Assembly (NCBI RefSeq): GCF_033097365.1
Contig: NZ_AP028461.1
Coordinates: 1,860,001-1,924,000, forward strand
Direction of reading: 5' to 3'
DNA: 64,000 bases
DNA from: Actinoplanes sichuanensis
GTDB taxonomy: Bacteria; Actinomycetota; Actinomycetes; Mycobacteriales; Micromonosporaceae
Under the pieces are notes generated by a model. It saw nothing but the letters and a program-made list of their open reading frames with translations, was not told the DNA's origin and made no database searches. Position 1 is the first letter of the stretch. Every line of letters starts with the position of its first letter. Positions 1-64,000 of this stretch are shown piece by piece. A program made the position numbers and the translations under genes.

Positions 1-632
1 TGCGCGTCGGCGCGCTGTTGGCGGCCCCGCGCGAACGGTCCGAGATGCTCGCCCGGGGCGAGGGCGCCCGGCACGGGCGCCGTCGGCGGGGCGGCGAGGG
101 CGTCCGGCACCGGCACGGACGCCGACGGCGGGGTGGCGAGGGCGTCCGGCATCGGCACCGGCACGGGCACGGACGCCGACGGCGGGGTGGCGAGGGCGTC
201 CGGCGCGGGCGGAGCGGGCGCCGACGGCGGGGCGGCCAGGCCCAACGACTCGGCGAGGCGTAGGTGCTGCCGGCCGAACAGGTGCGGGTGGTCATCGCCG
301 TTCTCGGTGAGCACCGCATACCGGATCAGGGCCGCCGCCGGGTCACGGAGAAGTCGTTCGGTGAACGTCTCCGGCCAGTCGGCCGGCCCCTGCTGAACGG
401 TCTCGACGAGCCGGACCACCGCCGCCGGCACACCGGCCCGGTACAGCTCGGTCGAGGTGACCCCGCGCCGTGGCACCGCATACAGCCAGGCCGCCTGCAC
501 CTGCGTGGCGCTGCCCCCGGCCGCCGCGACGTGCCCGGCAACCCGCTCCAGATGATCGGTGAAGAGCCCGTCGCCGAAGGTCTGCCCACGATGTGCCCGG
601 CCCGCGATCCGGCGTGCCTTCCCGAGTCCCAT
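1..632 (-). CDS. RelA/SpoT-like HD-domain protein without the HD motif, with repeat tail (partial)
   Basis: The frame is open from an ATG at 632 to the left edge, so the C-terminus is missing. The first ~90 residues follow the RelA/SpoT-type HD fold: an AHRGQTFGDGLFTDHL stretch near residue 10, then a helix ending AAWLYAVPRRGVTSTEL, then an AGVPAAVVRLVETV helix. In active relatives the second block reads LHDVVEDTG; here YAVPRRG replaces it, so the metal-binding His-Asp is absent and catalysis is unlikely. After residue ~140 the chain becomes Pro/Ala/Val-rich, built from near-repeats of DALATPPSASVPVP. It starts 20 nt after the stop of the MurG-like gene and is probably co-transcribed. Family assignment is from pattern only. 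Confidence 0.6.
   Translation of the reverse strand, partial: MGLGKARRIAGRAHRGQTFGDGLFTDHLERVAGHVAAAGGSATQVQAAWLYAVPRRGVTSTELYRAGVPAAVVRLVETVQQGPADWPETFTERLLRDPAAALIRYAVLTENGDDHPHLFGRQHLRLAESLGLAAPPSAPAPPAPDALATPPSASVPVPVPMPDALATPPSASVPVPDALAAPPTAPVPGALAPGEHLGPFARGRQQRADA
60..240. repeat. In-frame minisatellite encoding the Pro/Ala tail
   Basis: Imperfect direct repeats share the core GGCGAGGGCGTCCGGC, beginning near 93, 135 and 189, with spacings of 42 and 54 nt. Both spacings are multiples of three, so copy-number change keeps the reading frame of the minus-strand gene and only lengthens or shortens its tail. Confidence 0.7.
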
Positions 633-652
633 CAGGACATTGCACCGTATCG

Positions 653-1825
653 CTACAAGGCCCCCGCCGCGGCGGTGAGGATCTCGGTCACCACCTGGTC
701 GGCGGCGGCCGGTTTGCCGTGGCCGGCGGCGTTGCGGGCCAGCGTCTCCCGCCGTTGCGGGTCGGCCAGCAGCAGGTTGAGTGTGTCGCGCAGGTGCTCC
801 GGGGTGGCCTCGGCACCGTCGAGCATGACCGCCGCGTCCTGCTGGGACAGGTGCCGGGCGGTGATCCGCTGCTCGTCGCCCGCCGCGTGCGGGTAGGGGA
901 CCAGCACACAGGCCTTGCCGAGGGCGGTCAGTTCGGCGACCGTGCCGGCGCCGCTGCGGGCGACCACGACGGCGGCCGCGGCCAGGAGATCGGGCAGCTC
1001 GTCGTGGATGAAGTCGAGAACGTGGTAGCGGTGCGCCAGGTGCGGTGGCAGACCGGCGGCGACCTGCTGCATCTCGGCGAGGCTGAGGCTGCCGCACTGG
1101 TGCACGATCTGGCAGTGCTGGAGCAGGTCGGGCAGCGCCCCGGAAAGCATTCGGTTGATCTGCTGGGCGCCGGCCGCGCCCCCGGTGACCAGCACGAGCG
1201 GCACCGCCGGGTCGAGCCCGAACGCCGCCAGCCCCTTGGCCGCGTCGCCGGTCAGGACGGCGGGCCGGATCGGGTTGCCGGTGACGACCGCGCGGGCGCG
1301 CGCCTTGGGCGGCAGGTGCTCCAGCGACGCCTCGTGGCTGAGCAGGATACGGGTGGCGACCCGGGCCAGGATGCGGTTGGCCAGGCCCAGGCTGAGGGTC
1401 TGCTCGTGCATCAGATAGGGCACCCGGAACAGCGCGGCGGCCAGCCCGATCGGCACCGACACGAAGCCGCCGGTGCTGAGCACGACCGCCGGGCGGGTCC
1501 GGGCGACGGTGAACGCGGCCTGCAGGATGCCCAGCGGGATCCGGAACGCGTCGACGAAGTTGCGGCCCAGGTCACGGGGGCTGACCGAGCGCCGCAGCTT
1601 GCCGGTGGTGACCGCTTTGAACGGGATGTGGTTGCGGACCGCGATCTTCGCTTCCAGACCCTCGGCCACGCCGACCCACAGCAGCTCGGGGGCGGCCCCG
1701 GTCTCGGCGAGCCGGGTCTGGAGGGCGTTGACCGTGGTCAGGGCGGGGTAGGTGTGCCCGCCGGTGCCGCCACCGGTGACGATCATGCGCAGTCCGCGCA
1801 GACGTTGGGTGCCGTAGACGGACAT
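653..1825 (-). CDS. MurG-like UDP-GlcNAc:lipid glycosyltransferase (extra copy)
   Basis: 390 residues, GT-B fold of family 28. Visible MurG signatures are the N-terminal glycine loop TGGGTGGHTYPAL (residues ~17-29), the central HEQTLSLGLANRIL, and the donor-binding RSGAGTVAEL followed by LVPYPHAAGDEQ. MurG transfers GlcNAc to lipid I to make lipid II at the inner membrane face. None of the division/cell-wall cluster genes flank it, so it is probably a paralogue rather than the housekeeping murG. The ATG at 1825 has a GGAG nine bases upstream; an in-frame Met at residue 14 is an alternative. It leads into the HD-like gene 20 nt downstream. Its specific acceptor cannot be told from sequence. 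Confidence 0.8.
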   Translation of the reverse strand: MSVYGTQRLRGLRMIVTGGGTGGHTYPALTTVNALQTRLAETGAAPELLWVGVAEGLEAKIAVRNHIPFKAVTTGKLRRSVSPRDLGRNFVDAFRIPLGILQAAFTVARTRPAVVLSTGGFVSVPIGLAAALFRVPYLMHEQTLSLGLANRILARVATRILLSHEASLEHLPPKARARAVVTGNPIRPAVLTGDAAKGLAAFGLDPAVPLVLVTGGAAGAQQINRMLSGALPDLLQHCQIVHQCGSLSLAEMQQVAAGLPPHLAHRYHVLDFIHDELPDLLAAAAVVVARSGAGTVAELTALGKACVLVPYPHAAGDEQRITARHLSQQDAAVMLDGAEATPEHLRDTLNLLLADPQRRETLARNAAGHGKPAAADQVVTEILTAAAGAL

Positions 1826-1875
1826 GTGAAACCACTCCGAGCGTGCCGTGCCGATGGGACGCCGCAGTCTACGCC

Positions 1876-1944
1876 GTCACCGGCGGCCGCCCACAAAAGT
1901 CACCGGCGGCCGCCCACGGAAGTCACCGGCGGCCGCCGACGAAA
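1876..1944. repeat. Three 23-nt tandem units spanning the 3' end of the IclR gene
   Basis: Three near-identical units (1876-1898, 1899-1921, 1922-1944) begin GTCACCGGCGGCCGCC and differ only at two or three bases. The unit nearest the gene encodes the last residues TFVGGRR and the stop codon; the other two lie beyond the stop and repeat the same coding text plus stop. 23 is not a multiple of three. Confidence 0.9.
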
Positions 1945-2741
1945 GTCACCGACGGGACGGCCGCGGCCAGCGCCCAGTCGTGACCGATGTCGGCCGCGGT
2001 ACGCAGCAGTTTCGGCAGGTGGTCGTCGAGCAGTGTCTCCACCGACGTCTCGGCTGCGTGCACCGTCACATTCACGGCGGCGATGACGTTGCCGTCGCCG
2101 TCGCGCACTCCGGTGGCCACCGATCGGATGCCCGGCGCTAGGTCCTGATCGGCGAGCGCCCACCCCTTGGCCCGGACCTCCCGCAGCGCCGCCTCCAGTT
2201 CGGCCGGGTCGGGCTGCCAGCGGGCGGCGATCCCGGACCGGGAGGCCTCGGCGAGGACACCGTCGACGGCCGCCGGCGGCAGGGCCGCCAGCAGGACCTT
2301 GCCCATCGAGGTGGCGGCGGCGGGGAAGCGGGTGCCGATGTTCACCGCCAAAGTCACGATCTTCGGTACGGCCACCCGAGCCACATAGACGATGTCGGAC
2401 CCGTCGAGCTGAGCCATCGACGTCGACTCGTTGGTCTGCGCGACCAGTTTCTCCATGTGCGGCCGGGCCACGTCCCACATGCTCAGCGAGTTGACGTAGG
2501 CCATCCCGAGGTCGAGCACCCGCGGGGTCAACGCGTAGCCACGGCCGGCGCCCCGCACGTACCCCAAGGTCTCGAGGGTGATCAGGATCCTCCGGACCGT
2601 GGGGCGGGCCAGGCCGGTCACCCCGGCGATCTCGCTGAGCGTCATCGACGGGGTGCCGGGCCGGAAGGTGCGCAGGACGTCGAGGCCGCGGGCGAGCGCC
2701 TCGATGAAGTCGGGACCCGTGCCCCTTCCGGTGTCAGTCAT
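1923..2741 (-). CDS. IclR-family transcriptional regulator
   Basis: 272 residues from the ATG at 2741. The N-terminal winged helix (residues ~10-70) contains MTLSEIAGVTGLARPTVRR, the standard IclR recognition region. The C-terminal effector domain includes GSDIVYVARV, a GTRFPAAATSMGKVLLAAL block and VATGVRDGDGNVIAAVNV, as in PcaR/PobR regulators of aromatic catabolism. The gene starts 13 nt after the amidohydrolase stop and is divergent from the dioxygenase operon, so it most likely controls that operon in response to a pathway intermediate. Its last codons lie in a 23-nt tandem repeat. The longer open frame upstream to 3137 is shadow of the amidohydrolase. Confidence 0.9.
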   Translation of the reverse strand: MTDTGRGTGPDFIEALARGLDVLRTFRPGTPSMTLSEIAGVTGLARPTVRRILITLETLGYVRGAGRGYALTPRVLDLGMAYVNSLSMWDVARPHMEKLVAQTNESTSMAQLDGSDIVYVARVAVPKIVTLAVNIGTRFPAAATSMGKVLLAALPPAAVDGVLAEASRSGIAARWQPDPAELEAALREVRAKGWALADQDLAPGIRSVATGVRDGDGNVIAAVNVTVHAAETSVETLLDDHLPKLLRTAADIGHDWALAAAVPSVTFVGGRR

Positions 2742-2754
2742 CCCGGCAATGCTT

Positions 2755-4179
2755 TCATTCGGGTGAACCCGCGGTGTAGTCGGTGTACTGGTACGGGTTG
2801 TCGAACAGTTCGGCCTGCGGCAGGTCCGGGTTCTGGCCGCGCAGCCAGGCCTCCTCGCCGAGGGTCTCGCGCAGATACGAGATCGTGCCGTCGGCCCGGG
2901 CGCGGGCGGCCGCGAGATCCACGCCGACCAGCTTGCCGTCGCGTTTGACGATCTTCCCGCCGACCACGACGGTGTGCACGTCACCGCGCTGGGCCTGGAA
3001 CGCGACGTGGCCGTACGGGTGCAGGATCGGGAACATCGCGGGCGAGGCGTCGTTCTTGAGCAGCACGATGTCGGCCTGCCGCCCGGGGGTGAGCGCGCCC
3101 AGTCGGGAGTCGAGGCCGAGCGCCTTGGCGCCGCCACGGGTGGCCCAGTCGACGACCTGTTCGGCCCGCAGGTGGTGGTGGGTGACGGTCTCCTGTTTGC
3201 CGTGCGCTTCCAGGTGTTCGCGGGAGCGGTCGGCGCTGAGCGTGGTGCGCATGGCGGTGAACAGGTCGCCGCTCCACCACACGCTGGTGTCCATCGACAG
3301 CGACACCGGGATGCCGTAGCGGCGCAGCGCCCAGGTGGGCGGGTAGCCCTGGCCGGCGCTCTGCTCGCTCTCGGTGGAGACGCTGACCGAGCCTCCGGTG
3401 GCGGCGATCCGGTGGTACGAGTCGGCGCCGAGCGTGGCCGCGTGGACGTACACGGTGCCCGGGGTCATGAAGCCGTTCTCGTACATCAGGCGGATGCCGT
3501 CGTCGTTGGTGGCGCCCCACACCCCGGCGTGGGTGGTGACGGTGGCGCCCAGCTCACGGGCCACTTCGAAGGCGGCCTTCTCCGGGAACGCGGGGTCGCC
3601 GGTGACGTCGAAGGCCATCTGGAAGCCTTCGAGTCTGCCGCCGTCGATGCGGCGGCGGTGGAAGTCGCGGAAGCCGTCGGAGGCCGACCACTCCCAGGGG
3701 CCCTGCTGGATGTTGCCGTAGGCGAGGATGAACCGTCCCGGCACCGCTTCGAGCGCGTCGACCGCCGCGTCGGCGTGCTGCGGGGTCTGCAGGCCGTGTG
3801 ACCAGTCGACGGTGGTGGTGACGCCGGCGTCGAGGGCTTCGATGGCGCCGAGCAGGTTGCCGGCGTGGATGTCCTCGGGCCGGAAGTGTCTCCCGGATTC
3901 CAGGTAGTACCAGACGAAGTACTGGGTGAGGGTCCAGTCGGCGCCGTAGCCGCGCATGGCGGTCTGCCACATGTGGCGGTGGGTGTCGATCATGCCGGGC
4001 ATGACGATGCCGCCGGACGCGTCGATCTCCTCGGCGTCGTCCGGGGCGGGCAGGGCATGGCCGATCGCGGCGATCCGGCCGTCGATGGCGAGCACGTCGG
4101 CGCCGGCCAGCACCGAGTGGGTGTCGTCCATGGTCAGGACCAGTCCGTTGCGGAAGATCACCGGTCTTGCGACGCTCAT
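2755..4179 (-). CDS. Amidohydrolase-superfamily deaminase/hydrolase
   Basis: 474 residues, similar in layout to the TrzN/AtzA, guanine deaminase and 8-oxoguanine deaminase group. Visible metal-site features: the HxH-type MIDTHRHMWQTAMRG near residue 65, THAGVW (metal His), YVHAATLG (catalytic His region), and LSMDTSVWW with the conserved Asp. The C-terminal LTPGRQADIVLL returns to the beta-sandwich. Such enzymes remove amino or other groups from nitrogen heterocycles by activated water. Substrate unknown. It is the first gene of a two-gene unit with iclR and divergent from the ring-cleavage operon, suggesting that it prepares a substrate for the pathway (inference). Confidence 0.85.
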   Translation of the reverse strand: MSVARPVIFRNGLVLTMDDTHSVLAGADVLAIDGRIAAIGHALPAPDDAEEIDASGGIVMPGMIDTHRHMWQTAMRGYGADWTLTQYFVWYYLESGRHFRPEDIHAGNLLGAIEALDAGVTTTVDWSHGLQTPQHADAAVDALEAVPGRFILAYGNIQQGPWEWSASDGFRDFHRRRIDGGRLEGFQMAFDVTGDPAFPEKAAFEVARELGATVTTHAGVWGATNDDGIRLMYENGFMTPGTVYVHAATLGADSYHRIAATGGSVSVSTESEQSAGQGYPPTWALRRYGIPVSLSMDTSVWWSGDLFTAMRTTLSADRSREHLEAHGKQETVTHHHLRAEQVVDWATRGGAKALGLDSRLGALTPGRQADIVLLKNDASPAMFPILHPYGHVAFQAQRGDVHTVVVGGKIVKRDGKLVGVDLAAARARADGTISYLRETLGEEAWLRGQNPDLPQAELFDNPYQYTDYTAGSPE

Positions 4180-4355
4180 CTGCGCTCCTTTCGGACTGCT
4201 GTCCGCATGGCGGTCAGCGTGGTCAGGCCAGCGTGTTCCCGGTCACTTGCGATGTCAAGGATTTGTTTCGACGCGGTTAGGAAACCGTTGACACCGACCT
4301 CGACACCGAGCAGTCTGGTCGAGCGGACAAGTGTCCGTAGAACGGGCGGTAACTG
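4180..4355. promoter_or_regulatory. Divergent promoter region of the catabolic island
   Basis: 176 bases separate the amidohydrolase and CoA-transferase starts. It holds a short palindrome CGGTTAGGAAACCG (4274-4287, 5-bp arms, 4-base loop) and a wider GTTTC/GAAAC pair (4265-4285). These are plausible IclR sites, but IclR operators are variable, so this is a suggestion. Confidence 0.35.
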
Positions 4356-5492
4356 ATGGCTCAGCAATCCAAGGGCCCACTGGACGGCCTGCTCGTCGCC
4401 GACTTCTCCCGGATCCTGGCCGGGCCGTACGCGACGATGCTCCTGGCCGACCTCGGCGCCGAGGTGATCAAGGTGGAGGGACCCGGTGGTGACGACACCC
4501 GTACCTGGATGCCACCGGTCCGCGACGGCGTCTCCACCTACTACCTGGGCATCAACCGCAACAAGCGGTCGATCGCGCTGGACCTCAAGGACCCCGATGA
4601 CCGGGCCGCCGCCCAGGAACTGGCCCGCCGCGCGGACGTGCTGATCGAGAACATGCGGCCGGGCGGTCTGGCCCGATTCGGCCTCGACTACGACACCGTG
4701 CGCGGTGGCAACGAGCGGATCGTCTACGCCAGCATCAGCGGGTTCGGTTCGGGCGCGGGCGCGGGCATGCCCGGGTACGACCTGATGGTCCAGGCGATCT
4801 CCGGGCTGATGAGCCTCACCGGTGATCCGGACGGCTCGCCGTACCGGGCCGGGATCTCGGTCTTCGACGTGATGGCCGGCCTGCACGCGAGCATCGGCAT
4901 CCTGGCCGCGCTGCACCGGCGCGCGGACACCGGGCAGGGCCAGCACGTCGAGGTCAACCTGCTCAGCTCGGCGCTGTCCGGCCTGGTCAACCACTCCAGC
5001 GGGTACGTCGCCGGCGGCACCGTCCCGTACCGGATGGGCAACGCGCACCCGAGCCTCTTTCCCTACGAGCCGCTGCCGGTCGCCGACGGCGAGTTGATCG
5101 TCATCGCCGGCAACGACGGGCAGTTCCGCAAGCTGTGCCAGGTCCTCGGACTCGACGGCCTGCCGGAGGACCCGCGATTCGGTCGCAACCAGGACCGTAC
5201 GGCCAATCGGGAAGAATTGCGGCCGATCCTGGTGGAACGCCTCCGGACGAGGACCCGCGACGAATGGTTCCGCGACCTGATGGCTGCCGGCGTGCCGTGC
5301 GCGCCGATCAACACCATCGACGGCGGCGTCGCCATGGCCGAGGAACTCGGCCTGAATCCGGTGGTCACCGTCGGCGGCGTGCCCGGCGTCCGCAACCCCA
5401 TCACGTTCTCGCAGACCCCGGCGCGGTACGAGCTACCGCCGCCCGGACTGGACGAACACGGCGAGGAGATCCGCAGATGGCTGACGAACTGA
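4356..5492 (+). CDS. Class III (CaiB/BaiF) CoA-transferase
   Basis: 378 residues, the usual family length. The N-terminal Rossmann block reads VADFSRILAGPYATMLLADLGAEVIKVE, followed by GGDDTRTW and NRNKRSIALDLK. The nucleophile is expected to be Asp142 in MPGYDLMVQAISGLMSLTG, which forms a glutamyl/aspartyl-CoA intermediate in this family. It moves CoA between carboxylic acids. It opens the operon and its 3' end overlaps the next gene by 16 nt. Adjacent citryl-CoA-lyase and dioxygenase genes suggest it activates a ring-cleavage-derived acid (inference). Confidence 0.93.
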   Translation: MAQQSKGPLDGLLVADFSRILAGPYATMLLADLGAEVIKVEGPGGDDTRTWMPPVRDGVSTYYLGINRNKRSIALDLKDPDDRAAAQELARRADVLIENMRPGGLARFGLDYDTVRGGNERIVYASISGFGSGAGAGMPGYDLMVQAISGLMSLTGDPDGSPYRAGISVFDVMAGLHASIGILAALHRRADTGQGQHVEVNLLSSALSGLVNHSSGYVAGGTVPYRMGNAHPSLFPYEPLPVADGELIVIAGNDGQFRKLCQVLGLDGLPEDPRFGRNQDRTANREELRPILVERLRTRTRDEWFRDLMAAGVPCAPINTIDGGVAMAEELGLNPVVTVGGVPGVRNPITFSQTPARYELPPPGLDEHGEEIRRWLTN

Positions 5493-6244
5493 GCTTTCCC
5501 ACCGGACTCGGCACCTCGGACGCCGACACGATCTCGCTGCTCGGGCAGGACCTGGCCGCCGACCTGATGGGGCGGGTCGGGTTCGGGGAACTCGCGTTCT
5601 GGCTGGTCGCCGGGCGGCGGCCGAGCGCGGGGGAGGTGCGGCTGTTCGAAGCGGTGCTGGTCGCGCTGGCCGATCACGGGTTCACCCCGACCGCGATCGC
5701 GGCGCGGCTGACGTACCTCTCCGCGCCGGATTCCCTGCAGGGCGCTCTCGCGGCCGGGCTGCTCGGCGGCGGCTCGCGATTCCTCGGGGTGACCGAGGAC
5801 TGCGGGAGGTTCCTCGCCGCCGTCCTCGCCGAGGCTTCCGGTGACGATTTCGACGCGATCGCCCTCGACGCCGTCACCCGGGCCAAGGCGGAGAAACGGT
5901 TCGTGCCGGGGCTCGGGCATCCCGTTCACAAAGTCGAGGACCCGCGCACTCCGGTCCTGATCCGGATCGCCACCGAAGAGGGGATCTACGGACCGCACCT
6001 GCGTCTCTTCGAGGCGATCGGCCGCGTACATCCGCAGGTTCTGCATCGGAGGCTGCCACTCAACGGCGCCGGAGTCTGCGGCGCTGCGCTCGCCGATCTG
6101 GGATTGCCGGTGGAGATGCTGCGCGGATTCGCGCTGCTGGCCCGCGCGGCCGGACTGCTCGGGCAGATCGCCGAGGAACGGCGCCGCCCGATCGCCAACC
6201 AGATCTATCTGACCGTCGACCGTAATGCCGTCTACGAGGCATAG
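5477..6244 (+). CDS. Citryl-CoA-lyase / citrate-synthase-like protein
   Basis: 255 residues from the ATG at 5477, only about half to two-thirds of a full citrate synthase. The family signature is GLGHPVHK near residue 150, whose His corresponds to the citrate-synthase catalytic His, with a PLNGAG region and a final GLLGQIAEERRRPIANQIY block carrying the conserved Arg. Short members of this family are annotated as citryl-CoA lyases and split citryl-CoA-like thioesters into an acyl-CoA and an oxoacid. Overlap with the CoA-transferase implies translational coupling and a shared substrate. Actual substrate unknown. Confidence 0.8.
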   Translation: MADELSFPTGLGTSDADTISLLGQDLAADLMGRVGFGELAFWLVAGRRPSAGEVRLFEAVLVALADHGFTPTAIAARLTYLSAPDSLQGALAAGLLGGGSRFLGVTEDCGRFLAAVLAEASGDDFDAIALDAVTRAKAEKRFVPGLGHPVHKVEDPRTPVLIRIATEEGIYGPHLRLFEAIGRVHPQVLHRRLPLNGAGVCGAALADLGLPVEMLRGFALLARAAGLLGQIAEERRRPIANQIYLTVDRNAVYEA

Positions 6245-6256
6245 GGAGGACCATCA

Positions 6257-7120
6257 ATGGCCAGCATCGTCGCGGTCATCGCCTCGACGCACCACCCCTT
6301 CTACTATCGGGCCAGCACGTCGACCGGGGCGGACCGGCCGCCGTTCGCCGACGAGTGGACCCGCAAGATCCTCGCCTTCCGGGAGACACTGACCCGCGCC
6401 AACCCGGACGTCCTGGTCATGGTCGGCTCTGATCATTTCCACCAGTTGTGGCTGGACAACATGCCGCAGTTCCTGGTCGGCAAGGCACCCGTGTACGACG
6501 CGAACTGGTATAACGAGGAACGCGAGTTCGGGCTGCCGCGCATGACGCTGAAGGGGCAGGAGGACCTGTCGTCGCACATCCTGCGGGCCGGCCTGGACGA
6601 GGGATTCGACCTGGCGTTCAGCAACGAACTGCGGATCGACCACAGCATCACCTGCCCGATCATCACGCTGCGACCGGAAGCGGACCTGCCGATCGTGCCG
6701 ATCTACACCAACATCTTCGCGCCGCCGCTGCCCCGCCCGACCCGGTTCGTGGACCTCGGCGTCGCCATCCGCAAGATCATTGAGGAGTGGCCGTCGCACC
6801 TGCGGGTCGCGGTGATCGGAACCGGTCATCTGTCACTCGAACTCGGCGGGCCCCGGCAGTTCGGGCCGCACGGACCGGACCCGGCGTTCGACGAACGGGC
6901 CGTGGCGTGGATCGCCAACGGCGACCTCGACGGATGCCTGCGGGAGGTGACCCTGGACAGCCTGCACGCGCCCGGGAACGCCACCCACGGATTCATGGAC
7001 TTCATGCTGATGATGGGTGTCGCCGGAGCCGGCGCGAAAGCCGACTACGTCGACACGTTCGACCTGTTCCACACGATGGAGGCGTATTTCACCTGGTACC
7101 CGAACGGGGCTCCGGCATGA
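6257..7120 (+). CDS. LigB-type extradiol ring-cleavage dioxygenase, catalytic subunit
   Basis: 287 residues, close to protocatechuate 4,5-dioxygenase LigB in length and pattern. Candidate Fe(II) ligands are in STHHPFY (His12/13) and GSDHFHQLW (His60/62); GTGHLSLELGG near residue 190 matches the catalytic-base His segment. It cleaves a catechol-type ring next to the hydroxyls using O2. AGGGAGGACC precedes the ATG by a few bases. Its stop overlaps the small-subunit start as ATGA. The aromatic substrate cannot be read from the sequence; protocatechuate, gallate or a heterocyclic diol are possible. Confidence 0.9.
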   Translation: MASIVAVIASTHHPFYYRASTSTGADRPPFADEWTRKILAFRETLTRANPDVLVMVGSDHFHQLWLDNMPQFLVGKAPVYDANWYNEEREFGLPRMTLKGQEDLSSHILRAGLDEGFDLAFSNELRIDHSITCPIITLRPEADLPIVPIYTNIFAPPLPRPTRFVDLGVAIRKIIEEWPSHLRVAVIGTGHLSLELGGPRQFGPHGPDPAFDERAVAWIANGDLDGCLREVTLDSLHAPGNATHGFMDFMLMMGVAGAGAKADYVDTFDLFHTMEAYFTWYPNGAPA

Positions 7121-7479
7121 GCAAGTATCTGCTGAACAAATTCCTCTTCACCGTCGACCGCGACCCGGAACTGGTCGAACGCTATCGCGAGGACCCGCGC
7201 GAACTGGTCACCTGGTGGGAGTCGACGGTCGCCAATTCGCTGCTCAACTGCCATTCCGGTGAGGCGAGCACGTGGCTCGAGTTCACCCCGGCCGAACGGG
7301 ACGCACTGATCGAGCGCGACCATGTGCGGCTGTTCGAGATGGGCGCGCATCCGTTCCTCACCCTGACCCTGTTCATCGCCGTGTTCGAACGCGACAACAC
7401 CGAACCCCTCGAATACCAGAAGGCGTACGGGGCGGCGCTCTCCGGGTTCTCGCTGCCGTACCCGGACATCGCGACATGA
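7117..7479 (+). CDS. LigA-type small subunit of the extradiol dioxygenase
   Basis: 120 residues, the usual size for the all-helical LigA subunit (residues SKYLLNKFLFTVDRD at the start, then HVRLFEMGAHPFLTLTLF). LigA caps the active site of LigB in the heterotetramer. The ATG at 7117 overlaps the LigB stop, and its own stop overlaps the next start (ATGA at 7476), giving tight coupling and balanced stoichiometry. The longer frame from 6787 is shadow of LigB. Confidence 0.9.
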   Translation: MSKYLLNKFLFTVDRDPELVERYREDPRELVTWWESTVANSLLNCHSGEASTWLEFTPAERDALIERDHVRLFEMGAHPFLTLTLFIAVFERDNTEPLEYQKAYGAALSGFSLPYPDIAT

Positions 7480-8378
7480 TCTCCGCGGCGGTTCTGCGGG
7501 AATGCGGGCGGCCGCCCGTTCTCGAACAGCGGCCCGCCCCGGTCCCGGCCGACGGGTCGGTGCTGGTCGACGTGGTGGCGGCGCCGATCACGCCGCTCGA
7601 CCTGCTGTGCGCATCCGGGACCAGCTACTTCGGGGCGCCCGCCACACCCTACGTACCGGGTGTGCAGGGCGTCGGGCATCTCGCCGACGGCACGGCCGTA
7701 TGGTTCGCGACCTCGGCCGGCATGCGCCCGGGTGACGGCAGTATGGCGTCGGTCGTGGCGGTGCCGGAGAACGACGTCGTCGTCCTCCCACCGGGCGCGC
7801 CGCTGGTGCCCGTCGCCGCGCTCGGGCTGTCGGCGGTCGCGGCGCTCGGGGCGCTGCACGCGGCGGGCAGCCCGGAGGGCAAACACGTGCTGGTCCTCGG
7901 TGCCGGCGGCACGGTCGGGCAGGCCGCCATCCAGTTGGCGCTGCTGGCCGGTGCGCGCCGGGTGATCGCCGTCGCCCGCTCGGCCGACGCCCGCCGGCAT
8001 GCCGAGAGCCTGGGCGCGACGGCGGTACCGATCGAGGACCTGGACGGCCCGGCCGACCTGGTGATCGACCCGGTCTTCGGAGCACCCGCCGCGGCGGCGC
8101 TGCGGGTCCTGCGCCCCGGCGGAACCCTGGTCAACCTGGGTTCCTCGGCCGGTCCGACCGCCCCGATCGACTCGGCGACGCTGCGCAGCGGCTCCCTGCA
8201 GATCCTCGGCTACACCAACAACGCCCTGTCCTGGCGCCGCCGAGCCACCATGATCACCGAGGTGGCCACCCACGCCGCCGCCGGCCACCTGACCGTCACC
8301 CACTCGCCGGTCCCGTTCAGCTCGGTAGCGTCGGCCTGGACCGACACCACCCCCACCCGCCGGGTCCTGACCTTCTGA
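7476..8378 (+). CDS. Zinc-free MDR (quinone-oxidoreductase-like) NAD(P)H enzyme
   Basis: 300 residues from the ATG at 7476, medium-chain dehydrogenase/reductase fold. The GroES-like half ends near residue 120; the Rossmann motif is VLVLGAGGTVGQAAIQLALLAGA (residues ~139-161). No zinc-binding Cys/His cluster is visible, as in NADPH:quinone oxidoreductases. As last gene of the dioxygenase operon it probably reduces a quinone, enone or oxo intermediate. The exact substrate is unknown. Confidence 0.85.
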   Translation: MISAAVLRECGRPPVLEQRPAPVPADGSVLVDVVAAPITPLDLLCASGTSYFGAPATPYVPGVQGVGHLADGTAVWFATSAGMRPGDGSMASVVAVPENDVVVLPPGAPLVPVAALGLSAVAALGALHAAGSPEGKHVLVLGAGGTVGQAAIQLALLAGARRVIAVARSADARRHAESLGATAVPIEDLDGPADLVIDPVFGAPAAAALRVLRPGGTLVNLGSSAGPTAPIDSATLRSGSLQILGYTNNALSWRRRATMITEVATHAAAGHLTVTHSPVPFSSVASAWTDTTPTRRVLTF

Positions 8379-8400
8379 CGGACGGTCGGCCCCGGAAGCT

Positions 8401-8982
8401 CTAGCGGTCGGGGTGGCAGGTTTCGGAGGGTGGCCAGTCGTGGTTGCGGAAGGCGGCCGGAGTGGTGCCCATGACCCGGCGGAACTCGGCGCCCATATGG
8501 GACTGGTCGTAGTAACCGGCGTCGGCGGCGACCTCGGGCAGGCGTCGCCCGAGACCGGCCAGAACCCGCCGGACCCGGTCGATGCGGACGAACTGAGCCG
8601 GTGTCAGCCCGGTCTGTTCGGTGAACACGTTGCGCAGGTGCCGTTCGCTGACGTGCAGTTCGCGGGCCGCCTCGGCGACCGGCCGGCGGGCCGCGCCACC
8701 GGACAGCAGCGGGATCGCCGCCGTGACCAGACCCCGGTGGGTCGAACCGACCCGCCGCCGCTTGAGCACCTCGGCGGCGGGGACGGCACGGTCGACCAGC
8801 TCCCGCAAGGGGATGTCGAGGAACCCGGCCGCCCGCCCGGGCTGGAAGCGCATGAGGTGACAGGTCCGGCCGGGCTGATCGGCGTAGTAGCGGGCCGTCG
8901 TCCGTGGGCCGGCGACGACCAGCTCTCCGGGCCGTCGCCAGATCAGGGTCACGTCGGGATCGGGCGCTTCCAGGACGGTCAT
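8401..8982 (-). CDS. AraC-family transcriptional regulator
   Basis: 193 residues from the ATG at 8982. The C-terminal double helix-turn-helix is clear: VAEAARELHVSERHLRNVFTEQTGLTPAQF and LPEVAADAGYYDQSHMGAEFRRVMGTTPAAFR. The N-terminal half is a short cupin-like sensor. Its start lies 61 bases from the divergent NmrA-like gene, which is its likely target. Converges with the preceding operon with 22 bases between stops. Confidence 0.9.
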   Translation of the reverse strand: MTVLEAPDPDVTLIWRRPGELVVAGPRTTARYYADQPGRTCHLMRFQPGRAAGFLDIPLRELVDRAVPAAEVLKRRRVGSTHRGLVTAAIPLLSGGAARRPVAEAARELHVSERHLRNVFTEQTGLTPAQFVRIDRVRRVLAGLGRRLPEVAADAGYYDQSHMGAEFRRVMGTTPAAFRNHDWPPSETCHPDR

Positions 8983-9043
8983 GACCCGGACCGTACCGAA
9001 AGTTCCTAGGCCCGGAGGTCCGCCGCCTGGAACCGTGACCGGC

Positions 9044-9859
9044 ATGATTCTCGTGACCGGAGCCACCGGAACCGTCGGGCGGCATGTCGTGCAGCTTCTC
9101 CACCAGGGTGGACACCCGTTCCGGGCGATGAGCCGCAAACCGTCCGGGCCGGGGGTGGTGCGGGCCGACTTCGACGATCCCGGTTCGTTACGCCGGGCGG
9201 TGGCCGATGTCCGAGCGGTGTTCCTGCTGACGGCTCCGGCCGTACCATCGCCCGATTTTGATCTCGCCTTGCTGGCGGCGGCCCGGGAAGCGGGAGTCGC
9301 GTCGGTGGTGAAACTGTCCGCGATCGGAACCGGTGAGGTGTTCGAGGGAGCGACCGTCGGAGCGTGGCATCTGGCCGCGGAACAGGCGGTCCGGGAGTCC
9401 GGCCTGGCGTGGACGATCCTGCGGCCGTCGAGTTTCGCCAGCAACGCTCGGCATTGGTTCGCGGGCGGACCGGTGCCCAACCTCACCGGCGACGGACGGC
9501 AGGGTGTCATCGACCCCCGCGACATCGCCGCCGTCGCGGTCGCCGCGCTCACCGGTCCGGCCCACGCGGGCCGGACCTACACGCTGACCGGCCCCGAGCT
9601 GCTGTCCGTTCCCGATCAGGCGCGGCAACTCGGCGAGATCCTCGGCCGGCCGGTCGCCACCGTGGACCTCCCGCCCGCCGAGGCGGCCGCGCACCTGCTG
9701 GCCGCCGGGCTGCCGCCGGCCGCGGTCGATGCCACCGTCCTCGGGTCGGCCTGGGCCCGGGCGGGGCACAACGCGGTTCTGACCGGTGACGTGGCGGATG
9801 TTCTCGGCCGTCCGCCGTCGACCTTTCGGGACTGGGTCTTGTTATCGATCACAGAGTGA
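9044..9859 (+). CDS. NmrA/SDR-type NAD(P)-binding protein
   Basis: 271 residues; the ATG at 9044 puts the nucleotide-binding loop MILVTGATGTVGRHVV at the N-terminus, as in atypical SDR/NmrA proteins, whereas the upstream ATG at 8981 adds an unstructured proline stretch. SAIGTGEV and WTILRPSSFASNA match the family's central segments; the usual SDR Tyr-x3-Lys is not evident. Such proteins reduce small molecules or sense the NADP(H) state. Divergent from an AraC regulator. An inverted repeat follows at the stop. Confidence 0.82.
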   Translation: MILVTGATGTVGRHVVQLLHQGGHPFRAMSRKPSGPGVVRADFDDPGSLRRAVADVRAVFLLTAPAVPSPDFDLALLAAAREAGVASVVKLSAIGTGEVFEGATVGAWHLAAEQAVRESGLAWTILRPSSFASNARHWFAGGPVPNLTGDGRQGVIDPRDIAAVAVAALTGPAHAGRTYTLTGPELLSVPDQARQLGEILGRPVATVDLPPAEAAAHLLAAGLPPAAVDATVLGSAWARAGHNAVLTGDVADVLGRPPSTFRDWVLLSITE

Positions 9860-9914
9860 GCTTCGAACGCCTGTGATCGAACATGTTCGAATCGTTGACT
9901 GCGAATCTGTGATC
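9847..9914. promoter_or_regulatory. Palindromic control region upstream of the GH43 gene
   Basis: GATCACAG (9847-9854) is inverted as CTGTGATC at 9871-9878 and repeated directly at 9907-9914. Between them sits a perfect 14-bp palindrome, TCGAACATGTTCGA (9877-9890). The first pair straddles the NmrA-like stop and could act as a weak terminator; the palindrome is placed like an operator about 70 bases before the GH43 start. Confidence 0.5.
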
Positions 9915-9961
9915 GTTAACGTCCTCGGTGTCGGCTCACCACCCGCCTCGGAGGAACGCCT

Positions 9962-11359
9962 ATGTCCGCCCGCTCCCTGTTCGCCGCGTCCCTACTACTG
10001 ACGGGATTCGTCGTGGTGCTGTCGAGTTCCCCGGCCCAGGCCGCCACGATCGCCACCGGCGCCCGGTCGCTGGAGTCGGTCAACTATCCCGGCCGGTTCG
10101 TGCGCCACCTCGACAGTCTCGGCCGGATCGACCCGATCACCGCGAGCAGCACGGCACAGGCCAAGCTCGACGCCACCTTCACCGTGGTCAACGGGCTGGC
10201 CTCGCCGTCGTGTTACTCGTTCCAGGCGAAGAACGGCCAGTTCCTGCGGCACCGTGACTACCGACTGCGACTGGACACCAACACCGGCGACGCGACGTTC
10301 CGCGGCGATGCCACGTTCTGCGCCGTCGACGGCTCGGTCAGCGGATCGGTCGCGCTGGTCTCGTACAACTATCCGGACCGGCGGATCCGGCACCGGGACT
10401 TCGCGCTCTACCTGGACGCCTACCAGGACACCGCGACGTTCCGCGCGGACAGCTCGTTCAAACCGGCCGCCCCGTGGGCGCCGAAGACCGCGAAGAACCC
10501 GGTGCTGCCGGGCCTGTTCGCCGACCCGCAGATCGTCAACTTCAACGGCCGCTACTACCTCTATCCGACCACCGACGGGTACGCCGGATGGGGCGGCACC
10601 TACTACAAGGCGTTCTCCTCGGCCGACCTGGTGAACTGGACCGACCACGGTGTGATCCTCGACCACGGCCCGGACGTGTCGTGGGCCGACAACTCGGCCT
10701 GGGCACCGGGCGTGGCCACCCGCAACGGTAAGTACTACCTGTACTTCTCCGGCGGCCTGGCCAGTGGCAACACCGCCAAGCAGCTCGGGGTGGCGGTGGC
10801 CGATTCGCCGACCGGCCCGTTCAAGGACGCGCTGGGCCGCCCGCTGGTGACGAGCGGTCAGTTCTCCGGTGGGCAGGCCATCGACCCGGCGGTGTTCACC
10901 GACGACGACGGGCAGTCGTACCTCTACTGGGGGCAGGGCGTGTGCCGGGCGGTGCGCCTCAACACCGACATGACCTCCTTCGACACCACTCAGGTACGCA
11001 CGATCACACCCGCCGGCTACAACGAGGCCCCGTTCGTGATCAAACGCAACGGCGTCTACTACCTGATGTGGTCGGAGAACGACACCCGCAGCGAGGACTA
11101 CCGGGTCGCGTACGCCACCGGCACCTCACCGCTGGGCCCGTGGACGAACCGTGGCGTGATCCTGCAGAAACGCCTCGACCTGGGCATCAAGGGCACCGGC
11201 CACCACTCGGTGGTGCAGGCCCCGGGCACCGACACCTGGTACATCGCCTACCACCGCTTCGCCGTCCCGGCCGGCGACGGCACCAACCGGGAGACCGCCA
11301 TCGACCGCCTGGAGTTCAACACCGACGGCACGATCCGCCCGGTCACTCCGACACTGTGA
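9962..11359 (+). CDS. Secreted GH43 arabinofuranosidase/xylosidase with N-terminal AbfB (CBM42) domain
   Basis: 465 residues. A signal peptide covers residues 1-27 (SLLLTGFVVVLSSSPAQA). Residues ~30-165 form an AbfB beta-trefoil with repeated YPGRFVRHLD / NGQFLRHRDYRLRL / YPDRRIRHRDFALYLD modules, which bind arabinose side chains. Residues ~180-465 are a five-bladed GH43 catalytic domain: base Asp in LFADPQIVNF, pKa-modulating Asp in AIDPAVFTDDDG, acid Glu in YNEAPFVIKRNG. It probably releases arabinose from arabinoxylan or arabinan outside the cell. GGAGGAACGCCT precedes the ATG. A strong hairpin follows. Confidence 0.93.
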   Translation: MSARSLFAASLLLTGFVVVLSSSPAQAATIATGARSLESVNYPGRFVRHLDSLGRIDPITASSTAQAKLDATFTVVNGLASPSCYSFQAKNGQFLRHRDYRLRLDTNTGDATFRGDATFCAVDGSVSGSVALVSYNYPDRRIRHRDFALYLDAYQDTATFRADSSFKPAAPWAPKTAKNPVLPGLFADPQIVNFNGRYYLYPTTDGYAGWGGTYYKAFSSADLVNWTDHGVILDHGPDVSWADNSAWAPGVATRNGKYYLYFSGGLASGNTAKQLGVAVADSPTGPFKDALGRPLVTSGQFSGGQAIDPAVFTDDDGQSYLYWGQGVCRAVRLNTDMTSFDTTQVRTITPAGYNEAPFVIKRNGVYYLMWSENDTRSEDYRVAYATGTSPLGPWTNRGVILQKRLDLGIKGTGHHSVVQAPGTDTWYIAYHRFAVPAGDGTNRETAIDRLEFNTDGTIRPVTPTL

Positions 11360-11363
11360 CGTC

Positions 11364-11392
11364 CGTGGGCCCCGTCCCGGGCGGGGCCCACG
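11364..11392 (+). terminator. Hairpin after the GH43 gene
   Basis: CGTGGGCCCCG pairs perfectly with CGGGGCCCACG over 11 bp with a 7-base loop, starting 5 bases past the stop. There is no T-run, as is common in high-GC actinobacteria. Confidence 0.75.
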
Positions 11393-11452
11393 GCACGCGC
11401 AGTGATCGATATCCTCCGGATCGGTGATCGAACTCAGTCAGGGGGAGCTGAA

Positions 11453-12832
11453 GTGAAACATCGTGGTAAAGCGGTCCTGCTCATGGCCGCGACCATCGTG
11501 GCGTTCTTCGCCGCGCCGGCGAACGCCGACGACTCGGTGTCGTTGTGGTCGGACGCGGACACACCCGGCACGATCGATGTGGACGACTCGTCGGCCGTCG
11601 AGTTGGGGACACTCTTCCGGTCCGACGTCGGCGGCACGGTGACCGGCGTGCGGTTCTACAAGTCGGCGGCCAACACCGGCCCGCACACCGGTTCGTTGTG
11701 GACCGGGGACGGCGACCGGCTGGCGCAGGTCACCTTCACCGGCGAGACGGCGTCCGGGTGGCAGACCGCGGCCTTCGCGCAACCGGTGCCGATCGACGCC
11801 GACCGTGACTACGTCGTCTCCTACCACACCACGACCGGCCACTACTCGGCCGACAACAACGGCTTCGCGCAGGCCCGTGACAGCGGTCCGCTGCACGCTC
11901 CGGCCGACACTCCGGACCGTTTCAACGGCCGCTTCCGGTACGGTCCGGGCGGGTTCCCGACCTCGACGTGGGCCTCGACGAACTACTGGGTGGACGTCAC
12001 GTTCACCCCCACGCCGACGATCCCCGAGGAGCCGCCGGTCCAGACCGGGTTCCCGAACGCGGACAACACCGGGGTCCCGGCCGGTGTCACGCTCACGCCG
12101 TTCACCGAGCCGTGCAACTTCCACACCGACAACCAGGTGATCGACCGCAAGATCGTCGACTGCGCCGACGGGATCCAGGTCTACGCCGGCAACGTGACGT
12201 TCCGCAACAGTGTGATCAACCGGGCCATCGAGACCAACGCCGCCGGCGCCTCGATCACGATCGTCGACTCCGAGGTGCGGGCCGGGGCGACCAGCTGGGC
12301 GGCGGTCAGCGGCACCGACGTCACCGTGCTCCGTTCGGAGATCACCGGCGGTCAGCACAGCGTCCGCTGTGACGGCGACTGCCTGGTCCAGGACTCGTAC
12401 CTGCACGACCAGTTCAACGACCCGAACAGCAGCTTCGGCTACCACAACAACGGGTTCCTCTCCAACGGCGGCTCCGGCATGGTGCTGCGGCACAACACGC
12501 TGTGGTGCACCCCGCTGGACAACGAGATCGGCGGCGGCTGCTCGACCAACCTGTCGCTGTTCGGCGACTTCGCCCCGATCACGAACGTCACCGTGGAGAA
12601 CAACTACTTCCACGCCACACCGGCCGCCTACTGCGGCAGTTTCGGCTACAACCCGGGCAAGACCCACGGCGACAACCCGTCCGGTGTCGTCGTCCGGGAC
12701 AACGTCTTCGAACGCGGCCCGTCCGGCCACTGTGGTGGCGTCGGCCCGGTGACCAGCTTCCTGACCACCGGCCCCGGCAACGTCTGGACCGGCAACACCT
12801 GGTCCGACGGCGGCACCGTGGACCCGGCCTGA
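11453..12832 (+). CDS. Secreted protein: DUF4082-like beta-sandwich plus right-handed beta-helix
   Basis: 459 residues from GTG at 11453, which has CAGGGGGAGCTG just upstream; the longer frame from 11402 lacks this. A signal peptide (LLMAATIVAFFAAPANA) is followed by a ~150-residue domain (SLWSDADTPGTIDVDD ... YWVDVTF) resembling DUF4082, a sugar-binding-like fold. After a Pro/Thr linker, residues ~205-459 form a parallel beta-helix with repeating N-V-T-F-R-N-S and Ile/Val ladder patterns, as in pectate-lyase-like proteins. Catalytic residues are not assignable. Neighbouring secreted enzymes suggest a polysaccharide role. Confidence 0.75.
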   Translation: MKHRGKAVLLMAATIVAFFAAPANADDSVSLWSDADTPGTIDVDDSSAVELGTLFRSDVGGTVTGVRFYKSAANTGPHTGSLWTGDGDRLAQVTFTGETASGWQTAAFAQPVPIDADRDYVVSYHTTTGHYSADNNGFAQARDSGPLHAPADTPDRFNGRFRYGPGGFPTSTWASTNYWVDVTFTPTPTIPEEPPVQTGFPNADNTGVPAGVTLTPFTEPCNFHTDNQVIDRKIVDCADGIQVYAGNVTFRNSVINRAIETNAAGASITIVDSEVRAGATSWAAVSGTDVTVLRSEITGGQHSVRCDGDCLVQDSYLHDQFNDPNSSFGYHNNGFLSNGGSGMVLRHNTLWCTPLDNEIGGGCSTNLSLFGDFAPITNVTVENNYFHATPAAYCGSFGYNPGKTHGDNPSGVVVRDNVFERGPSGHCGGVGPVTSFLTTGPGNVWTGNTWSDGGTVDPA

Positions 12833-12836
12833 CCGA

Positions 12837-14444
12837 TCAGTAGCGGAAGGCTCCGACCAGGGTGTTCAGTTCGCTGGACATCCTGGCCGGGTCGTCGGTG
12901 GCCTGACGGGTCTCACTCACGCCCCGGCTGGTGTTCTGGGCGGCGGTGGCGACCAGGGTGATGTTCTGGGCGATCTCGTTGGTGCCGGTCGCCGCCTCGG
13001 CGACGCTGCGGTTCATCTCGGCCGTCGTCGCGGTCTGTTCCTCCACCGCGGACGCGATGGTGGTCTGGAAGTCGCTGATCCGGGCGATCACCAGGGAGAC
13101 CTCCTCGATCGCGGTGACCGCGCCGGTGGTGTCGGCCTGAATGGTCTCGATCCGGCGGGAGATGTCCTCGGTGGCCCGGGCCGTCTCCTGGGCCAGGTCC
13201 TTGACCTCGGAGGCGACCACGGCGAAACCCTTGCCGGCGTCGCCCGCCCGGGCCGCTTCGATGGTGGCGTTCAGGGCCAGCAGGTTCGTCTGCTCGGCGA
13301 TCATCGTGATCACCTTGATGACGTTGCCGATCTCGGCCGACGAGTCGCCGAGTTTGCTCATCGTCGCCGACGTGGCGGTGGTGATGTCGACGGCCTCGGA
13401 GGCGACCCGGGCGGCTTCGGCGGCGTTCTGCGAGATCTCCCGGATCGAGGCGCCCATCTCCTCGCTGCCGGCCGACACCGTCTCGACGCTGCGCGACACC
13501 TCTTCGGCGGCCGCCGACACGGTCTGGGCCTGCGAGGACGCCTGTTCGGCGGAGCCGGCGATCTGCAGCGCGGTGCTGGACATCTGTTCCGCGGCACTGG
13601 CCAGGGCGGTCGCCGATCCGTCGATGGTCTGCACGGTGCGGCGCAGATTGTCGACCGCCCGGTCCAGGGCCTGCGCCATCTGACCGGGCTCGTCCCGGGA
13701 CGTCACCCCGCTGGTCCGGGTCAGGTCACCGTCGGCCAGCGCCTCGCACACCACCTTCACCCTGGTCAGCGACCTGACGATCCGCCTGGCCACGGCGATG
13801 CCCATGGCCAGTGCCAGCAGCGCGCCCACCACGATCATGATGATCGAGGCGCGGCGGCCGAAGTCGTAGCCGGCGTGGGCGGCGTCGCCGTTCTTGACCG
13901 CGTCGCCGGTCTCGGTGGCGTCCATCTCGACCAGGTAGCCGTCGACGTCCTTCATGATCGGGGCGACCTTGGCGTCACGGATACCCGCCCAACCGGCGAA
14001 GTCGTTACGTGCGCCGGCCGGCAGCAGTTCGTTCTGGGCGACCGTCACATACGAATCCCAGGCGGCCTGAACGGCGTCGATGGTCGCCACCGGGGTCGCC
14101 GGCTCGCTCGCCCGGTAGGCGGCCATCGCCGTGTCGAACTGCTCGATCCGGGTGTCGAACTCCTTGGTGTACGACTCGATCTCGGCCGGGCTCTGGGCGA
14201 TCGCCTGGTTGGCGGTGGACAGCCGGGCCCGGTAGAAGGCGGTCTTGATCTCGCCGACCGCCTTGATGCTCGCCACGTTGCTGGTCAGGATCAGCTCGGC
14301 CGCCTGGCTGCTGGTGCGCAGCTCGATCAGCCCGAACACGCCGACCACGACCGCCACCACCACCGCGGCCACGACCGCGGCGAGGATCTTGACGTTGACG
14401 CTGAGATCATCGAAGAACGATGTCGCCACGACCGGGCCCCTCAC
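12837..14444 (-). CDS. Methyl-accepting chemotaxis protein
   Basis: 535 residues. TM1 is at ~18-42 ([21 protein letters not shown]), followed by a ~155-residue four-helix-bundle sensor, TM2 at ~198-218 ([19 protein letters not shown]), HAMP at ~220-270, and a cytoplasmic coiled coil. The signalling tip is clear: [35 protein letters not shown]. It senses an unknown ligand and controls CheA/CheW. Presence of a chemoreceptor fits an actinomycete with flagellated spores. Converges with the beta-helix gene with only 4 bases between stops. Confidence 0.95.
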
Positions 14445-14575
14445 GGATGGGGAGAACTCGAACCCTCACTATCTCCCCCGCAGACATGACGTGAGGGCGG
14501 TTCGGATAATCCACCGGATCGCGGACCGTCCCGGGTGTCGAGGAGCAGCCGACGAGTCCGGAGTACGGTGGCCCG

Positions 14576-16426
14576 GTGATCCGATTCGGGGTGCTCGGGC
14601 CGGTGATCGCCGAGGACGGGACCGGCTCGGCCGTACCACTGAAGGGTCCGATGCATCGGGCGGTGCTGGCCCGACTGATCGTGGCGCGCCGGCGGACCGT
14701 ACCCCTCGATGATCTTGTGGCTGATCTCTGGATCTCGCCGCCGGAAGGCGCGGTGGTCGCGGTGCGCACCTTCATCGCCGCGTTGCGGCGGGCGATCGAG
14801 CCCGGCCGTCCGGCGAGAGCGCCGGCGACGCTGTTGGTCACCCAGGGGAGGGGGTACGCCCTGCGTGCCGCCCCCGATCAGGTGGACGCCTGGCGGTTCG
14901 AGCAGGCGGTGACCGCCGCCGACGAGGCCCGGCTCGCCGAAGCTCTGGCCTGGTGGCGTGGCCCCGCCTACGCCGACTTCCCGGACGCCGCGTGGCCTCG
15001 AGCCGACCGTTCCCGGTTGGCCGAGCTGCGGCTGCGGGCGGTGGAGCGGCTGGCGTCGGCCCGGCTGGAGTCGGGCCGGGCGGCCGAGGCCGTCCCGGAC
15101 CTCGACGCGCATGTGACCGCGCACCCGTGGCGCGAGGACGGCTGGCGGCTGCTGGCCCTGGCCCTGTACCGCGCACACCGACAGGGTGACGCCCTCGCCG
15201 TGCTGCGCCGGGCCCGTGAGCTGCTGATCGGACAGTTGGGTGTGGAGCCCGGCCCGGCGCTGCGCGCGCTGGAGGGCGACATCCTGCGGCAGGAGCCGCA
15301 TCTGGACGGCGCCGCGGCGTCGGCTGACGCGGTGTGGGCGCGGGCCGCCGCGGCCTATCGGCAGGTGCGGCCGGAGGGCCGGCTGGAGTCGGCGGTGGGG
15401 CTGCTGCGCAACCTCGCGGTGACCGGTCCGGGCGGCCTCGAAGTGGCCCGGGAGCAGCGGGCGGCGGCGGTGTCGGCGGCCGAGGAACTCGGTGATCCGG
15501 AGCTGACCGCGCGGGTGATCGGCGCCTACGACGTGCCGGCGGTCTGGACCCGTGCCGACGATCCGGTGCAGTCGGCCGGGATCGTCGCGGCCGCCGAACG
15601 GGCGTTGGCCGCGCTGCCCGTGGACGGCTTCCGGCCGGTGCGGGCCCGGCTGCTGGCCACCATCGCCGTCGAGTCCCGCGGGAGCCGCGATCCGCGGCCG
15701 CGCGACTGTGCCCGGCAGGCCGAGGCGATCGCCCGGGAGCTGGACGATCCGGGATTGCTGGCGTTCGCGTTGAACGGTGTCTTCATGCAGAGCTGCCGGC
15801 AGACCGGGGGGTCACGGCTGCGGGACGGGATCGGGGCGGAACTGGTCGGGCTGTCCCGGCGGCACGGGCTGGTCACGATGGAGGTGCTCGGGCATCTGAT
15901 CCGGTTGCAGTCGGCATGCGCGGTGGTCGCGTTCCGGGACGCCGATCAGCATGCCCGGGCCGCCGACGACCTGGCCGACCGGCACGGGCTGCCGCTGGTC
16001 GGCGTGTTCACCCAGTGGTATCGGGCGTTGCGTGCCGATGTGGTCGAGGCGTCGCCGTCGGCTGAGGACCTTTATCGGGCCGCGGCGGTACGGCTGGAGC
16101 ATTCCGGAATGCCCGGGATGTCCGAGGGGCTGTTGCCGTTGGCGCTGCTCGGACTGCATCTGCGCCGTGGCACGCCGGACCCCGGCTGGGATGCGTACCC
16201 GCCCGGCACCGATCTGGCCACCGTCCCGGACCCGCCCGCCGACCTGCTCGCCGAGGCGCTGTGGTGCCTGTATGGGCGGGCCGCCGTCGCCGCGGGTGAC
16301 CGGGTCGCCGTGTCGCGGGCCCGGACCGCGCTGGCCCCGGCCGCGGGGGAGTGGGCCGGAGCGGGCAGCGGACTGCTCACCCTCGGCCCGGTCGCCGACC
16401 ACCTGGCGTCGTTTCCATCGTTGTAG
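14576..16426 (+). CDS. SARP/AfsR-type regulator with BTAD domain
   Basis: 616 residues, GTG start. Residues 1-95 form the OmpR-like winged helix (FGVLGPVIAEDG ... LDDLVADLWI ... VRTFIAALRRAIEP ... VTQGRGYAL). Residues ~100-240 match the bacterial transcriptional activation domain (VDAWRFEQAV ... ELRLRAVERLASARLESG ... PWREDGWRLLALALYRAHRQGDALAVLRRARELL). The remaining ~370 residues are alpha-helical, TPR-like, with no P-loop NB-ARC motif, unlike AfsR. It is likely a transcription activator; no biosynthetic cluster is adjacent. Its 3' end falls in a 19-nt repeat shared with the convergent gene. Confidence 0.85.
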   Translation: MIRFGVLGPVIAEDGTGSAVPLKGPMHRAVLARLIVARRRTVPLDDLVADLWISPPEGAVVAVRTFIAALRRAIEPGRPARAPATLLVTQGRGYALRAAPDQVDAWRFEQAVTAADEARLAEALAWWRGPAYADFPDAAWPRADRSRLAELRLRAVERLASARLESGRAAEAVPDLDAHVTAHPWREDGWRLLALALYRAHRQGDALAVLRRARELLIGQLGVEPGPALRALEGDILRQEPHLDGAAASADAVWARAAAAYRQVRPEGRLESAVGLLRNLAVTGPGGLEVAREQRAAAVSAAEELGDPELTARVIGAYDVPAVWTRADDPVQSAGIVAAAERALAALPVDGFRPVRARLLATIAVESRGSRDPRPRDCARQAEAIARELDDPGLLAFALNGVFMQSCRQTGGSRLRDGIGAELVGLSRRHGLVTMEVLGHLIRLQSACAVVAFRDADQHARAADDLADRHGLPLVGVFTQWYRALRADVVEASPSAEDLYRAAAVRLEHSGMPGMSEGLLPLALLGLHLRRGTPDPGWDAYPPGTDLATVPDPPADLLAEALWCLYGRAAVAAGDRVAVSRARTALAPAAGEWAGAGSGLLTLGPVADHLASFPSL

Positions 16427-16471
16427 GGCGGGTCAGCCGTCATAGGGCGGGTCAGCCGTTGTAGGGCGGGG
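16422..16471. repeat. 19-nt tandem repeat across two convergent gene ends
   Basis: Two full units (16422-16440 and 16441-16459, sharing TAGGGCGGGTCAGCCGT) and a partial third reach 16471. The array contains the SARP stop (16424-16426) and the haemoglobin-fusion stop (16452-16454). Units copy the end of the haemoglobin gene (PPYNG-stop). 19 is not a multiple of three. Confidence 0.88.
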
Positions 16472-17210
16472 CCACGCCCCAGCCCCAGTGCGGCACCGGA
16501 GCCTCCCGCGGTGGGGTCGCGCCCGGCTGCGAGTTGGCCAGTGCCAGACGGGTGCCCCACTCGATGTAGCCCATGAACGCGGCCCGGAACTCCGGATCGT
16601 CGGGCAGGCCCACCTCGTCGGCCGCGTCCACCAGCAGGTCGACCCAACGGCGCCGCTGCCGCTCGGTGATCCCCCGGCCGAGGTGATGGCCGAGCATCGC
16701 CGGATAGCCGCCACGCTCGCCGGTGTAGCGGGCCGGACCGCCGAACACCTCGGCCAGCCACATCGCGACGTGTTTCGGATGGCCCGCATCCATGTGCGCG
16801 AACAGCGGCCCGACCACGTCGTCGGCGATCACCAGCTGGTAGAAGCGCTCGGTGAGTCGCTCCAGGGCCTCGGTGCCGCCGGCCCACTCGTACATGCTGG
16901 GGATCGAGCCGCCCTGGCCGCGCACCGCGGTCCGCTCGTAGTGGCGCATCTCGTCGATCGCCTCGATCCACGGGCGGATCTCGGCCAGGAACCCGGGGAA
17001 CAGGTCGCCGCCCCGGAAACCCTTCAGGTGGTCTTCGGTGGACGTCCACGTGATCCGCAGGATGTAGACGTCCGGCTCGTCGGTGCAGCGGCTCAGCTCG
17101 TAGTCGACACACTGCGGTGCGAGGGCGAGAAACCGGGCGGCCCGGCCGTACGCCTCCTCGAAAGCCGTGGTGTCACCGGGAATGCGATACCGGATGTACT
17201 CGACCGTCAT
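16452..17210 (-). CDS. ABM-domain / truncated haemoglobin (group II) fusion
   Basis: 252 residues. Residues 1-100 form an antibiotic-biosynthesis-monooxygenase fold (VEYIRYRIPGDTTAFEEAYGRAA ... DVYILRITWTSTEDHLKGF). Residues ~110-235 are a truncated haemoglobin: GGTEALERLTERFYQLV (Tyr B10), PLFAHMD, a proximal His in YPAMLGHHLGRGI, and Trp G8 in RRRWVDLLVDAA, the latter typical of group II (GlbO). Such fusions occur in some actinobacteria. The haem domain may bind O2 or NO and supply or protect an ABM reaction on a small aromatic or haem (inference). It ends with a HWGWGVAPPYNG tail in a DNA repeat. Confidence 0.88.
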   Translation of the reverse strand: MTVEYIRYRIPGDTTAFEEAYGRAARFLALAPQCVDYELSRCTDEPDVYILRITWTSTEDHLKGFRGGDLFPGFLAEIRPWIEAIDEMRHYERTAVRGQGGSIPSMYEWAGGTEALERLTERFYQLVIADDVVGPLFAHMDAGHPKHVAMWLAEVFGGPARYTGERGGYPAMLGHHLGRGITERQRRRWVDLLVDAADEVGLPDDPEFRAAFMGYIEWGTRLALANSQPGATPPREAPVPHWGWGVAPPYNG

Positions 17211-17320
17211 CCGTCCACCATAGACCCTGCAACGTTGTAACTATGTAATCGGCAACTGTCCTCACTGTTGATGATCTACCATCCGCAGACGTTCGATGAA
17301 CGGGGAGGAAACAAGAAAAC

Positions 17321-18349
17321 ATGTCCACCTATGTGTGGCTACGCAGGATCGGTGCGTCCCTGCTCACCACTACGGCCACGGTCGGCGCGTTCGCGCTGCC
17401 CGCCGAGGCCGCCGCCACCGGGGTCGCGTACGTCCGGTTCCGGGACGCGGGCCAGCCCGTCGATCTGGTGTTCACGGCCGGTGCCGGCAAACGGAACTCG
17501 GTCGTGATCACCCGCTCGGGGCGGACCATCACCGTCGACGACCGGGTCACGCTCCGTGCCGGAACCGGTTGTAAGCAGGTCAAGGGCGACAAGACCCGGG
17601 TCCGCTGCACGATCAGCCAGGACATCCGCATCCTCGATGTCACCCTCGGCTCGGGCCACGACAAGGCCACCAACCGGACCGGACTGTCGATGCGCGCCGC
17701 CGGCGGCTCCGGCAACGACGACCTGGTCGGCGGTTCGGTTTACGACTCGCTGTGGGGTGGCACCGGCAAGGACCGGATCTGGGGCAACGGCGGCAGCGAC
17801 TACCTGGCCGGTCAGAGCGGCGACGACGTGATCGCCGGCGGTGCCGGAAACGACAACATCGCCGGCGGCGCGGGTAGCGACCGGGAGTACGGTGGTGCCG
17901 GCCACGACGGTCACAACCAGGGCGGGGAGCCGTCCGGTGCGGACGCCGACCTGATCGACGGCGGCACCGGAAACGACATGGTCACCTACGGTGCGCGTAC
18001 CAGAGCCGTCAGTGTCGACTCCGACAGCGGCCGGAAGGACGACGGCCGCAAGGGCGAGGGCGACACCGTGCTCGCCATCGAGGAGATCTTCGGTGGCGAC
18101 GGCGACGACCGTCTGGACGGCACCAAGGGTCCGGATCGGCTGTACGGCCTCGGCGGCGACGACATCCTGAACGGTCACTGGCACAACGACGTCCTGAACG
18201 GCGGTTCGGGAGTCGACCATCTCTACGGTGAGGGCGGCTACGACACCCTCAACGGCCAGCAGGACGGCGTCGTCGACTACCTGGACGGCGGCGACTACGA
18301 CGACGACTGCATCCAGAACACCGACGTCGAGTCCCTGTTCGACTGCTGA
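17321..18349 (+). CDS. Secreted RTX-type calcium-binding repeat protein
   Basis: 342 residues. Signal peptide in residues 1-31 (ASLLTTTATVGAFALPAEAAA). A ~90-residue beta domain precedes glycine/aspartate nonapeptide repeats from ~125 onwards: GGSGNDDLVGG, GGTGKDRIWGNGGSDYLAGQSGDDVIAG, GGDGDDRLDG, GLGGDDILNG, GEGGYDTLNG. These form a Ca-loaded parallel beta-roll. No enzymatic domain is visible, so it may be a structural surface or adhesion protein. Two Cys pairs may form disulphides. A strong hairpin follows. Confidence 0.88.
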   Translation: MSTYVWLRRIGASLLTTTATVGAFALPAEAAATGVAYVRFRDAGQPVDLVFTAGAGKRNSVVITRSGRTITVDDRVTLRAGTGCKQVKGDKTRVRCTISQDIRILDVTLGSGHDKATNRTGLSMRAAGGSGNDDLVGGSVYDSLWGGTGKDRIWGNGGSDYLAGQSGDDVIAGGAGNDNIAGGAGSDREYGGAGHDGHNQGGEPSGADADLIDGGTGNDMVTYGARTRAVSVDSDSGRKDDGRKGEGDTVLAIEEIFGGDGDDRLDGTKGPDRLYGLGGDDILNGHWHNDVLNGGSGVDHLYGEGGYDTLNGQQDGVVDYLDGGDYDDDCIQNTDVESLFDC

Positions 18350-18355
18350 ACCCGT

Positions 18356-18388
18356 GACGAGCCGCCCCCTGGCCGGGGGCGGCTCGTC
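18356..18388 (+). terminator. Strong hairpin after the RTX gene
   Basis: GACGAGCCGCCCCC pairs perfectly over 14 bp with its inverse across a 5-base loop (TGGCC), 6 bases after the stop. Confidence 0.88.
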
Positions 18389-18401
18389 CATGGGGTCGGC
18401 G

Positions 18402-18500
18402 CTACGGCTGCAGGCGGTTGGCGCCGATGGCTTCGACGATCATCAGATACCGATTCCGACCGGCGACTTTCGTGAAGTCCTTGAGCGACGCCCATCTACG
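18402..18500 (-). pseudogene. Possible orphan C-terminal gene remnant
   Basis: In one minus-strand frame the segment reads LKDFTKVAGRNRYLMIVEAI followed by GANRLQP and a stop at 18402-18404. It looks like an authentic protein C-terminus in composition, but no start or upstream domain is present: beyond ~18500 the frame becomes Arg/Gly-rich and non-protein-like. It may be the leftover end of a deleted gene. The remainder of 18350-18638 shows nothing else. Confidence 0.35.
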
Positions 18501-18638
18501 GCTTCTCGCTGGACCACCACCGCCCGCCCGGACCTCGCCGGACCTCGGGTGCGCGACCTCCGAGTACGACCAGAGTCATAGGCGATATCGGTCTGTAGGC
18601 CGACGCGGAGTATGGCGGTCGATTTCTAGTCTCTGGTC

Positions 18639-19496
18639 ATGACTGACAAGGTTTCCGCGGTGATGACCGTCGCGAAGGCACTCGGCGGCGAACGGATAGG
18701 CACCGATCACCTGCTGGCCGGCACCCTGAGAGCCGGGGCCGGGGTCCGGCGGGTGCTCGACGCCTACGACATCACACCGACCGTGCTGCACGCCGTCCTC
18801 CGGACGCGCGCCGGGCGGTGGCCGGCACCTGACGACGGCCCGGCCGCCGTCGAGCGCGCCCGCCTCGCACACGGTGAGCCCAGCGCCGAGCAGCTGCTCG
18901 CGGTGCTGCTGGAGGACCCACGGTCGCATGCGGGGGAGTTGCTGCGGGAGTGCGGGGCCGATGTGGAGGCCGTGCGTGCGGCGCTGCTCTCCGGCCGGGC
19001 CCCGGCCCGGACCGAGCGGGTTCCGGCGGATCTCGTGGCCGTCCGGGACCGGCTGATCGGTCGGGCCCGATTCCGCGGGCGGGGTGTGCGTGACTATCTT
19101 CTGACGGCGATCGTGCGGGTCCGCATCAACTACGCGGAGACGCCGGTGCTGTGGGCGTCGCTCGAAGCCGACCTGATCGCCAAGGCCCGCGGCGGTCCGA
19201 AACGGACCGACGACGTGCTCCGGGCCATGCTGATGACATACGAGGTGGTCTGCGCCTATCCGCACCTGCTCAGCCCGGCGCACGAACGATACGAGGGCGT
19301 TCGTGCGCTGGTCGAGGTCGGGGTGGACTGGCGGCACGTCGCCGGGTGGCGAGACCGCGCGGAGGACCGGATCCCGGTGCGGGAGCTCCTCAAACCCGGA
19401 GCCGACTGGCCGGAGGACACCAGTGCCCTGCTCGGCGTGCTGGTCAGCCATCCGGGGAATCGGGCGGGTCGTCTGCTGGCGGAGAACCTGGTGTGA
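18639..19496 (+). CDS. Stand-alone Clp N-terminal (ClpN) domain protein
   Basis: 285 residues. The N-terminal ~150 residues hold two Clp-N repeats: a first with LGGERIGTDHLLAGTLRAGAGVRRVLDAYDI and a second with HGEPSAEQLLAVLLEDPRSHAGELLRECGAD. In ClpA/ClpC this domain binds substrates and adaptors; here no AAA+ ATPase module follows. The last ~130 residues are helical and unassigned. It could act as a decoy or adaptor for ClpC (inference). Its 3' end overlaps the AlpA-like gene on the opposite strand by 53 nt. Confidence 0.75.
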   Translation: MTDKVSAVMTVAKALGGERIGTDHLLAGTLRAGAGVRRVLDAYDITPTVLHAVLRTRAGRWPAPDDGPAAVERARLAHGEPSAEQLLAVLLEDPRSHAGELLRECGADVEAVRAALLSGRAPARTERVPADLVAVRDRLIGRARFRGRGVRDYLLTAIVRVRINYAETPVLWASLEADLIAKARGGPKRTDDVLRAMLMTYEVVCAYPHLLSPAHERYEGVRALVEVGVDWRHVAGWRDRAEDRIPVRELLKPGADWPEDTSALLGVLVSHPGNRAGRLLAENLV

Positions 19497-19701
19497 GCCC
19501 TCGACGGGACGGCTCGCCGCGGTTGGCCGCGATCCACGCCTCGACCTGGTCGCCGAGCCACACCTGGCCCTGGGCCAGGCCCGCGACCGGCTCGGGGAAA
19601 CTCGCCCGACGGGTGATCTGGTAGGTCCGTTGCCGGCTGAGGTTGCCGAGCAGAATGCCGATCTCGTAGCTGCCCACGAGGTACAAAGGTGGCCGCGCCA
19701 T
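19444..19701 (-). CDS. AlpA-like small helix-turn-helix protein
   Basis: 85 residues from the ATG at 19701. LYLVGSYEIGILLGNLSRQR then TYQITRRASFPEPVAGLAQGQVWLGDQVEAWIAANRGE follows the winged helix of AlpA/excisionase-type proteins, in which a DNA-binding helix is followed by a hairpin and a W-x4-V-x-W/I segment. The C-terminal ~25 residues are Pro/Asp-rich and antisense to the ClpN gene. No integrase or phage genes are nearby, so it is probably a domesticated regulator. Confidence 0.7.
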   Translation of the reverse strand: MARPPLYLVGSYEIGILLGNLSRQRTYQITRRASFPEPVAGLAQGQVWLGDQVEAWIAANRGEPSRRGLTPGSPPADDPPDSPDG

Positions 19702-19782
19702 GCAAGGGACTATAGGCCGAGGACTAGATGGCCCATGCAAGGGGGTCCACGATGGCCGGAACCGGCGATAGGGTCCGCTGAC

Positions 19783-20869
19783 ATGAGCGACGTCCTGATC
19801 GTCACGTGGGACGGCGGCGGAGCCGTCGCGCCCGCCCTCGGCATCGCGTCGGAGCTTCGTGATCGCGGACATCGGGTGCGCGTTCTCGGTCATCCGTCGA
19901 TGCGCGCCCGGATCGAGGCGCACGGGCCGGCCTTCCACGCCTACCGGCGAGCCCGGGCCTGGCGGCCGGAGGCGCGACTCAGCACCCGTCGGGCCGAGCT
20001 CGCCTATCTCGCCACCTGCGTCGACCGTGGGCCCGGGCCGGGACGTCACCGACCTGCTCCGCGAGTTCCGATGTGACGTCGCGGTCGTCGACTGCATGCT
20101 GCTCGGGGCGTTCGCCGCGGTCCAGCGGGCCGGGATCCGGCACGTCTCACTCGTGCACACCTTCTACGGATACATGCGGCGGGAGTTCGGCGCCGGGTCG
20201 CTCAACGCGATCGCCACCCTCAACGGACTGCCGCCGCGCCGTCTCTGGGACCGCGCCGATCGGGTCCTCGTCACCGCTCTGCCGTCGCTGGAGCCACTGT
20301 CACCGCTGCCGCCCAACACCCGGGTCGTCGGGCCGGTGGTGCCACCCGCCGTGCCCGCCCGGTCGCCGGGGCGGGTGCTGGTCAGTCTCAGTTCGCTGCA
20401 CTATCCGGGTCAGGTCGCAACGTTGCAGTCGGTGGTCGACGCGGTCGCCGACCTGCCGCTGCCGGTCGTCGTCACCACCGGAAACTCGGTGCGGCCCGAC
20501 GAGATCCGGGCGCCCGGCAACGTCGACGTCCGGGGATACGTGCCGCACGCCGAGCTGATGCCGGCCGCCTCCCTGGTGATCGGGCACGGCGGACACGGCA
20601 CGACGATGCAGGCGCTCGCCCACGATCTGCCCCTGGTGATCCTGCCCGCCTTCGACCGTAGTGACCAGCCGCTTGTCGGTTCGGTTCTCCAACGCGCCGG
20701 GGCCGCCGCGGTGGTGCCCCGGCAGGCCGGGACGGCGGTCATCCGTGCCGCCGTCGACCGTCTGCTCGCCCCGGGCCCGCACCGGACCGCGGCGGCCCGG
20801 CTGGGCGCCGAGATCCGCACCACGCCCGGCGCCGCCGCAGCCGCCTCCGAGGTCGAATCCCTGCTGTGA
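19783..20869 (+). pseudogene. MGT-type glycosyltransferase gene with a 1-nt frameshift
   Basis: The ATG at 19783 opens a GT-B N-terminus (VLIVTWDGGGAVAPALGIASELRDRGHRVRVLGH). Near 20030-20040, in GTGGGCCCGGGCCGGG, the coding sense moves to the next frame, continuing DVTDLLREFRCDVAVVDCML and ending at 20869. The downstream part has the UDP-glycosyltransferase donor site GYVPHAELMPAASLVIGHGG then HGTTMQALAHDLPLVILPAF. Removing one G restores a 361-residue protein of family length. Either a real mutation or a sequencing indel in a G/C run. If intact it would glycosylate a small molecule using an NDP-sugar. Confidence 0.8.
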
Positions 20870-21113
20870 CGCGACCTCGACGCGGGGCGCGGCGAGCGAT
20901 CCGCGCCCACCACCTACCGGCTCGCCGTTCCGTCGCCTTCCGCCCGCTTGCCCGCCGCCCGCTGGCCCGCCGGTCCGTCGCCTGTCGGCCGGTTGATCAA
21001 GCTCGGAGGCAGCTGTGTGGTGTCGACGGCCGCCCGGCCTACGGCGCGCCGGTGCCGGGGTTTGGCGGGATCGGACACAGGCGAACCGACCAGACAGAGA
21101 TTCCGGAGACTCT

Positions 21114-22343
21114 CTAGCCCGTCGTCTTGGGGCGGCGGCGGTCGGCGGCGAAACCGATCGCGGCCAGCATCAGCCCGGCCACCCCGAGGCCCACGCCGAC
21201 CCAGGCCGGGGCGCGATAACCGAGGCCGGCCGCGATGACCGCGCCGCCGAGGGCGGCGCCCAGGCTGTTCGCGATGTTCATGGCCGACTGGTTGACGGCC
21301 GCGCCCATCAGTTGGGCGCCCGGCGCGACCGCGATCAGCCGCGACTGCAGCGCCGGCCCGAGGAACAGACTGGTGCCGCCGATCAGGAACGCGCCGGCGA
21401 ACAGTCCGGCGGTGGTGTCGGCGGTCAGCCCGAACAGCACCGCCGTGGCGATCATCGCGGTGAATCCGAGGAGAGTCGCGCGCGGCAGGTTCCGGTCGGC
21501 GTACCACCCGCCGGCCGCGTTGCCGACGGTCATCCCGAGGCCCATCGCGACCAGCACCCACGGGACGGTGCCGCTGGACAGGCCGGTGACCTCGGTGGTG
21601 ACCGGTGCGATGTAGCTGTTGACGGCGAAGAATCCGGCGAACCCGACCGCCGCGGTCACCGCGGTCAGCCAGACCAGCGGGCGGCGCAGGGATCGCAGCT
21701 CGGCGGCGGGGGAGCCGTCGGTCGCGGGTGCGTCGGGCACGGTCGCCGCGACGGCGACGAGGGCGAGGGCGAAGACCAGGGCGATGACGAGGTACGCCGT
21801 ACGCCATCCGGCAGCCTGCCCGAGCCGGGTGATGGCCGGCACGCCGACCACGTTGGCCACCGTGAGCCCGCTGAGGACTGCGGCGAAGCCGCGGCCCTCG
21901 CTGCCCGGACCCATCAGCGAGGCCGCCAGTAGCCCGGCCGCCCCGAAGTAGGCGCCGTGCGGCAGCCCGGCCACGAACCGGGCGGCGATGACCAGTTCGA
22001 AGCTGGGTGCGACGGCGGACGCGACGGTGCCCGCCACGAACGTCACGAGCAGTGCGAGGACCAGCCGGCGGCGGGGGACGCGGGCGGTGAGCGCGGCGAT
22101 CGTCGGTGCGCCGACGACCACCCCGAGGGCGTACGCGGTGACCATCCACCCGGCGTGTGCCACCGCGTCGGGTGGGGATGTCGCGTATTCGCTGCCGAGC
22201 ACGTCCTGGGCGATCTGCGGCAGCAGTCCGGCGGGCACGAACTCGGTGAGGCCGATCGCGACCGCGCCGAAGGCCAGGGCGAGCAGGGCCGGCAGGCGGT
22301 GCCGGGTCTCGACTTCCGCAACAGTGTTGCTTATGTGGGGCAT
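21114..22343 (-). CDS. MFS drug/sugar-efflux transporter (DHA1 type)
   Basis: 409 residues with twelve predicted membrane helices. Family marks: LTEFVPAGLLPQIAQDV in helix 1, the GxxxDR-like PTIAALTARVPRRRLV loop between helices 2 and 3, and AARFVAGLPHGAYFGAA in helix 4, matching the AraJ/CmlR/YdhP group. It exports small molecules by proton antiport. The start lies between the two 13-bp operators shared with the divergent ROK gene, so repression by that protein is likely. Confidence 0.9.
   Translation of the reverse strand: MPHISNTVAEVETRHRLPALLALAFGAVAIGLTEFVPAGLLPQIAQDVLGSEYATSPPDAVAHAGWMVTAYALGVVVGAPTIAALTARVPRRRLVLALLVTFVAGTVASAVAPSFELVIAARFVAGLPHGAYFGAAGLLAASLMGPGSEGRGFAAVLSGLTVANVVGVPAITRLGQAAGWRTAYLVIALVFALALVAVAATVPDAPATDGSPAAELRSLRRPLVWLTAVTAAVGFAGFFAVNSYIAPVTTEVTGLSSGTVPWVLVAMGLGMTVGNAAGGWYADRNLPRATLLGFTAMIATAVLFGLTADTTAGLFAGAFLIGGTSLFLGPALQSRLIAVAPGAQLMGAAVNQSAMNIANSLGAALGGAVIAAGLGYRAPAWVGVGLGVAGLMLAAIGFAADRRRPKTTG
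22318..22330. promoter_or_regulatory. Operator copy 1 (GCAAC-n3-GTTGC)
   Basis: GCAACAGTGTTGC is a palindrome with 5-bp arms, located just inside the MFS coding start (start codon 22341-22343). Its twin lies 39 bases away on the other side of the start codon. Confidence 0.75.
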
Positions 22344-22356
22344 GCCGCGGACTTTA

Positions 22357-22369
22357 GCAACGCTGTTGC
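22357..22369. promoter_or_regulatory. Operator copy 2 (GCAAC-n3-GTTGC)
   Basis: GCAACGCTGTTGC has the same arms as copy 1. It sits 13 bases upstream of the MFS start and 20 bases upstream of the ROK GTG start, where it would block both divergent promoters. Confidence 0.78.
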
Positions 22370-22389
22370 GTTAGTTGTAGTGTGAGCCG

Positions 22390-23466
22390 GTGCACCTCGC
22401 CTTCCTCCGCGACTATCACGAGGCCCAGGTCCTGGCCCTGGCCCGGGCCCGGCCGGTCATCGAGCGCGGCACCGTCGCCGAGGTCACCGGGCTCACCCCG
22501 CAGGCCGTCTCCAAGGTGCTGGCCCGCCTGCTGGAGGAGGGCGTCATCGCCCCTGCCGGGGTTCGCCGTCCGGCCCTGGGCAAGCCGGCCGCCGTCTACC
22601 GCCTGGTGCCGGAGAGCCGCTGGGCGATCGGCGCCCACGTCACCCGCCGCAACCTGCGGTTGGCCCTGACCGACCTGGCCGGTGACATCCACGATCGCGC
22701 GACCATGCCGCTCCCGGCCGACTTCACGCCCGACCAGCTGCTGACCCGTCTGGTGGCCGGCGTCACCGAGATGATCACCGCGAACGGCCGGTCGGCGCCG
22801 GATCTCGCCGGTGTCGGGATCGGCATGATCGGGCCGCTCGACCAGGCCACCGGAACCGTTCGGGACGCCCACCGGCTGCGGCACTGGCACGACATCCCGC
22901 TGGCCGACCTGGCCGGAAAGGCACTCGGCCTGCCCGTCGTCGTCGACAAGGACGTCACCGCCGCGGTGACCGCCGAGGCCTGGCGTCGCGGGCCGGCGTT
23001 CCGGGACGCTGCCCTGATCATGGTGGAGAGCGGTGTCGGGGCCGGTCTGTGGCTCGGCGGCGCGGCGCATCGGGGCGCACACACCAATGCCGGTGAGTTC
23101 GGGCACACGGTCGTCCAGCTCGACGGCCCGCCGTGTGTCTGTGGGCGGCGAGGCTGCCTCGAAGCCGTTCACGATCAGGCCGCCGACCCGGTCGCGGCCG
23201 CCGCGGTGCTCGGGGTGGGCGTGGTCAACCTGTTGCAGACCCTCGACCTCGGGCATGTCGTGCTGGCCGGGGCCGACCTGCTCGACCACGGCGACCTCTA
23301 CCTCGAGGTGGTCGAGCGGGCCGTGCGCACCCAGGTGCCACGGGCCGACTGGCTGACCGTCGAGGTGAGCCTGACCGGCCTCGGCACCGACGTGATCGCG
23401 GCCGGCGCGGCGATGCAGGTGCTCAACTCCCGGTACGGCCTGCCCGCTCCGGCCGGTCTCCGCTAG
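22390..23466 (+). CDS. ROK-family transcriptional repressor
   Basis: 358 residues, GTG start. The N-terminal winged helix (residues ~15-75) reads VIERGTVAEVTGLTPQAVSKVLARLLEEGVI. The ROK sugar-kinase-like body has DLAGVGIGMIGPLDQATG, the sugar-binding NAGEFGHTVVQLDGPPC and the zinc motif CVCGRRGCLEAVH (CxCGxxGC). Members bind a sugar or sugar phosphate and release DNA. Two identical-arm palindromes in the short gap to the divergent MFS gene suggest it controls both genes. Confidence 0.92.
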   Translation: MHLAFLRDYHEAQVLALARARPVIERGTVAEVTGLTPQAVSKVLARLLEEGVIAPAGVRRPALGKPAAVYRLVPESRWAIGAHVTRRNLRLALTDLAGDIHDRATMPLPADFTPDQLLTRLVAGVTEMITANGRSAPDLAGVGIGMIGPLDQATGTVRDAHRLRHWHDIPLADLAGKALGLPVVVDKDVTAAVTAEAWRRGPAFRDAALIMVESGVGAGLWLGGAAHRGAHTNAGEFGHTVVQLDGPPCVCGRRGCLEAVHDQAADPVAAAAVLGVGVVNLLQTLDLGHVVLAGADLLDHGDLYLEVVERAVRTQVPRADWLTVEVSLTGLGTDVIAAGAAMQVLNSRYGLPAPAGLR

Positions 23467-23472
23467 CGCGCG

Positions 23473-26400
23473 TCAGGCCGTACCGGGAAAGGCCTCCAGG
23501 TCGAGGATGAAACGGGAACCGCCGGCCGGGTTGGGCTCGTGGTGGACGTCGCCGTGATTGGCGCGGGCCAGGCCCCGCACGATGTACAGGCCCAGGCCGG
23601 TGCCCTTCACCGTGGTGGCGTCGCGTTCGGCCCGGGTCAGGCGGTCGAACAGGCGGTCGCGGAACTGTTCCGGCACGCCGGGCCCGCTGTCCTCGACGGT
23701 GACGTGCACCCAGCCCTCGCTGCGGCCGATCCGTACGGCAGTGGCACCGCCGCCGTACTTGGCCGCGTTCGACAGCAGGTTCACCAGGATCTGCTGCAGG
23801 TGGCCGGGCGCGAACAGCACCCGGGCGTCGTCCCCGTGCACGGGCAGCGGATCCGAGGTGAGGAAGGCCGACAGGGCGCTGTCGATCTGCCCGCGGACCG
23901 ACAGTTCCCGCCGGTCGGCGCGGATGCTGCCGGCGTCGATCGTGACCATCGCCAGCACCTCGCGCACGATGTCGTCGAGCCGGGCCGCCTGCCGACCGAT
24001 CGCGTCGATGGCCCGGCCCCGGCGGCTGTCGTCGAGGCGTGCCCAGTCGTCGGAGAGGATCTCGGCCTGACCCTGAATCGTGGTGAGCGGGTTGCCGATC
24101 TCGTGCCCGAGCATCCCGATGATGTCTAGTTTCAGCTGGTTGGCCGCTTCCAGTTCGGTGTTGCGCTCGGCCAGGGCGGCGGCCGCGTTGTCCCGGGCAC
24201 GTTCGGCGGCGCGCCGGCCGCTGATGTCGGTGACCACGCCGATCAGGTGTTTCGGGCGGCCGGTGTCGTCGCGGACCAGGGAGACGGTGGCCTCGACGTC
24301 GACCCGGTGGCCGTCGGCGTGCCGGAGCCGGCCCTCCCGGGTGTACGAGTCGGCGTCCCCGGCGAACAGCCCGGCCAGCAGGTGCCGGTTCTCCTCGACC
24401 TCGGCCGGATCGAGCAGGCCGGCCTCCGGACGACCGGTGAGTTCGTCGATGGTGTGCCCGAGCATGTCGGCGTAGGCGCGGTTGACCGCGGTCAGCGTGC
24501 CGTCGAGGGCGCGGATCACCTGCCCGGCGGCCGAGTTGTCGAACTGGGCACGCAACCGCTGTTCGCTGTCGGCGAGGGCGAGCTCGGCGGCCCGGGCCGC
24601 GGTCACATCACTGTTGATCTCCAGGACCTGGACCGGGTCGAGGTGGCCGTCGGGGCCGGGTTCGGGCTGGTGCAGGACCTGGCGGCTCATCACGGTGAGC
24701 AGCCGCCCGTCGGCGGTGACGTGCTGGAGCCGGCCCTCCCAGCGGCCGTCGTGTTCGAGCCGTTCACGCTGCTCGGTGGCGGTGCTGTGGGCGGGGTGGC
24801 AGGTGGCCAGGAGGCGGTCGGCGGTCTTGCCGGTGGCGGCGGTGAGCGGCCACCCGTACAACTCGGTGGCCCGGGCGTTCCACCACCTGATCGTGCCGTC
24901 GAGGTCGCGGACGATGACCGCGGCCGGGATGAGCTCCAGCAGGCGGGCCTGGCGGCGCAGTTCGGCGTCGGCCGCGCGGCGGGCGGTGATGTCCTCGACC
25001 TGGTTGACCACGTACCGGGCGCGGCCCTGCTCGTCGCGGACCACCGCGACGCGGATCGCCACCCAGATGACATGGCCCTGTTTGTGCCGGTAGCGGCGTT
25101 CGATACGGACCGTGTCGATCTCACCGGCCCGGAGTCGGCGGGCGTACTCGTCGGTGCTGGCGACGTCGTCGGGGTGCTGCAGGTCGGCGTACGACATCCG
25201 GCTCAGCTCCTCGGAGGAGTAGCCGGTGATCGCCGACATGGCGGCGTTGGCGTGCAGGTAGCGGCCCAGTTCGCCGGGCTGGAGGCTGGACAGGGTGAGT
25301 CCGACCGGGCTGTTGTCGAAGGTGAGCCGGAACCGGTTCTCGCTGACCGCCAGTTCGGCCAATGCGCGGGCGGTGTGCGCGGCCTCGTCGGCGTGCCGCA
25401 GGGCCGAGCTGAGACTGTCCGCGAGCAGGAGCAACTGCTGTTCGTCACTGTCGTCGAACGCGTCCGGACGGCTCGCCGAGATCTTCAGGATGCCGATCGG
25501 GGTGCCTTCGGCGTGCAGCGGCGCCACCATCATCGAGCCGATCCCGAGGCGCCGGCAGGTCTCCTGGTTGACCCGGGTGTCGGCGAGGGTGTTCCGGGAG
25601 TGCGCGGGGGTGTCACCGGCGAGGGCGGCGCCACTGAGCGAGCCGGTGAGCGGGATCACCGAACCGGAGAACCGTGCCAGGGTGCCCGCGGCTGCCACGT
25701 ACGACAGATGATCGTCTTCGAGGAGTTCGACGGCGGAGCCGTCGGCGGCCGGGAACAGGTCGACCGCGCGCCGGGCGACGGTGTGCATGGCCGCCTGCCG
25801 GTCGGCGGCCGCCGCGGTGACCTCCCGCTGCACCTGCAGGGTGTCCTTGAGGCGGCGGACCTGCGCGTCGGTCATCGCGGCGCGGGCCGCGGTCTCCTCG
25901 GCATGTCGCAGCGCGCCGGTCAGGGCGTCGGCCAGCAGGGTGAGCAGTTGCTCGTCGCCGTCGTCGAACGCGCCGGTAAGGCTGCTGGCGACCAGCAGCG
26001 CCCCGAACACCGGCCCGCCCGGCGCCTGCAACGGCGCGGCCACCAGAGACCGCATGCCGATCGTGCGGGACAGGGTGTGGCTGGCGCGCGGGTCGACGCT
26101 GGTGTCGTCGCAGCGCACCGTGACACCGCCGGCGGCCGCGGCGCCGACGATGGATCCGGTGAGGGCGATGGCCGGCACGTCACGGCCGGCGAGGTCGCCG
26201 GTTCCGGCGACCATCCGCATGGTGCGGCCGCCCGGGTCGATCAGATGGACCGCCGCGGCTTCGCCGGTCGGGATCACCTCGAGGGTACGGTCGGAGATGA
26301 GCCGTAGTACCGCATCCCGGTCGGCGGCCACCGCGGTGATCTCCCGCTGCACCCGGATCGTGGTGCGGAGCCGGTCGGTCTCGCGGGCGGCGGACTGCTC

Positions 26401-27486
26401 GGCGACGATCGCGTCGGTGACGTCCCGCCCGGTCGCCATGATCACCTGCTGGTCGGCGACCACCCGGCCGGACCACTGCACCCACCGGTATCGGCCGTCC
26501 TTGGCCCGGTAGCGGTAGGTGCCCTCGCCGGAGGTGGTGCCGGTGCCGGTGTCCTCGGGGTGGCGAAGTTCGGCGAGCCGGGTGCCGGTCAGCTCGTCCT
26601 CGCTCCACCCGAGAATGTGCCGCCAGGCCGCGTTGACCCGCAGCACCGTCCCGTCGAGCGTGGTGAGAGCCAGCAGGTCCGGGCTCGCGGTGATCATCAT
26701 GTCGAGGAGGTCCTGGCTGCGCCGCCCCGCGGTCACGTCGACGATCTGGGCCAGGAACCGGACCGGCACTCCCGACTCGGCGGTCAGCACGGTGACCGTG
26801 ACCAGGCAGTAGAGCACCTGCCCGTCCTTGCGCAGCAGTCGCCGGGTCACCTGCCGGCCGGCCTCGGAGACCAGATCGTCGGGCACCGGGCCGTCGGTGT
26901 CCCGGTCGTCGGGGTGGGTGACGTCGGACAGGGTGCGTCCGGCCAACTCGTCGCCGGTGTAGCCGAGCAGGGCCGACACGGCCGGGTTGACCCTGGTCCA
27001 GCGGCCGTCCTCGTCGAGCACGGCCATCCCGATCGGGGAGGCGTCGACCAGCGACCGGAACCAGGCCTCACTGTCGGCGAGCGCCTGCCGGCTGCTGCTG
27101 TCGACGATCTCGGCGATCAGGAACGGCGCCCCGGACCGGTCGCGGGCCAGGAAGTTGCGGCTGGAGATCCACACCCGGGAGCCGTCCCGGCGGACCAGCA
27201 CCCGCTCGACCACGGCCTCCCGGATCCGGCCGGCGATCATGCCCTCGAACACGTCGCCGACCGCGTCCCGGTCCTCGGGGGCGACCACGATCTGCGAGGA
27301 CTGCCCGATCAGTTCGTACCTGTCGTAGCCGAGCAGGTCGCCGAACGCCTGGTTGGCGGCGACGAACCGGCCGACCTCGCCCTCGGCGAGTGTGAGGACC
27401 ACCTTCGGCACCGGGCTGGCGGTGAATGCTCCCACCAGCAGCTCCAACGGCTGACCGTCGACGCGTTCGAGGATCCCGACATGCAC
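23473..27486 (-). CDS. Multi-PAS/GAF hybrid-sensor histidine kinase, soluble
   Basis: 1337 residues with no membrane helix. Order: three PAS domains (~20-135, ~140-260, ~265-370), two GAF domains (~385-540 and ~555-705, each with MRSLVAAPLQAPG/IGSMMVAPLHAEG-type cores), three more PAS domains (~715-840, ~850-970, ~975-1095), HisKA (DIIGMLGHEIGNPLTTIQG, His ~1127) and HATPase_c (NLLSNAAKYGGG, DSGPGVP, GTGLGLYIVRGLARANHG). A PAC segment with WVQWSGRV or similar follows most PAS units. It is a cytosolic redox/ligand sensor; no response regulator is adjacent. No clear Shine-Dalgarno precedes the ATG at 27486. It follows the P450 gene by 42 nt on the same strand. Confidence 0.93.
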   Translation of the reverse strand: MHVGILERVDGQPLELLVGAFTASPVPKVVLTLAEGEVGRFVAANQAFGDLLGYDRYELIGQSSQIVVAPEDRDAVGDVFEGMIAGRIREAVVERVLVRRDGSRVWISSRNFLARDRSGAPFLIAEIVDSSSRQALADSEAWFRSLVDASPIGMAVLDEDGRWTRVNPAVSALLGYTGDELAGRTLSDVTHPDDRDTDGPVPDDLVSEAGRQVTRRLLRKDGQVLYCLVTVTVLTAESGVPVRFLAQIVDVTAGRRSQDLLDMMITASPDLLALTTLDGTVLRVNAAWRHILGWSEDELTGTRLAELRHPEDTGTGTTSGEGTYRYRAKDGRYRWVQWSGRVVADQQVIMATGRDVTDAIVAEQSAARETDRLRTTIRVQREITAVAADRDAVLRLISDRTLEVIPTGEAAAVHLIDPGGRTMRMVAGTGDLAGRDVPAIALTGSIVGAAAAGGVTVRCDDTSVDPRASHTLSRTIGMRSLVAAPLQAPGGPVFGALLVASSLTGAFDDGDEQLLTLLADALTGALRHAEETAARAAMTDAQVRRLKDTLQVQREVTAAAADRQAAMHTVARRAVDLFPAADGSAVELLEDDHLSYVAAAGTLARFSGSVIPLTGSLSGAALAGDTPAHSRNTLADTRVNQETCRRLGIGSMMVAPLHAEGTPIGILKISASRPDAFDDSDEQQLLLLADSLSSALRHADEAAHTARALAELAVSENRFRLTFDNSPVGLTLSSLQPGELGRYLHANAAMSAITGYSSEELSRMSYADLQHPDDVASTDEYARRLRAGEIDTVRIERRYRHKQGHVIWVAIRVAVVRDEQGRARYVVNQVEDITARRAADAELRRQARLLELIPAAVIVRDLDGTIRWWNARATELYGWPLTAATGKTADRLLATCHPAHSTATEQRERLEHDGRWEGRLQHVTADGRLLTVMSRQVLHQPEPGPDGHLDPVQVLEINSDVTAARAAELALADSEQRLRAQFDNSAAGQVIRALDGTLTAVNRAYADMLGHTIDELTGRPEAGLLDPAEVEENRHLLAGLFAGDADSYTREGRLRHADGHRVDVEATVSLVRDDTGRPKHLIGVVTDISGRRAAERARDNAAAALAERNTELEAANQLKLDIIGMLGHEIGNPLTTIQGQAEILSDDWARLDDSRRGRAIDAIGRQAARLDDIVREVLAMVTIDAGSIRADRRELSVRGQIDSALSAFLTSDPLPVHGDDARVLFAPGHLQQILVNLLSNAAKYGGGATAVRIGRSEGWVHVTVEDSGPGVPEQFRDRLFDRLTRAERDATTVKGTGLGLYIVRGLARANHGDVHHEPNPAGGSRFILDLEAFPGTA

Positions 27487-27528
27487 ATGTACACGATCGG
27501 CCGGTTCGCCCGGATCGTGAGGGGCCGT

Positions 27529-28707
27529 TCACCAGCGCACCGGCACCTCCTCCAGGCCGCCGACCAGCAGGCCCTGACGGCGGCGCAGCGCACCGACCTC
27601 GACCGCCAGGTCCAGCGTCGGCAGGCGTTCCAGCAGCACGCTCAGCACGGTCCGCAGCTCGATCCGGGCCAGCGACTGGCCCAGGCAGGAGTGCGGTCCG
27701 GCGCCGAAGGTCAGGTGCGGGTTGGGGGAGCGGGCCAGGTCCATCTCGTCCGGGTCGGTGAAGACCCGTTCGTCGCGGTTGGCCGACGGCATCGCCGACA
27801 GTACGGTCGTGCCCGCCTCGACGACCGTGCCGGCGATCTCGACGCGTTCGGTGACCAGCCGGTGCGTACCGAATCCGAGGTTGGCGTCGAACCGCAGGAC
27901 CTCCTCGACGGCGGTCGGCACCAGGCCGGGATCAGCGAGCAGCCGTTCCCAGCGCTCCCGCCGGGCCAGCAGCATGGCGACCATCTTGCCGATCATGTTG
28001 GCGGTGGTCTCGTGGCCGGCGACCAGCAGTGCCTGCCCGGTGAAGACCAGCTCCGGCTCGGACAGCCGGCCGTCCTCGCTGTCGACCACGGTCACCAGCT
28101 CGGAGAGCAGATCATCGCCCGGGTTCTCGCGTTTGGCCTCGACATGGGCCTGCATGTACGCCCACAGCTCCCGCCCGGACCGCTGGGTCTCCTCGGCGGT
28201 GAACCGGGTGATGTTGAGAAACCGGTCCGACCAGTGGGCGAACCGCTCCCGGTCGGACGCCGGCACCCCGAGCAGGTCGCAGATCACGTAGACCGGCAGC
28301 GGGAAGCCGAGCGCGGTCCGCAGGTCGGCCGGCGCCCCGCCGTCGAGCATGTCGTCGACGAGCTGGTGCGCGATGCGGGTGATGCCCGGCTGCAGGGCGG
28401 TCATCCGCCGGGCGGTGAACGAGCGGGTCAGCAGGCGCCGCCAACGCTGGTGCTGAGCCTCCTCGTTGAGGAACTCCGGCCCGGTGCCCATGGCGTTGCT
28501 GCCGGCCGGGGTGTTGCGGACGAACCGGCGGTCGGTGATCGTCGTGCGGACGTCCTCGTAGCGGGTCAGCAGCAGCGCGTCGGTGCCGGCGGCGGTCCGC
28601 ACCTGGGCCACCGGGCACTTGTCGCGCAGCTCCTGCCACTCCGCGGGCGGGTCCACCGCCGTCGGGGGTGTGAACGGGTAATCGAGCACGTTCTCCTGAT
28701 CCGGCAT
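27529..28707 (-). CDS. Cytochrome P450
   Basis: 392 residues from the ATG at 28707 (GGAGACGGC upstream). I-helix GQALLVAGHETTANMIG, K-helix ExxR in VEEVLRFDA, and haem loop FGAGPHSCLGQSLAR with the thiolate Cys. It resembles actinobacterial CYP105/107-like soluble enzymes that hydroxylate small molecules using ferredoxin electrons. A divergent 3Fe-4S ferredoxin starts 92 bases away and is the natural donor. Upstream in-frame Met at 28770 adds a basic, unlikely extension. Confidence 0.95.
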   Translation of the reverse strand: MPDQENVLDYPFTPPTAVDPPAEWQELRDKCPVAQVRTAAGTDALLLTRYEDVRTTITDRRFVRNTPAGSNAMGTGPEFLNEEAQHQRWRRLLTRSFTARRMTALQPGITRIAHQLVDDMLDGGAPADLRTALGFPLPVYVICDLLGVPASDRERFAHWSDRFLNITRFTAEETQRSGRELWAYMQAHVEAKRENPGDDLLSELVTVVDSEDGRLSEPELVFTGQALLVAGHETTANMIGKMVAMLLARRERWERLLADPGLVPTAVEEVLRFDANLGFGTHRLVTERVEIAGTVVEAGTTVLSAMPSANRDERVFTDPDEMDLARSPNPHLTFGAGPHSCLGQSLARIELRTVLSVLLERLPTLDLAVEVGALRRRQGLLVGGLEEVPVRW

Positions 28708-28798
28708 GCCGTCTCCTCGAGTAAACGTCTGATTACTTGGTAGCGTACGACGAGGACGACGAGGTAGCAAACGGTCAAAACGGTCACCGGGAGGTCAG
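28708..28798. promoter_or_regulatory. Divergent P450/ferredoxin promoter region
   Basis: 91 bases between divergent starts. GTAAACGTCTGATTAC (28721-28736) has GTAA/TTAC ends and lies close to the P450 start, so it is a possible repressor site. The rest is AT-richer than surroundings, consistent with promoters. Confidence 0.4.
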
Positions 28799-28996
28799 GT
28801 GCGGATCGCCGTCGACGAAGGTAAATGCATCGGTGCTGGTCAATGCGTTTTGACCGCGCCACACGTGTTCGACCAGCGTGACGACGACGCGGTCGCGGTG
28901 GTTCTCGATGCGTCCCCGGCCGAATCGGAACAGCCCGCGGCCCGTGCCGCGGCGGCCGGTTGTCCGGTCGCGGCCATCGCCGTTTCCGGTGACTGA
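28799..28996 (+). CDS. 3Fe-4S ferredoxin
   Basis: 65 residues, GTG start preceded by GGGAGGTCAG. Cysteines at 10, 16 and 55 (EGKCIGAGQC and AGCPVAAI) form the three-Cys set of actinobacterial P450 ferredoxins; the fourth Cys of a 4Fe-4S cluster is replaced (Ala/Gly in the C-x2-G-A-x-x-C segment). It passes single electrons from a reductase to the adjacent divergent P450. No ferredoxin reductase is in the window. Confidence 0.93.
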   Translation: MRIAVDEGKCIGAGQCVLTAPHVFDQRDDDAVAVVLDASPAESEQPAARAAAAGCPVAAIAVSGD

Positions 28997-29075
28997 TCCG
29001 GGCGCATCTCACATGTGGTGATCCACACGCGTTCCGGGACGGCGCCGCTGATTTCGGATCTCTACCATTCCGGCG

Positions 29076-29657
29076 GTGAACATAGCCGTACGGCCACTGA
29101 TCCTGCTCGGGACCGCTCTTCTGGCCGTCTCCGCCTGTGACGACGGGGAAACGCCGAAGGCCGCGAGCACCCCGGACGCCGCCGCCAAATGGTCCGGATA
29201 CGCCAAGGAATGTCCACTCCTGCCGGGCCAGGAGCCGGGCAAGCGGAACGCCGCCCCCTACCGGAGCCCGACCCTGTTCAGCGTCCGCTGCCAGTACCGG
29301 ACCGCGGACAACAAGCAGGAGAAGGTCGCCCTCAGCGTGACCGTCTACCGTGCCGCCAGCGGGGGCGGTACGGCAGAGCAGCTCGCCATCGCGGTGATGG
29401 AGAAGAACCGCGCCACCGCCACGGCGACCGCCCGGCCGGCGGTCACCGGATCCACCGCGCCGACCGCGTCGACCGAGCCGATCGAAGATCTCGGCGACAA
29501 CGCGTTCGCCCGGCTGGTCCCGAAACGGGGCGTGCGCGTCTACGTGCGCAGCGCCAACGCCCTGATCCAGGTCGACTACACCGACCCGGAAGGCGGAAAG
29601 GACGCGCTCACCACCGCCACCGAACTGACCAGGCAGGCGCTCACCGGCCTCGCCTGA
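29076..29657 (+). CDS. Putative secreted lipoprotein
   Basis: 193 residues, GTG start. The N-terminus PLILLGTALLAVSAC ends in a lipobox-like AVSAC with Cys21 the lipid site. The mature part has a conserved-looking GYAKECPLLPG and VRCQYRTADN with two further Cys, a Thr/Ala-rich middle (residues 110-130) and an ELTRQALTGLA end. It resembles the mycobacterial LpqN/DUF3558-type architecture, but only loosely. Function unknown. Followed 72 bases later by a TetR gene on the same strand. Confidence 0.7.
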   Translation: MNIAVRPLILLGTALLAVSACDDGETPKAASTPDAAAKWSGYAKECPLLPGQEPGKRNAAPYRSPTLFSVRCQYRTADNKQEKVALSVTVYRAASGGGTAEQLAIAVMEKNRATATATARPAVTGSTAPTASTEPIEDLGDNAFARLVPKRGVRVYVRSANALIQVDYTDPEGGKDALTTATELTRQALTGLA

Positions 29658-29729
29658 GGCTTTTCGGAGGAGAACGCCCGAATCGGAACCCGGGACGAAC
29701 CGGCGAATCGCACCCAGTACGGTCGACGG

Positions 29730-30332
29730 GTGACGAACGCCGCCGAGTCCCGTAAACGCGGCCCGCGTGGCCCGTACGTCTCCGGTCGTGAAGCCCAGCG
29801 GGCCATCCTGGACGCCGCCCGCGACGTCTTCGCCGAACGAGGTTTCCGCGGCGGCGTCCTGCGGGACGTCGCCGAGCGGGCCGGCGTCAGCGCGGCCAAC
29901 ATCATCCACCACTTCGGCTCCAAGGAACGCCTGCTGGTGGCCCTGCTGGAGGAACGCGACCGGGGCGACAGCCTGGAGCTCGCGGCGACCTCCGGCGGCT
30001 TCGTCGCCGGCCTGCGCGAACTGGTCCGCCGCAACGCGGCGGACCGCGCGATGGTCCACCTCTTCAGCACCCTCGCCGCTGAGGCGACCGCTTCCGATCA
30101 TCCGGCCCACAGGTTCTTCCGGGATCGGTACGACGAGGTGCGCCGAACCGCGACCGAAGGCGTCGAGACCGCTCGCGAGCAGGGTGGCCTGCCGCCCGGG
30201 CCGCCGGCCGCCCATCTCGCCGCCGGATTACTGGCGGTGATGGACGGCCTGCAGACCCAGTGGCTGCTCGACCCCGACTTCGACATGGTCGCCGCCTTCG
30301 AGGCCCACCTGACCAGCATCGGCGCCGTCTGA
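29730..30332 (+). CDS. TetR-family regulator
   Basis: 200 residues, GTG start. The HTH is AILDAARDVFAERGFRGGVLRDVAERAGVSAANIIHHFGSKERLLVALL, residues ~25-75. The C-terminal ligand domain is of the TetR_C_6-like type (VHLFSTLAAEATASDHPAHRFF ... AAHLAAGLLAVMDGLQTQWLLDPDFDM). Family members with this C-terminus often control glycosidase or transporter genes. Target here unclear; the P450/ferredoxin promoter is one possibility. Converges with the next gene at a single base between stops. Confidence 0.9.
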   Translation: MTNAAESRKRGPRGPYVSGREAQRAILDAARDVFAERGFRGGVLRDVAERAGVSAANIIHHFGSKERLLVALLEERDRGDSLELAATSGGFVAGLRELVRRNAADRAMVHLFSTLAAEATASDHPAHRFFRDRYDEVRRTATEGVETAREQGGLPPGPPAAHLAAGLLAVMDGLQTQWLLDPDFDMVAAFEAHLTSIGAV

Positions 30333-30333
30333 C

Positions 30334-31242
30334 TCAGGCCACCAGGGCGCGGATCCCGGTCGCCGACCGATCCACCTTGAAGATGACCAGCCGGGTGAGG
30401 GTCGCGCCCGGGTCGAGGAGTTCGGGCTGGCCGGCCGCCTCGGATTGGGTCCGTTCACGGTCGTACTCGTACTCGTGGTCCTGATCGTCGAAGAGCCAGA
30501 CGTTCTCCTCGATGTCGGTGTGCAGTCGGATCAGGCCGAGGTTCTCGACCTTCACCTCGACCGCGATCATCCGGTCGCCGGACGCCGGGTCGATCTCGGG
30601 GATGTCCGGGCCGCCGGGGTCACGGTCGGGTTTCGGATCGCCGACCCGGACCAGCGTGATCCGGGCCCGTTCGCCGTAGTCACCCTCGAAGATCAGGCGT
30701 TTATCATCCTCCCGGATGAGTTCGCCGCCGATCGGGACGGGCGCCTCGGCGGGCGGTTCCGGGGTTCTGGTCGGGAACAGCCGGTACGCAGTGTCGTCAG
30801 CCGGGAGGACGCCGGCGAGCGGGTTGGGCGGGTTCTGCGTCCAGGCGACGGCACCGGTCGTGTCGGTTCGGTACCCCTCCGCGTCGGAGCGCGGTTCGTC
30901 GAGCGCGCCCCACGCGGCGACGGCGGCGAGCGTGATGCCACCGGTCCAGGCGGCCCAGACCGCGGGGCGCGGCAACCGTCGCGAACGGCCAGCCGCGCCG
31001 GTGCCTGATGGCGGGAGACCCGCAGCGCTACCCGGTGAGGTGAAGGCCGAGTTGGTGCCTGATGGCGGGAAAGCCGTGCTGGTGGCCGGTGGTGGATGGG
31101 GCGCGGCGGTGCCTCGCGGGTCGGTCGGGGGAGAGGCGTCGACGGGGTGCGTGGCCTCGGCGCTTCGTGCGGCCCAGGCGGCGGCCAGGGTGTCGACGAA
31201 CGACGGGCGGCGGTTCGGTTCCGGTGGGCGGGGCTGCGACAC
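30334..31242 (-). CDS. Membrane-anchored protein with DUF4352-like domain
   Basis: 302 residues from a GTG at 31242 (frame SQPRPPEPNRRPSFVDTLAA). Residues 1-95 are Pro/Ala/Thr-rich cytoplasmic, one membrane helix follows (WAAWTGGITLAAVAAWGAL, ~108-126), and the extracellular part ends in an immunoglobulin-like DUF4352/telokin domain (IAVEVKVENLGLIRLH ... LLDPGATLTRLVIFKVD). Start is chosen because no ATG exists between the TetR gene and the domain. Function unknown; such domains sit on actinobacterial surface proteins. Confidence 0.7.
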   Translation of the reverse strand: MSQPRPPEPNRRPSFVDTLAAAWAARSAEATHPVDASPPTDPRGTAAPHPPPATSTAFPPSGTNSAFTSPGSAAGLPPSGTGAAGRSRRLPRPAVWAAWTGGITLAAVAAWGALDEPRSDAEGYRTDTTGAVAWTQNPPNPLAGVLPADDTAYRLFPTRTPEPPAEAPVPIGGELIREDDKRLIFEGDYGERARITLVRVGDPKPDRDPGGPDIPEIDPASGDRMIAVEVKVENLGLIRLHTDIEENVWLFDDQDHEYEYDRERTQSEAAGQPELLDPGATLTRLVIFKVDRSATGIRALVA

Positions 31243-31286
31243 GGGCCCGAGGATCGGCCGGTCGGTGAACCACCTGAGGGAAATCG

Positions 31287-31988
31287 CTACCGGTCGGCAA
31301 CTCCGAGCAGGGGGCGCAGGACGTTGTCGACGACGTGCAGCACCCAGGAGTGGTCGAGGGGTTCGCCGGACAGCAGCAGCCGATGCCAGAGCAGGGCCTT
31401 GCCGACCTCGACCAGGGTGGTCACGTCGGGGCTGCCGGTGAGCTCGCCGCGGGCCACGGCGCGGTCGATGACCTCGGCCGACTCGGTCACGCCGGTCGAC
31501 AGGACGTGCTCGTGCAGCACCCGGCCCAGCGACGGGTCGGCTCGGATGGCCGCCAGCAGGCTCAGCACGATCGGCTGTTTGCGCTCGTAGACCCGGCAGA
31601 AACCGGTCATCGCGGCGATCAGGTCGCCGCGCAGCGAACCGGTGTCCGGCAGTGGCGGGTGGTCGACCATCAGGCCGTGCAGGGCGGCGGCGACCATGTC
31701 CGGCTTGCCGGACCAGCGGCGGTAGATGGTGGCCTTGCTGGCCCGGGCCCGGCGGGCCACCTCGTCGATCGACATCCGGTCGTAGCCGACCTCGGCCAGC
31801 AACTCCCGGATCGCGTCGAGGATGGCCGCCTCCCGATCCGGCGCCAGCCGATGCCGCCCGGCCGACGACGCGGCGGCGGAGGGCCGGGTGTCCGGCGCAG
31901 CCGGTGAAGAGGCGGCCGGCGGCGCGGCGGCGGCGGAAGGCCGGGTGCCTGGCGCGGCCGGTGAAGAGGCGGCCGGCGACTGTGACAT
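31287..31988 (-). CDS. TetR-family regulator with repeat-built N-terminal extension
   Basis: 233 residues from the ATG at 31988, preceded by AGGGAGGCCGGGG. The first ~45 residues are an Ala/Pro/Ser extension made of two 19-residue units (AASSPAAPGTRPSAAA and AASSPAAPDTRPSAAA). The HTH follows: AILDAIRELLAEVGYDRMSIDEVARRARASKATIYRRWSGKPDMV. The C-terminal domain is TetR_C_11-like. It follows the SDR gene by 28 bases on the same strand and likely represses that operon through the palindrome at 32865-32878. Confidence 0.88.
   Translation of the reverse strand: MSQSPAASSPAAPGTRPSAAAAPPAASSPAAPDTRPSAAASSAGRHRLAPDREAAILDAIRELLAEVGYDRMSIDEVARRARASKATIYRRWSGKPDMVAAALHGLMVDHPPLPDTGSLRGDLIAAMTGFCRVYERKQPIVLSLLAAIRADPSLGRVLHEHVLSTGVTESAEVIDRAVARGELTGSPDVTTLVEVGKALLWHRLLLSGEPLDHSWVLHVVDNVLRPLLGVADR
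31883..31976. repeat. 57-nt in-frame duplication in the TetR N-terminus
   Basis: GCCGGGTGTCCGGCGCAGCC (31883) recurs as a near-copy at 31940, an offset of 57 nt (19 codons), including the shared GGTGAAGAGGCGGCCGG. It keeps the frame and lengthens the regulator's disordered extension. Confidence 0.8.
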
Positions 31989-32016
31989 CCCCGGCCTCCC
32001 TGAGCACGACAAAAGA

Positions 32017-32859
32017 TCACTGAGCGGTGGTCAAGGTACCGTATCGCACCCCGGTCAGCTCCTCCGAGATCGCCCACAGCCGCCTGGCGACGGCCTCGTC
32101 CCGGCCGGCCGCCGACACCTCGATACGGGTCGGCTCGCCTCGTCGCTCACCGGGGCCGTCCGGCCCGTACGCCTCCCCGGTCTTGCCCTCGATCGCCCGC
32201 AGGATGGGCTGGGCGCCGGCGGCAGCGGACTGCGCCGACCGGCGCACCAGGGCGATGACCAGGTCACGCGCCCGGCTGCCGGTGCGGGCCAGATCGGTGT
32301 GCGCGACGCCCGGGTGGGCGAGGACGCTGGTCAGCCCGGTACGCCGGCCGAGCTCCAGCCCGAACAGCACGTTGGCGAGTTTCGACTGGCAGTACGCGCC
32401 GAACTGCCGGTACCGCCGCTCGCCCATCAGGTCGTCGAAGTCGATGCGGCCACGCCGGTGCAGGCCGCTGGTGACGGTGACGACCCGACCGTCGTCGCCG
32501 GCCTCGAGGGCGGGCAGGAGCAGGCCGGTGAGCGCGAAGTGGCCCAAGTGGTTGACGCCGAACTGGCGCTCGAAACCGTCGGTGGTCAGCTCCCGCCGCG
32601 GGACGGCCATCACCCCGGCGTTGTTGATCAGGAGGTCGAGTCGCCCGTACCGCTGACCGAAATCCTGCGCGAAGCGCCGCACCGAGGTGAGGTCGCCGAG
32701 GTCGAGGTGCCGCCACTCGGCGCCGATCCGGGTCGCCGCGGCCTCGCCGCGCTCCCGGCCGCGGGCCGCGATGACCACCTCGTGGCCCTGCTCCGCGAGT
32801 GCGGAAGCGATGTGAATGCCGATGCCACCGGATGCGCCGGTCACGATGATGACTGCCAT
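32017..32859 (-). CDS. Short-chain dehydrogenase/reductase (retinol-dehydrogenase-like)
   Basis: 280 residues from the ATG at 32859. Cofactor loop IVTGASGGIGIHIA, LDLGDLTSVRRFA, LINNAGVMA, Ser-Tyr-Lys site as VTSGLHRRG and YCQSKLAN. The segment pattern matches RDH/WW-oxidoreductase-type SDRs, which use NADP(H) on hydrophobic alcohols or ketones. It is followed by the TetR gene in the same operon and preceded by a 14-bp perfect palindrome, so the regulator probably senses the SDR substrate. Confidence 0.9.
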   Translation of the reverse strand: MAVIIVTGASGGIGIHIASALAEQGHEVVIAARGRERGEAAATRIGAEWRHLDLGDLTSVRRFAQDFGQRYGRLDLLINNAGVMAVPRRELTTDGFERQFGVNHLGHFALTGLLLPALEAGDDGRVVTVTSGLHRRGRIDFDDLMGERRYRQFGAYCQSKLANVLFGLELGRRTGLTSVLAHPGVAHTDLARTGSRARDLVIALVRRSAQSAAAGAQPILRAIEGKTGEAYGPDGPGERRGEPTRIEVSAAGRDEAVARRLWAISEELTGVRYGTLTTAQ

Positions 32860-32864
32860 GTACG

Positions 32865-32878
32865 GTACGGTACCGTAC
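32865..32878. promoter_or_regulatory. Perfect 14-bp TetR-type palindrome
   Basis: GTACGGTACCGTAC lies 6 bases upstream of the SDR start and is flanked by an extra GTACG half. A partial copy, GGTACCGTA, occurs near 32035 at the SDR 3' end ahead of the TetR gene. It also lies 30 bases from the divergent SGNH gene and could affect both. Confidence 0.75.
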
Positions 32879-32907
32879 ACCTGCAAGGCATTGATAGGGT
32901 CCGGTGC

Positions 32908-34287
32908 ATGGGCCGCTCGAAGCGTCTGATCGGAATCGCCCTGACCGCGGCCCTGGCCGTGGTCGCCGTCTCCGCCGCACCCGCCGCCGCCGCACCCGCC
33001 GCCCGGATCATGGTCGTCGGCGACTCGATCAGCCAGGGCGCCGAAGGCGACTTCACCTGGCGCTACCGGATCGCTTCGCATCTGGTGGCGGCCGCCGACT
33101 TCGTCGGACCGTGGACCGGCACGCACGTCCTGCCCGCCGACCACACCGATCAGTCGAGCTCGCACCACGGCGCCTACCGGGCCGGCATCGGCTTCGACGG
33201 CGCCAACCTCGCCCAGTGGGGCTGGCAGATGCACCAGGCCAAAGCCGTGATCGGCGGTAACGTCGCCACCCACGACCCCGACTACCTGCTGGTCGAGCTC
33301 GGCTTCAACGACCTCGGTTGGGGCGTCAGTGACGCGGCCGGGCTGCTCGCCGACTTCGAGCACTTCGTCGCCGCCGCCCGCGCCGCGAAACCGGGCATCC
33401 GGATCGCCGTCGCGAATGTGCCACACCGCACCCCGCTCGACGTCAACCCGGGCCTGCCCGCGCTGATCACGCAGTACAACGCGCTGCTCGCGGCCCGTGT
33501 GCCGGAACTCTCCACGGCCACCTCGCCGATCGTGCTGGCCGACGTCGACGGGCCGTTCGACGAATACACCGACGCCTACGACGGCCTGCACCCGAACGTG
33601 CGCGGCGAACACGTCATCGCCAAGGCGTTCGCCGACCGGATCGCCGGTGGTTTCGGCCTGGGCGGCGCCTACGGTCCGGTGCCGGCGTCGCTGCCGGCCG
33701 ACCTGACACCGGCTGCGCCGGCCACGATCACCGCGGTCCCGGTCGGCGACAAGGTCCGGGTGAGCTGGGCTCATTCCTTCGGGGCGACGGGGTACGAGTT
33801 CTGGAAGCGCGACACCACGACGCAGGGCACCTGGGCGAAGGGCGTGTTCGACATCGGCGCCGACAGCTGGACCGACGACTGGCTGCCCGCCGGGCACGGC
33901 TTCGAGTACCGGGTCCGGCCGGTCCGCGGCACCGCGACCGTCGGCGGATACTCACCCGTCGCGGCCGCCGTCGCACGCCCCATGCCGAACGTGCCGAACG
34001 TGGCCGCCACCGGCAACCCGGGCCGCCCGTGGACGATCACGATCAGCTGGGGCGCGGTCGCCGAAGCCGACGACTACCACGTGTACTCGGCACCCGGCTG
34101 CGATCTCAACGTGCCGGCACCCAGCGCGTTCACCGAACAACAGTGGGGACTCGGCGGGAAGACCAGCTGGACCCAGGAACTGGTCTTCGAGCAGTGCCGC
34201 AACTACAAGGTCGTCGCCTCCCGGTACGGCGGTCTCGGCTCGCTCACCGCCGCCACCACGGTCCGGGCGTACCCCGTCCGTTCCTGA
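32908..34287 (+). CDS. Secreted SGNH hydrolase with two FN3-like domains
   Basis: 459 residues from the ATG at 32908. Signal peptide to ~28 (ALTAALAVVAVSAAPAAAA). SGNH blocks: nucleophile Ser in VVGDSISQGAEGD, Gly in block II, Asn in ELGFNDLGW, and Asp/His in YDGLHPNVRGEHV. Residues ~275-365 and ~370-459 are fibronectin-III-like (ITAVPVGDKVRVSWAHSF; WTITISWGAVAEADDYHVYS). Likely removes acyl or acetyl groups from polysaccharide outside the cell. Longer upstream frames are shadows. Confidence 0.88.
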   Translation: MGRSKRLIGIALTAALAVVAVSAAPAAAAPAARIMVVGDSISQGAEGDFTWRYRIASHLVAAADFVGPWTGTHVLPADHTDQSSSHHGAYRAGIGFDGANLAQWGWQMHQAKAVIGGNVATHDPDYLLVELGFNDLGWGVSDAAGLLADFEHFVAAARAAKPGIRIAVANVPHRTPLDVNPGLPALITQYNALLAARVPELSTATSPIVLADVDGPFDEYTDAYDGLHPNVRGEHVIAKAFADRIAGGFGLGGAYGPVPASLPADLTPAAPATITAVPVGDKVRVSWAHSFGATGYEFWKRDTTTQGTWAKGVFDIGADSWTDDWLPAGHGFEYRVRPVRGTATVGGYSPVAAAVARPMPNVPNVAATGNPGRPWTITISWGAVAEADDYHVYSAPGCDLNVPAPSAFTEQQWGLGGKTSWTQELVFEQCRNYKVVASRYGGLGSLTAATTVRAYPVRS

Positions 34288-34315
34288 CCGCCCCTCGCCC
34301 CGCGGCCCCGCGCCT

Positions 34316-35650
34316 TCAGTGGCGGGGCCGCAGGGCGGTGGCCAGGACCTCGTGGGCTACCGCGCCGCCCAGGGCCAGGCCGGTCCGGTTGCTGAAATCG
34401 AAGTGCAGGCCGCCGTAGACCCGGGAGCGACCCGCCTCGGCCGCCGCGGCCGAGAAAGCCGGATAGGTACGTGCGGTGCCGCCCGGAGCGGAGTCGGTGG
34501 CATGACTGAAGGTGATCCGGTCGGTGTGGAAGAACCCGGCCAGCACGGTCGCCGCCGCCCCGCTGTACGAGCTGTGGCCGGAGACGTACTCGGGAGAACC
34601 GCCCACACTGCCGGCGCGGGCCGTCCACGCCGGGTCGGTGGTCTCCCGGATCGCCGTGGTCGGGCGCCAGTGCCGGTACGTGAACTTGGTCGACACCGTC
34701 ACCACAGTCGTGTCGGCGAGCGCCATCGTGAGCAGCGCGGTGAGCCGGGCCTCGTCCGGTAGTCGCAGGTGACGAGCCTCGGCGACGGACAGTGTGATCC
34801 GCAGCCACTCGCCCGGCGGCTGGCTCGAACCGGCCGGCAACGACCAGAACTGGTAGGTGGCCAGCAGGTCCGGTCGGTCCACGGCGCCGTTGCCCAGGTC
34901 GGCCACCTCGGCATACGCGCTCGCGTACGCCGCGGAGTCCGGCGCCGGCGGTCCGGACGGCAGGTAGCGGGCCGGGTCGGCGACGGCGAACGGACGCACA
35001 TGGCGATATTGGACCCCGGACCAGGCGGTACGGAACACGCCCGGCCCGAATCCGGCGGGCTGCGTCTCGACCGGCGTGGAGCCGTCATCGGTTCGGGCCT
35101 CGACCACGGCGGCGCCGACGTGCTCGCCCCAGGTGACGCCACTGTCCACACCCCGGTGCAGGCGGGCCAGGTCGGCGGCGAGGCGGGCGTCGTACAGTGC
35201 GGCGCGGGCGGCGTCGACGCGTACCAGGACGGCGTGGGCGGCGGCGGCCGCGGCGGCCTGCGGGTTGGCGTGCCGCGGTCCACGCCCGGTGACCAGGGCC
35301 GGTTCGCGCGAGCCGGAGATGCCGTTGACCGCGTCGTAGACGGCGACGTTGACCATGGCGTACAGGCGGGCCGCGTCGGCATCGGAGGCCCGGGTCACCC
35401 GAACCGCGTCGAGGGCCGACTGGTTCCAGCCGGCGACCACCGCGATGTCCGGCTCCGAGGTATCCGCCGGACGTCCGGCGACAGCCGAGGGCGCCGTGAC
35501 GGCGGTGATGACTTCAGGTGTCCTGAGCGGGGTGAGGGCCGCGGGTGGAGCGGCGGCTGCGGATGCTGCGAATCCGGCGCCGGTCAGCGCCGAGATGATC
35601 ACGACTAGGAGTCTTCGCACAGTCGGAGCCTCCCGCGTCAAGGCCGTCAT
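34316..35650 (-). CDS. Vanadium-dependent haloperoxidase / PAP2-superfamily protein, secreted
   Basis: 444 residues with a signal peptide (LLVVIISALTGAGFAASAAAA). The PAP2 vanadate/phosphate site is clear: KFTYRHWRPTTAI (Lys, Arg), PEYVSGHSSYSGAAA (SGH acid His) and SRVYGGLHFDFSN (Arg, His). The long N-terminal helical region (YAMVNVAVYDAVNGI) is typical of the vanadium haloperoxidase group rather than small phosphatases. Halogenating activity cannot be predicted; many bacterial members are phosphatases. Converges with the SGNH gene with 28 bases between stops. Confidence 0.85.
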   Translation of the reverse strand: MTALTREAPTVRRLLVVIISALTGAGFAASAAAAPPAALTPLRTPEVITAVTAPSAVAGRPADTSEPDIAVVAGWNQSALDAVRVTRASDADAARLYAMVNVAVYDAVNGISGSREPALVTGRGPRHANPQAAAAAAAHAVLVRVDAARAALYDARLAADLARLHRGVDSGVTWGEHVGAAVVEARTDDGSTPVETQPAGFGPGVFRTAWSGVQYRHVRPFAVADPARYLPSGPPAPDSAAYASAYAEVADLGNGAVDRPDLLATYQFWSLPAGSSQPPGEWLRITLSVAEARHLRLPDEARLTALLTMALADTTVVTVSTKFTYRHWRPTTAIRETTDPAWTARAGSVGGSPEYVSGHSSYSGAAATVLAGFFHTDRITFSHATDSAPGGTARTYPAFSAAAAEAGRSRVYGGLHFDFSNRTGLALGGAVAHEVLATALRPRH

Positions 35651-35738
35651 GAGGGTCGATGTGTAGCCGATACGACTGCCGCTCGCACGGCCGGCGCTGA
35701 TTCACCTCCGGCCGTGCGGGCGTGGGCTCGCCACGGTG

Positions 35739-36158
35739 TCAGGCGGCAGAGGCCGCGGTGGTCTTGGTCTTGGCCAGGGCGTTCGTCTTCAGCTGCTCGT
35801 ATTCGGCCGCGCTGATCGCACCGGAGTCGAGGAGCTGCTTGGCGGACGCGATCTCGTCGGTGACGCTGCCACCGGACGGCCCGGCGACCTGCCTGATGTA
35901 CGCGTCCTGCCGGCGGACCGCCTCGGCCTGCGCGGCCAGGGCGCGCTCGGTCATGCCGCCACCCCGGGCGATCAGGTAGATCAACATGCCCAGGATCGGC
36001 AGGAAGATCAGGAACAGGCACCAGAACGTCTTGGCCACCCCGCCGAGGTCCTTGCTCCGGAACAGGTCGCCGAAGACCCAGAACAGACACATGAACCAGG
36101 CGACGAAGATGAAGAACTCGAGCAGCGCCAGCAGGAACGAACCGTTGTCGTCGAACAC
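35739..36158 (-). CDS. Small membrane protein with PLDc_N and SHOCT domains
   Basis: 139 residues from a GTG at 36158, with GGAAGGGAAATGG upstream. Two membrane helices: LLALLEFFIFVAWFMCLFWVF and TFWCLFLIFLPILGMLIYLIA, as in the PLDc_N domain. The C-terminus has a SHOCT motif, TDEIASAKQLLDSGAISAAEYEQLKTNAL. Such proteins are common in actinobacteria; function unknown, possibly oligomeric membrane regulators. Confidence 0.85.
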   Translation of the reverse strand: MFDDNGSFLLALLEFFIFVAWFMCLFWVFGDLFRSKDLGGVAKTFWCLFLIFLPILGMLIYLIARGGGMTERALAAQAEAVRRQDAYIRQVAGPSGGSVTDEIASAKQLLDSGAISAAEYEQLKTNALAKTKTTAASAA

Positions 36159-36279
36159 GCCATTTCCCTTCCGGAAGGAGCGCCGCCCCCGGTAGGAATC
36201 CGGGTCGGCGTCTCGTCCGTCAAGTGCAGCGCTTGCCGGGCCGGCGGCCCTCATCCCGAGCGGATTACTTTGCGGTCCC

Positions 36280-36344
36280 GCACCGGTCCGGCGCCCGCAC
36301 CGGTCCGGCGCCCGCACCGGTCCGGCCCGCACCGGTCAGGCGCC
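36280..36344. repeat. 17-nt tandem repeat past the HEAT-like gene end
   Basis: Units GCACCGGTCCGGCGCCC start at 36280 and 36297, a 15-nt version at 36314 and a diverged one at 36329. The last contains the gene's final codons and stop (36336-36338); the others lie beyond the stop. Confidence 0.88.
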
Positions 36345-36836
36345 TGCCCCGGTCAGGACCCGGATCGCCCGGTCGGTGGCTCGCCGGACCCGCTCGACCG
36401 GGTCACCGCGTATCGAGGCCAGGACCGGCAGGGCTTCGCCGACCAGATGTCTCGCCGCCACCTTGGCGGCCATCTCACGGACCCGCCAAGCCTCGTCGGC
36501 CAGCGCCGCCACGGCGACCGGCGCCGCGCTGTCGTCCCACACCCAGAGCAGGCCGCGCAGCCCCCAGACCCGCAGCCAGTAGCTGTCCGGGCGGGGCAGC
36601 CTGGCCAGGTGGTTGTCCGGGCGGGGCAGTTCGATCGAGTGGTTGTCCGGGCGGGGCGGTCCGGCCAGGAACCGCCCGGCGGCCGGGCCGCCCAGCGCCA
36701 GGATCAGGGCGGGATCGGCGTCGTCACCCCGGGCTAGGCGGATGCACCCGGCAATCACGGCTGCGGCTCCCCGCCGACCGCACTCGGCCTCGATGCTGTC
36801 GCGCGGACGCAGCCCCCAGCGGGAGCTCGCGGTCAC
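36336..36836 (-). CDS. HEAT-repeat-like hypothetical protein
   Basis: 166 residues, GTG start overlapping the preceding gene's stop (GTGA). The last ~70 residues look like HEAT helices: PVAVAALADEAWRVREMAAKVAARHL and LPVLASIRGDPVERVRRATDRAIRVL. The middle contains a PRPDNH/LPRPDSY segment repeated from 30-nt DNA units. HEAT folds mediate protein contacts; no specific role can be given. Its 3' end is followed by 17-nt repeats. Confidence 0.65.
   Translation of the reverse strand: MTASSRWGLRPRDSIEAECGRRGAAAVIAGCIRLARGDDADPALILALGGPAAGRFLAGPPRPDNHSIELPRPDNHLARLPRPDSYWLRVWGLRGLLWVWDDSAAPVAVAALADEAWRVREMAAKVAARHLVGEALPVLASIRGDPVERVRRATDRAIRVLTGAGA
36591..36665. repeat. 30-nt in-frame repeat within the HEAT-like gene
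   Basis: TGTCCGGGCGGGGCAG recurs at 30-nt spacing three times (about 36594, 36614+10 and 36644). Period of ten codons, giving the repeated PRPDN peptide. Confidence 0.75.
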
Positions 36837-37069
36837 TCGAGATGCTCAGCCGGCTCCCGGCGGCGGGGTCGCAGACCTGGGTCGGCGCTCGCCTGTGGGG
36901 CACGGCTGCGGAGTGGGATCACAACGCCGTCCGCGCCGGCCTTTCCGGATGGCGTCAGGTCGACGAGTTCGACGGGCTCGGTGATGGGCACCATGGCAGG
37001 CCTTCCGGTCGGGCCGTCAGTCGCGGGCGGGAACAGGATGGCTGCCATCATGCCCGTCCCGTATGACAA
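36833..37069 (-). CDS. Hypothetical protein coupled to the HEAT-like gene
   Basis: 78 residues. Composition is protein-like in the first half (PITEPVELVDLTPSGKAGADGVVIPLR) and Arg/Pro-rich at the end. It overlaps the following gene by 4 nt (GTGA), which is the main reason to accept it. Start may be at Met7 or Met8 instead. Not recognised. Confidence 0.45.
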   Translation of the reverse strand: MSYGTGMMAAILFPPATDGPTGRPAMVPITEPVELVDLTPSGKAGADGVVIPLRSRAPQASADPGLRPRRREPAEHLE

Positions 37070-37661
37070 GTTCCGCCCCGCCCGCCGTCATCCCGGTCGC
37101 GACATGCCCGCGGACCCGGATCTTGCGAGGCGGCGACGCCCCAGAATCCGCAACCTCACAAGATCGCGAGGGAGGTGTGAGAGGGGGCGCCCGCGAGGAA
37201 GGCGGGCGAGGGAGATGAGAGAGGGAGGCGGGAGGGAGGTGAGAGAGGAGGAACCCGCGAGGGAGGTGCGCGAGGGAGGTGAGAGAGGAGGCGTGCGAGG
37301 GAGGTGCGCGAGGGAGATGAGAGAGGAGGCGTGCGAGGGAGGTGCGGGACGGGGACGCACGAGGGGAGAGGGCGAGAGGGCGTGCGGAGGGTGTGCGAGG
37401 GAGGGGCGACCGAGGGAGAGCGTGCGAGGGAGGGTGTGCGAGGGAGGGGCGACCGAGGGAGAGCGTGCGAGGGAGGGTGTGCGAGGGAGGGGCGACCGAG
37501 GGAGAGCGTGCGAGAGGGGGCGGGCGAGGGCGGGCGAAGGAAGGGAGGCGAGGGTGGGGCGAAGCGGAAAGGAGCGCCCGAAGGAGGCCGGTGAAAGGGC
37601 GGCCGAGGGGGGCGTGCGAGGGAACGGCCAGGTGAGAAGGCAGGCGCGGCCCCGGCGCCGC
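37070..37661. other. Intergenic purine-rich tract
   Basis: 592 bases without a convincing gene. From ~37160 to ~37630 the plus strand is almost entirely G and A with a periodic CG, made of GAGGGAGG and GTGCGAGGGAGG motifs. Apparent ORFs here encode only Glu/Gly/Arg strings and are compositional artefacts. The many G3 runs make G-quadruplex or triplex formation possible. Confidence 0.8.
37390..37515. repeat. Three 42-nt tandem units
   Basis: Units at 37390-37431, 37432-37473 and 37474-37515 start GGTGTGCGAGGGAGGGGCGA; the third diverges at its end. They sit within the purine-rich tract downstream of the RhtA-like exporter gene. Confidence 0.88.
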
Positions 37662-38552
37662 TCACCGCACGGGTTCGGCGGACCCCCGATGTGGTGCGCG
37701 GTGGTGCGAATCGGACCGTAGGTCGGCGCGCGGGGTTTGGACGGCTCCGGCGCTGGCCACGATCACCAGGGCTACGGCCAGCAGTTCGAGCGGGGACAGG
37801 CGCTGGCCCAGGACGACGAGACCGGCCAGCACCGCCACCGCCGGGCCGAGGCTCATCAGTACCGCGAACGTGGACGTGGGGATCCGGCGCAGGGCCAGCA
37901 GTTCCATGGTGTACGGCAGCATCGACGACATCAGCGCCACCACCGCGCCCAGTCCGATGGTCACCGGGTCGAGGAGCGCGTCGCCGGCGTCGGCGATCCC
38001 GAACGGCAGGGTGATCAGCGCGGCCACCGCGAGGGCCAGCGCGAGCCCGTCGGCGCGGGGGAACCGCTGCCCGGTGCGGGCACTGAACACGATGTAACCC
38101 GCCCACATCGCCCCGGCGCCGAACGCGAACGCCGCCCCGGCCGGGGTCAGCCGGTCGAACCCCTGGTATCCGAGCAGCACCACCCCGGCGAGGGCGAGCC
38201 CGGCCCACCACCAGCCGGACCGGCGGCGGGCGGTGACGACGGCGAGGGTCAGCGGCCCGAGCACTTCGAGGGTGACCGCCGGCCCGAGCGGGATCCGGTC
38301 GATGGCCTGGTAGAACAGCCCGTTCATGCCGGCCATGGCGACACCGAACCCGAGCACCGAGAGCCAGTCGTCCCGACGGTACCCGCGCAGCCTGGGCCGG
38401 CACACCGCGAGCAGCACGATCGCGGCGATGAGCAGCCGCAGCGCGACCACTCCGGCGGCACCGGCCCGGGGGAACAGCAGCGCCGCCACCGCCGAGCCGA
38501 ACTGCACGGACAGCGCCGCGCCGAGGACGAGTGCCGTACCCACCGAAGTCAC
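37662..38552 (-). CDS. EamA/DMT-family exporter (RhtA-like)
   Basis: 296 residues with ten membrane helices in two EamA repeats (SVQFGSAVAALLFPRAGAAGVVALRLL; LLGYQGFDRLTPAGAAFAFGAGAMWAGYIV). The pattern matches RhtA-type threonine/homoserine or purine exporters. The C-terminal ~25 residues are basic and soluble. Divergent from a LysR regulator 69 bases away, a common arrangement in which LysR controls the exporter. Confidence 0.9.
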   Translation of the reverse strand: MTSVGTALVLGAALSVQFGSAVAALLFPRAGAAGVVALRLLIAAIVLLAVCRPRLRGYRRDDWLSVLGFGVAMAGMNGLFYQAIDRIPLGPAVTLEVLGPLTLAVVTARRRSGWWWAGLALAGVVLLGYQGFDRLTPAGAAFAFGAGAMWAGYIVFSARTGQRFPRADGLALALAVAALITLPFGIADAGDALLDPVTIGLGAVVALMSSMLPYTMELLALRRIPTSTFAVLMSLGPAVAVLAGLVVLGQRLSPLELLAVALVIVASAGAVQTPRADLRSDSHHRAPHRGSAEPVR

Positions 38553-38621
38553 AGCCGTACGCTAATCGGGCCCGGACCGTACCGGAAATGCCGTCCCCAG
38601 CTGTGGTTATGCTCTGCGGTC

Positions 38622-39476
38622 ATGACCGTGGACCTGCGGCACCTGCGGGCGTTCCTGGCCGTCGCGGCCGAGGGCAACGTGACCCGGGCGGCGGCTCGCC
38701 TGCACATCACCCAGCCCGCGCTGTCGCGCACCCTGCGCCAACTGGAGGCCCATCTCGGGGTGACGCTCGCCGACCGGTCCACCCATCACCTGGAACTGAC
38801 TCCGGCCGGGCTGGCGTTCCGGGACCGGGCCGCCGCCGCGGTCGCGGCGGTCGACGAGGTTCTCGATCCGGTACGGGTGGGCACGTGGCCGCTTCGGCTC
38901 GGGCATGCCTGGTCGGCGCTGGGCGAACACACCGGTCGACTGCTGCGGGCGTGGGACGAGGCGTACCCGGACGTGCCGTTGCGGCTGCTGCGGATCGACG
39001 ACCGGGCGGCCGGGCTGACCGACGGCCGGACCGACGTCGCGGTGCTGCGCGACCCGGGCGAGATCCCGGGCGTGCACACCGAGTGCCTGGTGACCGAGGC
39101 CCGGCTGGCCGCCGTCCCGGCCGACGGTGACCTGGCCCGACGCCCCGCGGTGACGTTGGCCGACCTGGCCGCCCACCCGATCGCGATCAACACGGTGACC
39201 GGTACGACCAGCCTGGACCTGTGGCCACCGGGCACCGGCCCGTCCGCCGTGGTGGAGGTGGCGAACACCGACGACTGGCTGGCCGCGATCACCGCCGGGC
39301 GGGCGGCCGGAGTGACCAGCGTCGCGACCGCCGCCATGTACCCGCATCCGGCGGTCGCCTACGTCCCGCTGACCGATGCCCCACCACTGCACCTGCACGT
39401 CGCCTGGCGGGAGCCGGCCACCCATCCGGCGGTTCCGGCCCTGATCAGACTCCTGCGCAGACTGCAGGCAGGGTGA
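38622..39476 (+). CDS. LysR-family regulator
   Basis: 284 residues from the ATG at 38622. HTH: LRHLRAFLAVAAEGNVTRAAARLHITQPALSRTLRQLEAHLGVTL. The effector-binding domain follows from ~90 (LRLGHAWSALGEHTGRLLRAW). Divergent from the RhtA-like exporter, its likely target. The longer frame from 37737 is shadow. A hairpin follows the stop. Confidence 0.92.
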   Translation: MTVDLRHLRAFLAVAAEGNVTRAAARLHITQPALSRTLRQLEAHLGVTLADRSTHHLELTPAGLAFRDRAAAAVAAVDEVLDPVRVGTWPLRLGHAWSALGEHTGRLLRAWDEAYPDVPLRLLRIDDRAAGLTDGRTDVAVLRDPGEIPGVHTECLVTEARLAAVPADGDLARRPAVTLADLAAHPIAINTVTGTTSLDLWPPGTGPSAVVEVANTDDWLAAITAGRAAGVTSVATAAMYPHPAVAYVPLTDAPPLHLHVAWREPATHPAVPALIRLLRRLQAG

Positions 39477-39489
39477 CCGTCGCGTCCGG

Positions 39490-39511
39490 GCCGTCCGGCG
39501 CGGCGGACGGC
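39490..39511. terminator. Hairpin between convergent LysR and GH5-like genes
   Basis: GCCGTCCG pairs perfectly with CGGACGGC across a 6-base loop, 14 bases past the LysR stop; it could serve both directions. Confidence 0.6.
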
Positions 39512-39558
39512 TCCCGGGACCGCGCGACGATCCGCCCCGCTCACCGCCGGTGAAACGG

Positions 39559-41040
39559 TCAGGACATCGCGACGTCGTCGAACCAGACCGTGCCGGTGTT
39601 GTCGCCCGACTTCAGGTGCAGCTGGACACCCGCCGCACCGGGCGGGGCGACCGTCTCGACGAACAGTTTCGTCCAGGTCGTGGTGCCGGTCGGCAGCCGG
39701 TTCGAGTTGTGCTGGCTGATCCAGCGGCCCTCGGCGTCGAACCAGCTCAACGTGATCTCGGTGATCCCGGTCGCGGCGGTGCCCCGGGCGTACGCCTCGG
39801 CCCGCCACCGGTGACCGGCCTGCACCGGCGTGATCGGTGACGTGACGAGCGACGGCAGGCCCGCCGCGGTTCGGGTGGTGCCGGTGAACCGGGCCGCCGC
39901 CTTTCCGGTCCGGGCGACCCCGGTGGTGATCCGGGCACCGCCGGCCGCGGGCAGGTTCTGCCGCCACGGCGAATCGCGGGCCGCGGATTCGAAGCTCAGG
40001 TTGAGCACCGTGTTCTGGGTGGTCCCGGTGGTCCAGGCGTTCCTCACCACACTGGCCGCCGCCTTCGGGGTGCCGTCGGTGCGGTGCAGGCCGAACTTGT
40101 ACTGGGCCGGTTTCGCGGACACCGCCGAATGCTCCGGGATCGCCCCCGGCAGGAAGTCGGTGAACGTCCACGGCGACACCGAGCCGACACCTGCCTCCCG
40201 GGCCGCGCGGAACACCCGGGCCAGGAACGCCGCCTGCTCACCTTCAGTGTCGACGGCGCTGCTCAGGCCGGTCTCGCCGATCACGATCGGCGACGGGGAC
40301 ACCGCGGCCTGCGCTTTGCGGATCTCCGCCAGCGACCGTTCCGAGCTGCCGTAGAAGTGGAAGTCGTAGTAGTCCAGCGGGGTGCCGGTCAACGCCTTCT
40401 TGATCTTGGCCATGCCGGGGGCGCCGGTCGTGCCGTCCACCGACAGGGTCAGCGGCATCGCCGGGGCGGCCGCCCGGACCGCCGGGATCAGCTTGCGCAC
40501 CCACGCCACGGCCGCGGTGTCGTCCGGCTGGAACTCGTTCTTCAACTCGACCGCGATCACCCGGGGATCGTTGACGTACGGCGCGAGCACCGTCTTCGCC
40601 CAGGTGATGCTGCGGGTGGTCTCGGTGTAGCCGTCCCACCAGTCGAACAGGGTCAGCTTCACGGTCATCCGGTTCTTCGCGGCGATGCCGACGAAGGTGC
40701 TCAGGCGCTCGGCGTACAGACTCAGGGGTTTGGGGTAACCGAAAGCCTGCGGGAAGACGATGACCCGCACGTTGTTCGCGCCCAGCGCGGCCGCCTTGGC
40801 CAGGTCGGCCTCGATCCGCGGCGCGTCGAACTCGGTCCACATCGACGACCAGGCGGCGTTCGACGGGTAGTAGTTGAGGCTCTTCGCCACGCGCACCGAC
40901 GCGAGCCGCCCGGCCAGCGTCGGCAGGACCGCCGACGATAGACCGGTCACCGCGTCGGCCGAGGCCGGCACCGACGGAACGGCCACGCCTAGAGTGAGCG
41001 CGGACGCCAGGACGGCCGCGCGGAATCGAGCGCTGCGCAT
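39559..41040 (-). CDS. Secreted GH5-like glycoside hydrolase with C-terminal carbohydrate-binding domain
   Basis: 493 residues. Signal peptide to ~29 (LASALTLGVAVPSVPASA). A TIM barrel spans ~50-335: NYYPSNAAWSSMW, NNVRVIVFPQAFGYP, acid Glu in VIAVELKNEFQ (Asn-Glu pair), YDFHFYGSSE, nucleophile Glu in PIVIGETGLSS and a Trp in SPWTFTDF. The last ~145 residues are a CBM4/9-like jelly roll (NTVLNLSFE ... WTKLFVETVAPPGAAGVQLHL). Probably a beta-mannanase or cellulase-like enzyme; exact activity unknown. Confidence 0.85.
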   Translation of the reverse strand: MRSARFRAAVLASALTLGVAVPSVPASADAVTGLSSAVLPTLAGRLASVRVAKSLNYYPSNAAWSSMWTEFDAPRIEADLAKAAALGANNVRVIVFPQAFGYPKPLSLYAERLSTFVGIAAKNRMTVKLTLFDWWDGYTETTRSITWAKTVLAPYVNDPRVIAVELKNEFQPDDTAAVAWVRKLIPAVRAAAPAMPLTLSVDGTTGAPGMAKIKKALTGTPLDYYDFHFYGSSERSLAEIRKAQAAVSPSPIVIGETGLSSAVDTEGEQAAFLARVFRAAREAGVGSVSPWTFTDFLPGAIPEHSAVSAKPAQYKFGLHRTDGTPKAAASVVRNAWTTGTTQNTVLNLSFESAARDSPWRQNLPAAGGARITTGVARTGKAAARFTGTTRTAAGLPSLVTSPITPVQAGHRWRAEAYARGTAATGITEITLSWFDAEGRWISQHNSNRLPTGTTTWTKLFVETVAPPGAAGVQLHLKSGDNTGTVWFDDVAMS

Positions 41041-41146
41041 GGAGGAATAGGCCCCTTCTCGCGGATGCGGAATGGCCTACTGATCGGCGTGATTCCACGC
41101 CGGTGGCAGAGCTTGGAGAGGGCAGAGGCGTTGCGGTTCGGTCGCT

Positions 41147-41208
41147 GGTTGCGATCCGGATCGGAGGGTTGCGGTCTCGGTCGTCAGGCGCCGGTTGCCA
41201 TCCGGATC
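41147..41208. repeat. Direct repeat at the 3' end of the small membrane gene
   Basis: GGTTGCGATCCGGATC (41147-41162) and GGTTGCCATCCGGATC (41193-41208) are 46 nt apart. The second copy is coding (IRMATG of the membrane protein); the first lies past its stop. Confidence 0.7.
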
Positions 41209-41534
41209 AGCGCGTTGCCGCCCAGGAGTACGACGTCCGCCCCGGCGATGAACGCCATGCCGCGCTTGAGCAGCTGCTCGGCGAGCTCCGGATCGCCGGC
41301 CCGGAAACCGCGGACGACCAGGATGATGCCGCAGATCACCAGCGGAATCCCACCGACCAGCAGCAGACCGACCTGCCAGGGCGTGTCGCCGCCGGCCACC
41401 AACAGCCCCACCAGCACGGTCGGCAGAATGCCGAAGAACAGCACGGCGAGGACGGCGTACCAGCGCAGCGGCGTAATCGGGTTGCTCACGGCGGAGATCG
41501 TATCCGGAGGGCCCATCACCCAGATCGGGAACAT
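41184..41534 (-). CDS. Small three-helix membrane protein
   Basis: 116 residues from the ATG at 41534, which has AGGAG at the ideal 6-base spacing; a longer TTG start at 41585 is possible but unsupported. Three hydrophobic segments: YAVLAVLFFGILPTVLVGLLVA, VGLLLVGGIPLVICGIILVV and AFIAGADVVLLGG. No recognised family. Confidence 0.7.
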   Translation of the reverse strand: MFPIWVMGPPDTISAVSNPITPLRWYAVLAVLFFGILPTVLVGLLVAGGDTPWQVGLLLVGGIPLVICGIILVVRGFRAGDPELAEQLLKRGMAFIAGADVVLLGGNALIRMATGA

Positions 41535-41683
41535 CGGCGGCTCCTGGGCCAGGGTCACGGCGCCGTCGACGGCGTCCTTCACCAACTGCGCAATCGCGCC
41601 TCACCCGGCCGGCACATCGAACCGGAACCGGATCGGGCGCTGTAGTCAGCATCGTAGTCCGGCTGTCACGGGGAGGTTCGGTC

Positions 41684-42094
41684 ATGGCCGACGAGATGCG
41701 GGGTGTGGTGTTCGGCGGGCCGCTCGAACGGCTCCGGCAGGCGGCCCGGGTCGACCTGCCACGGCTGGCCGACGAGTACGCCCAGATCCGCAACGCATGC
41801 GAGACCACCAAGGGCTACGACGATCGGATGGACCGTCCGGCGTATTTCGGGTCACCCGCGCTCAAAGGGGTCTGGGTCCAGCTGCGGGACGTCCTGTGGT
41901 CGGCCGCCGGGGAAACCGGCAAGAACCTGTGGGAACTGTCGCTGGGGCTGGACGCGGCGGTCAACCGGTTCGCCTATGAGGACACCGTCGCGGGCGACGA
42001 GATGCGCAGGATCCAGGGCCGACTGCAGAGTGATCGGTCGCCCGCCAACGACGAATGGACGGTCGGCTACGACAGCGGCCCGTACCCGGAATAG
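41684..42094 (+). CDS. Helical protein, WXG100/ESX-like (hypothetical)
   Basis: 136 residues with GGGAGG 8 bases upstream. Mostly alpha-helical (LERLRQAARVDLPRLADEYAQIRNAC ... WVQLRDVLWSAAGETGKNLWELSLGLDAAVNRFAYED), like the paired helices of type VII secretion substrates, but no canonical WxG is present. It leads a co-directional group of four genes ending in a lipoprotein. Assignment is inference from fold and context. Confidence 0.6.
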   Translation: MADEMRGVVFGGPLERLRQAARVDLPRLADEYAQIRNACETTKGYDDRMDRPAYFGSPALKGVWVQLRDVLWSAAGETGKNLWELSLGLDAAVNRFAYEDTVAGDEMRRIQGRLQSDRSPANDEWTVGYDSGPYPE

Positions 42095-42104
42095 GAGTCG
42101 TGTG

Positions 42105-43002
42105 ATGGCGGAGTTCCCGCAGAGTCTCGAACTGGCGATCAGCAGCCTCGTCAACACGCTCGTCTACCGGATCATGACGCGGGAGGGCGACAGCGACGCT
42201 CTCGAAGAGTTCGTCGCGGTCACCGGAGTTCCCTACGTCACCGACGTCACGGTCCGGAACTATGCCGACCAGAAGGCCAAGGAGATCTGGGGCCCCTACA
42301 TGGAGCTTCCGCCACCCTCGTCGTTCGATCCGGCGATCGAGGCGCTGGCCGACGCGCAGCCGGTACCTCGATCGGTGGGGTGGGATGGTGTTCCTTCAGG
42401 CCAACACCATTGCCCTGCTCTGGCTGGTGTTGCAGGGATATCAGGAGCAGGTGCGGCAGGCGCAGAACGACGTGGTGAAGCTCGTCAACCTCGCTGAGGA
42501 GGTGATCGACGCCTACGACCCCTCGTCTCTGTGCGGCTCGACCGACAGCAAGAACCTGACCTTCAACATCGCCATCGGTGTGCTGGGTGTCCTGTCCGCG
42601 GGAGCCGGCGCCGCCGGAATGGCCGTGGCCTCCGTCGTCGCCGCGGTCGGTGGCGCCGTCCTCGGCGTGGCCAAGGACGCCTACGAGCCGGCTGCCCCTC
42701 GGGATGCGGACATCGGGGGCGACAGCATGGCTGCGATCTGGCAGAGCATCCTGACTGCGACCGAGAAGCTGCGCCTGCAGTTCGAGGCGTCGGAGCGGGA
42801 ACTGCACGACATCATCGCCGGCTTCCACGCCGGTGTCGTCAACGGGAACATCCGGCTCGGCAAGGCCGGCGACGGCTGGAAGGTGAACATACCGGCGATG
42901 GAGGCGTTCCGGTCGGCGGCGCTGGGCGCCGGCACGACGAGGCTGGACCGGCCGTTGATGGGTTCGGACAACCCGGACCCGGCGCATTCCCCGGATTTCT
43001 GA
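42105..43002 (+). pseudogene. ESX-like helical/membrane protein gene with a 1-nt frameshift
   Basis: The ATG at 42105 opens EFPQSLELAISSLVNTLVYR and continues to about 42365 (FDPAIEALADAQPVP), after which protein-like sequence resumes in the next frame as RYLDRWGGMVFLQANTIALL to the stop at 43002. Dropping one base in CAGCCGGTACC gives 298 residues. The C-terminal part has a Gly/Ala hydrophobic hairpin (IGVLGVLSAGAGAAGMAVAS) and a helical tail, as in LXG/WXG-type toxin carriers. Alternatively two genes, the second from the ATG at 42385. Confidence 0.6.
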
Positions 43003-43023
43003 GTCACATCGGAGGTGAACACG

Positions 43024-43449
43024 ATGGCCGCCATCGCGGAGGATCTCAGGGCGATAGTCGTCACAGCGACCTCACCCGACGGACGAATCGAAGGGCTTGT
43101 GGAATCGCTGGAGCGACGTTGATGGCGGTGGCCTATCAGAAAGCACGGCGGGCAGTCATGCTACAGCGAACTGCGGCCGCCGTTCTCGTCCCGGCATCGG
43201 GAATACCTGCGGCGCGGCCCGGAGATCACCGCGCACGGCAGCTCGCGTGACCAGGAGATCCAGGTGACGGCCGTCGGTCTGATGGACTTCCACCTGCGCA
43301 TCGCGCCCGAGGTGCTGGACCGGCGTGACGAGCGGGGTTTTCTCCAGCTCGCCGACGCCGCGATGAGTGACCTCCGGGCGGACCATCGGCGGGCGAACAC
43401 GGCGCTGCGCCACGAGTTGTACCTGACATACAAGGACAGGGAATGGTGA
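43024..43449 (+). pseudogene. YbaB/EbfC-like gene broken by compensating frameshifts
   Basis: The ATG at 43024 starts AAIAEDLRAIVVTATSPDGR but meets TGA at 43120. Protein-like sequence then appears in a second frame (GATLMAVAYQKARRAVML, ~43101-43160) and returns to the first frame for REYLRRGPEITAHGSSRDQE and VTAVGLMDFHLRIAPEVLDR up to 43449. The order of blocks matches a single ~141-residue protein resembling actinobacterial YbaB-like partners of type VII secretion genes. The two shifts cancel. Family call is tentative. Confidence 0.5.
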
Positions 43450-44243
43450 AGATCCGGCGCCTGCTCTCCGCTGTGCTCGGGATGGTCGTGACCGCCGCCG
43501 TGGTCGCCGGCTGTACGAGACCACCCGGCGACGGCCCGCCCGCGCCGTCGCCGAGCGCCGACTCCTCGCTGCTGCAGGACGACCTCGTCGACGGGATCAC
43601 CGTCGAGGATCGGGGCTTCTCCACCTTCCCGGTTCCGGGTGGCAGTGACACCGGCCGCGTCATCAGCACGGCTGCGGTTCTCCGGAACACCACCGACCAG
43701 CCGATGCGGATCCACGTCCGGTACCGATTCGTCGACAGCGCCGGTCACGGATGGCGGTCCGCCGAGCTCAACGACTGGGCCGGGGTGGTCAGCGCGGGCT
43801 GGGTCTATCTGCCGCCCGGGCAGTCGGTCGAACTCGGCGACGGCGAACAGATCGACGCGGGCGAGGCGGGCCGGGTCGCGCGGATCGTGCTGTACCTGAT
43901 CGGGGAGAGCCCGGCGCGAGAACGCTCGGTGCTGCTGCGGGCGAAGATCGACAAGCTGCTGCCCCGGCCGGCCGTCAACGGCGGGTGGGACTACGTGTCG
44001 TTCGATGTGGACAACACCTGGGGGCGGATCAAGGAACCGAACTATGTGCTGGTGTTCCGTTCGCCGGAGGGGCGCCTGATCGGTGGCTGGTTCGTCGACC
44101 GGGCGCACTGGGTCGACATCGAGAAGTCGCTGCCGGCGGGGGAGACCGACGAGTACCGCGACGGCACCAGCCGGCACACCCTCCCGGTGCTGCTGCCGCC
44201 GGACGTCAGACCGGCCGACGTGACCATGTATCTGTGGCCGTGA
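43443..44243 (+). CDS. Lipoprotein of unknown function
   Basis: 266 residues, starting within the previous stop (ATGGTGA). Lipobox VVAGC with Cys24 after a hydrophobic VLGMVVTAAVVAG core. The mature protein begins with a Pro/Ser linker, then a beta-rich fold (GRVISTAAVLRNTTDQPMRIHVRYRF; SAGWVYLPPGQSVELGDGEQ). It is the last gene of the ESX-like group. Its 3' end overlaps the isochorismatase gene on the other strand by 38 nt. Confidence 0.72.
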   Translation: MVKIRRLLSAVLGMVVTAAVVAGCTRPPGDGPPAPSPSADSSLLQDDLVDGITVEDRGFSTFPVPGGSDTGRVISTAAVLRNTTDQPMRIHVRYRFVDSAGHGWRSAELNDWAGVVSAGWVYLPPGQSVELGDGEQIDAGEAGRVARIVLYLIGESPARERSVLLRAKIDKLLPRPAVNGGWDYVSFDVDNTWGRIKEPNYVLVFRSPEGRLIGGWFVDRAHWVDIEKSLPAGETDEYRDGTSRHTLPVLLPPDVRPADVTMYLWP

Positions 44244-44751
44244 CGTCGGCCTGGGTCGGGAACACCTTGCCGACCAGGACCTCGTGGACGGCCGGGTCGT
44301 TGTCGAGGCAGGCGTCGGCGAGGACGGTCAGCCGGTAGTCGAGGTCGGCCGCCTGCCGCACCGTCGACAACACCACGCCGCTGGTCGCGATCCCGGCCAG
44401 CACCAGGTGGTCGATCCGCTGGGCGCGCAGCAGCAGGTCCAGGTCGCTGCCGGCGAACGCGGACACCCGCCGCTTGGTGACCACCGGCTCGGTCGGCAGC
44501 GGCGACACCGCGGGGTGGAACTCGGTGCCGGTGGCCGGCAGGTCACGGCCGGCGAGCCCGCCGAACATCCGGTTGGCCGGGTCGACCTCGGGCGCACCGG
44601 CCCGGAAACCCACCCCGACGAAGATCACCGGCAGGGCGGCGGTACGGGCGACGTCGACCGCGGTACGCAGCCGGGGCAGATATCCGGGGTCCGGGTAGCG
44701 GGCCACGACGGCGGGCTGGACGTCCATCACGAGCAGGGCGGTACGGCTCAA
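44206..44751 (-). CDS. Isochorismatase-like hydrolase
   Basis: 181 residues from a TTG that overlaps the XRE stop as TTGA. Catalytic triad region: Asp in ALLVMDVQPAVV, Lys in VVTKRRVSAFAGSDLDLLL, and the Cys position in LVLAGIATSGVVLSTVRQA. In that last block the usual Cys (GxxTxxCV) is replaced by Gly-Val, so amidase activity is doubtful, as in isochorismatases that do not use Cys. Translation is coupled to the XRE regulator. Confidence 0.85.
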   Translation of the reverse strand: MSRTALLVMDVQPAVVARYPDPGYLPRLRTAVDVARTAALPVIFVGVGFRAGAPEVDPANRMFGGLAGRDLPATGTEFHPAVSPLPTEPVVTKRRVSAFAGSDLDLLLRAQRIDHLVLAGIATSGVVLSTVRQAADLDYRLTVLADACLDNDPAVHEVLVGKVFPTQADVTATDTWSRRPV

Positions 44752-45722
44752 CGCTGATCCATTTCGGTAGGGAGGACGGCCCGGTCGGCCGGAACTCCGG
44801 GGGTGGCGGCCCGGTCGGCCGGAACTCCGGGGGTGGCGGCCCGGTCGGCCGGAACTCCGGGGGTGGCGGCCCGGTCGGCCGGGACTCCAGGGGTGGCGGC
44901 CCAGTTGGCCAGGAACTGCAGGGCCGCCGCGGACGGGCTGCCGGGGTCGGCCGTCCCGGCGTGCAGCCGCAGGCCGGGATGGGAGAGCAGGGCCATCGAC
45001 TCGAACCGCACGGTCAGCCGCCCCGCCACGGGATGGTGAAAGAGCTTCAGACCGGACCGGCGATGGCGTACGTCGTACAGCCGCCAGAGTGAGCGGAAGG
45101 CCTCGCTCGCCGTGAGAAGCTCGCTGACCAGGGCGGACAGGTGTTGATCGTCCGGGCGTCGCCCGGTGGCCGTGCGCAGCACCGCCACCGCGTCGTGGGT
45201 CATCTCCACCCATTCCGGGAAGAGGTCGCGGGCCGCCGGGTCCCGGAACAGGAACCGGGCCTGGTTGACCGGCTGGTGCGGGCCGGCGAAGAGCGGCGCG
45301 AACAGTGCCCGGCCGAGCGGGTTGACGGCGAGCACGTCGAGCCGGGTGTTGCCGACGTAGGCCGGACCGGCCGTCATGGCGTCCAGCAGGTGCTGCACGT
45401 TGGGCCGCAGCTCACCGGTCTCGCGGGCCGGGCGGGCGCGCATGTTCGCGGCGTGGACCAGGTCGAACAGATGCTCGCGTTCGGCGTCGTCCAGGTGCAG
45501 CGCCCGGGCCACCGCGCTGAGGACGTCGTCGGAGTAGCCGCGGGTGTTGCCCCGTTCCAGGCGGGTGTAGTACTCGACGCTGACCCCGGCCAGTTGCGCG
45601 ACCTCCTCGCGCCGCAGCCCGGCGACCCGGCGTTCGCCGTGGCGGGGGAGTCCGACCCGCTCCGGCGACAGGCGTGCCCGGCGCGACAGCAGGAAGTCCC
45701 GGATCTCGTCTTTGACGCTCAC
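44748..45722 (-). CDS. XRE regulator with MmyB-type ligand domain (paralogue 1)
   Basis: 324 residues from GTG at 45722. HTH: LRREEVAQLAGVSVEYYTRLERGNTRGYSDDVLSAVARAL, then the MmyB-like PAS domain (NTRLDVLAVNPLGRALFAPLF ... FHHPVAGRLTVRFESMALL). These regulators in actinobacteria often sit next to an SDR or hydrolase they control. Here isochorismatase follows with a 4-nt overlap. The C-terminus carries four copies of ATPGVPADRA from 30-nt repeats. The 48831 gene is a close paralogue. Confidence 0.9.
   Translation of the reverse strand: MSVKDEIRDFLLSRRARLSPERVGLPRHGERRVAGLRREEVAQLAGVSVEYYTRLERGNTRGYSDDVLSAVARALHLDDAEREHLFDLVHAANMRARPARETGELRPNVQHLLDAMTAGPAYVGNTRLDVLAVNPLGRALFAPLFAGPHQPVNQARFLFRDPAARDLFPEWVEMTHDAVAVLRTATGRRPDDQHLSALVSELLTASEAFRSLWRLYDVRHRRSGLKLFHHPVAGRLTVRFESMALLSHPGLRLHAGTADPGSPSAAALQFLANWAATPGVPADRAATPGVPADRAATPGVPADRAATPGVPADRAVLPTEMDQR
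44777..44896. repeat. Four 30-nt units in the XRE C-terminus
   Basis: CGGCCCGGTCGGCCGGAACT repeats every 30 nt from 44777; the first three units are identical, the fourth has two changes. In frame: each codes for ATPGVPADRA. Confidence 0.93.
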
Positions 45723-45922
45723 CGCCCGACCATAGAACGCGCTGGTCACCGCCTGGGAGGAACAGACAGTGCCTGGCAGGTTGGGGGGTGTCCGCCCCGC
45801 ACGGGGATTCGGGGCGGACCAGTCGAGCATCCTCCGGTCCGGCCACCACGGACGGTAGGCACACGGTGCGTTTTCGCTGGCCGAACAGCCGATCGCCGTC
45901 TCCGGACGGCTCGGTGCGGCCG

Positions 45923-46810
45923 TCAGGTGGTGGCACGCACGACGACTGTCGACGGAGCCGGTGGCACTTCGTCGGTGGGCAGGCCGAGCACGGCGCGGGC
46001 GGCGCGGCGGCCGAAACCGGCGGCGTCGATGTGGACGGTGGTCAGGGCCGGACGCCACAGGCCGCCGTATCCGGTGTCGTCGAAACCGATCACCGCGAGG
46101 TCGTGGGGTGCACTGAGGCCGGCGTCGGCCATGGCGCTGAGCAGGGTGAGCGCCACCGCGTCATCGAAGGCGGCGACCGCCGTGACGGCACCACGCCGGC
46201 CGAGGTCGAACGGCTCCGGCGGGGGCAGCCCGCGGGTCGCGGCGACCGCGCGGGCCTGGTCCAGTCGCAGCCGGGCGATCCGCTGGAGCCGGGGATCGGC
46301 GGGCATGGCGAAGCCGATGCACGTGTGCCCGAGGGCTGCCAGGTGGTCGATCTGGGTGGCGGTGTGCGCGGCCAGCCCGTCGATCCAGCCGCCGTCGAGC
46401 AGGTCCGGCTCCGGTGTCGCGTAGAGCAGGGCCAGGTCGATGACGCCGCGCGGATCGGCGGTCCGCACCGCCTGCCGCAGGGACTCCGGATCGGTCGGCC
46501 CGTGCCGGACCAGCAGCGTGAACCCGTGACCGATGAGCTCACCGTCGAGGCCGTCGATGAAGCTGCGCAGACTGCCGGCGACCGGGAGCTGTCCCGCGTT
46601 CAGCAGGACGAGCCGGGAGCTGCCCTCCCGCAGTGCGCGGGCGCTGCCGTGCGGCACGTAGCCCAGCTCGGCGGCGGCCCGGCGGACCCGCTCCTGGGTG
46701 GCGGGCGGGATCGTCTGCCCGGTCACCCGGTTGAGGACGAAACTCGCGGTGGTCGGCGAGACGCCGCTGGCGGCGGCGACGTCTTTCAAGGTCACTCGGG
46801 TACGCGGCAC
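45923..46810 (-). CDS. LacI-family regulator
   Basis: 295 residues. HTH VTLKDVAAASGVSPTTASFVLN with hinge TGQTIPPATQERVRRAAAELGY. The effector domain is shorter than usual (~235 residues) but keeps AVIGFDDTGYGGLWRPALTTVHI and a C-terminal VVVRATT. Divergent from the zinc dehydrogenase, with an imperfect palindrome in the 57-base gap, so it likely represses that gene in response to a sugar or polyol. Confidence 0.92.
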   Translation of the reverse strand: MPRTRVTLKDVAAASGVSPTTASFVLNRVTGQTIPPATQERVRRAAAELGYVPHGSARALREGSSRLVLLNAGQLPVAGSLRSFIDGLDGELIGHGFTLLVRHGPTDPESLRQAVRTADPRGVIDLALLYATPEPDLLDGGWIDGLAAHTATQIDHLAALGHTCIGFAMPADPRLQRIARLRLDQARAVAATRGLPPPEPFDLGRRGAVTAVAAFDDAVALTLLSAMADAGLSAPHDLAVIGFDDTGYGGLWRPALTTVHIDAAGFGRRAARAVLGLPTDEVPPAPSTVVVRATT

Positions 46811-46844
46811 GACATCCCCCTTCCGACCGATACCCTACCGGTCA

Positions 46845-46860
46845 ACTAAAGCGATTTAGT
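46845..46860. promoter_or_regulatory. LacI-type operator at the dehydrogenase start
   Basis: ACTAAAGCGATTTAGT is a 16-bp palindrome with one mismatched pair, a form typical of LacI-family sites with central CG. It lies 7 bases before the ATG at 46868, overlapping the alternative GTG start at 46859. Confidence 0.72.
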
Positions 46861-46867
46861 GGTGCTC

Positions 46868-47884
46868 ATGAAGACAGTGATGGTGACCGCCCCGGGCCGG
46901 ACCGAGATCGTCGACGCGCCCGAGCCCGAGGTCGGCCCGACCGACGTCCTGGTGCGCATCCGGGCCTGCGGGATCTGCGGTTCCGACGGCCTCTACATCT
47001 CGGTCGGCGGCATCCCGCCCCGGCAGGGCGCCACCCCACTCGGCCACGAGCCGGCCGGTGAGATCGCCGCGGTCGGCGCCGACGTGACCGGCCTGGCGAT
47101 CGGCGACCACGTGGTACTGAATCCGATGGCGTCCGCCGACGGGATCATCGGCAGCGGCGGCGCGCAGGGCGGGCTCTCCGAGTTCGTGCTGATCCGGGAC
47201 GCGCAGCTCGGCACGCATCTGGTGACCGTGCCCGAGCACATCCCGTTCGAGGTGGCCGCCCTCAACGAGCCGATGGCCGTGGCCACCCACGCCGTCAACC
47301 GTCTCGAGCCACAGGCCGGCCAGACCGCCGTCGTGTTCGGTGCCGGCCCGATCGGCCTGGGCGCGGTGATCGGTCTCAAACTCCGCGGGGTCGCCCACGT
47401 GGTGGTGGTCGACGTGGTGCCGAACCGGCTGGCCAAGGCACTGAAGGTGGGTGCCGACGCGGTGATCGACTCGGCCGCGGAGGATGTCGCGGCCCGGCTG
47501 CTGGACCTGCACGGCGAGGCGCCCCGCTACTTCGGCCGGCACGGCCGACCCGCCACCGACCTCTACCTGGACGCGGCCGGGGTGCCGGCGGTCATCGAGA
47601 CGGTGCTGGCCACCGCCCGGCACGGGGCCCGGTTCAGCATCGTGGCGGTGCACAAGAAGCCGGTCGAGGTCGACTTCGGGGCGCTGCTGACCAGCGAACT
47701 CACCATCGCGCTGGCGATGGGCTACCCGACCGAGATCTTCGAGGTCACCAAGGACCTGGTCGAGCACTGGGAGCGGTACGCCCTGATCGTCAGCGACGTG
47801 CTTCCGTACACCGAGGTGGAACGGGCCCTGACGCTGGCCGCCACGCCGGGCGCCGCCGACAAGGTGGTGGTGACCCTGCCCTGA
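46868..47884 (+). CDS. Zinc-dependent alcohol/polyol dehydrogenase without structural zinc site
   Basis: 338 residues from the ATG at 46868; a GTG at 46859 lies inside the operator. Catalytic zinc ligands: Cys37 in RACGICGSD and His60-Glu61 in LGHEPAGE. NAD loop: VVFGAGPIGLGAVIGLKL. The loop that normally holds four structural-zinc Cys reads NPMASADGIIGSGGAQGG with none of them, as in some sorbitol/threonine-dehydrogenase relatives. Oxidises a secondary alcohol such as a polyol (inference). Controlled by the divergent LacI regulator. Confidence 0.88.
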   Translation: MKTVMVTAPGRTEIVDAPEPEVGPTDVLVRIRACGICGSDGLYISVGGIPPRQGATPLGHEPAGEIAAVGADVTGLAIGDHVVLNPMASADGIIGSGGAQGGLSEFVLIRDAQLGTHLVTVPEHIPFEVAALNEPMAVATHAVNRLEPQAGQTAVVFGAGPIGLGAVIGLKLRGVAHVVVVDVVPNRLAKALKVGADAVIDSAAEDVAARLLDLHGEAPRYFGRHGRPATDLYLDAAGVPAVIETVLATARHGARFSIVAVHKKPVEVDFGALLTSELTIALAMGYPTEIFEVTKDLVEHWERYALIVSDVLPYTEVERALTLAATPGAADKVVVTLP

Positions 47885-47986
47885 GCGCCGGGTGGGTCTG
47901 CCGGTCCTGGTCAGGGCAGGGCCGATCAGCGCCGTCCGCACGGGCGGTCGGGGCGGTTGCATGGTGTCCGAGCAAAGGAGAACACC

Positions 47987-48760
47987 ATGACCGTCAACTC
48001 CCCGCAGCCGCTGCTGGGCCGTTCCGCGTTGATCACCGGCGCGTCCAGCGGGATCGGCGCCGCCACCGCCGAACTGCTCGCCGCCCGGGGCGCCCGGGTG
48101 GCGCTGCTGGCCCGACGCAAGGACCGCCTCGACGAACTGACCGGCCGGATCACCGCGGCCGGTGGCACGGCGCTCGCGGTGCCCGTCGACGTCACCGACG
48201 GCAGCGCGCTCGGGGCTGCCGTGTCCCAGGTCGCCGAGGTGTTCGGTGGCGTGGACCTGGTCGTCGCCAACGCCGGGATCATGCTGCCCGCGCCGATCGA
48301 GGAGCAGCGCGCCGACCAGTGGCAGACCCAGATCGACCTGAACGTGACGGCCGCCGTGCACACCGTCGGCGCGGTGACACCGCTGCTCGTGGCGGCGGCC
48401 GCCGGTGGGCGTACCGCCGATCTGTTCACCACGTCGTCGATCGCGGCGCAGAACATCTTCCCGACGTTCGCCGTCTACTCGGCGACGAAGGCGTTCATCA
48501 CCCACCTGTCCCGGCATCTGCGCGCCGAACTGGGTGGAAAGGACGTGCGGGTGTCGGCGATCGAGCCCGGCATCGTCGGCACCGAGTTGCAGAGCCACGT
48601 CACCGACCAGGGCGCCCGCGACTGGCTGGCCGGTGCGGCCGCGTCGGTGGAGTTCCTCACCCCGCAGGACGTGGCCGAGGTGATCGCGTTCGCCGCGGCC
48701 CTGCCCCGGCGGGTCAACCTGCAGCAGGTCACGATCATGCCGACCCGGCAGGCCGCCTGA
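47987..48760 (+). CDS. Short-chain dehydrogenase/reductase (classical)
   Basis: 257 residues from the ATG at 47987, preceded by AAAGGAG. Cofactor loop LITGASSGIGAATAELLAARG, NAGIM, catalytic Ser/Tyr/Lys in TTSSIAAQNIFPTFAVYSATKAF. The pattern matches NADP(H)-dependent YdfG/clavaldehyde-dehydrogenase-like enzymes. Followed 70 bases later by a MmyB-type XRE regulator, a recurrent actinobacterial pairing with the SDR as target. Confidence 0.92.
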   Translation: MTVNSPQPLLGRSALITGASSGIGAATAELLAARGARVALLARRKDRLDELTGRITAAGGTALAVPVDVTDGSALGAAVSQVAEVFGGVDLVVANAGIMLPAPIEEQRADQWQTQIDLNVTAAVHTVGAVTPLLVAAAAGGRTADLFTTSSIAAQNIFPTFAVYSATKAFITHLSRHLRAELGGKDVRVSAIEPGIVGTELQSHVTDQGARDWLAGAAASVEFLTPQDVAEVIAFAAALPRRVNLQQVTIMPTRQAA

Positions 48761-48830
48761 TCGGTCGGGTGGGTCCGGCGGTACCAGTCAGCGGTGCCGC
48801 CGGGCCCGCCCGGCGCGGGAGACTGGGACC

Positions 48831-49724
48831 GTGCAGAAGAACCTCGAACTCAAGGACTTCCTGCGGACCCGCCGGGCCCGGCTCACCCCGCAGGACGCGG
48901 GGATCACCGACGCCTTTCCCGGGCGGCGGGTGCCGGGGCTGCGGCGGGAGGAGATCGCCGCGCTCGCCGGGGTGAGCGTCGACTACTACGTACGGCTGGA
49001 GCAGGGCCGTGACCTCAACCCGTCGAATACCGTGATCGAGGCGATCGCCCGGGCGCTGCGGCTCGACGACACCGAGCGGGCGCACCTGTTCGACCTGGTC
49101 CAGGCCCGGACCGGCCGGTCGGCGGCCCGGCCGCAGCGGGTGCGCCCGGGGATGTACCAGATGCTGGAGACGCTCGACGACGCGGCGTCGCCGGCGTTCG
49201 TGCTGGGCCGGCGGATGGATCTGCTCGCCGCCAATCGGATGGCCCGTGCCCTGATCTGCGACTTCAACCTGCTGCCGGCGGCGCAGCGCAACAAGGTCCG
49301 GTTCATGTTCCTCGACCCGCGGGCCCGCGACCTCTACGTGCAGTGGGCCAAGGTGGCCGCCGAGACGGTCGCGGTGCTGCGGGTGGAGGCCGGGCGGTAT
49401 CCGGACGACCCGCGGCTGGCCGCACTGATCGAGGAGCTGTCGGTGAAGTCCGCGGAGTTCCGCCGCTGGTGGTCCGACCATCAGGTGCTGGTCCGCACGT
49501 CGGGCAGCAAGCTCTACCGGCATCCGGTGGTCGGTGAGCTGACCATCGACTTCCAGGCGCTGCAGCTGCCCGAGGACCCGGACCAGACGCTGTTCGTCTA
49601 CACGGCGCGGTCCGGGTCCCCGTCGCATGCGGCGTTGCGGCTGCTGGCCAGCTGGAACGCTCAGGAGACGGGTGCCGGAGGGGCGGGTGCGTGGTCGCGG
49701 GCCCCGTCGACCGGGCTCGCGTAG
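48831..49724 (+). CDS. XRE regulator with MmyB-type ligand domain (paralogue 2)
   Basis: 297 residues, GTG start. HTH: LRREEIAALAGVSVDYYVRLEQGRDLNPSNTVIEAIARAL. The C-terminal MmyB domain (GRRMDLLAANRMARALICDFN ... LYRHPVVGELTIDFQALQL) aligns block for block with the 44748 gene but lacks its decapeptide repeats. Likely regulates the upstream SDR. Strong hairpin downstream. Confidence 0.92.
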   Translation: MQKNLELKDFLRTRRARLTPQDAGITDAFPGRRVPGLRREEIAALAGVSVDYYVRLEQGRDLNPSNTVIEAIARALRLDDTERAHLFDLVQARTGRSAARPQRVRPGMYQMLETLDDAASPAFVLGRRMDLLAANRMARALICDFNLLPAAQRNKVRFMFLDPRARDLYVQWAKVAAETVAVLRVEAGRYPDDPRLAALIEELSVKSAEFRRWWSDHQVLVRTSGSKLYRHPVVGELTIDFQALQLPEDPDQTLFVYTARSGSPSHAALRLLASWNAQETGAGGAGAWSRAPSTGLA

Positions 49725-49775
49725 AACGGCTCCGGCCCGGGTCGTCTCCTCACGAGAGGCTGCCGGGTCCGATCC

Positions 49776-49801
49776 GTCCCCGGCACGGCGGTGCCGGGGA
49801 C
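49776..49801. terminator. Hairpin between convergent XRE and GDSL genes
   Basis: GTCCCCGGCAC pairs perfectly with GTGCCGGGGAC across GGCG; one further flanking C-G pair extends the stem to 12 bp. Confidence 0.85.
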
Positions 49802-49812
49802 GTGACCCGCGA

Positions 49813-50649
49813 TCAGGCGCGGTCGGTCAGGCCGCTTCCGGCGATCGCCGGAAGGTAGCCGCGGGCCTGGCCGGTCGCGGTCGGGTGCAGCACCCGGTTG
49901 TCGCGCAGGCCCTCCAGGCCGACCAGCCACGGCTTCCGGCTGCACAGCCCGTGACGGGCGAAGCCCGGCTCGACGTCGACGTAGCGGACCCGGTTGCGGG
50001 CGGCTGCCGCGGCGATGGCGGCGTTCAGGCGGGTGACCACCTGGTTGGCGCGGGTACGCAGGCGGGCGGCCACCGGCACGCCCGGGCACTGCCGGCTCCG
50101 CGCGAACGGCAGCGGGTACCCGGTGATGACCACGCGGGCCTCGGGCGCGGCGGTGGTGACCGCGTGCAGCATGCGGTTCAGGTCACGCGGCAGCGCGGCG
50201 GTCAGCCTCCGGTCCAGCGCCAGAGCGTCGTTCTGGCAGGCCACCGCCGCGAACCGGTTGATGCACGTGGTCAGCAGCTGCTTGACCTGGAGGTCGTTGG
50301 CGCCGGCCGTGACGGTGACCAGCTGGGTCCGCCGGCTGAGCGCGGACGCCTGCCGGATCACGTCGGCGGTGGTCGCGCCGGCGCAGGCGGCGTTGCGCAT
50401 CGAGATGCCGCCGTGCGCCTCGCGCGCGAGCAGGGCCGGGTAACCGGCCGAGGTCCGACCGCACGGGTCGTTCGTCGGTTCGGCGCCGAACCCGGCGGCG
50501 TAGGAGTCGCCGAGCGCGACGTACTGGAGCGGGGTCGGCGCGACGGCCACGGCCACGGCGGTCGCGGGGGCGGCCCAGGCGGTGGCGGTCAGCGCGACCG
50601 TCGCGCAGACGGCGACGACACGTTGGTAGATCGCGGTGGGATAGGGCAT
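49813..50649 (-). CDS. Secreted GDSL/SGNH esterase
   Basis: 278 residues with a signal peptide (VVAVCATVALTATAWAAPATA). SGNH blocks: ALGDSYAAGFGAEP (Ser), Gly in NAACAGATTADV, Asn in VTAGANDLQVK and His in VLHPTATGQARGYL. Six Cys in the mature part, arranged as in the Streptomyces scabies esterase/lipase group with three disulphides. Hydrolyses carboxylic esters outside the cell. Confidence 0.9.
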   Translation of the reverse strand: MPYPTAIYQRVVAVCATVALTATAWAAPATAVAVAVAPTPLQYVALGDSYAAGFGAEPTNDPCGRTSAGYPALLAREAHGGISMRNAACAGATTADVIRQASALSRRTQLVTVTAGANDLQVKQLLTTCINRFAAVACQNDALALDRRLTAALPRDLNRMLHAVTTAAPEARVVITGYPLPFARSRQCPGVPVAARLRTRANQVVTRLNAAIAAAAARNRVRYVDVEPGFARHGLCSRKPWLVGLEGLRDNRVLHPTATGQARGYLPAIAGSGLTDRA

Positions 50650-50740
50650 TGCGGTTCTCCGTCTTCGATGCGGTGGGTTGCGCGGTGAACCGGGGAGGGC
50701 TCACAATCGGACAAACGCCACAAACACCAAAAAAGTCACC

Positions 50741-51211
50741 CTATTGGAGGCCGGAGCGTACCGAGGTGATGCGCTGAGTGTTGAACCCGAGCCAGTGCAT
50801 CCGGCCCACGTAACGGGCGTGCTCGACCTTGAGGCAGCGGTCCATGATCACGGTCAGCCCGCCCCGCTCGGCGATGTCCGCGCCCTCCTGGTCGATCACC
50901 CCGAACTGGGTCCACAACGCCGTCGCCCCGGCCGTCACCGCGTCGGTGGCGATCTGCGGCAGCGCGGCCGGCGCCCGGAACACGTTCACCACGTCGATCG
51001 GGACCGGCACGTCGGCCAGCGACGGATACGACACCTCGCCGAGGATCGACGTCTCCCGCGGATTGACCGGGATCACCCGATAGCCGTGCCGCTTCATGTA
51101 GTAGCCGACGAAGTAGCTGGCCCGCAGCTCGTTGCCGGACAGCCCGACGATCGCGATCGTCTTCGCCGAGTTGAGCACCCGCTGGATGGTCAGCGCGTCC
51201 TGGTAGCTCAT
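50741..51211 (-). CDS. CoA-binding domain protein (YccU-like)
   Basis: 156 residues. CoA-binding Rossmann fold: TIAIVGLSGNELRASYFVGYYMKRHGYRVIPVNP, LADVPVPIDVVNVFR, and ALWTQFGVIDQEGADIAE. The ATG overlaps the metY stop (ATGA). Known stand-alone members bind CoA but have no settled role; linkage to metX-metY suggests a function in sulfur or acyl-group balance (inference). Confidence 0.9.
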   Translation of the reverse strand: MSYQDALTIQRVLNSAKTIAIVGLSGNELRASYFVGYYMKRHGYRVIPVNPRETSILGEVSYPSLADVPVPIDVVNVFRAPAALPQIATDAVTAGATALWTQFGVIDQEGADIAERGGLTVIMDRCLKVEHARYVGRMHWLGFNTQRITSVRSGLQ

Positions 51212-52506
51212 GCCGTCACCCCCTCGAAGGCCCGCGTCAGGTCCCAGATCAGATCGTCCACGCTCTCCGTGCCGACCGACAGCCGGACCGTGCCCGGCCC
51301 GACCCCGGCCGCCCGCAACTCGTCGTCGCTGAGCTGCCGGTGCGTGGTGCTCGCCGGGTGGATGATCAGGCTCTTCGCGTCACCGACGTTCGCCAGATGC
51401 GACCACAGCCGCACACCGCGGATCAGGTCCTGCCCGCCGTCGCGGCCGCCGGCCACGTCGAAGGAGAACACCGCGCCCGGGCCGAGCGGCAGATACTTCT
51501 CCACCAGCGGCCGGTACCGGCTGTCCGGCAGCCCGGCGTAGGTGATGTTCGAGGCCAGCGGATGCCCGGCCAGGAACGAGGCGATCCGCCGGGCGTTGGC
51601 CACGTGCCGGTCCATCCGCAGTGACAGCGTCTCCAGGCCCTGCAGGAACAGGAACGCGTTGAACGGCGACAGTGCCCCGCCCAGGTCGCGCAGTGTCTCC
51701 GCGCGCAGTTTCATCAGATAACCGTAGGTCCCGAACGTCTCATGGAACTTCAGGCCGTGGTACGCCGGAGACGGCTCCGCCACCACCGGGAACCGCCCGT
51801 TCGACCAGTCGAACGTGCCGGCCTCCACGACTACGCCGCCGATGCTGGTCCCGTGCCCGCCGATGAACTTCGTGGCCGAGTGCACCACGATGTCGGCGCC
51901 CCACTCGATCGGCCGGCACAGATACGGCGTGGCGAACGTGTTGTCCACGATCAGCGGCAGCTCGTGTTCGTGCGCGATCCCGGCGATCGTCTCGATGTCG
52001 AGCACGTTCCCGCCCGGGTTGCCGATCGTCTCGCCGAAGAACGCCTTGGTGTTCTCCCGCACCGCCTTGCCCCACGCCGAGACGTCGTCCGGATCCACCC
52101 ACGACAGCTCGACGTTCATCTTGCGCAGCAGGTGTTTGAGCTGGTTGACGGTGCCGCCGTAGAGCGCCTGCGACGCGACTACGTGGTCACCCGGCTCCAG
52201 CAGCGTGAACAGGGCCGCCGCCTGGGCCGCGATCCCGCTGGCGAACGCGACCGCCCCGCTGCCGCCCTCCAGGTTGGCCACCCGCTCCTCGAAGACCGCG
52301 GTCGTCGGATTCATGATCCGGGAGTACGTGTTCCCGTACTCCTGAAGGTTGAAGTAGGCCGCGGCCGACTCCGGATCCTCGAACACGTAGCTGGTGGTCT
52401 GGAAGATCGGCACCGCCCGGGCGCCGGTGTTCGGGTCGGGCCGCTGCCCGGCGTGCAGCTGCCGGGTCTCGAACCCGAACTCGTGCGGCACTTCTTCTCT
52501 GCTCAC
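51208..52506 (-). CDS. metY: O-acetylhomoserine sulfhydrylase (PLP enzyme)
   Basis: 432 residues from a GTG at 52506 overlapping the metX stop (GTGA). Cys/Met-metabolism PLP family: FETRQLHAGQRPDP, TTSYVFEDPESAAAYF, YSRIMNPTTAVFEERVANLEGG, and the PLP lysine in VVHSATKFIGGHGTSIGG. It makes homocysteine from O-acetylhomoserine and sulfide in the cytosol. Translational coupling with metX gives the two consecutive steps of direct sulfhydrylation. Confidence 0.95.
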   Translation of the reverse strand: MSREEVPHEFGFETRQLHAGQRPDPNTGARAVPIFQTTSYVFEDPESAAAYFNLQEYGNTYSRIMNPTTAVFEERVANLEGGSGAVAFASGIAAQAAALFTLLEPGDHVVASQALYGGTVNQLKHLLRKMNVELSWVDPDDVSAWGKAVRENTKAFFGETIGNPGGNVLDIETIAGIAHEHELPLIVDNTFATPYLCRPIEWGADIVVHSATKFIGGHGTSIGGVVVEAGTFDWSNGRFPVVAEPSPAYHGLKFHETFGTYGYLMKLRAETLRDLGGALSPFNAFLFLQGLETLSLRMDRHVANARRIASFLAGHPLASNITYAGLPDSRYRPLVEKYLPLGPGAVFSFDVAGGRDGGQDLIRGVRLWSHLANVGDAKSLIIHPASTTHRQLSDDELRAAGVGPGTVRLSVGTESVDDLIWDLTRAFEGVTA

Positions 52507-53630
52507 TCGGTGCCCTCCTGAAGGAACCGCCTGACGATGGGTGTCTGCCGGGCCTCTTCCAGCAGGAAACAATCGTGCCCGTACGGCGCGTCGATGACGT
52601 GGTTCTCCACACTCTTGCCGAGTTTCGTCAGCGTGTCGGCGATCTCCTGGGACGCGGCCGGCGGGTAGAGCCAGTCCGAGCTGAACGAGATCAGCAGCGT
52701 GCGGGCCCGCACCCCGTCCAGTGGCCCCAGCTCGAAATAGGTCAGAGCCCGGGAGAGGTAGAGATAGGTGTTCGCGTCGAACCGCCTGACGAACGCAGCC
52801 GCCTGATGCCGCAGGTAGCTCTCCACCTCGAACTCGGGCTCGGTGATCGTGTAGTTGAGCCCGTCCCGTAGACGCCGCCCGAACTTCTCGGCGAGCCCCG
52901 GTGCGGACAGGTAGGTGATGTGCCCGACCATCCGGGCCACCCCCATCCCGGCGTCCGGGGTGCGGCCGGTCCCGTAGTAGCGGCCGCCCTGCCAGTCCGG
53001 GTCCCGCATGATCGACTCGCGGGCGATCGCGTTCCAGGCCACCCCCTGCGGCTGCAGCGCGTGGGTGGAGGCGATCACCACGATCGAGTCGACCTGAGTC
53101 GGATACCGGACCGCCCATTCGAGTGCCTGCATCCCGCCGAGGGAGCCGCCGGCCACCGCGGCGAGCCGCTCGATGCCGAGCTCGTCGAGGAACGCGCGCT
53201 CACACCGGACCATGTCGGCCACCGTGATCACCGGGAAGTCCGGCCCGTACCGCTCACCCGTCGCCGGGTCGATCGAGGACGGTCCGGTGGTGCCCCGGCA
53301 GCCGCCCAGCAGATTCGTCGACACCACGAAATACCGGTCCGTGTCGAACGCCTTGCCCGGCCCGATCATGCCGTCCCACCAGCCCAGACCCTTGGCGTAA
53401 CCCTCCCGGGTGCCCTCCTCGGGCGGCGTCGCGGCGATCCCGGCGGCGTGCGCGTCACCGGAGAGCGCATGGCACACCAGGATCACGTTGTCCCGATCGG
53501 GGGACAGCGTTCCGTATGTCTCGTAGGCGACCCGGACCCCGGTAAGGTCCCGTCCGCAGTCCAGTGGCAGCGGGCGGGGGAGGTCGAGGAAACGGGTCTC
53601 GACGACTCCGACACTTTTCACGGCCTCCAA
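52503..53630 (-). CDS. metX: Homoserine O-acetyltransferase
   Basis: 375 residues, alpha/beta-hydrolase fold. Nucleophile Ser in AAVAGGSLGGMQALEW, oxyanion CHALSGDAHAAG, NLLGGCRGTTGPSS, Asp in ISFSSDWLYPP and His in YGHDCFLLE. Acetylates homoserine from acetyl-CoA. The start is uncertain: TTG at 53630 or GTG at 53621, neither with a well-spaced Shine-Dalgarno. Divergent from the OsmC gene. No SAM riboswitch was recognised in the short leader. Confidence 0.95.
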   Translation of the reverse strand: MEAVKSVGVVETRFLDLPRPLPLDCGRDLTGVRVAYETYGTLSPDRDNVILVCHALSGDAHAAGIAATPPEEGTREGYAKGLGWWDGMIGPGKAFDTDRYFVVSTNLLGGCRGTTGPSSIDPATGERYGPDFPVITVADMVRCERAFLDELGIERLAAVAGGSLGGMQALEWAVRYPTQVDSIVVIASTHALQPQGVAWNAIARESIMRDPDWQGGRYYGTGRTPDAGMGVARMVGHITYLSAPGLAEKFGRRLRDGLNYTITEPEFEVESYLRHQAAAFVRRFDANTYLYLSRALTYFELGPLDGVRARTLLISFSSDWLYPPAASQEIADTLTKLGKSVENHVIDAPYGHDCFLLEEARQTPIVRRFLQEGTE

Positions 53631-53708
53631 CGCTAGGCGTGCACAAGATCATTGTCTAGTGTCCCGATGGGTGTTGTAGATCAAGGCTTCACCAGGGAGG
53701 ATCCAGCC

Positions 53709-54254
53709 ATGACCGTCACCGATAACGGAGTCAACGTCCAGGCGCTGCTCGACGCGCGCGAAGCCCTCAAGGGCGCACCAGAGGCCGCCCGGTTCACCTG
53801 GCGGGCCACCTCGAAGTGGGACCGGGGCGTGCACAGCACCACCACCATCGAGAACTTCTACGGCCTCGGCGCCGAGCAGTCGCACAAGGCGAAGACCGAG
53901 TTCGCCGCCGACCACCCCGAGGTGTTCGCCGCCGAGGACAACGGCATCACCCCGATCGAGTACCTGCTGGTCGGCCTGGCCGGCTGCCTCACCGCGGGCG
54001 TCGCGTCGGTCGCCCAGAACCGGGGGATCCAGCTGCGCTCGGTGACCGCCGTCGTCGAGGGCAACCACGACATCCGCGGCATCCTCGGCGACCCCGACGT
54101 CCGCAACGGCTTCAACGACATCAAGGTCACCTTCGACATCGACGCCGACGCCTCCAAGGCGGACATCGAGGCGATCGTGGCCCAGTCACAGAAGCGGTCG
54201 GCGGTCTTCGACGCGCTCACCAACCCGACCGACGTGACGGTAGAGGTCGCCTGA
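53709..54254 (+). CDS. OsmC-family protein
   Basis: 181 residues from the ATG at 53709, with AGGGAGGA 8 bases upstream. Family features: the beta-strand TWRATSKWDRGVHSTTTIENF, TPIEYLLVGLAGCLTAGVASVAQNRG with the reactive Cys, and LRSVTAVVEGNHDIRGILG. The second catalytic Cys is replaced, so it belongs to the Ohr/OsmC-like single-Cys subgroup or a non-peroxidase member. Next to metX and followed by a flavoprotein with 2 bases between. Confidence 0.88.
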   Translation: MTVTDNGVNVQALLDAREALKGAPEAARFTWRATSKWDRGVHSTTTIENFYGLGAEQSHKAKTEFAADHPEVFAAEDNGITPIEYLLVGLAGCLTAGVASVAQNRGIQLRSVTAVVEGNHDIRGILGDPDVRNGFNDIKVTFDIDADASKADIEAIVAQSQKRSAVFDALTNPTDVTVEVA

Positions 54255-54256
54255 CC

Positions 54257-55465
54257 TTGGGCGACAGCGTCACCACGGTCGTCGTCGGCGCGGGGCACGC
54301 CGGGCTGGCGGCCAGCCACTTCCTGCGCGAGCGGGGCGTCGACCACGTCGTTCTGGAACGGGGGCAGGTCGGCAACTCGTGGCGCACCGAGCGTTGGGAC
54401 TCGCTGCGGCTGCTCACCCCCAACTGGCTGAGCCGGCTGCCCGGACAGGACTACGACGGCGACGACCCGGACGGGTACATGACGATGGCCGAGGTGGTCG
54501 CGTTCATCGAGCGCTTCGCCGCCGGGGCGCCCGTCCGGACCGGGGTGAACGTGACGTCGGTACGGCGTACCGACGAAGGTTTCGCCGTCGATGATCTGCG
54601 CTGCCGGTCGGTGGTGATCGCCAGCGGCGCGTGCAACGTGCCGGTCGTGCCCGACTTCGGGGACCTCGGCGTCCATCAGGTCACGCCGTTCGACTACCAC
54701 AATCCCGACAAGCTGCCGGACGGCGGTGTGCTCGTCGTCGGCGCCTCGGCCACCGGCGTGCAACTCGCCGCCGAGTTGCGGGCGGCCGGGCGGCACGTGG
54801 TGCTCTCGGTGGGGGAGCACACCCGGATGCCGCGTCGGCACCGCGACCGCGACGTGCTGTGGTGGATGCACGAGACCGGGCTGTGGGCGCAGCGCTACGA
54901 CGAGGTGGACGACCTCGACCGGGCCCGGCGGCTGCCGTCGCCGCAGCTCGCCGGTGGCCTCGAGGTCGACCTCAACACGCTGACCGACGCCGGGGTGGAG
55001 CTGGTCGGACGGCTGGCCACGGTCCGCGACGGGGTGGCGCTGTTCTCCGGCGGGCTGCGCAACGTGTGCTCGCTCGCCGACCTGAAGGCGAACCGGATGC
55101 TGGCCGGCTTCGACGAGTGGGCCGGGCTGACCGATCGGGTTCCGCTGGAGCCGACCCGAGTTCCGGCGAAGCCTCGGCTACGCCTCGACCTGGGCGGCGG
55201 CGAGATCGGCACGATCGTGTGGGCGACCGGCTTCCGGCCCGACTACTCCTGGCTGGACCTGCCGGTCCTCGACGACCGGGGCCGGTTGCGCCACGACGGC
55301 GGCGTGACCGACATCCCCGGGCTGTACGCCCTGGGTCTGCCGGTGCTACGCCGCCGTCGGTCGACCTTCCTGCACGGGATCGAGGACGACGCCCGCTACG
55401 TCGTCGATCACCTGATCCGTACGTCGCGCGGCACCTTCGACCAGTCGGTGTCCGAGGCCAGGTAG
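54257..55465 (+). CDS. FAD-dependent flavin monooxygenase-like oxidoreductase
   Basis: 402 residues from a TTG at 54257, 2 bases after the OsmC stop. FAD motif VVVGAGHAGLAASHFLRERG, NSWRTERWDSLRLLTPNW (FMO-type), NADP motif VLVVGASATGVQLAAELRAAG and the ATGFRPDYSWLD carboxyl motif. Resembles YhhX/TrkA-like FMOs that hydroxylate N or S atoms. OsmC-FMO pairing suggests thiol/sulfur-related oxidation (inference). Its end overlaps the convergent PL11 gene by 58 nt. Confidence 0.88.
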   Translation: MGDSVTTVVVGAGHAGLAASHFLRERGVDHVVLERGQVGNSWRTERWDSLRLLTPNWLSRLPGQDYDGDDPDGYMTMAEVVAFIERFAAGAPVRTGVNVTSVRRTDEGFAVDDLRCRSVVIASGACNVPVVPDFGDLGVHQVTPFDYHNPDKLPDGGVLVVGASATGVQLAAELRAAGRHVVLSVGEHTRMPRRHRDRDVLWWMHETGLWAQRYDEVDDLDRARRLPSPQLAGGLEVDLNTLTDAGVELVGRLATVRDGVALFSGGLRNVCSLADLKANRMLAGFDEWAGLTDRVPLEPTRVPAKPRLRLDLGGGEIGTIVWATGFRPDYSWLDLPVLDDRGRLRHDGGVTDIPGLYALGLPVLRRRRSTFLHGIEDDARYVVDHLIRTSRGTFDQSVSEAR

Positions 55466-57606
55466 AAGCTCGGGTAGGACGGCTGGTTGTAGGTGGTCTG
55501 CTGGCGGGCCACCTCGACCCGGTACTGCGGGTCCTGCATGAGCGTGTACAGCTTGTGGTTCGTCACCTCGGTGCTCAGGTAGATCCGGATCGCCGAGCTG
55601 TCCGCCGTCCGCACCAGCAGCTCCTCCCGCCAGTCACCGAGGACGTCGGCGACCAGGCTCGGGTTGCCCTTCGTGCCGTTGTTCGTGCGGGTCCCGTCGG
55701 CGGTCAGCAGCCGCCCCCGGGTCCAGTCGTCGATCGTCGGCGTCACCTCCTGCGCGCCGTTGACGATCTGGGTGGTCAGGTCGGCCGCCCACCGGATGCT
55801 CGCGTTGGTGCCGGGGATCGTGCCGGTCAACACCTCGCCGGTGGCGCTGTGCAGGCCGAGCGCCTCGGAACCGCCGGGCATGCTCGCCCACGACTCGACA
55901 CCCCGGGTGCCCGGGAGCACGTCACCGACCATGCCCCGGCCGGTGTCGCGGCCCGAGTACGTCCCGAACAGCACCTCGCCGGTCTTCGCGTCGCGCATCG
56001 CCATGCCGTACGGGGCCGAGGTGGCACCCTCGTGCACGGTGAAGATCTCCAGGCCCGGCCGGTCCGGGTCGATGTCGGTCACGTGCATGGCGTCGCCGTG
56101 CCCGAGCCGGGCCTGCGTCACACCGTCCGGCAGCGTGTCGAACGAGGAGTACAGCACGTCACCGTCGTCGTCGATGGTGGCCGAGCCGTAGACGATCTCC
56201 TGCCTGCCGTCCTGATCGACATCCGCCGCGCTCAGCGAGTGGAAGCCCTGAGTGGTGATCTTCCCGTACTTCGCCGACGTGCCGTCCCGCCCGTGCGGGG
56301 AGTCGTTGAACGGGTTCGTCATCGGCGTCCAGCCCGAATCCACGTACCAGTCCTCGACCAGCTTGCGGCCGGTCCAGCGGTAGCTGACCAGCGTCGTGCG
56401 GGTGTAGTAGCCCCGGGCGAACACCGCCGACGGATGCCTGCCGTCCAGGTACGCCACCCCGGCCAGGAACCGGTCGACCCGGTTGGCCGGCTCGATCCGG
56501 GGCATCGCGTAGTCGCCCCACATCAGACCGTCGTCGTGACGGCCCGGCTTGTACTCGATCGTCTGCAGCTCACGACCGGTCGCCCCGTCGAACACCGTCA
56601 GATATTCGGGGCCGTCGACGATGAAACCCTCGAACGCGCGCAGGTTGTTGCGGGTGCTGCGGGACGGGGCGTACACGTCCATGAAGTAGTCGGTCAGCTT
56701 CTCGGCGTCGGCCCGGCTCAGCGGGTACCGATACTGCGGAGCGATGCCGAACGCCTGCTCCAGCGTCGCGGGCCAGTGCCCGGCGACCACCTCCGGGTGC
56801 CGGTCCCAGCCGAGGAACATCTGCACGACGTGTTCGTAGTAGCCGGCCGCGCTCAGCCGGTAGTCCTCGGTCGGAGCGTGCCCCGGTGTGGTGATGAACC
56901 GCTCGCGACCGTTACGGATCGTCTTCGTGCCGGGAGCGGTCTTCATCATCATCTCGGAGCGGCCGTCGCCGTCGAAGTCGTAGACCAGGAACTGGGTGTA
57001 GTGCGCGCCGGCCCGGATGTTCACGCCCAGGTCGATGCGGTGCAGCAGGGTGCCGTCGGCCCGGTAGGTGTCGACGTAGACCGGCCCGGTGTACCCCACC
57101 TGGGAGACGTCCTTGGAGTTGGACGGGTCCCACTTGACGATGTATTCGTACTGCCCGTCGCCGTCCACGTCGCCGACGCTCATGTCGTTCGCCGAGTAGG
57201 TGTAGTCGGATCCGTCCGCCGGTTTCCGCAGCGGGAGCTCCGTGTAGTTCGTCGGCCACGGGGTGACCGACTCTGCTCCGCTGACCCGGTAGCGGGAGGT
57301 GGCCGTACCCTCGCGGTCCAGGAAGTTGGTGCTGTCGGTGACCGTCGCGATCCGTCTGCCATCCCGGTAGACGGTGAAGTTCGCGCCGGTCAGGCCGGTC
57401 GCCGACGAGCCGGTGGCCTCGTTCGCCAGCAGGCGCCAGCTCAGGAAGACGCCCTCGCCGGTCGTGGCCGCGACCAGGCCGCGGTCGAGGCGTTCCATCC
57501 GCGGTCCGCCGCGCGGATGCGAGGCGGCGGGCGACGCGGGCAGGGCGGCGGCCAGCACGGCGGCCGCGACGCACGCTTTCCACAATCTTCCGGTACGGGG
57601 ACTCAT
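55408..57606 (-). CDS. Rhamnogalacturonan lyase, PL11, secreted
   Basis: 732 residues from the ATG at 57606 with GGGAGGAAC upstream. Signal peptide to ~30 (ACVAAAVLAAALPASPAAS). An N-terminal fibronectin-like domain (MERLDRGLVAATTGEGVFLSWRLLANEA) precedes an eight-bladed propeller with Ca-binding DGDG loops (SVGDVDGDGQYEYIVKWDPS; FLVYDFDGDGRSEMMMKTA; SAADVDQDGRQEIVYG). This is the complete PL11 YesW/YesX arrangement. Cleaves the rhamnogalacturonan-I backbone by beta-elimination. A GGAAAGCGCTTTCC palindrome lies just upstream. Confidence 0.95.
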   Translation of the reverse strand: MSPRTGRLWKACVAAAVLAAALPASPAASHPRGGPRMERLDRGLVAATTGEGVFLSWRLLANEATGSSATGLTGANFTVYRDGRRIATVTDSTNFLDREGTATSRYRVSGAESVTPWPTNYTELPLRKPADGSDYTYSANDMSVGDVDGDGQYEYIVKWDPSNSKDVSQVGYTGPVYVDTYRADGTLLHRIDLGVNIRAGAHYTQFLVYDFDGDGRSEMMMKTAPGTKTIRNGRERFITTPGHAPTEDYRLSAAGYYEHVVQMFLGWDRHPEVVAGHWPATLEQAFGIAPQYRYPLSRADAEKLTDYFMDVYAPSRSTRNNLRAFEGFIVDGPEYLTVFDGATGRELQTIEYKPGRHDDGLMWGDYAMPRIEPANRVDRFLAGVAYLDGRHPSAVFARGYYTRTTLVSYRWTGRKLVEDWYVDSGWTPMTNPFNDSPHGRDGTSAKYGKITTQGFHSLSAADVDQDGRQEIVYGSATIDDDGDVLYSSFDTLPDGVTQARLGHGDAMHVTDIDPDRPGLEIFTVHEGATSAPYGMAMRDAKTGEVLFGTYSGRDTGRGMVGDVLPGTRGVESWASMPGGSEALGLHSATGEVLTGTIPGTNASIRWAADLTTQIVNGAQEVTPTIDDWTRGRLLTADGTRTNNGTKGNPSLVADVLGDWREELLVRTADSSAIRIYLSTEVTNHKLYTLMQDPQYRVEVARQQTTYNQPSYPSFYLASDTDWSKVPRDVRIR

Positions 57607-57638
57607 GCTCTTCGTTCCTCCCGAGGGGATGTGCGGTA

Positions 57639-57652
57639 GGAAAGCGCTTTCC
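57639..57652. promoter_or_regulatory. Perfect 14-bp LacI/CebR-like operator
   Basis: GGAAAGCGCTTTCC lies 33 bases upstream of the PL11 start in the 270-base gap to the divergent GH67 gene. The form matches LacI-family sites with central GC. A looser CGGAA-n11-TTCCG pair follows at 57674-57694, nearer the GH67 side. Confidence 0.78.
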
Positions 57653-57876
57653 AGGGAGTCTGCAATGGAGCATCGGAAGCCGTCAACGTTTCCGGCCAGT
57701 AAAGTCATGGATCGTTTCAGTAGGTCTGGTCACAGGTCCTCCATGATCAACTTGGAACAGTTCAATGCTCACGCGGCGACGCGCCGAAAGACGTGCTCGA
57801 CTGTGGGACATCAGGTGGTTTCAATGGATTTCGACCGGCGAACCAGCCGGACCGCCTCGAACCCGCCGGAGCAAAC

Positions 57877-59889
57877 GTGACCTCCACACCGTCACCCGTG
57901 ATCCATCCGGCCTGGTTGCCGGCGGAGGCGTTCCGCGCCCTGGGCTCCCGCCGCGTCCGGGTCGACACCGCCGGCGATGCCGGACTTCTCGTCGGCACCG
58001 TCCTCGCCGAGGTGTCCCGGGCCTGCGCCCGCTTCGGTGGAAGCGTCCAGCCGCCGGAGGCCCCCGCCGACCTCGTCCTCACCCTCGCTCCGCGATCTCG
58101 GGGAGACGCGGCACGCCATGGTGGCCCTCGACCGGATCGAGACCTCGACGGCTTCCGGATCGGGCGGCGGGGTGCGTCGACGGTCGTGACCGGGGACGGC
58201 CCGGCCGGACTGTTCTACGGCCTGTTCGAGGTGGTCCGCCGGGGCGAGGCCGCCTTCGACCCGGGGCTCGCCGACGAACGACACGAACCCGCGTTCGGCC
58301 TCCGCGTCCTGGACCACTGGGACAACGTCTTCGTGCACCGGGTGATGGGCCAGGTCGAACGGGGCTACGCCGGTGGCTCGCTCTTCTGGGACGACGGCCG
58401 CCTGCGCGACGACCTCACCCGGGTCGGCGATTACGCACGGTTGCTGGCGGCCTCCGGCATCAACGCGGTCACCGTCAACAACGTCAACGTCCACGCGGGC
58501 GAGACCCACCTGCTCACCGACCGGCTCGGCGAGGTCGCCACGATCGCCTCAACCCTGCGGCCGTACGGGATCCGCCTGCACCTGTCGATCAATTTCGCCG
58601 CGCCCGTCATCCTGGGTGACCTGCCGACCGCCGACCCGCTCGACCCGGACGTCCGCCGCTGGTGGTCGGACACCACCGAGCGGGTGTTCGAGACCATCCC
58701 CGATTTCGGCGGCTACCTGGTGAAAGCCGACTCCGAGGGCCGGCCCGGCCCGTTCAGCTACGGCCGTACCCACGCCGACGGCGCCAACATGCTCGCCGAC
58801 GCTCTGGCCCCGTACGATGCCCCGGTCCGGTGGCGGGCGTTCGTCTACAACCACCGGCAGGACTGGCGGGACCGTTCCACCGATCGGGCCCGCGCCGCGT
58901 ACGACCACTTCGCGCCGCTCGACGGGCGGTTCCGGGACAACGTGATCCTGCAGGTCAAGCACGGCCCGATGGACTTCCAGACCCGCGAGCCGGTGTCCCC
59001 GGTCCTGCTCGCCATGTCCGACACCCGCCTGGCGGTCGAGCTGCAGGTCACCCAGGAGTACACCGGCCAGCAGAAACACGTCTGCTACCTGCCCCCGATG
59101 TGGAGTTCGGTGCTCGGCTTCCAGCCGACCGGCGACGACGGCCCGACCCTGGCGACACGACTGTCCGGCGGTGTCCTGTCGGCGGTCGCCAACGTCGGTG
59201 ACGACCCGTTCTGGACCGGGCACCCGCTGGCGCAGGCCAACCTCTACGCGGTCGGCCGCCTCGGCTGGACGCCCGGCCGTGACCCGGCGGAGATCCTCGA
59301 CGAGTGGATCGGCCTGACGTTCCCGGGCACCCCGCGGCACCTCCTACACGCGTTGATGGACGACTCCTGGGAGACGTACGAGCAGTACACCGCCCCGCTC
59401 GGAGTCGGTTTCATGGTCCGGCCCGGCCACCACTACGGCCCGGACGTGGACGGCTACGAGTACACCCCGTGGGGCACCTACCACTTCGCCGATCGTGACG
59501 GTCTAGGCGTCGACCGGACCGTCGCCACCGGAACCGGTTACACCGCCCAGTACCCCCGCCCGTGGTCGGAGCGCTACGAGCACCCGGACACCTGCCCCGA
59601 CGAACTGCTGCTCTTCTTCCACCACGTCCCCTACACCCATGTGCTGCACAGCGGCTCGACGGTGATCCAGCACATCTACGACACCCGTTTCGCCGGCGCG
59701 CAGCGGGTCGCCGAGATGCAGGCCGCCTGGGCACAGGCGGCGGAACTGGTCGACCCGGCCGTCCACACGCGGGTCACCGAGCGCCTGGCCGAGCAGCGCC
59801 GCAGCGCCGAGGAGTGGCGCGACCAGCTCAACACCTACTTCCACCGCAAGTCCGGCATCCCCGACGCCAAAGGCCGCCCGATCCACTGA
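57877..59889 (+). CDS. Alpha-glucuronidase, GH67
   Basis: 670 residues from GTG at 57877 with GGAG 6 bases upstream. Residues ~1-110 form the N-terminal hydrolase domain; the central TIM barrel contains LRVLDHWDNVFVHRVMGQVERGYAG, INAVTVNNVNV, DFGGYLVKADSEGRPGPFSYGR (acid Glu) and DNVILQVKHGPMDFQTREPV (catalytic carboxylates), and the C-terminus is helical. No signal peptide: acts intracellularly on imported aldouronic acids from glucuronoxylan. Divergent from PL11, suggesting joint regulation. Confidence 0.92.
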   Translation: MTSTPSPVIHPAWLPAEAFRALGSRRVRVDTAGDAGLLVGTVLAEVSRACARFGGSVQPPEAPADLVLTLAPRSRGDAARHGGPRPDRDLDGFRIGRRGASTVVTGDGPAGLFYGLFEVVRRGEAAFDPGLADERHEPAFGLRVLDHWDNVFVHRVMGQVERGYAGGSLFWDDGRLRDDLTRVGDYARLLAASGINAVTVNNVNVHAGETHLLTDRLGEVATIASTLRPYGIRLHLSINFAAPVILGDLPTADPLDPDVRRWWSDTTERVFETIPDFGGYLVKADSEGRPGPFSYGRTHADGANMLADALAPYDAPVRWRAFVYNHRQDWRDRSTDRARAAYDHFAPLDGRFRDNVILQVKHGPMDFQTREPVSPVLLAMSDTRLAVELQVTQEYTGQQKHVCYLPPMWSSVLGFQPTGDDGPTLATRLSGGVLSAVANVGDDPFWTGHPLAQANLYAVGRLGWTPGRDPAEILDEWIGLTFPGTPRHLLHALMDDSWETYEQYTAPLGVGFMVRPGHHYGPDVDGYEYTPWGTYHFADRDGLGVDRTVATGTGYTAQYPRPWSERYEHPDTCPDELLLFFHHVPYTHVLHSGSTVIQHIYDTRFAGAQRVAEMQAAWAQAAELVDPAVHTRVTERLAEQRRSAEEWRDQLNTYFHRKSGIPDAKGRPIH

Positions 59890-59959
59890 GTCTCGGCGTC
59901 AACGGACCGAAGGCATGCAGTGATGCCGATAGAGTTCACCCGCGGATACGGAGGTCGCG

Positions 59960-60634
59960 GTGAAGCGGTACGGCTCGGTGTGGCTGGCGATGCTGCTGCT
60001 GGTCGCTGGGCTGGTCTGGCTGCTCAACCGTCTCGCGCCGGCGCTCGATCTGACCGGCGTCCTGCGTGACTGGTGGCCGCTCGCGATGATCGCCGTCGGC
60101 CTCGGTGGCGCCTGGAACCTGCGGGAGCCGCTCGGCCCGGCCAAGGGCCCGGCGATCTTCGCGCTGCTCGGGATCGCCATCCTGCTGGTGATCCACAATC
60201 CGGTTCCGGAGGACTGGCGTCCGGCCCTGCCACCGCTGGGCCTGTGTGCTCTCGGGGTGGCGATCCTGGTCGGCCGGGTGATGAGCGCGGTCGCCAGCCC
60301 GCCCCGGACCCTCGAACGTGTCCTGCTGATCGGACTCGGCCGCCGCCTCGAATGGCCGGTCGCCACCCCGTCGATCCTCGACGTCCGCGCCCTGGCCGGC
60401 GGCTCGATCATCACCATCCCGGCCGGATCGGCCCGCGCCGCGCGGATGGAGATCACCGCGCTGCTGTCCGACGTCGAGGTGGTCGTGCCGGCCGGGTGGG
60501 CGGTCTTCGTCGAACCGGACGGCGGTGCCCGCCGCGCACCGGGTGTTCCGGCGGCCGCCGACGCGGCGACGGCCGACCTGGAGATCCAGTCCCAGCGGTT
60601 CCTCGGCCAGGTGGTGGTCCGGGCGGCTACGTGA
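59960..60634 (+). CDS. Membrane protein, LiaF/DUF5668-like
   Basis: 224 residues, GTG start. Four hydrophobic segments in the first ~120 residues (VWLAMLLLVAGLVWLL; WPLAMIAVGLGGAWNL; AIFALLGIAILLVIH; LGLCALGVAILVG), then a soluble beta-helical domain (ARMEITALLSDVEVVVPAGWAVFVE) as in LiaF/cell-wall-active-antibiotic-response proteins. Likely senses envelope stress or tunes a two-component system. Overlaps the convergent gene by 8 nt. Confidence 0.82.
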   Translation: MKRYGSVWLAMLLLVAGLVWLLNRLAPALDLTGVLRDWWPLAMIAVGLGGAWNLREPLGPAKGPAIFALLGIAILLVIHNPVPEDWRPALPPLGLCALGVAILVGRVMSAVASPPRTLERVLLIGLGRRLEWPVATPSILDVRALAGGSIITIPAGSARAARMEITALLSDVEVVVPAGWAVFVEPDGGARRAPGVPAAADAATADLEIQSQRFLGQVVVRAAT

Positions 60635-61553
60635 TCCGCAGATGGTGGTCGCTGTCCGTCGTCTGATACTGAACGTTCTCCGGGATCCCGGCCCAGAGCA
60701 GCAGCAGTCTCTCGTTGACGATCCGCTCCGCGTCGGTGTCGGCGGGCGGCTGGACCCGCATCTCCTGCAGCAGGTGCAGGCGGTAAACGTCGATCGCCGC
60801 GGTGACCGCGATGCCGTAGACGCCGGCCGCGCCCAGAGCGCTGCGATAGGCGAACCAGGAGAGCGCCGCCGACAGTGCCGGCACCCACCACCAGGCCGGG
60901 TGCTGCGCGAGAAGGACGGCCAGGGCCACGGCGCCGACGGCCCAGGCGATGGTCAGGCGGGATGCGACGTCGAGTTGATCCCGATGCCTGTCGACAGAGC
61001 CGCGGACCTGCTCCGGCAGCACGTGGTGGAGCCGCGGCCACCAGGGCACGGCCTCCAGGCCGTAGCCTTTCCCGGCTCGGTCCTCGAAGGCTCGTAACCG
61101 GTTTCCGAGCGCGGTGGGAAGCAACCGGCCGGGCTCCGGGGGATACCGCTCGTCCAGCTGAACAGCCGCGAGATGGCGCAACGCCGGATCCGCGGACCTC
61201 TCGGCAAGGAAGCGCAGCCGGGTGAACCTCCGCATCTGAGACCGGAGCCCGGCCGCATGGATCCGGCCGAGCGCTCCGGTTCTCGGCCAGTACCCCTCCA
61301 GGAACCGGATCGATGCCAATTCCAAGGGCTCGGCCAGCAGGGCGATGACCACCGTCGCGGCGAGCGCCCCAGCGGCTCCGGCCCAGCCGAACTCGCGGGC
61401 GTTGTCGAGCAGCACCTGCCGCTGAGGAGCCTCGCCCGGAGCTCCGGCCAGCACCGCGGTCCCGACCGTGAGCAGCACCGCGGCGACCGGGATGACATTG
61501 ACGACCTTGAACCGGAACGGGAAGTCGACCGAGGCGAGGTCCGCACCGGGCAT
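60627..61553 (-). CDS. Integral membrane protein of unknown function
   Basis: 308 residues from the ATG at 61553, which has GGTGGAGG five bases upstream and overlaps the previous stop (TGACATG); a GTG at 61565 is the alternative. Two hydrophobic segments near the N-terminus, a ~100-residue soluble middle (RRFTRLRFLAERSADPALRHLAAVQLDERYP), then two more helices (IAWAVGAVALAVLLAQ; WWVPALSAALSWFAY). Not recognised; coupled to the small Cys protein upstream. Confidence 0.7.
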   Translation of the reverse strand: MPGADLASVDFPFRFKVVNVIPVAAVLLTVGTAVLAGAPGEAPQRQVLLDNAREFGWAGAAGALAATVVIALLAEPLELASIRFLEGYWPRTGALGRIHAAGLRSQMRRFTRLRFLAERSADPALRHLAAVQLDERYPPEPGRLLPTALGNRLRAFEDRAGKGYGLEAVPWWPRLHHVLPEQVRGSVDRHRDQLDVASRLTIAWAVGAVALAVLLAQHPAWWWVPALSAALSWFAYRSALGAAGVYGIAVTAAIDVYRLHLLQEMRVQPPADTDAERIVNERLLLLWAGIPENVQYQTTDSDHHLRIT

Positions 61554-61554
61554 G

Positions 61555-61881
61555 TCAGCCTCCACCGTGTTGGGCGCAGCGCAAGCGGGACAGGGTGTTC
61601 TCTTCGCGGGCGTACCGGAAGGACGGCAGGCGCTTGCCGCACGTCTGACAATCCGGAGTTATCTCCATGCCACTGGTGGCGAACTTCCGCAATCCGCGCG
61701 GATGCCGACGGCAGGACCGGGTGTCTGTCCTGCTGTTGAGGAACTCGGCCCAGCCGCAACCCGATCCGGTGCACACCGCCAGAAGACCCGGGCCGATTCC
61801 GGGCAGGGCGCCGGTGGCCAGGATGACCAGGCCGAAGGCGGCCGCCATCGTCAGGCGGGACCAACTCGACCTGCCGCGCAC
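61555..61881 (-). CDS. Small membrane protein with zinc-ribbon-like tail
   Basis: 108 residues. One N-terminal helix (MAAAFGLVILATGALPGIGPGLLAV), then a Cys-rich C-terminus with DCQTCGKRL and LRCAQH, a CxxC...CxxH set able to bind zinc. Stop overlaps the start of the next gene, so the pair is translated together. No family recognised. Confidence 0.55.
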   Translation of the reverse strand: MRGRSSWSRLTMAAAFGLVILATGALPGIGPGLLAVCTGSGCGWAEFLNSRTDTRSCRRHPRGLRKFATSGMEITPDCQTCGKRLPSFRYAREENTLSRLRCAQHGGG

Positions 61882-62080
61882 GCCGTCTCCCCGAGGCTGA
61901 GGGTGATCCGGACGCTACTTGCCGGTGCAGCCGGACGGCATCGATCGATCGACCAGAATGTCAGAGGGCCGGAGTCAGCGCCTTCGATGGTAATCCGGTC
62001 GAGCCGGGCCGAAGGTACTTTCCCGGAGACCGCGGACACGGCCCTGTCGCAGAGGATCATCGCTGCTCTAGGCTGCGTCG

Positions 62081-62767
62081 ATGTCTGCTCGTGCCGCCCG
62101 GCTGTCGGCGGTTCCGTTCGTGTTGCTCGCGTTCGTGCTGCGTTTCGTCGAGAGTCTCTGGCTGCAACCACTAACCTGGCGCTTCGAGTCGGACGCGGCG
62201 GGGTTCCTCGCCGCGATCCTGATGTGGACCACCACTCTCGGCGTGCCGCTCGGCATTTTTCTGCTGGTCACCCGGAAGGCCCGCAAACGGCCGGTGGCCT
62301 GGGACATCGGCGCCACGGGCCGCCGTTTCACGGCGGAGCCGGCGGTGGCGGGTACGGGTGTGCGGGCGGTGTTCATCGGGTGGCTCGCCGGAGGCCTCGT
62401 CCCGACCGAGCGGGTGCCAGGCGAGGAGCGCAAGCGGATCGCGGAACTCGGTTCGTTCACCACCGTCATGACCGTGCTGGCGGTGGTGTTCCTGCTGGTG
62501 GCGATCTGGCTGGTGGTGGGCCGGTGGCCCTGGCTGGCGCTCGACCGTGAGGCCGTGACGTTCCGACGGGTGTTCCGGACGACCCGGACCCCTTGGGATG
62601 ATCTCCCGGCCGACCTGGTGGACCTGAAGATCCCCGGCCCGGGCCTGCACATCGACCCGAGGTTCCTGGGCTTCTCGATACACACCTACCAGCACGAACC
62701 GGCCCGGCGTGAGGAGATCGGCACCGAAGCCGAGGCGACCCGCCTGGCCCTCGCCCACCAGCCGTAG
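62081..62767 (+). CDS. Membrane protein with three to four helices
   Basis: 228 residues. Hydrophobic segments: AVPFVLLAFVLRFVESLWL, FLAAILMWTTTLGVPLGIFLLVT, and TTVMTVLAVVFLLVAIWLVV, followed by a PH-like soluble end (LALDREAVTFRRVFRTTRTPWDDL). The latter resembles PH6/YokE-like domains on actinobacterial membrane proteins. Function unknown. Confidence 0.72.
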   Translation: MSARAARLSAVPFVLLAFVLRFVESLWLQPLTWRFESDAAGFLAAILMWTTTLGVPLGIFLLVTRKARKRPVAWDIGATGRRFTAEPAVAGTGVRAVFIGWLAGGLVPTERVPGEERKRIAELGSFTTVMTVLAVVFLLVAIWLVVGRWPWLALDREAVTFRRVFRTTRTPWDDLPADLVDLKIPGPGLHIDPRFLGFSIHTYQHEPARREEIGTEAEATRLALAHQP

Positions 62768-62821
62768 CGCAGGAGGTCGGCGGCGGCGGGCCGGGGAGCG
62801 TGGTCCTTCTAACGTGAGATC

Positions 62822-63388
62822 GTGAGCGAGAAGCTGCCCCAGGCCTATCAGCCGCCGCCGAGCGCCCCGGCCGACGCGTCCGAGCCGTCCCTCGTCCCGC
62901 CCGACGATCCCACACCCGTCCCCGACGATCCGGCGCCCGTCGCACCGCGTCGCCGGAGCCGGACCGGTCTGCTCGTGGCGTTCGGGCTGGTCCTGCTGGC
63001 CGGGGCCGTGGTCTGGGCGATCGCCCGACCCGCACCGGAGCGGGCCCCCAGGTCGACGTCGGCCCCCGCGGCCGCCGCGCCCGCGGCCGCGACCACCCCG
63101 GTGCAGAGGCTCGACGCCCTGCCCGGCAGCGCCGAACGGACCCGCCGCTGGCGGTTCACCGAGGGCGCCCCGACGTCGATCTACTTCGCGAACGACACCG
63201 ATCAGAAGGTCACCGTCCACCGGCTCGCCGGCGACGAGGAGCGGATCCGGTACGCCGAGATCGAACCGGGACACGGCTACCACCAGGACACGTACGCCGG
63301 TCACATCTGGGTGATCGCCGGACCCGGCGGGGAGGCCGTGGCCGTCTTCCAGGCGGAGGAGACGCCCGGGCTGGCCGAGATCGAATAG
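62822..63388 (+). CDS. Membrane-anchored protein with VHL-beta-like domain
   Basis: 188 residues, GTG start. Pro-rich cytoplasmic N-terminus (1-42), one helix (TGLLVAFGLVLLAGAVVWAIA), an Ala/Thr linker, and a ~80-residue C-terminal domain: APTSIYFANDTDQKVTVHRL then EIEPGHGYHQDTYAGHIWVI. The blocks (F-x-N-x-T, V-x-V-x-x-L, L-x-P-G-x-x-y-x-q-x-T-y-x-g-H-x-W) match the beta domain of the von Hippel-Lindau protein. In bacteria this fold is of unknown role; here it faces outside the cell. Its 3' end overlaps the convergent GH42 gene by 88 nt. Confidence 0.72.
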   Translation: MSEKLPQAYQPPPSAPADASEPSLVPPDDPTPVPDDPAPVAPRRRSRTGLLVAFGLVLLAGAVVWAIARPAPERAPRSTSAPAAAAPAAATTPVQRLDALPGSAERTRRWRFTEGAPTSIYFANDTDQKVTVHRLAGDEERIRYAEIEPGHGYHQDTYAGHIWVIAGPGGEAVAVFQAEETPGLAEIE

Positions 63389-64000
63389 ATCGCGACCCCG
63401 TTGGGGCCGAGGGTGCGGACCGGATGGCCGGACAGCAGGTCGACGCCGGCGCAGGCCGGTGGGAGCTCGACGGGTGCCGCGCCGTGGTTGAGGACGAACA
63501 GGAGACGGTCGCCGTCCGGGGTGACGCGGACGGCGGTCTCCACGTCCGGCAGGTCGGCGCACGGGCCGAGCAGCCCGTGTCGGGACAGCACCTCACGGAT
63601 CACCGCGGAGACTCCGGCGTCGTCGAGCGCGGCCCCCACATACCAGGCATGGCCGGCGCCCCACTCGTTGCGGGTGACGGCCGCCGTACCGGCGTAGAAG
63701 TCCGTCCGGTAGGTCCCGACGACGTCGGCGCCCTCCGGGATGACCAGCTCGAACAGTAACCGGGACTCGAACGTCGAGCCGTTGATCGTCACCGGGTTGA
63801 CGTAGGAGGCTTCGCGGGCGTCCCACTCGTCGACCCGTATCCCGAGAAGTGGGGACAGCGGTTCGGTCCGGAACGCGTTGTCGTCCTCGTCGACCCGTCC
63901 GGACAGGAACGTGGTGAGCACCGTCCCGCCGCGGAAGGCGACCGCGGCGAGCCGATCCGCGAGACCGTTCTTGATCATATGGAGGGCGGGCGCCACCACC
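63301..64000 (-). CDS. GH42 beta-galactosidase, C-terminal part (partial)
   Basis: The frame runs off the right edge, so the catalytic barrel is missing. What remains is the GH42 trimerisation domain (ALHMIKNGLADRLAAVAFRG then GTVLTTFLSGRVDEDD, LSPLLGIRVDEWDARE, GAGHAWYVGAALDD) and the C-terminal beta-sandwich (GDRLLFVLNHGAAPVELPPA, VDLLSGHPVRTLGPNGVAIY). An ~28-residue tail beyond the family's usual end is antisense to the VHL-like gene. Hydrolyses terminal beta-galactosides, for instance pectic galactan fragments. Confidence 0.88.
   Translation of the reverse strand, partial: VVAPALHMIKNGLADRLAAVAFRGGTVLTTFLSGRVDEDDNAFRTEPLSPLLGIRVDEWDAREASYVNPVTINGSTFESRLLFELVIPEGADVVGTYRTDFYAGTAAVTRNEWGAGHAWYVGAALDDAGVSAVIREVLSRHGLLGPCADLPDVETAVRVTPDGDRLLFVLNHGAAPVELPPACAGVDLLSGHPVRTLGPNGVAIYSISASPGVSSAWKTATASPPGPAITQM

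Follow-up and report, generated by a model that had tools for sequence, protein, structure and literature searches.

A conserved actinobacterial gene cassette joins an altered LigB-fold dioxygenase to a CoA-transferase and a citryl-CoA-lyase-like protein lacking the catalytic aspartate

Among the Foldseek matches listed for the LigB-fold protein of the gene cluster described here, the nearest structures are the gallate dioxygenase DesB (3wr8) and the protocatechuate 4,5-dioxygenase LigAB (1bou), and one of the closest described pathways is protocatechuate/gallate 4,5-cleavage. LigC, LigI, LigJ, LigK, the CHA aldolase and the OMA hydratase of that pathway are all missing from the cluster; its gene list and Pfam domains agree with the initial annotation, which had noted no aldolase, hydratase or LigC. 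The second set of close relatives comprises citryl-CoA lyase (6hxp) and the lyase module of ATP-citrate lyase. The citryl-CoA-lyase-like protein of the cluster (CCL) shares their fold, both catalytic histidines and the arginine of the DPR motif, but has alanine in place of the aspartate and proline in place of the arginine of the GHR motif, and it stands among aromatic or beta-oxidation-like neighbours.

The cluster lies in a window of 64,000 nucleotides, the whole stretch of DNA from the soil-type actinobacterium Actinoplanes sichuanensis that was analysed, and is arranged divergently. On the reverse strand, the genes for an IclR-family regulator (positions 1923..2741, 272 aa; Pfam IclR_C 4.7e-34, HTH_IclR 1.8e-15) and an amidohydrolase (AMH, 2755..4179, 474 aa; Amidohydro_1 5.1e-31) are separated by an intergenic region (4180..4355), by its position a putative promoter and IclR site, from the genes on the forward strand. 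These encode a class III CoA-transferase (CaiB, 4356..5492, 378 aa), CCL (5477..6244, 255 aa), the large subunit of a LigB-fold ring-cleavage dioxygenase with an altered active site (LigB, 6257..7120, 287 aa), a LigA-like small subunit (7117..7479, 120 aa) and a quinone-oxidoreductase-like protein (QOR, 7476..8378, 300 aa; ADH_zinc_N 4.8e-15), which matches quinone_pig3 at 7.3e-18, far under the cutoff. The regulator is PcaR/PcaU/PobR-like, with its best NCBIfam match to TIGR02431 of that family at 264.9 bits against a cutoff of 284.75. All genes named in the initial annotation are found at the positions it gave, and its ATGA overlaps linking LigB, LigA and the quinone reductase gene are borne out. 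The 16-nt overlap it described is real as well, but joins CaiB and CCL and does not reach LigB, which starts after a gap of 12 nt downstream of CCL. The IclR gene is part of the unit, yet lies outside the region 2755..8378 to which that annotation was confined.

The operon exists where the initial annotation put it, and it is conserved. We clustered 105 loci, found mostly via CCL; CCL was called in 103 of these, of which 96 contain CaiB (adjoining CCL in 95), 82 LigB, 81 LigA, 78 AMH and 53 QOR. The 4-nt overlap of LigB and LigA recurs in 69/103 loci, and the IclR cluster is represented in 86/105. When the search for the CaiB-CCL-LigBA gene order across actinobacteria was started from LigB alone, the cassette was recovered in 7/8 other actinobacterial genomes, and related gene sets are located on alphaproteobacterial plasmids. 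No published description of the cassette was found in the open-access literature, and passages of PMC13101518, PMC11705938 and PMC8222616 selected by term do not describe it. The flavonoid (fde) and isoflavone (ifc) clusters were considered and set aside; a term search of PMC11069340 gave no match to citryl, CoA transferase or amidohydrolase. The cassette is widely conserved and apparently not yet studied.

LigB has the expected fold at about 23% identity to LigAB and DesB. Two iron ligands of LigAB, His12 and His61, are kept as His12 and His60 and are invariant in 36 aligned members. The column of the iron ligand Glu242 is occupied by Gly245 and that of His195, which we take to be the catalytic residue of LigAB, by Leu194; both are invariant in the same 36 members, with three alignments in agreement, and His191 is new relative to LigAB and DesB. 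His244 was considered as a replacement iron ligand and dropped as a firm claim, because this position is Gln in 2/84 LigBs and Pro in the K84 and Polymorphobacter homologs. That LigB itself departs from the textbook enzyme had been missed by the initial annotation. The small subunit scores below the Pfam cutoff for LigA (3.8e-4; 21.0 bits, cutoff 25.3), but its position behind LigB is nonetheless conserved.

In 10/103 loci, a hydroxyquinol-1,2-dioxygenase-like intradiol enzyme (3n9t, 1.6e-74, and 1tmx, 1.6e-70) takes the place of LigBA; R. opacus and Blastococcus are among the bearers of this enzyme. The two types are mutually exclusive: LigBA is present in 82/103 loci, and none has both. A 96-row tree shows five changes between LigBA and the intradiol enzyme, at least four of them forced by starred branches; it is a quick search with SH-aLRT only and has many weak inner branches, and we rely on the number that the starred ones force. 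Even sister loci (L069 and L071) differ in type. The intradiol enzyme falls below every NCBIfam cutoff, which makes its substrate uncertain.

CaiB carries the CoA_transf_3 domain (3e-117) and a conserved Asp171, presumably the catalytic residue, as in a class III CoA-transferase. It is likewise exchanged for an unrelated enzyme: three loci without CaiB (L055, L061 and L111) have an AMP-forming CoA ligase immediately upstream of CCL. In L038, a 3-oxoacid CoA-transferase adjoins a distant CCL. CCL has a citrate-synthase-type fold and matches its family model (Citrate_synt 1.1e-20; NCBIfam NF004868 at 291 bits, cutoff 193; best structure match 6hxp with E 1.7e-11, TM 0.78 and 32% identity), and the columns of the two catalytic histidines (DHG and GH motifs) hold His in 103/103 sequences. 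However, the catalytic Asp column (NxDG) is Ala in 103/103 (Ala198 in the window protein); as a control, the Asp is retained by 12/16 distant paralogs as well as by the two PDB fragments. The same genome encodes an Asp-containing paralog (C1:4359669-4360310). The arginine of GHR, which we assume to bind a carboxylate in citryl-CoA lyases, occurs in 0/103 sequences, the column being Pro in 101 (Pro149 in the window protein), His in one and Asn in one.

In beta-oxidation operons, and in one operon of the beta-ketoadipate type, CCL relatives stand at the point at which one would look for a thiolase. Among ten hand-picked non-ring plasmid loci, five have an acyl-CoA dehydrogenase, a MaoC hydratase and an SDR dehydrogenase adjoining CCL; locus L186 has the dehydrogenase and the hydratase, with no SDR close by. 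The L055 operon encodes catechol ortho-cleavage, includes PcaD (above cutoff) and terminates in the CoA ligase and CCL. A search of 138 loci for PaaJ/AtoB homologs (E 1e-12, half-length coverage) found none; this absence is weak evidence, since the thiolase density of the genome that contains the window, with ten matches elsewhere in it, predicts no more than some two.

From the gene content, its conservation, the enzyme exchanges and the residue losses, we infer all of the chemistry, the kind of substrate and what AMH, QOR and IclR do; the reading that we favour, though only tentatively, is a lower catabolic pathway for a polyhydroxylated aromatic ring. LigBA, or the hydroxyquinol-type intradiol enzyme in some species, would cut the ring of a tri- or tetrahydroxybenzene between two carbons that each bear a hydroxyl group, yielding a dicarboxylic acid that is also a beta-keto acid. 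CaiB would attach CoA to this product, and the Asp-less CCL would release acetyl-CoA from the resulting 3-oxoacyl-CoA, leaving a small dicarboxylic acid, and would thereby take the part that thiolase plays in the beta-ketoadipate pathway. Hydroxyquinol would give acetyl-CoA and maleate, and 1,2,3,5-tetrahydroxybenzene acetyl-CoA and oxaloacetate. AMH may prepare the substrate or hydrolyse a lactone, ether or ester, QOR may hold the easily oxidised ring in its reduced state, and IclR would regulate the cassette genes. The residue losses could also point to another reaction altogether or to a 3-hydroxyacyl-CoA substrate, as L186 might suggest. The initial annotation had likewise proposed ring cleavage, CoA activation and a C-C split; this part of its interpretation is supported, with CaiB next to CCL in nearly all loci, the CoA ligase in three loci without CaiB and a 3-oxoacid CoA-transferase beside a distant CCL, but its citrate/citramalate chemistry and its nitrogen-containing substrate are unsupported.

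A more specific version, which we regard as doubtful, would make this a new lower aromatic pathway. The altered LigB-fold enzyme, lacking the Glu ligand and the acid-base His and perhaps using an all-His iron site, would cut the same bond as the intradiol hydroxyquinol-type dioxygenase, and the Asp-less citrate-synthase-fold protein would replace thiolase by hydrolysing the beta-ketoacyl-CoA. For example, lignin-derived 2,6-dimethoxyquinone might be demethoxylated by AMH and reduced by QOR to 1,2,3,5-tetrahydroxybenzene, whose ring would lead directly to oxaloacetate and acetyl-CoA.

Alternatively, the ring product could become a citramalate- or citrate-type tertiary hydroxy acid, with CaiB making the CoA ester and CCL acting as a true citryl/citramalyl-CoA lyase. 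This would agree with the fold, the NCBIfam name and the retained histidines of CCL, and LeuD, present in seven loci, would supply the hydratase; the aconitase genes of L131 and L081 could be present by coincidence, as housekeeping genes, and only LeuD was counted as evidence. A Cupriavidus CCL-CaiB-LeuCD set also favours such a substrate, being compatible with a hydration, a CoA transfer and a lyase step that act on an acid resembling citramalate. This tells against our preferred pathway, as does AMH, which has no explained role there and was not observed in several of the loci. However, a true lyase is at odds with the loss of both the Asp and the Arg of GHR; according to its title, the structure of the corresponding Asp-to-Ala mutant from Methanosaeta was solved with intact citryl-CoA bound. 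Because of these losses and the thiolase-like positions of CCL relatives, the citrate/citramalate-like substrate of the initial annotation is unsupported, and we consider this route unlikely. The canonical gallate pathway was considered because DesB is, with LigAB, nearest among the structure matches listed, and is retained as a rival only. In a gallate or pyrogallol route, LigBA would form 2-hydroxymuconate or oxalomesaconate, AMH would hydrate or delactonise it, and a CaiB/CCL variant, or a free-acid aldolase elsewhere, would finish the degradation. On general chemistry a pyrogallol ring would account for the intradiol exchange, and RraA-like genes are found elsewhere in the genome (two matches, beside two of the aconitase family and six of Amidohydro_2). 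Nevertheless, we hold such a route to be rather improbable: LigB has lost the iron ligand and the base of DesB and LigAB, the exchanged intradiol enzyme resembles hydroxyquinol and not pyrogallol enzymes, and gallate cleavage products require no CoA.

With a nitrogen-containing substrate, AMH would deaminate an N-heterocycle or an aminophenol, either ahead of ring cleavage or following it. AMH belongs to the same group as atrazine chlorohydrolase and 8-oxoguanine deaminase, and 2-aminophenol 1,6-dioxygenase is among the fold relatives of LigB. His67, His69, His217, His246 and Asp297, which we take to be metal-site residues, are conserved in AMH and AMH2. At the place of HxxE, however, whose glutamate presumably marks the deaminases of the TRZ/ATZ group, AMH has HAGV, a motif conserved across its cluster of 79 members. 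In six similar loci (L067, L069, L070, L071, L082 and L124), no AMH was seen up to a distance of seven genes from CCL, and no further nitrogen-linked gene is conspicuous among the recurring clusters inspected. We regard deamination as very unlikely.

If the preferred pathway is true, many genes named citryl-CoA lyase would be misnamed, with at least 574 relatives confirmed in one scan, and a thiolase-free route from the aromatic ring to acetyl-CoA would be common in soil actinobacteria. LigB would represent a natural experiment on an iron-site change in a LigB-fold oxygenase, and, given the intradiol exchange, a few polyhydroxybenzenes should be enough for a direct test of the substrate. Compared with the atrazine/triazine hydrolase group (4v1x, 3hpa), AMH has the presumed metal-site His/Asp pattern of the group, but differs in the HxxE glutamate and in its assignment to the uncharacterised PRK08204 subfamily (NCBIfam NF006056, 392.7 bits, cutoff 391). 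With the hydroxyquinol pathway (hydroxyquinol 1,2-dioxygenase and maleylacetate reductase), some cassettes share a 1,2-dioxygenase-like enzyme, here followed by CaiB and CCL. The beta-ketoadipate pathway (PcaD, PcaIJ, PcaF) would have the general scheme in common, with a ring opened to a diacid, transfer of CoA and release of acetyl-CoA, and the relative L055 has the catechol ortho-cleavage set as far as PcaD; in contrast to PcaIJ and thiolase, the cassette would use a class III CoA-transferase or CoA ligase together with CCL.

The cassette lies in the window (C1:1860001–1924000) of a 12.1-Mb single-contig genome, with the genes for a class III CoA-transferase (CaiB), a citryl-CoA-lyase-like protein (CCL), LigB, LigA (together LigBA) and a quinone-oxidoreductase-like protein (QOR) oriented rightward and those for an IclR regulator and an amidohydrolase (AMH) oriented leftward. 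The gene positions in the initial annotation proved correct, as did the ATGA overlaps at LigB/LigA and LigA/QOR; the described 16-nt overlap is present between CaiB and CCL, while CCL and LigB are separated by a 12-nt gap. The IclR gene (1923–2741) belongs to the unit. LigA scores under the Pfam cutoff; its position is nevertheless conserved. On both sides, the cassette is flanked by reading frames (653–1825 and 8401–9552, both on the minus strand) named MurG-like glycosyltransferase and AraC-like by eye from their translation.

Next, we analyzed the distribution of the cassette. When 250 genomes from the same family were sampled, ours among them, 117 had a CCL match (E 1e-10), and among the matches listed at least 85 genomes carry a near full-length one with ≥68% identity. 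Matches broken into two or three pieces (G006:C14, G021:C104 and G216:C82) are broken genes or assembly errors. A scan with one genome per species confirmed at least 574 CCL relatives, of which the best 80 were retained. Predicted genes were clustered for 105 loci selected mostly via CCL (the window, L035, L036 and L042–L143; the five distant loci L037–L041 were excluded). CCL was called in 103 of these, together with CaiB in 96, LigB in 82, LigA in 81, AMH in 78 and QOR in 53, with contig ends explaining some of the losses. In 14 loci (cluster c7; including L072–L074, L085, L087, L092, L098 and L122), the cassette is accompanied by a gene for a small membrane protein (about 173 aa) that looks DoxX-like by eye.

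As an independent test, LigB was searched at E 1e-60 in 396 genomes of the phylum, matching nine including our own. This search recovered CaiB, CCL, LigB, LigA, IclR and AMH in seven of the eight other genomes; within the 11.5 kb read, the eighth (L198) showed only LigB and LigA, and QOR occurred in one of the eight. Related sets are found on alphaproteobacterial plasmids, comprising CCL, CaiB, LigB and LigA in Aminobacter and including AMH in both Martelella and Sinorhizobium. Two Rhizobium plasmids (L147, L148) carry LigBA 62–64% identical to those of the window near cytochrome P450 genes, with no CCL in the stretch viewed. The cassette is a real, widespread catabolic unit and holds two residue-level surprises. 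It is apparently uncharacterised; no description of the gene set was found in the open-access literature, which omits most subscription journals.

Ten loci lack LigBA and instead encode a protein of about 287 aa. Among known structures, it matches PnpC (3n9t, 1.6e-74) and hydroxyquinol 1,2-dioxygenase (1tmx, 1.6e-70) best; the NCBIfam catechol and chlorocatechol models match it below cutoff only. The gene adjoins cassette genes in nine of the ten, directly after CCL (L063, L066, L068, L081), after QOR (L102, L114, L128, L139) or before CaiB (L071), and lies about 4 kb from CaiB in L082. None of the loci, including the 103 with CCL, has both LigBA and the intradiol enzyme. In a 96-row tree built from CaiB and CCL (LigB in 80, the intradiol enzyme in nine, neither in seven; L066 is absent as it has no CaiB), the ring-cleavage enzyme changes five times, at least four of them forced by starred branches, and the sister loci L069 and L071 differ in this trait. 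The larger Rhodococcus/Williamsia operon (MhpA-like hydroxylase, alpha/beta hydrolase, the AMH-like protein AMH2, CaiB, CCL and LeuD) is unchanged on either side of the exchange. We infer that both enzymes yield the same product. Extradiol and intradiol enzymes cut the same bond only with oxygen on three neighbouring ring carbons; otherwise, LigBA itself must have turned intradiol-like. 1,2,3,5-Tetrahydroxybenzene carries oxygen on three neighbouring carbons and also shows the hydroxyquinol pattern. A VOC-family protein is encoded beside CCL in L124 and nearby in L036.

LigBA or the intradiol enzyme would open the ring to a beta-keto diacid, to which CaiB would very probably add CoA, and CCL would, with moderate confidence, release acetyl-CoA; LeuD, present in seven loci of the Rhodococcus-Williamsia-Arthrobacter group, could hydrate the second product, e.g. 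maleate. The outline of cleavage, CoA addition and splitting, put forward in the initial annotation, is upheld by CaiB adjoining CCL in 95 of the 103 loci and by an AMP-forming CoA ligase directly upstream of CCL in three loci without CaiB (L055, L061, L111). A free-acid route for the ring-cleavage product, or help from other loci, may also operate, because our genome encodes RraA-like (two matches), aconitase-family (two), Amidohydro_2 (six, four above cutoff) and hydroxyquinol-dioxygenase-like (one, 44% identity) proteins outside the cassette.

Regarding the substrate, AMH retains the metal-site residues of the atrazine-hydrolase group and lacks the deaminase Glu. It is therefore as likely to hydrolyse a lactone, an ether or a vinylogous ester as to act as a deaminase. 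The nitrogen-containing substrate suggested earlier finds no support. A quinone-forming substrate is compatible with the presence of QOR, with the NAD(P)H-dependent oxidoreductase encoded immediately upstream of CCL in Sinorhizobium and with the FMN reductase located some 7 kb away from CCL in Aminobacter. In five loci (L131, L137, L095, L141, L061), a MetE-like protein (about 345 aa) is encoded near the cassette or CCL and is a possible O-demethylase; together with a UroD-like protein seen at one locus (Aminobacter), it might, speculatively, hint at methoxylated rings.

The reaction of CCL was further approached through its neighbourhoods. L055 (7871–10373, in the Micromonosporaceae-family genome G022) is a catechol ortho-cleavage operon encoding a flavin reductase, an HpaB-like hydroxylase, muconolactone isomerase, an intradiol dioxygenase, a muconate-cycloisomerase-like protein (below cutoff) and PcaD (above cutoff). 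Its last genes, in the expected place of PcaIJ and thiolase, code for a CoA ligase and an Asp-less CCL. Ten non-ring plasmid loci (L037–L041, L183–L187) were hand-picked for diversity among 30 listed of 116 records. Five (L037, L040, L183, L185, L187) encode an acyl-CoA dehydrogenase, a MaoC hydratase and an SDR dehydrogenase near CCL; the others show a dehydrogenase, hydratase and CoA transferase (L186), a ligase and dehydrogenase (L184), a 3-oxoacid CoA-transferase and dehydrogenase (L038), CaiB and LeuCD (L039) or no clear gene set (L041). Across 138 loci, no thiolase turned up, although only about two would be expected at the density of our genome (10 matches/12.1 Mb). Taken together, these neighbourhoods suggest that CCL acts on a CoA ester, most likely a 3-oxoacyl-CoA, in place of a thiolase; a 3-hydroxyacyl-CoA could be the substrate instead.

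The fold and NCBIfam model of CCL point to citryl-CoA lyase. The Asp column of its NxDG motif is Ala in 103/103 cassette-type proteins, and in 13/13 proteobacterial and plasmid relatives it is Thr (7), Ser (3), Ala (2) or Val (1); L037, one of these relatives, and L041 are Rhodococcus plasmids. The GHR Arg is missing in all proteins of both groups. Among 16 distant paralogs compared as a control, the Asp is retained in 12, including that of L167 in our genome (C1:4350000–4369900). There, a second CaiB+CCL pair, its CCL with the catalytic Asp, has genes for an aldehyde dehydrogenase, a thiamine-diphosphate enzyme and a ThuA protein as neighbours; CaiB and neighbours of similar size recur around the CCL paralogs of relatives (e.g. 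L175, L176, L181 and L182). Given the loss of both residues, CCL is unlikely to be a citryl-CoA lyase, and the citrate-like chemistry initially attributed to it is unsupported. According to PDB entry titles, the same Asp-to-Ala change was made in human ATP-citrate lyase (D1026A), and it is likewise present in the Methanosaeta enzyme complexed with citryl-CoA (D541A).
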